Part shown: one piece after another, positions 1 to 25,591 of the stretch
Layout of the letters: every line of letters starts with the position of its first letter
Position numbering within the stretch: position 1 is the first letter of the stretch
From: a virus
DNA: 25,591 nucleotides
Reading direction: 5' to 3' (one strand)
IMG/VR virus record: IMGVR_UViG_3300042868_002150
Coordinates: 1 to 25,591 of that record
Position numbers and translations under genes: made by a program
The notes under the pieces: model-generated
What the model was told of the DNA's origin: nothing
Databases searched by the model: none
The model's input: only the letters and a program-made list of their open reading frames with translations

Positions 1-645
1 GTGCTGCTTGATCGACTGGGACATGTTGACTTCTTCAAAGCCCAGAACACCCATACCCATCATACCGTTCTTGAACTGGTTAGAGATAGTGGTGGTTGGG
101 TTGAACAAGCCCTTCATGCCTTCGACCAGACCAGCGTTAGCTGCTGGGTTGACGGTAGCGTAGCGTGGCGACATCACAGCAGCGTTTTCGTTCAGCTTCT
201 GCTGAGCTTGCAGCAGAACGAGCGAAGTCGATGGGGTGGTGCCAGGTGTACCAACCGAGTTACCGATGTTTTTGTATGCGTTAGCAACGTCAGCATCGAT
301 GCTGGAGGCCAGCTGCGAAATACGAGGCTTCAACACACGCTCTGCGAAGTCATCCAACTGCATGGTGAGTTCAGCGGAGGTGAAGTTCACGCCGATGTGC
401 TTCTGCGAAGCCACGGTCAGGGTGGTGAACTGTTCGTTGTCGTCCTGCACTTGCAGAGCGGCGCCGTCGGTCACCAGAGCGCGGTCTGGTAAACGAATAC
501 GCAGAGTTGAGCCAATTTTTGCGCCTTCAACGGCGAAAGAATCGTCGTACTGACGGTTGACGTTACGAGTGATTACCAGGTTGTTCTCAAGGATTTCGAG
601 AGCCTTACGGGTAATCATGTCGATGGTAAGAATCGAGTTTGCCAT
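1..645 (-). CDS. Major capsid (coat) protein, P22 gene 5-like, 3' end cut by window
   Basis: This is the shell-forming coat protein of the head. The visible 215 residues begin MANSILTIDMITRKALEIL and continue with NRQYDDSFAVEGAKIGSTLRIRLP and a VASQKHIGVNFTSAELT stretch, the pattern of the N-terminal half of P22-type coat proteins in many environmental podoviruses. P22 coat is about 430 residues, so roughly half is probably off the window. The ATG at 645 is preceded by a weak AGGA at a suitable distance. It lies just downstream of the scaffold gene, the usual scaffold-then-coat order. The family call is by recognition of sequence style and gene order; no alignment was run. Confidence 0.85.
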   Translation of the reverse strand, partial: MANSILTIDMITRKALEILENNLVITRNVNRQYDDSFAVEGAKIGSTLRIRLPDRALVTDGAALQVQDDNEQFTTLTVASQKHIGVNFTSAELTMQLDDFAERVLKPRISQLASSIDADVANAYKNIGNSVGTPGTTPSTSLVLLQAQQKLNENAAVMSPRYATVNPAANAGLVEGMKGLFNPTTTISNQFKNGMMGMGVLGFEEVNMSQSIKQH

Positions 646-663
646 GATTGATATCCTAAAAAA

Positions 664-1449
664 TTAGCGGTTACGTTGAGCTTCCCACTTCTTTATCTGA
701 CGCTGGCGATCCGCCTCAATCCACTCTGACGTAGTCATGTTCTTGATAGAACGTGGGTCAGTCGTGTCATAAGACGGCGCTCCAGAGCCTCTACCCGATA
801 TGGGCGCGATAGGTGGTGGGGCGCTTGTCGTTTTCTTCAAAACCGGCTCAGAAGCAATTTTTGCTTCAATTTTGCCAATCTCTTTGGCTTGTAGTATGGG
901 CGAATTCAGTGCGGCTATACGTGCGGCTTCTTTCGGATTAGACCCAAGGTAATACGCAATATCAGGGCCAATATCCGACGCTTGGATCGTCTCAGCCATC
1001 GCGTTAGAGATTGGCAGCTTGGGGTTGTAGGCGACTTGTTCAAAATCGTCATACTTGTTCCGCGCTTCCTCTTCCCTATCGTGATACGCCTCAAGCAGAT
1101 CCATTTTCTGCCGTTCAAGCTCCCGCTGCGCCAACAATTCTTCAGCCTTGCGCGTCGCCAGTGCATCGGCATACGCATCAACGGACTCAAAATTTTCGAC
1201 AGGCGGTAACTCTGCAGGTGCAGGCGCGGTCTGCGCTTTGCGACTCTGCTCACGTTCCCACTTCCTTTGCTCTCTTGCAAGCCTTTTGCCTACGATCGCA
1301 TCCAACTCTTCTTGTGTGAAGGTCTTGGTCTGCTGCTCGGTCGGCTGTTCATTCTCCGGCGCTAATGTTTCTTCAGCTACAGGCTCTGCCGTCGGTGCCT
1401 GTTCTGGCGCGGGTGAATCCGCTAACTGGTTTTGCATCTCTTCAGACAT
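664..1449 (-). CDS. Putative capsid scaffolding protein
   Basis: This 261-residue, highly charged protein probably acts as the internal scaffold for procapsid assembly and is absent from mature heads. The first 40 residues are rich in Glu, Pro, Gln and Ala and look disordered. They are followed by KTFTQEELDAIVGKRLAREQ (about residues 42-61), a start common in phage scaffold proteins, and by a long charged helical region to about residue 130. The C-terminal third is basic (ending RQRQIKKWEAQRNR), which suits binding to coat protein. P22 scaffold is 303 residues. Its position directly upstream of coat supports the role. There is no single diagnostic catalytic motif, so the assignment rests on composition and order. 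Confidence 0.75.
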   Translation of the reverse strand: MSEEMQNQLADSPAPEQAPTAEPVAEETLAPENEQPTEQQTKTFTQEELDAIVGKRLAREQRKWEREQSRKAQTAPAPAELPPVENFESVDAYADALATRKAEELLAQRELERQKMDLLEAYHDREEEARNKYDDFEQVAYNPKLPISNAMAETIQASDIGPDIAYYLGSNPKEAARIAALNSPILQAKEIGKIEAKIASEPVLKKTTSAPPPIAPISGRGSGAPSYDTTDPRSIKNMTTSEWIEADRQRQIKKWEAQRNR

Positions 1450-1503
1450 TGTCGATTCCTAAAGAATCCCTGACGTACCGCGTCAGTTCGGTTTACAGCA
1501 AGA

Positions 1504-1770
1504 TTACTCGTAAATTACTGTTGCAGCAACTGTTCCACTAATTACCACATAAATTCCGTTTTTGGCATACGCGCCATCCAAAGGCAGCAGGTACGATGTG
1601 GCCGCCGCCGGGGTGAAGGTTCCCAGGATGGTGGTCGTCGTAGTGGCCGCTGCCGAATCATAAACCGTGATGGTCGGCGTGCTGGACGCAGCGCTGACAA
1701 AGATGCCTTTAAGCTTTCCGGCCATCGGCTTGATGTTGGTTGATGCGGTGATGTAGGTGTAATTAGCCAT
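1504..1770 (-). CDS. Small beta-rich phage protein, possible head decoration or virion component
   Basis: This 88-residue protein is dominated by Thr, Ala, Ser, Val and Ile, with alternating hydrophobic residues that suggest an all-beta fold. It contains the pattern SSTPTITVYDSAAATTT followed by ILGTFTPAAATSYLLPLDGA. Similar short proteins occur in head or tail modules of many phages and are usually annotated as hypothetical. There is no signal peptide or membrane segment. It starts at ATG 1770, two bases past the stop of the 259-residue gene, so translation is probably coupled. A structural role is inferred from composition and its place between portal and scaffold. Confidence 0.7.
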   Translation of the reverse strand: MANYTYITASTNIKPMAGKLKGIFVSAASSTPTITVYDSAAATTTTTILGTFTPAAATSYLLPLDGAYAKNGIYVVISGTVAATVIYE

Positions 1771-1772
1771 AA

Positions 1773-2552
1773 TTAGTTTGTGGTGTTTTTAACCAAAAGA
1801 ATAATGAACATGCAAGAGACGCCGTTGTTATTGGCGCTGCCTACACCGGTAGCTTCAATATCGGTTTTTTCTTCTATCCGCAACGGGTACTCAAACACAT
1901 AGTCTGCTACACCGTTGTTGACCGTGGTGACGGCTGCGGTGCGACGAATACCGTCGGTGCCTGCAGTTAACAGCCGCCCGCGAACTTGGGTTGAGCCGGT
2001 AACTTGGCCCGCAGAAAACAGCCCTTGCGACAGATAGCCGGTGTAGCCTGCCGGAATCGTGTAGTGGCCGGTAACGGTGTTATTAAAGTCGTACTTGATA
2101 AGGTTGTAGACGGTTGCCGGTACACCGGAAGTTACCGTGCCGGTGCCAATATAGATGTCACCTGCGGCTGACTCTGTGCTGCCTGCGGTCGCTACATAAG
2201 CGTAATTGACCCGCAAAAACGACTTCGACGTCAACACTTCGGTTAACCCGTTTAGCGTCACCGTGTCCGTTATCTCGGCGTAGTTGGCGTCAAGCCCTTG
2301 AATGACGATCGTTCTTGCGCCAGTGCCTGCTGAAGTGTCGTTAGCGTTGGTCGAACTTACCTTCATCTGCAACGCAGCGTTTGGGTGCGCAATAATGGAC
2401 GGCAGCGGCCAGACGGTTACTTCAGTCGTGTCAACATCCGCGTTGTAACCAAACACGGTGACAATACGGTGGTCAGGAATCTCGCTGCGTGAGACTTGTA
2501 GCTCAAACGGCTCGTTCTTACCAAATTTTGTTTGAGAAACCGGTGCGGTCAT
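1773..2552 (-). CDS. Putative virion structural protein, beta-rich
   Basis: This 259-residue protein has no recognised catalytic motif. Its sequence is Thr/Val/Gly-rich with repeated short beta-strand patterns, for example TIVIQGLDANYAEITDTVTL (about residues 105-124). Proteins of this kind are encoded in head-tail modules of cyanophage- and pelagiphage-like podoviruses and are usually detected as virion proteins. The N-terminal half reads as a beta sandwich and the C-terminal part (TDIEATGVGSANNNG) as a second one. The start at 2552 overlaps the stop of the 120-residue gene by four bases. A virion role is inferred; it could equally be a head fibre or decoration protein. Confidence 0.7.
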   Translation of the reverse strand: MTAPVSQTKFGKNEPFELQVSRSEIPDHRIVTVFGYNADVDTTEVTVWPLPSIIAHPNAALQMKVSSTNANDTSAGTGARTIVIQGLDANYAEITDTVTLNGLTEVLTSKSFLRVNYAYVATAGSTESAAGDIYIGTGTVTSGVPATVYNLIKYDFNNTVTGHYTIPAGYTGYLSQGLFSAGQVTGSTQVRGRLLTAGTDGIRRTAAVTTVNNGVADYVFEYPLRIEEKTDIEATGVGSANNNGVSCMFIILLVKNTTN

Positions 2553-2911
2553 GCCAAGAACCTTAGTTTGTACAGCGTGGACAGGTACAGCCCAACAATT
2601 TCATCGATGATGTTTTGCAGCGGGCTGTCCGACTTATCGACCACCTTGTACCGCATCTCTTCAATTTCTTCAAGCTGGTCTTGCAAGAATTCCACAATGT
2701 TGCCTGGCTTTTTGGTTGACTGCAGCGAAATAGCGCCGATCAACCCGTGACGGCCTTGGTAGGCTTCCGCAAACTTGTCCGCCAGATCAACAATCTCGTC
2801 GTAAAACGTGTTCAGCGCAACGTGTTTGGCGTAGCTACGGGTGTTCAGATGCACCGAATGAGCCACATCGCGGCCCAAAAACAGGATGCCTACAAAGTTT
2901 GCGCAGTTCAT
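2549..2911 (-). CDS. Conserved phage protein, DUF5856-like, helical
   Basis: This 120-residue protein carries the pattern of a phage family I recognise as DUF5856: a HSVHLNTRSYAKHVAL segment (about residues 18-33), then FYDEIVDLADKFAEAYQGR and IVEFLQDQLEEIEEMRY. It is predicted to be mostly helical, possibly a ferritin/Dps-like bundle, with conserved His and acidic residues. Its function is unknown. It sits between portal and virion proteins, and its start overlaps the portal stop by four bases (ATGA), so the two are translationally coupled. The family name is from memory and should be treated as probable. Confidence 0.75.
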   Translation of the reverse strand: MNCANFVGILFLGRDVAHSVHLNTRSYAKHVALNTFYDEIVDLADKFAEAYQGRHGLIGAISLQSTKKPGNIVEFLQDQLEEIEEMRYKVVDKSDSPLQNIIDEIVGLYLSTLYKLRFLA

Positions 2912-5175
2912 GCCAGTGGCTCCTCGGGCGGCATATTCATCAATTCAGGCGGCATTTCAGCTCCGCTTGGCGGCACCACGCCCATTTCTGGGGGCATCAT
3001 GCCCATGTCCTCGCCCATCTCAGGCATCTCGCCCGGCAACTCTAGCCCACCCTCGCTCATGGCCAAGTCGCCTGTCGACATGACGTCGCGCAGGGTCTGC
3101 ATGACGACGTCTTGCACTTGGTCGGGCGTCATGGCGCCTGAGACGGCGGTAAGGCGTTGCGTCTCGGCTTGGTACGCCTTGATCTCGGCCTCGAAATTCT
3201 TGCGCTGCATATCTTGGACTTCGACCGACTGATTGACGCCTTGGAGCATCTGATGCAGCTGATCCAGCTCTTGGGCCATCGCCTCCATCTGCTGTTTGGC
3301 CTGCTGCATTTCGGGCGACTCGTCGCTGTCGGCCATGATCTTCGGATCGATAATCTTCTCGAACCGTTTCGCCATCTCTTGGGCGCCAGGCCAATCCATG
3401 TTCTTGATGAACAGGTCGCCAGCGACTTGCCAGAGTTGCGGGTTGGATTGCAGGATCATGCCCATCGCATCTAGTGCCTCTTGACGCTTGGTCAGGTAGG
3501 ACGGGCCGGTGGTCACCACGACGTCGTACTTGCCAACGCCGGGGTTGTAAATTTTGTCGATGACGATGTCGTTCTGGTCGCGGATCTCCCGCACCGCTTC
3601 CTGCTGCATGGGGTCTAGCTTGACCATGTCGGTGTCGCCGTCCACCCCAATAATGCGGGCAACCCGCTGGGTGTCGTAAATCTTGGGGATCAGGTCAACC
3701 AGCTGGCGCGTTACATGCCGAACAGCGCGTGCCAGATTGTCCACGTAATGATAAGTGCCAGTGTCAGACTGACGCTCGCGCGCCATAATCGCCTTACCCG
3801 AACGCTCATTAGATGTCGCTCCAAGACTAGTGTCGTACTGGCCAGTGGTCGACTTGATGTCGTCTGACGCACCCATCTTGGCCTGAATCAGCCCGGTCTG
3901 CGGCAGTGGCGGTGCCGCACGTTGTGGCAGCGGCAACACGGCGCCAGAGCCGTCTGTTACGTCGGGGTTGACCTCCAGATACGGCCAGTTCTGCGTGTTG
4001 GCCGTCTTCCACTGCATCTCATAACCTTCGAACTGGCCACCGTAACCGATGAACGGCGCCTTGGGCGCCAAGGCCAACATCTCGGCCTCTTGGCTCGTCC
4101 AGTAGTTGTACATGCGCTGAGCGTCCTTGGCGTTACGCACCAGACCTGAGACGTACAGCTTACCGTCAACCTCGAACTCGTTACCGATGACGCGCACGAT
4201 CGGAATCCAGCGGCCTGCCCAGTCGTTCGACTCAAGCATCTCGTAGCCGTTGGTCTTGCACCACTTGACCCGCTTGGCGTTGACCTCACGGCTGCGGATA
4301 GGCTTGATGCCCATCTGCTTCATCTGCTTGGCCTCGGGCGAACCTTCGAAAGCCGTCACATTGCCGGGGTACAGGTGCAGCGTTGCGCGGTCGTACTCGA
4401 TGTAGTAATACTCAGCGATTCTGACCGTATCTTGGTTGATCCAGACCGAGATCGACTGGTCGCCCACGCCTTGCGCCTGCAAGGTCGAGATCGGGCTTGC
4501 ATCAGGGAACATGCGCTCGTAGTCCGCGCGCTGCAAGTCTTCGGTGACAAAGCACCACTTGGCGTCCGCGCCGCATGGGTCTTGGATTGTCGGGTCCATG
4601 TAGACCGAAAAGCTGTTACGGATGCGGGCGATCTTGATGTCTTGGTCGAACGTGTCGTCGTCGCAGTATTCGGTCAGGATTCGGATGTAGCCTTCGCCGT
4701 AGCTGACCTGGTTCTCGCAGGCGGTGTCGTAGGCGACGTCGGCGTCCGAGATGTACTCGATGTGCCTGACCATGCCGTTGTAGATTTCGGCGACTTCTGG
4801 GTCGGCGTTGTCGTCAGCAGGTATAACTTTGCCGCTCGGACGGTTTTGTCTTTGGTCATTGGTGACCTGCCGTACATGCTGGGGCAACTTGTTGATGGTG
4901 AGCGTCGGGCGGGCGTTGATCGTCTGCCCTTGTACCGCACCGCGTGTGGCCAAGACGTCGGCTGGCCATTGCCAGTGGTTGTCTGGCGAGCCTGCGTAGA
5001 AGCGCAGGTCGTCTAGCTCGTCTTCCCGGCTCTCAGACAGCGCCGAAATCGCCATTTGCAGGCGCTTTCGCATGGTTGAAAGCACGTCTTGCGTGTCTTT
5101 CTTGATGTCGTCCGGCGGTGGATTTCCACCGATATCGGCGACTTTTGCTGCCTTATTTATGCCGGTATAGTCCAT
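2908..5175 (-). CDS. Portal protein, P22-like
   Basis: This 755-residue protein is the dodecameric portal at the packaging vertex, through which terminase drives DNA and on which the tail is built. P22 gp1 is 725 residues, a close match. The N-terminal region shows the portal pattern: RFYAGSPDNHWQWPADV, RPTLTINKLPQHVRQVTNDQ, VSYGEGYIRILTEY and SVYMDPTIQDPCGADAKW (between about residues 55 and 205). A Gln/Met/Glu-rich coiled-coil stretch occupies about residues 615-680. The last 55 residues form a low-complexity Met/Pro/Glu tail (PGEMPEMGEDMGMMPPEMG). The gene follows a 109-residue protein with no gap and lies downstream of terL, the standard order. Confidence 0.9.
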   Translation of the reverse strand: MDYTGINKAAKVADIGGNPPPDDIKKDTQDVLSTMRKRLQMAISALSESREDELDDLRFYAGSPDNHWQWPADVLATRGAVQGQTINARPTLTINKLPQHVRQVTNDQRQNRPSGKVIPADDNADPEVAEIYNGMVRHIEYISDADVAYDTACENQVSYGEGYIRILTEYCDDDTFDQDIKIARIRNSFSVYMDPTIQDPCGADAKWCFVTEDLQRADYERMFPDASPISTLQAQGVGDQSISVWINQDTVRIAEYYYIEYDRATLHLYPGNVTAFEGSPEAKQMKQMGIKPIRSREVNAKRVKWCKTNGYEMLESNDWAGRWIPIVRVIGNEFEVDGKLYVSGLVRNAKDAQRMYNYWTSQEAEMLALAPKAPFIGYGGQFEGYEMQWKTANTQNWPYLEVNPDVTDGSGAVLPLPQRAAPPLPQTGLIQAKMGASDDIKSTTGQYDTSLGATSNERSGKAIMARERQSDTGTYHYVDNLARAVRHVTRQLVDLIPKIYDTQRVARIIGVDGDTDMVKLDPMQQEAVREIRDQNDIVIDKIYNPGVGKYDVVVTTGPSYLTKRQEALDAMGMILQSNPQLWQVAGDLFIKNMDWPGAQEMAKRFEKIIDPKIMADSDESPEMQQAKQQMEAMAQELDQLHQMLQGVNQSVEVQDMQRKNFEAEIKAYQAETQRLTAVSGAMTPDQVQDVVMQTLRDVMSTGDLAMSEGGLELPGEMPEMGEDMGMMPPEMGVVPPSGAEMPPELMNMPPEEPLA

Positions 5176-5505
5176 TTATTTCATTTTCGGTTTCGGGCGC
5201 GCTTGATAATCGCGCAAATCCTGCTCCATGATACCGTGCAGGCGTTGTTCAGCGGCCAATGCTTCATCAACTGTTGGATAAATTGGAAACTTGATGCCCG
5301 ATTTTATGGCAAAACGCATGGCTTGCGGAATATCTCGCACTTGACCGTGCCAATAAGTGGGCAAAATCATGTGCCCGCCGTCAGCGCCCACTACCGACCC
5401 TTTGAACGTCGTTACCGACCCATCGGGGTTGCGAAGCCCCTTGTTTTGGTAGAGGTTCGACCTGTGATAGTCGATGACCGCTTGTTCGTCGGGCGAAAGA
5501 TCCAT
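5176..5505 (-). CDS. Conserved hypothetical phage protein, 109 aa
   Basis: The function is not known. The protein contains a recognisable motif, GLRNPDGSVTTFKGSVVG followed by GGHMILPTYWHGQ, AIKSGIKFPIYPTVDEALAAEQ and a basic tail. This module recurs as a short stand-alone protein or as a domain of larger virion proteins in podoviruses. There is no signal peptide or membrane segment. It starts at 5505, immediately after the stop of the 48-residue gene, and ends directly against the portal start, so it belongs to the packaging operon. A link to portal or injection is inferred only from position. Confidence 0.75.
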   Translation of the reverse strand: MDLSPDEQAVIDYHRSNLYQNKGLRNPDGSVTTFKGSVVGADGGHMILPTYWHGQVRDIPQAMRFAIKSGIKFPIYPTVDEALAAEQRLHGIMEQDLRDYQARPKPKMK

Positions 5506-5652
5506 TTATTTCATCTTTTTGGTGGGTTTTGACGCCGCGCGCTTGGTTGCATACGCGATTGCCACGGCCTGTTTGACCGGTTTGCCCGATTTTACCTCGG
5601 CGCGTATGTTTTCTTTAAACGCTTTTTCCGATTTCGACTTAACCAGTGGCAT
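5506..5652 (-). CDS. Small basic phage protein, 48 aa
   Basis: This short ORF encodes MPLVKSKSEKAFKENIRAEV followed by SGKPVKQAVAIAYATKR and a Lys-rich tail. The pattern of MPLVKSKSxxAFxxN then GKPxKQAxAIAY is frequent among small proteins next to terminase and portal genes. It has an upstream AAGGGGAAGTAAC sequence for ribosome binding, and its stop abuts the next start. The composition suggests nucleic acid or packaging-complex binding, but no function is established. It is too short for most gene callers. Confidence 0.72.
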   Translation of the reverse strand: MPLVKSKSEKAFKENIRAEVKSGKPVKQAVAIAYATKRAASKPTKKMK

Positions 5653-5653
5653 G

Positions 5654-5815
5654 TTACTTCCCCTTTTTCGCCGTTTTAGCCGACTGCTTGAAGTCCTTGT
5701 TCGTCGGTGCGCCAGGCGAGCCGGGTTTACGCATCTTTTCGCCGCTTCCGGCCTTAATGCGCTCGCGTTTTGCGTGAATTGCAGCGTAGAGTCCTGGGTC
5801 GCCGGGTTTTTTCAT
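5654..5815 (-). CDS. Small basic phage protein, 53 aa
   Basis: The encoded protein begins MKKPGDPGLYAAIHAKRERI, followed by a KMRKPGSPGAPT stretch and a Lys-rich end. The pairing of LYAAIHAKRERIKAGSGEKM with a second KPG motif is a known style of small phage proteins near terL. Its ATG overlaps the stop of the preceding gene (TAATG), so translation is probably by re-initiation. Its stop is one base from the next ATG. The high Lys/Arg content suggests nucleic acid contact, but the function is unknown. Confidence 0.72.
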   Translation of the reverse strand: MKKPGDPGLYAAIHAKRERIKAGSGEKMRKPGSPGAPTNKDFKQSAKTAKKGK

Positions 5816-6072
5816 TAGCATTTCCACCTTTTCAATGACGCTTTGGCGCGCTCGCCATCTTTTGCCTTCGCCGCTACCGCACCCATGCGGGCACAGAAGG
5901 ACTTTTTCCTGCCTTCGTCCGCTTTCGTCTTCGGATGCGGCGCGGGTGCCTTCAAGTTGCTGCCTGTCTCGCGGTTGTACTTCTCCCGCCCCTTGGCAGT
6001 CAAGCCTGCGCCCTTACTAACCGGCAGCTTCTCACCCCGTCCGACACTCAGTGACACACCTTTTTTAGCCAT
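5815..6072 (-). CDS. Small basic phage protein, DUF6321-like
   Basis: The 85-residue product starts MAKKGVSLSVGRGEK. I chose ATG 6072 because it overlaps the terL stop as TGATG and has a GGGGG purine run just upstream; an in-frame ATG five codons earlier lies inside terL. The motif GLTAKGREKYNRETGSNLK followed by EGRKKSFCARMGAV matches what I recall of the DUF6321 family, found beside terminase and portal genes. Basic residues make up about a quarter of the protein. The function is unknown; a role in packaging is suggested only by location. Confidence 0.75.
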   Translation of the reverse strand: MAKKGVSLSVGRGEKLPVSKGAGLTAKGREKYNRETGSNLKAPAPHPKTKADEGRKKSFCARMGAVAAKAKDGERAKASLKRWKC

Positions 6073-7610
6073 CACGCCCCCATCCATCCAGTTGCAGCGA
6101 CTGGCCGCTGCGTGTAGCCGTCGCTGCGACGCGTTGCACGCTCAAAACTCGACTCCCGGCTGGCCACCGGGAACGCGAACGTCACCGCCAGTGCGTCTGC
6201 CGCGTCTGGTGAGGCCAAGCCTCTGGACTTCATCTCTTTCTTGCCTTCCAAGTAGATCGTCCCCGACGAGTCGGGCTTCTTCATGGGGCCAGTCAAGTCC
6301 GCTTTTAGCTGCCTATCGTTGGGGATGCTGGCGGTCTTTAACCAATCCTTCATCGCACCCCACATCTCGGCCCGCTTGTTGCCATACATGACCGGTTTGC
6401 TTGACTTCCAGCCGAAGTTCACTCCCCGCACCTTGTAGCGCTGTTCTTTTAATCTGTCAAGTATCCCGTAGCCCAAGCCACCCTCGTCGATGATGGTCAG
6501 CGCTGGCCGGTACTCCTCGATCGCGTCGATCACGCGCCCTACGGTCATCATGGTGTCCTCGCCGTGGTAGCGTTTGATGGCCACTAAATCCCGTCCTTGC
6601 CGGACGACGATGACGGTTGCGTCCGCGCCGCCTCTAGCTGGGTCAACGCCGATAACAATTGGCGCCGTCGTGTCCTTGTATTTTGGCCGATTGGCGGCGT
6701 CGTCGACAGCACTCGCACCAATAAACTGATCTTCGCCAGCTGATGGAAACTCTCCGTAGACCTCAACCCTAGCCTGCGGCGAATCCTCGCCATATTCCGC
6801 AATGATCTGCTCATATATCTGCTTGTCCGTATCCTCGACCGTTCTGGAGTCGATGTTCTCTGTCTGCCAGAAATTGCGCTTGGCGTGAAAGCACTCGTAG
6901 AAGTAGCCTTGGTTGCGCCGGGGGTTACTGAACGCAAACCAGTACCGGTCTAGGATGGGTTCGGTGAAGAAGCCCGCACCGACTGACCAGATGGCGTCCG
7001 GTATACCGCTTGCCTCGTCAAAGATCAGCATCATGCCGTCGTGGTTGTGGACACCGGCGTAGCTGTCGGGGTTCTCCTCCGACCAGAGCTTGCCTTCCGC
7101 CGCCCAGTAGCGCGTACCTTTCTTTAAGTCCCGCTCAACCAACTCGGTTAGCCACTTGGCTGGCGTCAGCTTCGTTGCGCTGATCTCCCACCAGTGGTTG
7201 TTAATCACCATCGCCTGCCACTTAGTCAGTTCACCCCATGTAACTGAGCGCAGCTGCGCTTCTGAGTTGGCTGAGACGATCACGCTCGATCCGATGCGGG
7301 TGGTCAGCATCCACAGCACTAGCCAGCTCACTAGGGCCGACTTACCGATACCACGACCGGAGGCCACCGCTGTGCGCAGGGCGTCCATGTCCATCTGGCC
7401 ACGGTTGTTCTTAATGTGTTCGGCAATGCGTCGCAGGATCTTGCGCTGCCAGGTGCGCGGGCCTTTAAACTTGGCCAGCGGTGTGTTGGCTTGCCCCCAC
7501 GGGAAGGCAAACAACACGAACGCTTCGGGATCGTCAGCGATAGTCGGCGCCCACAGGCGCGACATCAGTAGCTGTTCGCCCTCGGCGTCATAGATCGGCT
7601 GTTGTGCCAT
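6072..7610 (-). CDS. terL: Terminase large subunit (packaging ATPase and nuclease)
   Basis: This 512-residue motor protein cuts concatemeric DNA and pumps it through the portal. The ATPase domain has a Walker A motif GRGIGKS at residues 85-91 and a Walker B MLIFDEAS ending in the catalytic D198-E199. The C-terminal RNase H-like nuclease shows GVDPARGGAD (D323), a second acidic strand LTIIDEGG (D375, E376) and SPDAADAL (D469, D472). All key motifs are intact and the length is normal. It overlaps terS by 23 bases. No strong Shine-Dalgarno precedes ATG 7610, which fits translation coupled to terS. Confidence 0.95.
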   Translation of the reverse strand: MAQQPIYDAEGEQLLMSRLWAPTIADDPEAFVLFAFPWGQANTPLAKFKGPRTWQRKILRRIAEHIKNNRGQMDMDALRTAVASGRGIGKSALVSWLVLWMLTTRIGSSVIVSANSEAQLRSVTWGELTKWQAMVINNHWWEISATKLTPAKWLTELVERDLKKGTRYWAAEGKLWSEENPDSYAGVHNHDGMMLIFDEASGIPDAIWSVGAGFFTEPILDRYWFAFSNPRRNQGYFYECFHAKRNFWQTENIDSRTVEDTDKQIYEQIIAEYGEDSPQARVEVYGEFPSAGEDQFIGASAVDDAANRPKYKDTTAPIVIGVDPARGGADATVIVVRQGRDLVAIKRYHGEDTMMTVGRVIDAIEEYRPALTIIDEGGLGYGILDRLKEQRYKVRGVNFGWKSSKPVMYGNKRAEMWGAMKDWLKTASIPNDRQLKADLTGPMKKPDSSGTIYLEGKKEMKSRGLASPDAADALAVTFAFPVASRESSFERATRRSDGYTQRPVAATGWMGA

Positions 7611-8052
7611 GTGTCACTTTAGTAGTTAGTCGTTCGGGTTGTTGCTCAGTTATCAGACCTTCAATGGTGCGCCCGTCGATCACGCGTTCCTGCGCCTGTT
7701 GCAGCGCCTGCGTGATGCTGATCTTGTTCGTGATGTCCACGCTAATTTCCTGCCGGGCTGTCCAACCGTGGCTGTGCTGCAGGATAGCCAGCGCTGCCTT
7801 GGCGTCGCCTGCACGAGCCGCCTCCCGCAAGTGAGTGCTTGCTTCCATCTCGGAGTCAGCGCGGCCCTTTAAGACAGCCATCTCGGCTACAGGATCAAGC
7901 TCGCACAGCTGCCTGAACTCGGTGGGCAGCATACCGGCAGCCAACGCCAGCGAGTCGCCCTTCAAACCTAAAGCGGCTGCGTCATAGATCGCCTGGAGGC
8001 GCGCTTCAGTCGCCTCAACCTTACGTGGCACAAATGGGATTGACTTGAACAT
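7588..8052 (-). CDS. terS: Terminase small subunit
   Basis: This 154-residue protein is expected to recognise the packaging site and load the large subunit. Its N-terminal part (about residues 12-60: ATEARLQAIYDAAALGLKGD, then LALAAGMLPTEFRQLCE) has the helix-turn-helix pattern of small terminases. It is followed by a helical oligomerisation region (EASTHLREAARAGDAKAALA) with HGWTARQEISVDI. It lies directly upstream of terL and overlaps it by 23 bases. It is the first gene of the late unit. Upstream of ATG 8052 there is no Shine-Dalgarno, but a TAATAT box ends six bases before the start, discussed separately as a possible leaderless promoter. Confidence 0.88.
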   Translation of the reverse strand: MFKSIPFVPRKVEATEARLQAIYDAAALGLKGDSLALAAGMLPTEFRQLCELDPVAEMAVLKGRADSEMEASTHLREAARAGDAKAALAILQHSHGWTARQEISVDITNKISITQALQQAQERVIDGRTIEGLITEQQPERLTTKVTHGTTADL

Positions 8053-8058
8053 GGTCGG

Positions 8059-8087
8059 ATATTAGCGCATTTGTGGGTCATGTTGGC
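8059..8087 (-). promoter_or_regulatory. Possible late promoter for terS, leaderless geometry
   Basis: On the minus strand TAATAT (8064-8059) ends six bases before the terS ATG, so transcription would start at or next to the start codon. A weak CCAACA lies 16 bases upstream as -35. The GTGGGTCATG element (8069-8084) fills the spacer, and an A/T tract at 8104-8121 sits where an UP element would lie. A weak -35 fits a promoter that needs an activator. This is prediction only. Confidence 0.35.
8069..8084 (+). repeat. GTGGGTCATG element, copy 1 (left arm of 16-bp inverted repeat)
   Basis: The sequence ATTTGTGGGTCATGTT is the exact reverse complement of 8499-8514. It overlaps the spacer and -35 region of the putative terS promoter, so a protein bound here could control late transcription. 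Confidence 0.75.
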
Positions 8088-8174
8088 AATGTTGGCTACC
8101 TACAAAAAATAAAAAAAATTTCTTCTGACACCTCCGTGGCCGCGACCGGCCAGGCACGGGCCCCCACCCCCCAG

Positions 8175-8313
8175 GTTAGTAAGCACTCACTTACATGGTT
8201 GTCAGCCTGGCAAGTTAGTAAGCACTAACTAACTAGGTTAGTGGTCACTAACTAACTGTTGCCAGCCTGGCAAGTTAGTGGTCACTAACATAGCCAGGTT
8301 AGTGGTCACTAAC
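8175..8313. repeat. Array of five 16-bp dyad-symmetric sites
   Basis: Three copies (8237-8252, 8274-8289, 8298-8313) are identical GTTAGTGGTCACTAAC, a perfect 7-2-7 inverted repeat. Copy 8214-8229 reads GTTAGTAAGCACTAAC and copy 8175-8190 is degenerate, GTTAGTAAGCACTCAC. Start-to-start distances are 39, 23, 37 and 24 bases, so the array is a roughly 60-bp block present about two and a half times. Each block also carries CAGCCTGGCAAG. The symmetry suits a dimeric DNA-binding protein: a repressor operator array or origin iterons. The 73-residue HTH protein at 20901 is one candidate binder. Confidence 0.85.
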
Positions 8314-8336
8314 TGTTAGCAAACTGCTATCAAATC

Positions 8337-8345
8337 TGTGGATAA
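8337..8345 (-). promoter_or_regulatory. Perfect DnaA box
   Basis: The minus strand reads TTATCCACA, the consensus host DnaA binding site. It lies 24 bases past the dyad array and is followed by a T-rich run. One perfect 9-mer can occur by chance, but its position inside the repeat hub supports a role in origin recognition. Confidence 0.6.
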
Positions 8346-8368
8346 CTTTTTTGTTGCCATTTTGAGAT

Positions 8369-8390
8369 GTGGGTCATGTGGGTCATGTTG
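8369..8390 (+). repeat. GTGGGTCATG element, tandem copies 2 and 3
   Basis: Two GTGGGTCAT units follow each other with no gap, and the second continues as GTGGGTCATGTTG, the same 13 bases found at 8073-8085. They lie between the DnaA box and the GC-rich dyad. This is a direct repeat with nine-base period. Confidence 0.75.
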
Positions 8391-8413
8391 CCACTGGTTT
8401 AAAATCGCTGCGC

Positions 8414-8431
8414 TGCGCGTGCATACGCGCA
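8414..8431. repeat. GC-rich hairpin/dyad
   Basis: TGCGCGT and ACGCGCA form a perfect 7-bp stem around GCAT. No T-tract follows, so it is not a simple terminator. It may be a protein site or a cruciform-forming element of the origin. Confidence 0.55.
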
Positions 8432-8443
8432 CATTCTAGACAC

Positions 8444-8462
8444 TGTTAGCATTATGATAACA
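8444..8462. repeat. 19-bp quasi-palindrome
   Basis: TGTTAGCATTATGATAACA has paired arms TGTTA/TAACA and CAT/ATG around a central T, with one mismatched pair. It is AT-rich and resembles a dimeric operator. It differs in sequence from the five-copy dyad. Confidence 0.5.
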
Positions 8463-8498
8463 CTTTACAAATAAAAATTAACCTTAAAAAACTAATGG

Positions 8499-8514
8499 AA
8501 CATGACCCACAAAT
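8499..8514 (-). repeat. GTGGGTCATG element, copy 4 (right arm of 16-bp inverted repeat)
   Basis: AACATGACCCACAAAT is the perfect reverse complement of 8069-8084, 415 bases away. The two arms bracket the dyad array, DnaA box and hairpins, and could support looping between the two divergent promoters. Confidence 0.75.
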
Positions 8515-8631
8515 AGCTAAAAGCCGCTCTCAGTCTAGGTTATCGCATGGGTCACAAGGCACGTTTTTTGACGGACACAAAAAGCCAAAATTGGCGACAA
8601 ATCGGCACCGAAAAAAAGTGCAAAAGAATGC

Positions 8632-8659
8632 TTTACATTTTCGATTGACTCGCTATAAT
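8632..8659 (+). promoter_or_regulatory. Sigma70-type promoter for the mini-protein operon
   Basis: TTTACA (8632-8637) is separated by 16 bases from a perfect TATAAT (8654-8659). Transcription would begin near 8666, giving an untranslated leader of about 60 bases before the first gene at 8727. It is the strongest promoter-like sequence I found and looks like an early promoter served by host polymerase. Confidence 0.75.
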
Positions 8660-8726
8660 GGTTTCAGCAGCAAAGGAATGTAGTGCAAATCACTGATTAA
8701 ATTTTAAGCAAATAAGGAAACCAACC

Positions 8727-8810
8727 ATGAAAAACTACGCTTACGAAATTCTGTGCGGCGCCTATTGCGCGCTGATGTTATTTACTGCCGTTCTGATGAT
8801 GACACTCTAA
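8727..8810 (+). CDS. 27-aa membrane mini-protein
   Basis: The peptide begins MKNYAYEILCGAYCAL and continues as a hydrophobic helix ending in MMTL, so it is probably a single-span inner-membrane peptide. Two Cys residues lie in the first half. It is preceded by AAGGAAACCAACC, a ribosome-binding cassette shared with other genes of this operon, which supports translation despite the small size. It is the first gene after the strong promoter. No family is recognised. Confidence 0.6.
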   Translation: MKNYAYEILCGAYCALMLFTAVLMMTL

Positions 8811-8820
8811 GGGGCACAAA

Positions 8821-8973
8821 ATGCAAAAACCTACCATTGGCCAAAAAATCCAAATGCCCGTTTACGGCAAATTGCAGACTGTCACTGTTCTTGCCGTTCA
8901 TTCATTCGGCACGATCGATATCGAAACCGAATCCGGCGCATGTTTCCGCATCACTGGCTTATCGTTTATCTAA
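8821..8973 (+). CDS. 50-aa hypothetical protein
   Basis: The product begins MQKPTIGQKIQMPVYGKLQT and looks soluble and beta-rich (TVTVLAVHSFGTIDIETESG), perhaps a small barrel. A GGGG run lies nine bases before the ATG. It follows the 27-residue gene after a ten-base gap. Its first six residues are identical to those of the next gene, which suggests duplication of the start region. The function is unknown. Confidence 0.62.
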   Translation: MQKPTIGQKIQMPVYGKLQTVTVLAVHSFGTIDIETESGACFRITGLSFI

Positions 8974-8985
8974 CAGGGGAAAAAC

Positions 8986-9075
8986 ATGCAAAAACCAACT
9001 ATCGCCGAATTGTGCGCCGCGATTCTAGGATTCGCCGCACTTGCTGTATTTGTCTTTATGCTACTTGCATTTTAA
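8986..9075 (+). CDS. 29-aa membrane mini-protein
   Basis: The peptide starts MQKPTIAELCAAILGFAALA and then has a hydrophobic run to its end, VFVFMLLAF. It is almost entirely one transmembrane helix with a short polar N-terminus. AGGGGAAAAAC precedes the ATG. The MQKPTI start repeats that of the previous gene, including most bases. Such phage micro-peptides can modulate membrane proteins, but no target is indicated here. Confidence 0.6.
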   Translation: MQKPTIAELCAAILGFAALAVFVFMLLAF

Positions 9076-9096
9076 TTAACTGAAAGGAAACCGACC

Positions 9097-9309
9097 ATGA
9101 GCAATATTTCTTACACTTTTACCGAAGGTCAGATTGTCGAACTATTCCACGGCGTACCGCATGACGCATGGGACATTTATTCCGCACCGGATGACGTCAT
9201 CATCCGCGCATTATCGTGGAACGATGCAAACGGCGATTTCGAGGGTCTTGAGCGTGTTCGCTTGCTAGAGATATTCTTGTCCGATTTTATTCGCTCGAAA
9301 GGAAACTGA
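9097..9309 (+). CDS. 70-aa acidic hypothetical protein
   Basis: The product is a small acidic soluble protein with VELFHGVPHDAWDIYSAPDD (residues 14-33) and a C-terminal amphipathic helix LERVRLLEIFLSDFIRS. The start is fixed by AAGGAAACCGACC directly before the ATG. The stop is two bases from the next start, and the next gene's ribosome-binding site lies inside this one. An acidic product early in infection might mimic DNA or bind a host enzyme, but that is speculation and no family is recognised. Confidence 0.68.
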   Translation: MSNISYTFTEGQIVELFHGVPHDAWDIYSAPDDVIIRALSWNDANGDFEGLERVRLLEIFLSDFIRSKGN

Positions 9310-9311
9310 CC

Positions 9312-9572
9312 ATGACTGACAAAACCTATAACGGCTGGACAAATTACGCTACTTGGCGCGTTAATCTCGAAATGTTTGATGGCCAGCCGGTACATGACAT
9401 TGACGGCGATACGGACGCGTACGATTTAGGGCAAACCCTAAAAGAATTGGCGGATGAATACATTTCGGAAGGCGCAAGCGGTCTTGCCTTAGATTATGCG
9501 CGCGCGTTTCTGTCGGACGTTAATTGGGCGGAAATCGCCCGCCACATGATCGCCGATTACGCAGACGCATGA
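9312..9572 (+). CDS. Conserved phage protein with NGWTNYxTW motif
   Basis: This 86-residue acidic protein contains NGWTNYATWRVNLEMFD near its start, a signature of a widespread family of small phage and plasmid proteins with no settled function (I recall it as DUF7249-like). The rest is helical, with ADEYISEGASGLALDYARAF and WAEIARHMIADY. It is preceded by AAGGAAACTGACC. The stop overlaps the next start as ATGA. The family is common in early regions, which fits this operon. Confidence 0.78.
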   Translation: MTDKTYNGWTNYATWRVNLEMFDGQPVHDIDGDTDAYDLGQTLKELADEYISEGASGLALDYARAFLSDVNWAEIARHMIADYADA

Positions 9573-9721
9573 CGCAGTACGGCTGGCTTGACGACTTCGG
9601 TGCGGTCTGCTGTTGGCGCGATTTTCCGCCAGCGGCCGGCCGGCCTTACATAACGCGCAAAGCACCGCGCAAACGGGCACAAACGCCCACAATCGAAACT
9701 CACGGCGCTGCGCTGTGGTAA
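9569..9721 (+). CDS. 50-aa basic hypothetical protein
   Basis: I chose ATG 9569, which overlaps the stop of the previous gene as ATGA; an in-frame GTG-like start further upstream would sit inside that gene. The peptide begins MTQYGWLDDFGAVCCWRDFP and has a basic middle, TRKAPRKRAQT. The stretch coding for its centre contains the palindromic run GGCCGGCCGGCC, more GC-rich than its neighbours. No family is recognised. Confidence 0.5.
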   Translation: MTQYGWLDDFGAVCCWRDFPPAAGRPYITRKAPRKRAQTPTIETHGAALW

Positions 9722-9737
9722 CTGAGGAGAATTGACC

Positions 9738-9908
9738 ATGACATTTTTTCGCAACTATGAGAAAGCAGTAACCATTCGCAATAAGAATGCCGCCGCTGAC
9801 CCAGACTGGCAATATGTTTTGCATCTTGCATCGACCCGCCGAATGCAGCGAAACGTCTGGGTAATCGAAGTTAGAGATCAAGACGGTGTTTTACTTGGAT
9901 GCCTTTAA
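9738..9908 (+). CDS. 56-aa hypothetical protein
   Basis: The product begins MTFFRNYEKAVTIRNKNAAA and continues DPDWQYVLHLASTRRMQRNVW with a beta-strand-like end, VIEVRDQDGVLLGCL. It looks like a compact soluble alpha/beta protein. AGGAGAATTGACC precedes the ATG, a variant of the shared ribosome-binding cassette. The function is unknown. Confidence 0.62.
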   Translation: MTFFRNYEKAVTIRNKNAAADPDWQYVLHLASTRRMQRNVWVIEVRDQDGVLLGCL

Positions 9909-9933
9909 TTACTAACCAACAGGAGAACTGACC

Positions 9934-10221
9934 ATGCAAACACTAAACATTGACGGCACCACGTACACACTGAAATTCGACAAATGCCCGATCGAGTGGG
10001 CGAAACTTGCCCGCAAGGCGTGGAAACCAAAGAAACCGAAAGATATCCGCAAGTTTCCCGTTTGGACATTAAACATGTCAACAGGCGATTATGTCCGCCA
10101 ATTTGAAGGGCTGAACATGCTTATCAAAACCGAATATGACAATCTGAACTATTCCGGTACGGCGCTGTATGACCCGTCAATCCCTTTGCTGGAGGACTTG
10201 TCCGATGAAGACGCAAACTGA
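9934..10221 (+). CDS. 95-aa hypothetical protein
   Basis: The product opens with a beta hairpin (MQTLNIDGTTYTLKFDKCP), followed by a Lys/Arg/Trp-rich segment (LARKAWKPKKPKDIRKFPVW) and an acidic C-terminus (LLEDLSDEDAN). The mixed charge distribution could suit nucleic acid or protein binding. AGGAGAACTGACC precedes the ATG. Its end overlaps the next gene by 17 bases. No family is recognised. Confidence 0.68.
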   Translation: MQTLNIDGTTYTLKFDKCPIEWAKLARKAWKPKKPKDIRKFPVWTLNMSTGDYVRQFEGLNMLIKTEYDNLNYSGTALYDPSIPLLEDLSDEDAN

Positions 10222-10453
10222 TATCAGCGGCCTGCAATGGCCACAGCACCTATGGCCATACACGTACACGCATGGCCATACAGAGCTACTGTGCTTTGTC
10301 GACTGGGAACCTGCAGACCGGTCTGTTGGCTTTGCCGGTAATGCTTGGTTAATCCACGCGTACGCCGGCGGGGTTGACGTGGTCGACCTGCTCAAAGATA
10401 CGATTATCCGCGACATTGAGGAGGGTGCCGCATGTTCGCTCTTATCGGATTAA
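10205..10453 (+). CDS. 82-aa hypothetical protein
   Basis: The start at ATG 10205 is favoured by GGAGG nine bases upstream. The protein starts MKTQTDISGLQWPQHLWPYT and is rich in Trp, His and Tyr, with two short HGHT-like segments. The DNA here carries two ATGGCCATACA copies, so part of the protein may come from a short local duplication. The C-terminal part (GGVDVVDLLKDTIIRDIEEG) is helical. The function is unknown. Confidence 0.6.
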   Translation: MKTQTDISGLQWPQHLWPYTYTHGHTELLCFVDWEPADRSVGFAGNAWLIHAYAGGVDVVDLLKDTIIRDIEEGAACSLLSD

Positions 10454-10491
10454 TACTTGCAGCCATGCTCGCGATCGTGCTAGGGTTGTGA
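10432..10491 (+). CDS. 19-aa hydrophobic micro-peptide
   Basis: This is the last reading frame before the terminator. It encodes a hydrophobic peptide starting MFALIGLILAAMLAI, a single membrane span with no charged residues. The evidence for translation is the strong GAGGAGGG sequence four to six bases before the ATG and an overlap with the previous gene. A peptide this short may be a membrane modulator or may serve only in translational coupling. Confidence 0.45.
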   Translation: MFALIGLILAAMLAIVLGL

Positions 10492-10521
10492 CGCGCCGCC
10501 TCTCCCGGCGCCCTTCGGTTC

Positions 10522-10557
10522 GCCCGTCAGGATCAAACCTGACGGGCTTTTTTTTTT
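10522..10557 (+). terminator. Rho-independent terminator of the mini-protein operon
   Basis: GCCCGTCAGG (10522-10531) pairs perfectly with CCTGACGGGC (10538-10547) around an ATCAAA loop and is followed by ten T residues. It blocks plus-strand transcription from running into the convergent replication operon, whose last stop codon overlaps the T-tract. Confidence 0.93.
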
Positions 10558-12871
10558 ACTTGACTAGCCGCACAGCTGACGGCGGCGGTGTTTCCTCCAC
10601 CATACGGCGCAATTCTGACTTTGTGGCCGTGGCGGCCAGCTCTGGCGCGCAGATAATGTGCTTGCGGGCATCAAAATCGCGCGATCGCAGGCGCCCCATA
10701 TCGACCCAACCGGCTTCTTTCAGCGCGTGCAAGAGTGCCTGTTGCACGACCCGCGTGCCCATCGGCGCGCCGCCCTGCAGGCGGTCGCAGATCGAGTAGA
10801 AGGGCGCCGCGACTACACCGGCTGAGAATTCACCCAGGCGGCGCTCGATCATCTCCACTAGGTACGATTCGGCGGTCGAACGGCCTTGCTCGATCATGAT
10901 GATCTTGGCCTCGGTCAGCGGTGGAGTAGCTCCAGGGTTAAATCGGCTCACGTCACGCTGGTACAGCCAGCCAGCAGCAACAGCTAACCCGCCCGCCTTG
11001 TACCAGTCCCAGATCGCGCGCGCCTCGGCCTCGGCCATCCTCGGCGCCTCGGAGTACGTCACAAACCAACGGCGGTCATCTCCCGCGAGCGAGATCGGCA
11101 CGCGCTCGTTTGAGAATGCCAGAACGAAAATACGGTTTAACGCCTGATACGGGTGCAGGCCCTTGCGGTTAACCTGCAAGAACTCCGGCGGCGCGGCGAT
11201 TACAGGCTTCAGATGGTTTTCGAGCGCTCGGCGGTCTTTCGCCTCGGCCTGCCGGAGTTCCTCAAATACCATCACCTCGGATTCGTACGCGTACCCCCAC
11301 TGAGATTGAATCTCCTCGTTACGCACAATGGCCACATTCGACAGGGTTTCGCCGCCGACGCCCCACAGGAACGGCTGCCACATGGTATCTTTGCCGGAAC
11401 CAGGGTGGCCAATGTGCAGCACTGCGTGATTGATTTTCTGGTTTGGGTGCTGGAGCTTGTAGGCCATCACGTCCAGCACATGCTCACGCTCGACCGAGTC
11501 GGGGATCATGCGCTCGACATGCTCGAGCCAGATGCGCGCGTCGCCCGTCTTGACCGCGGGCCGGTGATTGACCCATCGGTTGCCGAACACCTGCCCCTCA
11601 CGGGATACCAGCACCGTCTCGCCAGCGGCGTAGGTGATGCCGGTGATCGTCAATGCGTCTTTGGCCTGCCGGTTTTCATCAAAACAAATTGACGCCTCAA
11701 TGCGGCGCTTACCCGCTTTTGTCGGGTGGATCGAATAACAGGTGACGTGTCGAAAGAGTGCATTAAAAGTACGGCGGTCAATCTCGCGCCGATCGTCCAT
11801 GTCAAAGTACGCATCTTCGTTTTGAATGTACGCAAAGCGCTTGTACCAATCATCTTTCGTTGTCCTATCCAGTTGTTTTTTCTCGACCTCTGCAATGACT
11901 TCCGCGCCCTTGTCTGGGAATGCTTCAGTCGGCGTCAGTTTGGATAGCGCCGCGTCCATCGCGTGCGCTAGCAGCTCCTCACGCAGTCCAGGCGCGTGTT
12001 TCGGGCCGCCATTAGCCGACACCCAGTCCAGAAACGCATGCGAGTCGAAGTCAACGCAGTGCGAATGCAGGCAGCGATATGAGCGCGTTGACGGGCTGTA
12101 GCGCCCCTCTGGGTTGCCGTCGGTATGCTCGTCCTTGTTGGGGCAGATGACGCCAGCCCACCCGGCAGGGTTTGGGGTCGACAACAGCACGCCCTGATGT
12201 GAGAGCCACGCCATGACGTCATCCGCGCCATCATCCGACAGCCGGATAGGACGCACGCCGAGCGACTCGGCAGGCGCTGGCGTGACATTCAGCGCTGCAC
12301 ACACTTCGGGCAGGCTGTACTCACGCTCTGGGTGGAACTCAACTAAACGGGCGGCGAAGTTATCCCGCCCCGGCTTGATGTTGATCGACCCCGGCAGGCG
12401 GAAGTTGCGCACCGCGTTGCAGGCGCCTGGATCGGTGTAACCCGCGTCCGCAATCGCTCGGATGGCTGCGGCATACTCGCCGGTGGTCGGCTGCTCTGAA
12501 AATGCGTAACCCCACTGGAACGACCCGGCAGACGTCTCGATGATCCACGTCGGCGCAAGCGGCGGCGTGTTGGGCGCTTTCTCAGGGTCGGCCACGTCGT
12601 CCAGCACCATCACCAGCACGTAATCAGCATTCGCTGCTGACGCAGAAACGTGGCCGTCCTTGAATCGGTCAACGATAAAGCTTGCCGTGTTGCCGTAGAT
12701 CGCCCAATCAGGCTTGGTCGGGTAGTCGGGCAGATACGCCGGCCATGTACAGATCACCGCGCCATCGGGGTGCAGCTGAATCTGTCCGCTTTTGAGTTTA
12801 GGTTTCTGACGGACAACTAAAGCAGTCTCACCCTGTGGTGCCAAATTAGTATAAAATTCTAGGAAATCCAT
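10556..12871 (-). CDS. Primase-helicase (RepB/PrimPol-like primase with NrS-1-type SF3 helicase)
   Basis: This 771-residue protein probably primes and unwinds DNA at the phage fork. The N-terminal 190 residues look like a RepB/PrimPol-type primase, with VLVMVLDDV (D91, D92), PTWIIETSAGSFQWGYAF and RNFRLPGSINIKPG. A zinc-binding-like module follows at about 240-285 (C243, H249, C267, H271, C272, then FLDWV). The C-terminal helicase resembles the DUF5906/NrS-1 family: Walker A GHPGSGKDT at 488-496, acidic VMVFEELRQ (E537, E538) and sensor LAFSNER (N588). The start ATG 12871 has AAGGA upstream. It is the last gene of the replication operon. The domain names are recalled, while the motifs are seen directly. 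Confidence 0.9.
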   Translation of the reverse strand: MDFLEFYTNLAPQGETALVVRQKPKLKSGQIQLHPDGAVICTWPAYLPDYPTKPDWAIYGNTASFIVDRFKDGHVSASAANADYVLVMVLDDVADPEKAPNTPPLAPTWIIETSAGSFQWGYAFSEQPTTGEYAAAIRAIADAGYTDPGACNAVRNFRLPGSINIKPGRDNFAARLVEFHPEREYSLPEVCAALNVTPAPAESLGVRPIRLSDDGADDVMAWLSHQGVLLSTPNPAGWAGVICPNKDEHTDGNPEGRYSPSTRSYRCLHSHCVDFDSHAFLDWVSANGGPKHAPGLREELLAHAMDAALSKLTPTEAFPDKGAEVIAEVEKKQLDRTTKDDWYKRFAYIQNEDAYFDMDDRREIDRRTFNALFRHVTCYSIHPTKAGKRRIEASICFDENRQAKDALTITGITYAAGETVLVSREGQVFGNRWVNHRPAVKTGDARIWLEHVERMIPDSVEREHVLDVMAYKLQHPNQKINHAVLHIGHPGSGKDTMWQPFLWGVGGETLSNVAIVRNEEIQSQWGYAYESEVMVFEELRQAEAKDRRALENHLKPVIAAPPEFLQVNRKGLHPYQALNRIFVLAFSNERVPISLAGDDRRWFVTYSEAPRMAEAEARAIWDWYKAGGLAVAAGWLYQRDVSRFNPGATPPLTEAKIIMIEQGRSTAESYLVEMIERRLGEFSAGVVAAPFYSICDRLQGGAPMGTRVVQQALLHALKEAGWVDMGRLRSRDFDARKHIICAPELAATATKSELRRMVEETPPPSAVRLVK

Positions 12872-12890
12872 TGCAGTCCTTGTAGTTGGA

Positions 12891-12916
12891 AAGCCGCCCT
12901 GCCAGGCGGCTTTTTT
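12891..12916 (+). terminator. Hairpin with flanking T-tract between HNH and primase genes
   Basis: AAGCCGCC (12891-12898) pairs with GGCGGCTT (12905-12912) around CTGCCA, followed by TTTTTT on the plus strand. In plus direction it is a good terminator, which would stop antisense transcripts. In the operon's direction the T-run is only three bases, so it may attenuate weakly or stabilise the upstream mRNA. Confidence 0.6.
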
Positions 12917-13304
12917 ATTTGACGGCTGTTAGCCCGGCAGCATGAAGCTTCCTGTCGGCAGCATTTTCTTTTACGGTTCCATACTTCAAATTACTCAGCG
13001 CGTTATTCAGTTTGTCACCATCTAAATGCCGTATTTCACTACGGTCGGCTATTTTAGGCCGCAAACCCTCAAACGCGAGTAAAACTAGCTCATGAACGTA
13101 CGTTGTTTTTGTAACGCCCGCTTTAGATAATTTCACGCTTAAATACTTGCCCGATATGAATTGCTTAATGTCGCGGCCTTTGTAGACCATACCTTTATGG
13201 CGGCCATAAGGTACTGACCGCGTAAGCGACCGCACATTACCAAAATTGCTTACCTCATAAAACCCCGCGTAACCGGGTATCGATGTCCAAAGCTCCATAA
13301 TCAA
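12915..13304 (-). CDS. HNH endonuclease with NUMOD4 domain, putative homing endonuclease
   Basis: This 129-residue protein has a NUMOD4 DNA-binding motif at the N-terminus (ELWTSIPGYAGFYEVSNFGN, residues 4-23, then VRSLTR) and a compact HNH core: VHELVLLAFEG (H71), IRHLDGDKLNNALSNLKYGT (H93, N100, N101, N105). These are the features of free-standing homing nucleases that copy themselves into phage genomes. It lies between the polymerase and primase genes, its start overlapping the polymerase stop by four bases, and a hairpin follows it. It is shorter than many HNH relatives but keeps the key residues. Codon use and AT content are slightly different from its neighbours by eye. Confidence 0.88.
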   Translation of the reverse strand: MIMELWTSIPGYAGFYEVSNFGNVRSLTRSVPYGRHKGMVYKGRDIKQFISGKYLSVKLSKAGVTKTTYVHELVLLAFEGLRPKIADRSEIRHLDGDKLNNALSNLKYGTVKENAADRKLHAAGLTAVK

Positions 13305-15271
13305 CCCTTTCCGTATCTATCCATCACTTCAACTTCAGCGGACAAAGGCAGACCCGCAGCCCATGCGGGCGGCGTACACATCACTTGCTTTAGGGTATTG
13401 GGTGCATCAGGGTCAGACGTCTCCAGCACAATCTCATCATGCACATGCAGCACGACGTCATCGAGCTGGCGTAAAGCATTCCGTAGCAGATCGTTGGCGA
13501 CTGCTTGCGTTATATTCTCACAAGCCAGACCGCGCCACAAGCGCGCTCTGGGCCATTCGGTTGCGTCTGCGGCAGGTTTCCATGCGGCCTTCACATATGT
13601 AATCTCGTCGCCATCAAACTTAGCAAACGGATAGCACAGGATGCGCCCACTGGGCAGCGCGTACCAGAGGTGTTGCTTGTCGTACAGGTAGGTGACGCGC
13701 CCGGCGGTAAACTCCCGCCCAGGATTGCGTAGAGCGCGCGTGTAGGCGTCTTCTAGCTTGCCCCAGTAGCGCACCGCCCATGCGTTTGAGCGCCGCCACG
13801 CGTCTACAATGCGGCGAGAATCGGACTCGGCCATGACGACGCCGTAGTTGCGGCCCATCGCTGAGAACGCCCCGATCGAGCCGCCGAAGCCTAATGACAG
13901 GATCGCAACCTTGCCAATCTGGCGCTGCTCTTTGTCGACCGCATCTTCGGCCACCCGGTAGATTCCGGCGGCTTCGCGCTTGTAGATGTCGCGGCCCTCG
14001 CGGAAGACCTGCAGCACCTCTTCGGCCTGCGGGTCGGCTGACGCCCAGGCGGTGACGCGGGCCTCGACCGCTGACCAGTCGGCTGCAACGAATTGTTTGC
14101 CGGGCGCCGGGATCAGTGCGGGCCGGAGCATCGACCGGAGAACATCCGTAACGCGTTTTCCAAATCTTGGGGTGATGCTGTGGCCTCGCACCATAGCGTG
14201 CCTAACAGCGTCTGGCTCGTCGGCGCACTTGCGCGTGAAGTTGTGAACTTGCGCGCCATAACTCGAAGCTCGTCCAGTGGCAGAGCCTCCAGCGAAGACA
14301 AAAGCACCTCGTACTCGGTGATCGTCTTCGTCTGCCAAGCCTGCAAGGCGGCTGAACTTCGCAACCGACGACGCCCAGAGGTCATCTGCGCATTGAATGA
14401 CGTCCGCAACATGGGCCGGAATCTCATCGGGGTTTTCCTCCGCAAAAGTTAACAGGTTGGCGCGTACTGACTTGTCGATAGAATACTTCTGCTCGCCATC
14501 CTTGTACACCTCCATCATCTTCAGCGCCTGCGGGCCGACCCTGTCGATTACCCATTGTTTCATCTTGGGGCTTCTGACCGACAGAATCTCGCCCTCGGTT
14601 AGCTCGGCGACCAGTGACTCGATCTCTTCAAGCTCGACCGACGCGTAACGAATCGCCGCCTGTGCGAGTGGCAAGTCAAGCAATACGCCACGGTCGTTGA
14701 TGCGCTCGTTGACATGGTAGTCGGCGAGTTCCTCGTCGGATAGCGGTCGCATAGCCTGACTGACTGCGCGCATGGTTCGGACGTCCTGCTCGCAGTAGCG
14801 GATCATCTCGGCCATCAGCTCCGGCGAATCGTTAAACGATCCATCAGCGCGAGGGACGGAAAGTGCGCGGATAAGCTGGCTTCCTCGGTGGTCTTTTCGC
14901 ATGTTGCTGGAGATGGCTCGTCCAACGTCTTCAAGGCTGCCAGGTAAGCAGTTCGCACGCGCTTGTGTAGCGGTGCAGTAGAACTGGTGAAGCGCAGGCT
15001 TTGGTACGCCAAAATCTTGGCATAAGACATTCCAAAAGATCTGACGATCAAAACCGGCGTTATGAAACCGCAGCTGTTTACCAGCGCGAATGTGTTCTGA
15101 TATTGATTCAGGGAATGGTTGATCTGGCGTCCATGTCTGTACATCGTCGTCTCCAAAAGCGTAAGAGAAGCACAGGATTGATGTGCTTGCGTCCAAGCTA
15201 TAGTTATAGCCGCCGCGCGACGGTAGATCGCAGCGACTTCTTGTCTCGAAATCACCCCAAAGGATTGCCAT
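13301..15271 (-). CDS. DNA polymerase, family A, with 3'-5' exonuclease
   Basis: This 656-residue enzyme is the phage replicative polymerase. The exonuclease domain shows GDFETRS (D7, E9), the middle acidic motif in FHNAGFDR (D75) and YCEQDVRT (Y159, D163). The polymerase domain shows motif A VAADWSAVEARV (D398), motif B RQIGKVAILSLGFGG (R450, K454) and motif C LHVHDEIV (H611, D612, E613). All catalytic residues are present. There is no clear Shine-Dalgarno before ATG 15271; an A/T-rich stretch and a strongly folded segment lie upstream, which may regulate its translation. Like other phage family A enzymes, it lacks the 5'-3' exonuclease domain of host Pol I. Confidence 0.95.
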   Translation of the reverse strand: MAILWGDFETRSRCDLPSRGGYNYSLDASTSILCFSYAFGDDDVQTWTPDQPFPESISEHIRAGKQLRFHNAGFDRQIFWNVLCQDFGVPKPALHQFYCTATQARANCLPGSLEDVGRAISSNMRKDHRGSQLIRALSVPRADGSFNDSPELMAEMIRYCEQDVRTMRAVSQAMRPLSDEELADYHVNERINDRGVLLDLPLAQAAIRYASVELEEIESLVAELTEGEILSVRSPKMKQWVIDRVGPQALKMMEVYKDGEQKYSIDKSVRANLLTFAEENPDEIPAHVADVIQCADDLWASSVAKFSRLAGLADEDDHRVRGAFVFAGGSATGRASSYGAQVHNFTRKCADEPDAVRHAMVRGHSITPRFGKRVTDVLRSMLRPALIPAPGKQFVAADWSAVEARVTAWASADPQAEEVLQVFREGRDIYKREAAGIYRVAEDAVDKEQRQIGKVAILSLGFGGSIGAFSAMGRNYGVVMAESDSRRIVDAWRRSNAWAVRYWGKLEDAYTRALRNPGREFTAGRVTYLYDKQHLWYALPSGRILCYPFAKFDGDEITYVKAAWKPAADATEWPRARLWRGLACENITQAVANDLLRNALRQLDDVVLHVHDEIVLETSDPDAPNTLKQVMCTPPAWAAGLPLSAEVEVMDRYGKG

Positions 15272-15290
15272 AATTTTTATTCTGAGAGGG

Positions 15291-15452
15291 TGGCCCCGGT
15301 TACCCTGCCAGCATCAGGTCGAACCGACCAAGGAAGAGCCTGATGTTTAGGTAACCGGTGCCATTGAAAGGTGGGGTACTCGCTGCGTCTGTCTGCAGTA
15401 CCGGCTGGGTTTTCCCGACCAGTCGCACGGCAGCATCCGCTTTCCCCCGTGC
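15291..15452 (-). other. Structured non-coding segment upstream of the polymerase, candidate RNA element
   Basis: The 184-base gap between the ssDNA-binding-like gene and the polymerase is dense in nested stems. TGGC-C-CCGGTTACC (15291-15304) pairs with GGTAACCGG-T-GCCA (15350-15363), 13 bp with one mismatch. Inside it CATCAGG pairs with CCTGATG (15312-15318/15339-15345), and GGTCG with CGACC (15317-15321/15325-15329), the latter competing for shared bases. Further stems are GGTACT/AGTACC (15375-15380/15398-15403) and GCACGG/CCGTGC (15425-15430/15447-15452). Drawn on the operon strand it is a leader for the polymerase mRNA. I recognise no known riboswitch or ribozyme consensus. The strand is not proven. 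Confidence 0.6.
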
Positions 15453-15455
15453 TAC

Positions 15456-16097
15456 TTAACCGCGACGACGACGACCAGCGGGTGCTGGCTCGGCTGCAGG
15501 CGTCTCGGCTTCTGCTTCGTCAGCCTTGCCGTCCATGCCGACCCACTCGACGATCTCAAAGACCGGCGTGTAGATGCGACCGTACGACTTGTGCAGGTAG
15601 TGGTCTTTCTTCAGACGCACGACAGGCACGGGCTTGGACTGATCCTTCTCGACTTGCTCGGCAATGGCAATCGCGAGCTGTTGCACTGCGCGCTTGCCGC
15701 CCACCGATGTCACTGTGTAGCGCGCTTCCATGTCCTTGTCAGAACCGGAAATGCACTTCAACGACATGCCGACTTGCGCTTCCCAACCACGCTTGGCATT
15801 AGGCGGCGGTGCGTCCATCTCTGGCAGCGGCTCGGATACCGACACCATCTTCTCACCCAGCACCTCACCTTCACCCCAAGCGATAAAGCCGTGGATGAAC
15901 GAGAACGGGTTGATCGCCCATGTGGCGTCGTCCTCGACCTCGGTTTGGTCAGCACCGAACACCCAGTGGCCGGTCTTGTCCATCTTAATGATGACGGAAC
16001 TTGATGGCCCTGCTACGGTTTCCAGCGCGCGCAGTGCGGTTGAGAGGGAAGAAACGGCAGGCAGGTTAGCGCCTTTGAAGTTTACGATATTGGACAT
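15456..16097 (-). CDS. Conserved phage protein, possible single-stranded DNA-binding protein
   Basis: This 213-residue protein lies between the Cas4-like nuclease and the polymerase, the slot usually held by a single-stranded DNA-binding protein in such replication modules. It has ADQTEVEDDATWAINPFSF (about residues 49-67), a GWEAQVGMSLKCIS strand region and a repeat-rich, acidic then Arg-rich tail (EAEAETPAAEPAPAGRRRRG). No catalytic motif is seen. Translation starts at ATG 16097 behind AGGAG. The binding function is inferred from position and general composition only. The basic end is unlike the acidic tip of bacterial SSB. Confidence 0.7.
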   Translation of the reverse strand: MSNIVNFKGANLPAVSSLSTALRALETVAGPSSSVIIKMDKTGHWVFGADQTEVEDDATWAINPFSFIHGFIAWGEGEVLGEKMVSVSEPLPEMDAPPPNAKRGWEAQVGMSLKCISGSDKDMEARYTVTSVGGKRAVQQLAIAIAEQVEKDQSKPVPVVRLKKDHYLHKSYGRIYTPVFEIVEWVGMDGKADEAEAETPAAEPAPAGRRRRG

Positions 16098-16110
16098 TAC
16101 TGTACTCCTA

Positions 16111-17232
16111 TTAAAGTTTAGAGAGGGCCGCAGTTAACTGCTTCCCGATTTGCAACACCGCTGGCCTCGGGTCTGACTCCGGTGCCAACGTATCGCCCGA
16201 CGACACAGATACGACCATGTCAACGGGAAATTCTATTTTAGCCTTTTTCAAGACTTTCTCAAGCTGCGCCGGTGATTTAATTGTCACTGGCTCGTAGGCG
16301 TCTTCAATACCATTGGCGTCCACCCACGCTTCGATCTTCGCCTTGTCGACCCACTGGCGCCGCGCCTGCTTAGGCACGAGCTTGTACCCTGGCACCGGCA
16401 ATCCGTTCTCAAGCATCTGAAACGCCAGCGCTCGCAAGTCGGTGATGTAGCTCTCAAGCATCTCGACCTGCTGGAGGCGCAGCGCGATCTGCTCGGCAGG
16501 CATCTCTGTCAGCTGCGCTCGCAACGCACGTTCGGCAGCGCCGGTCATGCGCGGACAGATCGGCTTAGCCGCACACCAACGGCAGTGGTCACCGATCTGC
16601 ATCGGTGGCTCTGGCCACGATGACAGACGCACCGCGTACAGCAACTCTTGCTCAAACTCTTTAACGCGTGCGGGTGTGGTGACCCAACGACGGATTGCAG
16701 GCGGTTGGACGATGATGCACTCGATCTCTTCAGCGCCTTCGAACACCCACTGCGCCGCCGGGGTTCTCATTGCCGCAGCTGCGTAAAATAAGAGCTGAGG
16801 GTTGTTTTCAGCAGCCACAGATACGCCATCGCCAAATTTCCAATCAAGAACGAAGGCGCGTTTACCTTGACGCCCAAGTAGGTCAGTGCTACCAAAGACA
16901 CCAGGCAGAAAATCGCCAAAGGCAACTCGGGTTTCAACCATGTACTCCATCGTCTTGTCGGGGTCGATCTCGTCGAGTGCTTTAAGAGCGGGAATAATCT
17001 TCTCATCAATCAGCTCCTGTGTGAGTGTCTGGTTCTTGTACTGGGCGCCGATGCACTGCTCTGGCGTCTTGTCGAACTCCAAGAGTTCAGCAATGACGTT
17101 GTGCAGCAGTGTGCCACGGTCAGCGTGTTCGGACTCGGCTTGTGGTGGCATCTGTTGCACCAGCTTGACTGATGCCGGGCAGTTAATGACGCGCTTGGCG
17201 GTGGAACCGCCGACGATATTGGAATGGCTCAC
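16111..17232 (-). CDS. Cas4-like PD-(D/E)XK nuclease, DUF2800 family
   Basis: This 373-residue protein resembles phage DUF2800 proteins, a branch of the Cas4/RecB-like nucleases that may act in recombination or end processing. It has SxAxRxxxCPASV near the start (C18), H44 in RGTLLHNVIAE, GVFGSTDLLG (D117), FVLDWKFGDG (D130, K132) and a Cys cluster HCRWCAAKPICP (C217, C220, C226). With C18 these would form the iron-sulfur site of the Cas4 type. All core residues are kept. Its start overlaps the stop of the 75-residue gene by four bases. Confidence 0.87.
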   Translation of the reverse strand: MSHSNIVGGSTAKRVINCPASVKLVQQMPPQAESEHADRGTLLHNVIAELLEFDKTPEQCIGAQYKNQTLTQELIDEKIIPALKALDEIDPDKTMEYMVETRVAFGDFLPGVFGSTDLLGRQGKRAFVLDWKFGDGVSVAAENNPQLLFYAAAAMRTPAAQWVFEGAEEIECIIVQPPAIRRWVTTPARVKEFEQELLYAVRLSSWPEPPMQIGDHCRWCAAKPICPRMTGAAERALRAQLTEMPAEQIALRLQQVEMLESYITDLRALAFQMLENGLPVPGYKLVPKQARRQWVDKAKIEAWVDANGIEDAYEPVTIKSPAQLEKVLKKAKIEFPVDMVVSVSSGDTLAPESDPRPAVLQIGKQLTAALSKL

Positions 17233-17456
17233 AGTGACCTCGCTTTCATCATGGCGTCTGCCATTTGGTACGCGCCTTCAGCCAAACACATTGCTGAGTT
17301 TGTGACGCTGTCGTAGTTGTCATCGTAATGCAACTCATCTGCTGTTTTTGGCCCCCATTTGCCGGAAGATAAAATGGCTTGCATTGCTTGCGCCGCAAAA
17401 TAATCGCGCAAATCCATGCCTGTAGTGCTATGGCTGGGTGATGGAAACGCTTTCAT
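17229..17456 (-). CDS. Small conserved phage protein, 75 aa
   Basis: The product has MDLRDYFAAQAMQAILSSGK (residues 14-33) and an end GAYQMADAMMKARSL. This frame of LRDYFAAQAMQ... then ...AYxMADAMxKAR is widespread in phage replication or early operons, and its function is unknown. The start codon ATG 17456 has GGAGG in good register, contributed by the end of the upstream gene, which stops one base before it. The protein is predicted to be helical and soluble. Confidence 0.82.
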   Translation of the reverse strand: MKAFPSPSHSTTGMDLRDYFAAQAMQAILSSGKWGPKTADELHYDDNYDSVTNSAMCLAEGAYQMADAMMKARSL

Positions 17457-18215
17457 TTACTGTACCTCCGGTGTAGTTGATTTAATTTTATAGTCGTGAA
17501 ATACAACGCCTTTTGATGCGTCACCGCGCTTATGCGGCTTTTTCCAGAAGCGTTTGCCGTTGCGGGTAACCCAATGACCGCGCACATCATGCAGCCGCGG
17601 CGACGCGTGCGTACCACCTTGATGCGGAAACTTTTGCTTAGGCGGCTCCACAACCACGGTTTTCCACTCAAACAAAGGTAATTTACCTTGACGCACGCGT
17701 TTTACGTGGTTAGCTTGTTTTGTCGCGGTATACCCATTATTAACGTCGGCGTTTAAATACTCCATCCAATACGTAATCGCGGCCAATGTTATTGCACGGT
17801 TTTGCACTGCTAAAGTATTTTCTTCAAGCGATGCATCAAAAAAATATATGTCAATACTTCCTGTCTCAAAATTGATTGTCTCAGGATAGTACACAAATAA
17901 TTCTAATGTACGCCAATTACCTGCGCGGTCTACTACTTGGCCGCCAGCTAATATTCCGTCCGTCTTAAAACGCTTGTTGTTGGGTAAATTTCCCTCGGTT
18001 ATACCTATGGCAAATTTATTTCCTTCAATGTCTAAACCAACAACTGCGGAGTCTGGAAACGGCAGCGGGTTTTTAAGCGCGCGCAACATACGCTCTACGG
18101 TTATCGCATGCGTTTGCTTCATGGCCGATTCTGTTAGCGCAGATATGTCAAACCATACCGCTTCCGTGGGGTCTTCTTTAAGCGCCCACGCCATCTGTGT
18201 AATTAAGGGTGTCAT
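17457..18215 (-). CDS. Conserved hypothetical phage protein, 252 aa
   Basis: This is the first gene of the replication operon. The C-terminal half has THASPRLHDVRGHWVTRNGK and RFWKKPHKRGDASKGVVFHD, a pattern rich in conserved His, Arg, Gly and Asp found in many otherwise unrelated phage early proteins. The N-terminal half (DPTEAVWFDISALTESAMKQ and following) is a mixed alpha/beta region. The conserved HxVRGHW and RGD...HDY positions could bind metal or nucleic acid, but no function is known. AAGG lies nine bases before ATG 18215, and a good promoter lies just upstream. Confidence 0.72.
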   Translation of the reverse strand: MTPLITQMAWALKEDPTEAVWFDISALTESAMKQTHAITVERMLRALKNPLPFPDSAVVGLDIEGNKFAIGITEGNLPNNKRFKTDGILAGGQVVDRAGNWRTLELFVYYPETINFETGSIDIYFFDASLEENTLAVQNRAITLAAITYWMEYLNADVNNGYTATKQANHVKRVRQGKLPLFEWKTVVVEPPKQKFPHQGGTHASPRLHDVRGHWVTRNGKRFWKKPHKRGDASKGVVFHDYKIKSTTPEVQ

Positions 18216-18216
18216 G

Positions 18217-18234
18217 TCGTTTACCTTCGTTTAC
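18217..18234. repeat. Two direct copies of TCGTTTAC, ten bases apart
   Basis: TCGTTTAC occurs at 18217-18224 and 18227-18234, one helical turn apart, between the minus-strand promoter and the ATG at 18215. The second copy also contains part of the ribosome-binding region on the minus strand. It may be an operator for the replication operon, but chance cannot be excluded. Confidence 0.45.
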
Positions 18235-18247
18235 TGTTTGAGCCTCG

Positions 18248-18276
18248 ACTGTAGTCCGTAAAATAATTCTTGTCAA
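18248..18276 (-). promoter_or_regulatory. Sigma70-type promoter for the replication operon
   Basis: On the minus strand a perfect TTGACA (18276-18271) is followed after 17 bases by TACAGT (18253-18248). Transcription would start near 18241, giving a leader of about 26 bases. Its -35 box overlaps that of the divergent plus-strand promoter. Confidence 0.75.
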
Positions 18277-18298
18277 ATACTTTTTTAGCCTTTATATT
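18270..18298 (+). promoter_or_regulatory. Sigma70-type promoter for the VRR-NUC/helicase operon, leaderless geometry
   Basis: TTGTCA (18270-18275) is followed after 17 bases by TATATT (18293-18298). The expected start site is about 18305, the A of the first ATG. No Shine-Dalgarno is present, so the first gene may be read from a leaderless mRNA. Confidence 0.7.
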
Positions 18299-18304
18299 TG
18301 CGCC

Positions 18305-18577
18305 ATGTTAGAAAAAGAAATCGAGAATTACTTTGTCTGGACGGTCGAGACTGCTGGCGGCAGGACGTACAAGTTCAGGTCAGTCAACCAACGTGGAGTG
18401 AGTGACCGCATCGCTTGTATGCCTGATGGATCCACATGGTTTGTCGAATTGAAAACAAAAGGTGGCCGATTGTCACCATTACAAAAACGATTTGCCGCTG
18501 ACGTTACTGCGTTGCAGCAGAACTACGCGTGCCTATGGACGAAGGAGCAGATAGATGAGTGGGTTAAACAGAGATGA
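18305..18577 (+). CDS. VRR-NUC domain nuclease
   Basis: This 90-residue protein matches the stand-alone VRR-NUC family, a PD-(D/E)XK-type nuclease fold related to Holliday junction resolvases. It has an N-terminal acidic residue E4, NQRGVSDRIA (D34), FVELKTKGGR (E48, K50) and LSPLQKRF (Q60). In many phages such a gene sits beside an SNF2-like helicase, as here. No ribosome-binding site is seen before ATG 18305, and the promoter's -10 box ends six bases upstream, so it may be leaderless. Its end overlaps the next gene by 23 bases. Confidence 0.9.
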   Translation: MLEKEIENYFVWTVETAGGRTYKFRSVNQRGVSDRIACMPDGSTWFVELKTKGGRLSPLQKRFAADVTALQQNYACLWTKEQIDEWVKQR

Positions 18578-18836
18578 GATTAATCGAATTATCTACGACA
18601 ACGGGCTATTTCACGGCACGATGGCGCTGGGTGTGGTGATGGACGCTAACCACCTTGAACGCTTTGCCAACCTAGTCGCAGCAGCAGAGCGCGAAGCGTG
18701 CGCCGCGTTGTGCGACGCGCACAAGAACCCAATCGATGATCCGGCAGCGCCTGTAGGCCAGTACGAGTCGGGCGGCTACATCATGGCCGAGTTTCTGGCT
18801 GACGCCATCCGCGCCAGAGGCAGCGATGCAGCTTAG
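18555..18836 (+). CDS. Hypothetical phage protein, 93 aa
   Basis: The product begins MSGLNRDEINRIIYDNGLF and is mostly helical, with LERFANLVAAAEREACAALC (about residues 34-53), GQYESGGYIMAEFLADAIRA and a short end. The pattern of AAxxxEREACAxLCD followed by a spacer and FxDAIRARG is common in small phage proteins of unknown role. AAGGAG lies nine bases before the ATG, inside the nuclease gene. It overlaps the helicase start by 11 bases. It probably accompanies the nuclease-helicase pair. Confidence 0.78.
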   Translation: MSGLNRDEINRIIYDNGLFHGTMALGVVMDANHLERFANLVAAAEREACAALCDAHKNPIDDPAAPVGQYESGGYIMAEFLADAIRARGSDAA

Positions 18837-20163
18837 ACCTTACCAGGACGAAGCGGCTGATTTCCTGTACGAGCGTGATCGGGCGATGATCTTGGCACCC
18901 GTGGGCGCGGGCAAGACGGCCATCACGCTGACCGCCATGCAGGCGATGGTGCAGGACGGCTACGCCAGTCGCTTTTTAGTGCTGGCGCCAAAGCGTGTCT
19001 GCACGGACGTCTGGCCTATTGAAGCACGCAAGTGGGCGCTGGAGCTGCACTGCCGCACAGCCGTAGGCACACCCCGCAGTCGAGGCGAGGCGTTGGACTC
19101 TGACGCTAATGTAGTGGTCACTAACTACGACAACATCGGCTGGCTGGCCGAGCAGGACTTGTCGACCTTCGACGCAATCGTGTTCGACGAGCTGACCAAA
19201 CTCAAGAACCCATCCGGCACACGCTTCAAGGCGCTACACAAGATCATTGACCAGTTCAAGATACGCTGGGGTCTGACCGGGTCATTTACCAGCAACGGGC
19301 TCGAAGACGTGTTCGGCCAGTGCAAGATCGTCGATGAGAAGCTCTTAGGCCGCGCCAAGGGCGCCTTTCTGCAGCAATACTTTGTATGTATGAACCGCGA
19401 CTTCGGCGAGTGGCTGCCACGCCCAGGCGCCTTGCCGCTGGTCATGGAGCGCATCAAGCCGGCCACCTACGTCTTAGAACCTGGCGAGTACCGCGACAAG
19501 CTGCCGGACTGCCACGTTGTCGAGCTGCGCTGCCAGCTGGATGACCGCGCGCCATACGAGAAGATGAAGAAAGACTTCGTGGTGCAGTTCCCGACCGCCG
19601 AGATACTAGCCGCCAACGCGGCTGCGGTGACGTCTAAGCTCCAGCAGATGGCGTCCGGCTTTGTGTACGACAGCAGCCGGGTGGCGTCTGACGTGGCGGG
19701 TAAATTCATCAGCAGCAAGGACGCGGTGTGGTTTAGCCGCCACAAGTTTGATCGGTTGGACGAACTATTAGAGGAGAATCAACATGCCAATACGCTACTG
19801 GTTTACCAGTTTCAGGAAGAGATAGCAGAACTTCGTCGCCGCTATCCGAAACTTGCCACCCTCGACGACCCCGACGCCATCAAACGATGGAACGCCGGAC
19901 AGATCGAGCTGCTCGCCGTCCACCCTAAGTCAGCAGGACATGGCCTTAATCTACAGCACGGGGGAAGCCACATGGTATTTCTGTCGTTGCCGTGGAGCCT
20001 GGAGCTGTACGAGCAAACGATTGGCCGACTGCACCGTTCAGGACAGCTGCATAGCGTCTGGGTCTATATCCTACTCGCCGAAAAGACAGTTGACGAAAAG
20101 ATCTGGGCGGCCCTGCACGACAAACGAGCGATTTCCGACATAGCGATGGAGGCCCTGAAATGA
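18826..20163 (+). CDS. SNF2-like DEAD/DEAH-box helicase or translocase
   Basis: This 445-residue superfamily 2 ATPase has LRPYQDEA (Q motif-like), Walker A APVGAGKTA (K30), VVVTNYDN (residues 97-103 region), Walker B VFDELTKLKN (D121, E122), motif III-like LTGSFTSN, HPKSAGHGLNLQ and motif VI QTIGRLHRSGQ (397-407). All ATPase motifs are present, and it has the short phage layout without extra domains. It probably remodels or unwinds DNA with the VRR-NUC nuclease. The DNA coding VVVTNYDN contains a 16-base match to the dyad array near 8240. Confidence 0.93.
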   Translation: MQLRPYQDEAADFLYERDRAMILAPVGAGKTAITLTAMQAMVQDGYASRFLVLAPKRVCTDVWPIEARKWALELHCRTAVGTPRSRGEALDSDANVVVTNYDNIGWLAEQDLSTFDAIVFDELTKLKNPSGTRFKALHKIIDQFKIRWGLTGSFTSNGLEDVFGQCKIVDEKLLGRAKGAFLQQYFVCMNRDFGEWLPRPGALPLVMERIKPATYVLEPGEYRDKLPDCHVVELRCQLDDRAPYEKMKKDFVVQFPTAEILAANAAAVTSKLQQMASGFVYDSSRVASDVAGKFISSKDAVWFSRHKFDRLDELLEENQHANTLLVYQFQEEIAELRRRYPKLATLDDPDAIKRWNAGQIELLAVHPKSAGHGLNLQHGGSHMVFLSLPWSLELYEQTIGRLHRSGQLHSVWVYILLAEKTVDEKIWAALHDKRAISDIAMEALK

Positions 20164-20438
20164 GATACCTGTTACTACTACTGGCAGCGCCTGCGCTGGC
20201 CGCCGAGCCGAACTATCTGACGTACACCAACGACATCAGCGTCCAGACCGTGTTGACCCAAGACCGGCCCAACTGGTGCCACGGCCTGAAGATGGCGTTT
20301 GACATTGACGGGCTGCAGCGCGCCTATTACGGCTGCTGGGCGTCTTCGCAAGGTTTTGTGCATATTGAGATGTTAGACGGCAGCAAACGTATCATTCCGA
20401 TGTCTAGATTCACTAAACCCAAGGAGGAAGCAAAATGA
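20160..20438 (+). CDS. Small exported protein with signal peptide
   Basis: The 92-residue product starts MRYLLLLLAAPALAAEPNYL, a classic Sec signal peptide with a short positive head, a Leu/Ala core and an ALA|AE cleavage site after about residue 14. The mature 78 residues contain two Cys (C40, C59) that could form one disulfide in the periplasm. It is coupled to the helicase stop (ATGA) in an early operon, not to the lysis genes, which suggests modification of the infected cell envelope, for example superinfection control. That role is inference. No family is recognised. Confidence 0.75.
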   Translation: MRYLLLLLAAPALAAEPNYLTYTNDISVQTVLTQDRPNWCHGLKMAFDIDGLQRAYYGCWASSQGFVHIEMLDGSKRIIPMSRFTKPKEEAK

Positions 20439-20581
20439 CGGACTTTACCAAGTACGAAACCCAGCGCGAGATTCTGATCGACTACCTGCATGTCATGATC
20501 GCCCGCAGCGACTGGCACGGCGTCTCGGACGTGGCCAACGACCTGCGTGAACTGGAGGCCGAACAACGTGAAAAGAATTGA
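20435..20581 (+). CDS. 48-aa hypothetical protein
   Basis: The product begins MTDFTKYETQREILIDYLHV and ends in an acidic helix NDLRELEAEQREKN. It looks like a small helical soluble protein with the style of phage DNA-metabolism accessory proteins. The ATG overlaps the previous stop, and AAGGAGG lies nine bases upstream. The next gene begins inside its end at a GTG. Confidence 0.68.
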   Translation: MTDFTKYETQREILIDYLHVMIARSDWHGVSDVANDLRELEAEQREKN

Positions 20582-20741
20582 CTACTGGAAGGCCAAGCTG
20601 CCCGGTGCGCGGGCAGAGGAGCGCATACGCCAGAAGGAGCTAAACCAGATGGCCAGAGCATTTGAAAGAGCGGTCGAGAAGGTCGCGGAAATTGAACAGA
20701 GGATAGAAGATGAAAAAGATAAGCTGGCGAAGACTAAATGA
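20568..20741 (+). CDS. Short coiled-coil protein, GTG start
   Basis: I chose GTG 20568 because GGAGG lies nine bases upstream; an earlier in-frame GTG at 20547 has no such site. The 57-residue product starts (M)KRIDYWKAKLPGARAEERI, and the rest is a long charged helix with heptad character (FERAVEKVAEIEQRIEDEKD). It probably forms a coiled coil. The function is unknown. It overlaps the next gene by 32 bases. Confidence 0.6.
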   Translation: MKRIDYWKAKLPGARAEERIRQKELNQMARAFERAVEKVAEIEQRIEDEKDKLAKTK

Positions 20742-20904
20742 CCAACTGCCATCGATGACCGAGGATGAGGTGTTTGCCATGCTGACCGAAGAGCAGCTAA
20801 CCGAGCGCCGCGCCTCGCACTTGCAACGCCTGCACCAGCGCTACTGCGCCCTGCGGGACGCCCGTGAGCGTATCGAGATCATGTCAGGAGCGACCAAGCC
20901 ATGA
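20710..20904 (+). CDS. Small helical phage protein, 64 aa
   Basis: The product contains MTEDEVFAMLTEEQLTERRA (residues 16-35) and LQRLHQRYCALRDARERIEI, an arrangement common in small phage proteins next to HTH regulators. No catalytic motif is visible. ATG 20710 lies within the coiled-coil gene, behind AGGATAGAAG. Its stop overlaps the regulator start by four bases. The role is unknown. Confidence 0.72.
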   Translation: MKKISWRRLNDQLPSMTEDEVFAMLTEEQLTERRASHLQRLHQRYCALRDARERIEIMSGATKP

Positions 20905-21122
20905 TTCCAAAGAGTAGCCACCCACTGTTTGACGCCATCATTGGCGAGTTTCAGTTAAAGAGCGATGCCGGGCTGGCGCGCTTTTTGGACTTGGCGCCGC
21001 CTCACGTCTCTCGCTTGCGCCACGGTCGTTACGTGATATCAGGCGACATTGTCCTGCGGGTGTACGACAAGACCGGCTGGAGCATTGAGAAGATCCGCAG
21101 CTATCTGAGAGGGCCAGAATGA
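20901..21122 (+). CDS. Cro/CI-type helix-turn-helix regulator
   Basis: This 73-residue protein is a single-domain DNA-binding protein. The scanning helices are SDAGLARFLD (21-30) and PPHVSRLRHGR (33-43), the second being the recognition helix, followed by ISGDIVLRVYDKTGWSIEKI. Size and layout resemble Cro or short repressors that bind dyad operators as dimers. It is the only clear HTH regulator in the window, so it is a candidate for binding the 16-bp dyads near 8240 or the divergent promoters at 18250. It overlaps its neighbours by four bases on each side. Confidence 0.85.
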   Translation: MIPKSSHPLFDAIIGEFQLKSDAGLARFLDLAPPHVSRLRHGRYVISGDIVLRVYDKTGWSIEKIRSYLRGPE

Positions 21123-21364
21123 AGTGTCAGCATTGTGGCACCAAGACCCATGTGGTCAACACCACCCAGCAACCAGGCGGCATCCGGCGCCAACGCAAGT
21201 GCAACTCATGCAAGATTAATGCCTACACAGCAGAGGTGTGGGTCGTTGGTAACGTTATGGTGGGGAAATCGATTTATACTAAGGATGAAGTGGCGTTGAT
21301 AAAAAAGAAAGGTGTTGACGCCCGCCGCGCAAATGAAGACAGGAGGAAGAAAGATGCTGCATAA
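21119..21364 (+). CDS. NrdR-like zinc-ribbon protein
   Basis: The 81-residue product has the zinc ribbon MKCQHCGTKTHVVNTTQQPG then IRRQRKCNSCKINAYTAEVW, with C3, C6, C28 and C31 in two CxxC pairs. This is the N-terminal ribbon of NrdR repressors without the ATP-cone, a common phage small protein. The C-terminal part is basic (RRANEDRRKK). It probably binds nucleic acid or RNA polymerase. It is coupled to the HTH gene by an overlapping ATGA. Confidence 0.82.
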   Translation: MKCQHCGTKTHVVNTTQQPGGIRRQRKCNSCKINAYTAEVWVVGNVMVGKSIYTKDEVALIKKKGVDARRANEDRRKKDAA

Positions 21365-21569
21365 GGGAAAATTTATCCGTGACAACGCGGTTGTCAAGGC
21401 TGCACCTTACGACACCGGCAAGGTCAAGATCGGCGCGTTTTACACGCCGCAGCTGTACGCTACACCGTCAACGCCAGAAGAGCGCTTTATGCAGGACATC
21501 GTGCTGGGTGCCAAGCCGCACCGCCCGTCGCCTGTAGCGAAGTTTCTTGAGAAGCTCTTAGGCGTATGA
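21354..21569 (+). CDS. 71-aa hypothetical protein
   Basis: The start at ATG 21354 is set by AGGAGGAAGAAAG directly upstream, not by an earlier in-frame codon. The product begins MLHKGKFIRDNAVVKAAPYD and has a YTPQLYATPSTPEERFMQDI segment and a basic, helical end AKFLEKLLGV. It may be a small DNA- or membrane-surface-associated protein. No family is recognised. The last four bases overlap the next gene. Confidence 0.65.
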   Translation: MLHKGKFIRDNAVVKAAPYDTGKVKIGAFYTPQLYATPSTPEERFMQDIVLGAKPHRPSPVAKFLEKLLGV

Positions 21570-21754
21570 AGAATATCGTCTACGCTTACTATGTGGCGGT
21601 TGCGCTTGCGGTTCCGGCGTTTTTGTTGTTCTTCGCCGAACCGCAAACTCGGCCCACAGCCGCTGAGTGCGGTGTGGCCGAGATATCGCCCGACATGTCA
21701 ACGCGCGACCGTGAGGTCTGCAGGCAGTTACGCCAGCATCGTCACCGCATGTGA
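21566..21754 (+). CDS. 62-aa membrane-anchored or exported protein
   Basis: The N-terminus MKNIVYAYYVAVALAVPAFL then LFFAEPQ is either a signal anchor or a signal peptide, followed by a polar tail with two Cys (AECGVAEIS and REVCRQL). The tail would be periplasmic. The gene is coupled to the previous one by ATGA. It ends 27 bases inside the convergent endolysin gene. The function is unknown; small membrane proteins at the end of early operons often act on the host envelope. Confidence 0.65.
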   Translation: MKNIVYAYYVAVALAVPAFLLFFAEPQTRPTAAECGVAEISPDMSTRDREVCRQLRQHRHRM

Positions 21755-22240
21755 CTTGGCCTCGTCTACTCGGCGCAGCCAGCCTCTGCCGAAGGTCGCA
21801 AACGTGGGCAGTGCCTTGTAGAAGAGTTCCTTCTCTTGGCTAAACTTGGCGATTAGGTCGGTCGGGTCGGCAGCCTTCAAAGCAGCCATCGTTTTCGGCC
21901 CGATCGCGCCGTCCGGTGTCGTGCCGATGGCCTTCTGCATGGTGCGGATCGCCCGGCCCGGCCCCGCGTTGATCGCGAAGTCGAACATCAGGTAATCCAA
22001 GCCCGCTGGCAGCTCGTCGGCCTTGACCGCATCCCAGTACTGTTTCCGGTACAGAGGCGCCACTGTAGCCGGGGTCAACGCGCGCATCTCTTTTTCGCCA
22101 ACAGCTTTGCCGACCCATGCTTCCCACACTTTCTTCGTCACACCGAGGTTGGTCATGCCACCTGGATCGAGTTTGTGATTTACGAAACCCCCTTCTGACT
22201 TGAGGATCATTTTTAATGCGGAGTCAAAGTTTTCTTTCAT
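21728..22240 (-). CDS. Endolysin, GH108 family lysozyme with peptidoglycan-binding C-terminus
   Basis: This 170-residue enzyme degrades peptidoglycan at the end of infection. The N-terminus has KSEGGFVNHKLDPGGMTNLG (residues 14-33), with E16 as the likely catalytic acid, typical of GH108. The part from about residue 108 (GTTPDGAIGPKTMAALKAAD) resembles the PG-binding domain usually fused to it. There is no signal peptide or SAR helix, so release should need the holin. I chose ATG 22240; an in-frame TTG five codons upstream is less likely. The extended -10 of the divergent HNH gene lies just before the start. Confidence 0.9.
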   Translation of the reverse strand: MKENFDSALKMILKSEGGFVNHKLDPGGMTNLGVTKKVWEAWVGKAVGEKEMRALTPATVAPLYRKQYWDAVKADELPAGLDYLMFDFAINAGPGRAIRTMQKAIGTTPDGAIGPKTMAALKAADPTDLIAKFSQEKELFYKALPTFATFGRGWLRRVDEAKSHAVTMLA

Positions 22241-22248
22241 GGTATAAT
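22239..22248 (+). promoter_or_regulatory. Extended -10 promoter for the HNH gene
   Basis: TATAAT (22243-22248) is preceded by TG-G, an extended -10 that needs little -35 contact. A weak GAGTCA lies 16 bases upstream. The start site would be near 22255, with AAAGGAG and the ATG at 22277 following. It gives the inserted endonuclease its own transcription. Confidence 0.55.
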
Positions 22249-22276
22249 CATCCAAACGATATAAAGGAGCATAAAC

Positions 22277-22819
22277 ATGCAGGAAATATGGAAGCCAGTT
22301 GCCGGGTTTGAAGGGCGCTACGAAGTATCCTCATTGGGTAGGTTCAAGGCGCTGTCCCGCACTATCCAGTATAAAGACGGACGACAGGGTGCGCTAAAAG
22401 AACGCATGATTAAAGGCTCTACAATAAACGTAGGATACATAGTTGTGTCCTTTGACTCAAAAACACGACGGCTTGCGCATCAAGTGGTTGCCGAAACTTT
22501 TTTAGGGGCATCCGAGTATAAACAAACAGTTAACCATAAAAACGGCGTTAAAACCGACAACCGAGTAGACAATCTTGAGTGGGCCACATACAAACAAAAT
22601 AACGACCACGCTCGGGCGTCTGGGTTAAACAATCAACACGGCGAACGCACCAATCTTTCAAAGCACAGCGACCAATTTATATCCGCAGTACGTAATGTTT
22701 ACGCTGCGTACAACCCAACATACGAAGAGCTTGGCGTTTTATTCGGCCTTACTGGGTGTCATGCGCGTCAGATTGTGCTGAACTTAACCCGTAAAAAACC
22801 AACCGCCAACGCTACTTAA
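22277..22819 (+). CDS. HNH homing endonuclease with NUMOD4 and C-terminal HTH
   Basis: This 180-residue protein has NUMOD4 at residues 2-26 (QEIWKPVAGFEGRYEVSSLG), an HNH core with LAHQVVAETFLG (H68), TVNHKNGVKTDNRVDNLEWA (H87, N88, N95, N99) and a C-terminal helix-turn-helix-like segment (YEELGVLFGLTGCHARQIV, about 149-167) for site recognition. It lies on the plus strand inside the minus-strand lysis cassette, exactly between spanin and endolysin. It has its own promoter and AAAGGAG site. The last eight bases overlap the spanin stop. It is most likely a mobile, self-spreading gene. Confidence 0.9.
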   Translation: MQEIWKPVAGFEGRYEVSSLGRFKALSRTIQYKDGRQGALKERMIKGSTINVGYIVVSFDSKTRRLAHQVVAETFLGASEYKQTVNHKNGVKTDNRVDNLEWATYKQNNDHARASGLNNQHGERTNLSKHSDQFISAVRNVYAAYNPTYEELGVLFGLTGCHARQIVLNLTRKKPTANAT

Positions 22820-23303
22820 GCTCCCGTTCCAACCTCAGTATCTCCTGACAGGCAGTTAGTTGGTGGGTAATTTCGTCGGCGTCTGCTGCGATGGCGATAA
22901 GAGCTTCCGCAGCCTCTCCTGAAAGTCGGGCTTTCGTTCCTCCATGATCGCCGCCGGGACTGGCGGCAGCACCGGGCACGGGGTTACTACTGTCTGGACA
23001 CGCGGCGTCGATGAACAGCCCGTCACTACGAGCAATATCAACAAGCTGCTTTTTCTCCACTTCGACAGTCCTGATCTTCTCAACATACACTTTCTCCACT
23101 TTGGTTTGCGTATTGGCCAGCAGATGCTCATACTCACGCACCTTGTCCTGCTCGGCCTTCAGCACCTTGGCCGCCTCTACGGCAGCCGTGGCCTTCTCAG
23201 CCTCCCACTCGGCCTTGGTGACCTGCACCCCCGTGCGATGCCCGTAGAAGTACGCCCCAATAACGAGTACGAACACACCGACAATCGCCCACGGGTTAGT
23301 CAT
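22812..23303 (-). CDS. Rz: Rz-like inner-membrane spanin
   Basis: This 163-residue i-spanin connects the inner membrane to the outer-membrane spanin and fuses the two membranes at lysis. I chose ATG 23303 (MTNPWAIVGVFVLVIGAYFY), preceded by AGGAAAAGAAG; upstream codons are inside the holin gene. It has one N-terminal membrane helix and a long charged coiled coil (KAEWEAEKATAAVEAAKVLK to KKQLVD, about residues 30-89). The C-terminal part is Gly/Ala/Pro-rich and helical. An Rz1 gene is embedded in another frame, the classic two-component layout. Its stop overlaps the convergent HNH gene by eight bases. Confidence 0.9.
   Translation of the reverse strand: MTNPWAIVGVFVLVIGAYFYGHRTGVQVTKAEWEAEKATAAVEAAKVLKAEQDKVREYEHLLANTQTKVEKVYVEKIRTVEVEKKQLVDIARSDGLFIDAACPDSSNPVPGAAASPGGDHGGTKARLSGEAAEALIAIAADADEITHQLTACQEILRLERELK
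22856..23086 (-). CDS. Rz1: Rz1-like outer-membrane lipoprotein spanin, embedded in Rz
   Basis: In a second frame inside Rz lies a 76-residue protein starting MLRRSGLSKWRKSSLLILLV, with lipobox VTGC and Cys24 as the lipidation site. The mature part is about 53 residues and Pro-rich at the start (VVTPCPVLPPVPAA), as in o-spanins, then ends in a charged helix. ATG 23086 has GGAG seven bases upstream. The sequence stays open and functional in both frames, which strongly supports the call. It identifies the host as Gram-negative. Confidence 0.88.
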   Translation of the reverse strand: MLRRSGLSKWRKSSLLILLVVTGCSSTPRVQTVVTPCPVLPPVPAAIMEERKPDFQERLRKLLSPSQQTPTKLPTN

Positions 23304-23577
23304 CTTCTTTTCCTGCCTTGATGGATTCGATTTTCTCTTGCCCGCGTGTCCAAGCCGAGATGCCAAGGATGGCCATGAACGTGATGTGGATGAAGCCGCC
23401 TGACTGGAGCGTCAACGACACCCAAGGCCGAAACGCGTCATTAGCCGCCTCCGTCTCCCAGAACTGCACGACAGTCCAAAGGGTAGGAAACAGCACGAAA
23501 TCGCACAAGCAGATAATCATGTAAGTAATCGCCATCATCGGGCGCCACTTGGTCGTCATCCAATCCGTTGTGTCCAT
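23296..23577 (-). CDS. Putative holin
   Basis: This 93-residue protein has two likely membrane spans, MAITYMIICLCDFVLFPTLW (about residues 15-34) and GGFIHITFMAILGISAW (about 60-77), and a charged tail with TRGQEKIESIKAGKEDD. Its place directly before the spanin and in the same cassette as an endolysin without export signal makes a holin role likely. Similar WRPMMA...SAWTRGQEK proteins are annotated as holins in other podoviruses. The fold and pore activity are not shown. The start is ATG 23577, next to the stop of the 205-residue gene. Confidence 0.75.
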   Translation of the reverse strand: MDTTDWMTTKWRPMMAITYMIICLCDFVLFPTLWTVVQFWETEAANDAFRPWVSLTLQSGGFIHITFMAILGISAWTRGQEKIESIKAGKEDD

Positions 23578-23578
23578 A

Positions 23579-24196
23579 TCAACCCCCTTGTTGAATCATC
23601 CACCACATCGCCCAGCAGAACGCGAAGACGACCCCTACAATGACGACAACCGTCGCCGCTAACTCAATCTGGTCGAGCATCTGGCGCTTGGCGCGACGTT
23701 TTTTCATCTCGGCGGCCTTGGCCTGCAGGCGCTTCTCTGTCTCCGCCTGGCGCAGCGCCTCGGCCTTGGCCTCGCGCTCAGCTCGCAGCTTGTGCATCCG
23801 CGCCCAGAACTCGTCCCACATGCCAGCTTCCTGGAAGTGGTAGATGAAGATGTGCTTGATGTCGTCGTAATACTGCTTGATCTGACGATCGATAATCATC
23901 AGCTCCATGACGTACTCGGCATCAGACACGTAGTCAGGCACGGGCTCACCCTTGGCAACCGCCGCTTCCTGCGCTACCTTGGCCTCTTCCAGCTGACTGC
24001 GCTTCGTTTCGTACTTGCCAGCGGCAGAAAAGAACTTGGTCACCCCCGACATGGAGTCGGCCAGTGTCTTGCCGGACTCAACCGCCCCGTTGATCTCGTC
24101 GAAAGCTTCGCGGGCTAGGGTAGCGGCTTCCTTGACGCCAGTGACAACGGCCTTGACGCCTGCTATAGCCAGACCGATTGTCACCGGATCGATCAT
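23579..24196 (-). CDS. Phage membrane protein with long coiled coil, 205 aa
   Basis: The product starts MIDPVTIGLAIAGVKAVVTG and has helical segments to residue 130, a strongly charged helix (MHKLRAEREAKAEALRQAET, then KRLQAKAAEMKKRRAKRQ, about 133-170) and a C-terminal membrane helix AATVVVIVGVVFAFCWAMWW (about 179-198). Similar proteins, beginning with MLDPLTI-like sequences, are commonly found beside lysis genes in podoviruses and have no proven function. It could be an accessory lysis or virion-associated protein. It overlaps the 73-residue gene by four bases. Confidence 0.75.
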   Translation of the reverse strand: MIDPVTIGLAIAGVKAVVTGVKEAATLAREAFDEINGAVESGKTLADSMSGVTKFFSAAGKYETKRSQLEEAKVAQEAAVAKGEPVPDYVSDAEYVMELMIIDRQIKQYYDDIKHIFIYHFQEAGMWDEFWARMHKLRAEREAKAEALRQAETEKRLQAKAAEMKKRRAKRQMLDQIELAATVVVIVGVVFAFCWAMWWMIQQGG

Positions 24197-24414
24197 TTGT
24201 CTTGCTTGGCCTCCAGCTTGTCAAAGATCTTGCCCAACATGTCGCGGATGTCGCGGATGTCGTCCTTGTAGTCCTCACGGGTGACGTAGACGTGCGGCAT
24301 GGCACGCACGTCGGTGTCCAACCGGTCAATCGAGCGGTGGATGTTGTTCAACACCCAGCCGCCGAAAAAACCCGCAATCGCCACCGCGATATTGAAAAGA
24401 ACTTGCGAATCCAT
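24193..24414 (-). CDS. Small membrane protein, XhlA-like
   Basis: The 73-residue product has an N-terminal membrane helix (NIAVAIAGFFGGWVLNNIHR, residues 8-27), then a coiled coil (REDYKDDIRDIRDMLGKIFD, about 46-65). This single-span plus helix layout is that of haemolysin XhlA-like proteins near phage holins. It may help holin function. The stop overlaps the next gene start by four bases. Beyond this general likeness, no specific family was confirmed. Confidence 0.72.
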   Translation of the reverse strand: MDSQVLFNIAVAIAGFFGGWVLNNIHRSIDRLDTDVRAMPHVYVTREDYKDDIRDIRDMLGKIFDKLEAKQDK

Positions 24415-24417
24415 GCG

Positions 24418-24957
24418 TCACTCATAAATGATATTAATTGTGCCAGCGGACGGGGTTGTGTCAAAAGTATCTGTGCCGTTGACTGTAGTGATACGGACAC
24501 GGTCGAGCGTGCCGCCGAGGGTAATTGAACCGTAAGTGAAATCAGTTCTAGCGCTTGATGAATCCGCGCAAGCGCCGCCGCCCGCCCAAGTATTTCCTGT
24601 AAGAAGGGATAAAGTGACAGCGCCATTTTTTGTCCGAGTTGCCGCGTTTGAATCGCCTATCGCAAACCCAGAGGTATATGAAATTGTTTGTACAGAACTT
24701 GCCCCGACTGCACTTCCAGAAACTGCATACCCTGAAGTTGTTACTGAACCAGAGCCAATTTGAATCTGCATGACAGAAGTGCCACTAGTACTCACCCCAT
24801 TAAACATCACCGTAATCCGGCGCACCCAACTCGGAATCGATGTAAAGTCAATCGATGTTTGACCAGCGCAAGTAACCGCAGTGCCTCTCTGCAAGCTGTC
24901 ATACACCGCACCGCTGTTCGTGGTAACCCCTGCGCTACCATTGATAGTTACTGGCAT
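24418..24957 (-). CDS. Tail-tip or tail-fibre protein, beta-rich
   Basis: The 179-residue protein opens MPVTINGSAGVTTNSGAVYD, a common start in phage tail fibres and tail-tip proteins. It then has TSIDFTSIPSWVRRITVMFN (about 34-53) and ends with TLDRVRITTVNGTDTFDTTP and INIIYE. The strand-rich Thr/Ser/Gly sequence fits a short beta-structured fibre or head domain that may bind the host surface. It follows the 98-residue protein by overlap. Receptor binding is inferred from similarity of style. Confidence 0.78.
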   Translation of the reverse strand: MPVTINGSAGVTTNSGAVYDSLQRGTAVTCAGQTSIDFTSIPSWVRRITVMFNGVSTSGTSVMQIQIGSGSVTTSGYAVSGSAVGASSVQTISYTSGFAIGDSNAATRTKNGAVTLSLLTGNTWAGGGACADSSSARTDFTYGSITLGGTLDRVRITTVNGTDTFDTTPSAGTINIIYE

Positions 24958-25253
24958 TATGCTTCTCCTTCAGGTGCAGGCTCTGGCGCAGGCTCTGGTG
25001 TTGGCTCAACGACTTCTTCAACCACTGGTGCAGCGCAGGACAGCGCGCGCAATTCGTCCGTTGTCGTGCAAGCATCTACCTGACTTGTTACATCACGCAG
25101 ACGCTGCTTCTCAGCCACAATCGCAGCCGTGTCGCTACCCGACTCTAAGGCTCGTTGGAATAGCACATCCTGAGCAGCTAGGAGTGGTGTGCGTTCAGCA
25201 CGAAGCCGATCTTTGGTTAAGGCTTTCGCCTTGTCAATGTCGATTGAAATCAT
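24957..25253 (-). CDS. Tail-module accessory protein, 98 aa
   Basis: The product begins MISIDIDKAKALTKDRLRAE and has a helical middle (LFQRALESGSDTAAIVAEKQ, RLRDVTSQ) and a C-terminal tail rich in Glu and Pro with three PEPA-like repeats. Small proteins of this pattern occur next to tail-fibre genes and are often called tail-fibre assembly or XkdW-like. A chaperone or assembly role is probable. It overlaps both neighbours by one to four bases. Confidence 0.65.
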   Translation of the reverse strand: MISIDIDKAKALTKDRLRAERTPLLAAQDVLFQRALESGSDTAAIVAEKQRLRDVTSQVDACTTTDELRALSCAAPVVEEVVEPTPEPAPEPAPEGEA

Positions 25254-25444
25254 GGGGCTACCTTTGCATCAGTAAAGTCAGCAGTCCAAGCATTACGGAA
25301 ACTGCGGTCTGTCGGAATGTCAGCAGCGTCAACGATATGGTAGGGCTTGCCGGATGGAATGTCTTTCATCGCACCTTCAACCGATTCAGTCGGGATAATG
25401 ATCGATACGCCGCCATCGTCGTTAGGAAATAGGATTCTTTTCAT
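25250..25444 (-). CDS. Small tail-module protein, 64 aa
   Basis: The product begins MKRILFPNDDGGVSIIIPTE and contains PSGKPYHIVDAADIPTDRSF followed by RNAWTADF. This MKRIxFP ... IPTDRxFRxAW pattern is frequent in small proteins beside phage tail fibres and their assembly factors. A GGACAGCC sequence lies upstream of ATG 25444. The function is not known; it may be a partner of the 98-residue protein with which it overlaps by four bases. Confidence 0.68.
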   Translation of the reverse strand: MKRILFPNDDGGVSIIIPTESVEGAMKDIPSGKPYHIVDAADIPTDRSFRNAWTADFTDAKVAP

Positions 25445-25453
25445 GGCTGTCCT

Positions 25454-25591
25454 TTAGCGGAAAATGGCGACATAAACATATGGAGAATCGTAATGCAAAC
25501 TTGCAGTTACGGTTTCAATTCTACAAGCACTAGTTGTCGGAGCGGTTGTGTTACCTGCCGGGCAAAATATCATAGACCCCGTTGATGAGTT
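25454..25591 (-). CDS. Tail protein, C-terminal part (5' end cut by window)
   Basis: An open frame runs from the right edge to a TAA at 25456-25454 and gives the last 45 residues, including MIFCPAGNTTAPTTSACRIE and HYDSPYVYVAIFR at the end. The Ser/Thr-rich composition and position before small tail-module genes suggest a tail structural or fibre protein. Only the end is visible, so no domain can be named. Confidence 0.6.
   Translation of the reverse strand, partial: NSSTGSMIFCPAGNTTAPTTSACRIETVTASLHYDSPYVYVAIFR

Follow-up and report, generated by a model that had tools for sequence, protein, structure and literature searches.

Between two genes of an apparently tightly packed viral operon lie 184 noncoding nucleotides, and the question raised by this locus is whether they act as an RNA and, if so, which of the two neighboring genes they serve. 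The operon belongs to IMG/VR virus record IMGVR_UViG_3300042868_002150, of which we analyzed positions 1 to 25,591 (i.e., a stretch of 25,591 nucleotides, here called the window). The gap (15272–15455) separates two ORFs on the minus strand (13301–15271 and 15456–16097); minus is the coding and transcribed strand at this position, and the features described below lie on it. The first-pass annotation had read the segment as an untranslated leader tied to the start of the downstream gene, with stems that could form a two-state switch.

The downstream gene encodes a DNA polymerase A of 656 aa (Pfam DNA_pol_A, 3e-20; phrog_17, 1.5e-89), and its ATG has no Shine-Dalgarno at CCACCCTCTCAGAATAAAAATTATG, as had been remarked earlier. 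A NUMOD4-HNH endonuclease (12915–13304, minus strand) is encoded directly 3' of the polymerase gene, and in some relatives HNH genes are found directly 3' of the RNA element itself. The upstream gene, whose stop codon is the reference point for module A below, encodes a protein of 213 aa for which sequence searches of Pfam and PDB gave no match. An AF2 model of this protein (pLDDT 75) returned no strong match (E ≤ 0.001) in Foldseek; its best structural match was the PhiC31 recombination directionality factor (RDF; Z 8.1), and it also matched the ssDNA-binding cores of RB69 gp32 (Z 5.5) and T4 gp32 (Z 5.4), with further SSBs lower. With this moderate structural support, the protein appears to be SSB-like (OB-fold).

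All the stems that the first-pass annotation had listed within the 184 noncoding nucleotides are present. More specifically, the long stem (15291–15304/15350–15363) has 13 pairs and one mismatch, and CATCAGG/CCTGATG (15312–15318/15339–15345) shares bases with GGTCG/CGACC (15317–15321/15325–15329), as described. Folding of the single segment was only moderately more stable than that of dinucleotide shuffles (z = −2.58 on the plus strand and −1.71 on the minus strand), and the part that we call module B reached z = −2.72 against shuffles when folded alone on the minus strand. The decisive evidence for structure is not folding energy but covariation in relatives: a comparison of related loci, of the kind proposed in the first-pass annotation, revealed covariation far above chance. 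It also showed that the gap holds two structured elements rather than one, namely module B and a second, module A (~15370–15448), which the earlier reading had not singled out and which is the more conserved and widespread of the two.

Module B (15289–15363) was defined from a 24-sequence alignment and comprises P1 (15350–15363/15291–15304), P2 (15339–15345/15312–15318), the loop CCTTGGTCGGTTCG (15320–15333), and then CCC. Across these 24 distinct relatives, 98% of the cells in the nested P1/P2 are paired (100% in P2), and 10 pairs show compensatory change on both sides, a number matched by none of 500 shuffles, in a type of test that kinship among the sequences inflates for both modules. Shifting the pairing partners abolished the covariation signal. 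On the minus strand, about 40 cells are G-U and 1 is C-A, and this excess places the structure in RNA read in the gene direction. Unlike the covarying P1/P2, the competing GGUCG/CGACC stem lacks covariation, and 6 of the 24 relatives cannot form its C-G pair; the suggested two-state switch is thus not supported. No variation was seen in the loop CCUUGGUCGG across the aligned sequences, and its pattern matched 51 stretches. All distinct module B copies read from the loci lie behind module A.

Module A (15370–15448) begins 7 nt after the upstream stop codon (spacer, 15449–15455). Read from that codon, the order is GTAGCAC, GGGG-G-AAA-GC-GGATG-C..., a variable hairpin, and ...G-ACGCA-GC-GAGTA-CCCC-ACC. 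In coordinates, these parts are the helix P1 (15445–15448/15373–15376), the left core GAAA-GC-GGATG (15434–15444), the variable hairpin P3 (15389–15433), the right core ACGCA-GC-GAGTA (15377–15388), and the 3' tail ACC (15370–15372). In the fold, P1 is the outermost helix and leaves RCC unpaired on its 3' side; further in come the GAAA/GAGUA loop, two G-C pairs, another conserved loop, and finally P3. Each locus carries a single copy, and no intrinsic terminator was found in it, as there is no U-run and the helix is followed by ACC(U) and then by mixed sequence.

Both stems of module A covary over 146 distinct instances. Although the sequence of P1 is highly variable, it remains complementary: pairs 1 to 4 are formed in 144, 146, 146, and 139 of the 146 instances (shuffle means of 78, 107, 126, and 107), and pairs 2 to 5 of P3 covary above all shuffles, again with kinship inflating the comparison. 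The diversity of P1 types and of their contexts argues against relatedness as the cause of this covariation. In addition, the first four P1 pairs have more G-U than C-A cells when read on the sense strand. Between these stems lies a near-invariant core of 21 nt, AAAGCGGATGC...GCAGCGAGTA. Given that our pattern scan used fixed core letters, its near-invariance rests on a relaxed search of the loci, part of which had been fetched by protein homology alone. With two mismatches allowed per core half, this search found 147 perfect cores, 4 with one mismatch, and none worse, and on shuffled DNA it found nothing but one match at the loosest level. The few deviants fit the structural model: L136 turns a C-G closing pair of P3 into G-C, and in L041 and L089 the inner helix has grown from GC/GC to GAC/GUC. 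Such constancy of a core between two freely varying stems marks an RNA function under tight constraint. As a separate observation, L288, L334, and L341 carry a core variant with GAACG..GGAC or similar adjoining and without a regular P1, which may be either a distant branch or a chance occurrence.

P3 is the variable part, ranging from 8 to 109 nt. Its lengths are uniform modulo 3 (57/54/52), which indicates that it is not coding. We also considered a coding extension of ssb by readthrough; it was rejected, as the frame is open in the window by chance and lengths are uniform modulo 3 throughout the family. In the smallest copy (L347), which measures 47 nt, P3 is CC-GAAA-GG. At the other extreme of complexity, the copy at L076:149–240 has as its variable hairpin a degenerate tRNA body with D-, anticodon-, and T-arms; it scored 25.0 bits (E = 0.0018) against the Rfam tRNA model, under the cut-off for tRNA membership (an Rfam score over 29 bits or an ARAGORN call). 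A tRNA search of the window found none.

A gene-independent pattern scan of viral contigs located module A in at least 120 viral stretches, and among relatives found by protein homology the core strings occur at the ssb-pol junction in dozens of loci. Among 85,000 bacterial species scanned there is only a handful of copies that look genuine, among them those from Limnohabitans, Pelomonas, and one uncultured betaproteobacterium; matches in Paenibacillus, Shouchella, Poribacteria, Imhoffiella, and Treponema lack P1, lie inside long ORFs, and were attributed to chance. Among annotated phage genomes, our search located module A only in uncultured Manatee Spring phages. Scaffold matches in Streptomyces and Gordonia phages, where the core is absent or lies inside an HNH gene, were likewise dismissed as chance, and a nucleotide search with the flanked segment against 50,697 phage records gave no match. 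The description of the segment as an unrecognized structured RNA holds: a search of Rfam 15 at gathering score revealed no family in the window or in 18 related loci. The isrB sRNA (RF01386; gathering score of 35 bits) reached 19.2 bits in the window (E = 0.5), which is chance level, and with two weak matches of at most 10.9 bits among 12 related records it is not conserved. A literature search with partial coverage, including few subscription journals and preprints, found no paper on the core or its ssb association. By Rfam and this partial coverage of the literature, module A is apparently an undescribed RNA family.

To which gene does module A belong? In 105 loci fetched by the RNA pattern alone, an SSB-family gene lies directly upstream in 46, compared with 4.5% of the genes in the same DNA (p = 7e-34), a tenfold excess over expectation. 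Restricting the count to families named ssDNA-binding by PHROGs or Pfam left 21 of 105 against 2.3% (p = 4e-14); this strict count covers four database-annotated families, the window's own family being assigned via its predicted fold. The families linked to module A (PF00436 canonical SSB, Enc34/gp2.5-like, phrog_7364/18154, and phrog_6015) have no mutual sequence match, and further upstream families end in an acidic ...DDxPF tail, which is typical of SSBs; an AF2 model of a second upstream family (L259; pLDDT 54) was too weak for use. A further 25 cases have an SSB-family gene no more than 1.5 kb upstream, and in some of them a gene for a small Cys-rich peptide intervenes. Against the ssb link, about a quarter to a third of the instances are away from any recognized SSB gene. 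The distance from the stop codon to P1 is 5–8 nt in 101 of 142 instances. The genes downstream of module A are many and unrelated (~70 clusters, including polymerases, methylases, primases, and HNH nucleases). As the genes upstream are of the ssb type and those downstream are diverse, module A belongs to the 3' end of the upstream gene, and it is an ssb 3'-UTR element rather than the polymerase leader of the first-pass annotation. Compensation for an absent Shine-Dalgarno was also discarded as its purpose, since 38 of 94 usable downstream starts have one. The peptide whose gene separates SSB gene and RNA element (in L222, L267, L281, L283, L308, L311, and L316) is small, Cys-rich, and secreted-looking (e.g., MRYLFALWLAITAPLVYATCTYNTY..VTCTTCCYGNSCNTNCY).

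The content of this junction is exchanged among phages. Where two phages have upstream proteins that are at least 95% identical, their P3s are unrelated (i.e., below 60% identity, near the random level) in 76% of the pairs. P3 can differ even where both flanks are 90–100% identical; L167 and L197, for example, have identical 40-nt flanks on both sides and P3s of 50 and 16 nt. Conversely, identical P3s of 33–43 nt are found beside unrelated upstream genes, with different P1s (L279/L291, L246/L090, and L268/L218) or with the same P1 (L234/L290). P3 is thus swapped among phages and the core is kept, so that the core serves as a constant frame for exchanged hairpins. Entire elements can be replaced as well. 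The first-pass annotation had held that relatives without the segment yet with the flanking genes would speak against it, and such relatives do exist in part: at the ssb-pol junction some have plain G-C hairpins, hairpins with only the GAAA/GAGUA loop, another RNA module, or overlapping genes. This marks the element as exchangeable, not obligatory.

The other RNA module, module C (AAGCCAGCNNTCGAGGATGGTGA...CTGGCTT...AAACCCAAATCG), is a second undescribed element unrelated to module A and occurs in L125, L353, L355, L356, L371, and ~30 other loci. It is probably pseudoknotted through AAGCCAG/CUGGCUU. About half of its copies follow genes of the same SSB families, at ~7 nt from the stop codon, and behind SSB genes its closing helix is followed by RCC, as read by eye; other copies elsewhere stand without the RCC tail before a T-run. 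Since module C and plain hairpins replace module A, a closed helix at this spot seems to be the common requirement. It is possible, though somewhat doubtful, that phage replication operons use RNA cassettes as a modular system, in which a near-invariant scaffold holds an exchangeable hairpin, is linked to ssb by function and not by homology, and can be replaced at this spot by at least one unrelated architecture.

What might such an element do? We infer, tentatively, that the gap acts in cis as an intercistronic RNA region within the ssb-pol message, composed of two independent modules, and that it serves in mRNA processing or stability, perhaps as a target of RNase P. With 5–8 nt between stop codon and P1, the helix would sit where the mRNA enters a terminating ribosome, and module A may thus fold as a hairpin just outside the ribosome halted at the ssb stop codon. 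There it could set the end of the ssb message and uncouple SSB output from the next gene, by offering a site for processing, by blocking decay in the 3'-5' direction, or by both. Host RNase P would cut at the 5' foot of P1, 5–8 nt past the stop codon. This enzyme is suspected because of the acceptor-like helix with G at its 5' foot, a pyrimidine at position −1, and RCC at its 3' foot; indeed, RCC directly follows P1 in 117 of 150 module A instances, and position −1 is a pyrimidine in 80%. The GGU of RNase P RNA pairs with R73-C74-C75, and model hairpins are cut (PMC11143913). The enzyme also processes the phage C4 and M3 RNAs and the 4.5S precursor, and T4 gene 32 mRNA, itself an SSB message, was first reported as a substrate in 1990 (PMC11143913).

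With these non-tRNA substrates (the 4.5S precursor, C4, M3, and T4 gene 32; PMC11143913), module A shares the helix with its RCC tail and the occurrence in phage messages, one of them an SSB mRNA. The helix and RCC shared near the stop codon, their recognition by RNase P, and the one tRNA-like P3 are what favor a processing or stability element with RNase P as first suspect. Module A departs from those substrates in its hypervariable hairpin, in its near-invariant core with two loops, and in having U (69%) instead of A as the predominant base after RCC. RNase P does not obviously need the invariant 21-nt core, which this model leaves without an explanation.

The same core weighs on a first alternative, which we regard as rather unlikely, i.e., that a rigid fold without any RNase P involvement keeps 3'-5' exonucleases off the 3' end of the ssb mRNA or isolates this mRNA from translation farther downstream. 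Module A stands at about the shortest distance from the stop codon that a folded helix allows, simple G-C hairpins and module C are interchangeable with it, and P3 can shrink to a GAAA-capped CC-GG stem, all of which suit such a barrier; a generic decay barrier, however, needs no core, and neither the core nor the RCC tail would be accounted for. REP/BIME elements are palindromic intergenic structures near bacterial stop codons, in which the stem sequence is conserved and present in many copies. Module A is similarly structured, intergenic, and close to a stop codon, but its loops are conserved, its stem covaries, and it is single-copy per locus, whereas a general stabilizer could occur as repeats. 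If instead P3 were the functional part, the core would be a scaffold presenting an exchangeable hairpin payload (e.g., against host defense or a competing phage) as a trans-acting or decoy RNA on the probably strongly expressed ssb message, and the phages would have an RNA cassette exchange system. The unrelated P3s behind nearly identical proteins, the identical P3s beside unrelated genes, and the tRNA-like P3 agree with this idea. We nevertheless find it improbable, given that a minimal hairpin can stand in for P3, which would make the payload dispensable, that there is no known target, and that the stop-codon spacing indicates a role in cis.

Binding sites typically show near-invariant internal loops inside stems that covary, so an RNA that binds a ligand or protein (riboswitch-like or autoregulatory) and thereby controls ssb or its downstream neighbor was weighed too. 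It is less probable still: module A is 3' of its linked gene and is followed by diverse genes, the SSB proteins are unrelated, which makes a single protein-specific site unlikely, and the two-state alternative stem of module B fails. A DNA-level site placed in the operon by chance, such as a recombination or replication hairpin (attC-like, or a primosome site), seems very improbable. Integron attC sites have an imperfect stem, unpaired conserved bases, and a variable terminal structure, and they lie behind a gene. Module A has all of these features, its hypervariable tip on a conserved stem recalling the attC variable terminal structure, and P3 and P1 are exchanged between phages next to replication genes. 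It differs from attC in showing RNA-type covariation with G-U: on the sense strand, G-U outnumbers C-A in module A P1 pairs 1–4 and does so by far in module B. It also occurs only in the sense orientation at a fixed spacing behind the stop codon, and it has no conserved recombinase boxes; in a recombinase site, the sequence of P1 would be expected to be conserved, and it is not.

The linkage to SSB genes of several unrelated families suggests a way of handling ssb messages at the RNA level that is common to phages. Should RNase P indeed be the enzyme, the older observation on T4 gene 32 mRNA would extend to a widespread design principle. What appears new here is the RNA family and its scaffold-and-cassette behavior, the suspected processing enzyme being already well known. 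One part of the scaffold has a recognizable counterpart: the bulged-G (loop-E, sarcin-ricin) consensus is AGUA/GAA, and the GAAA/GAGUA internal loop of module A fits and resembles it. Loop-E is a recurrent three-dimensional motif only, and not a homologous family of module A. A loop of the GAAA/GAGUA type is all that is kept in the ssb-pol hairpins of L066, L096, L104, and L053, the stems of which are otherwise unrelated.
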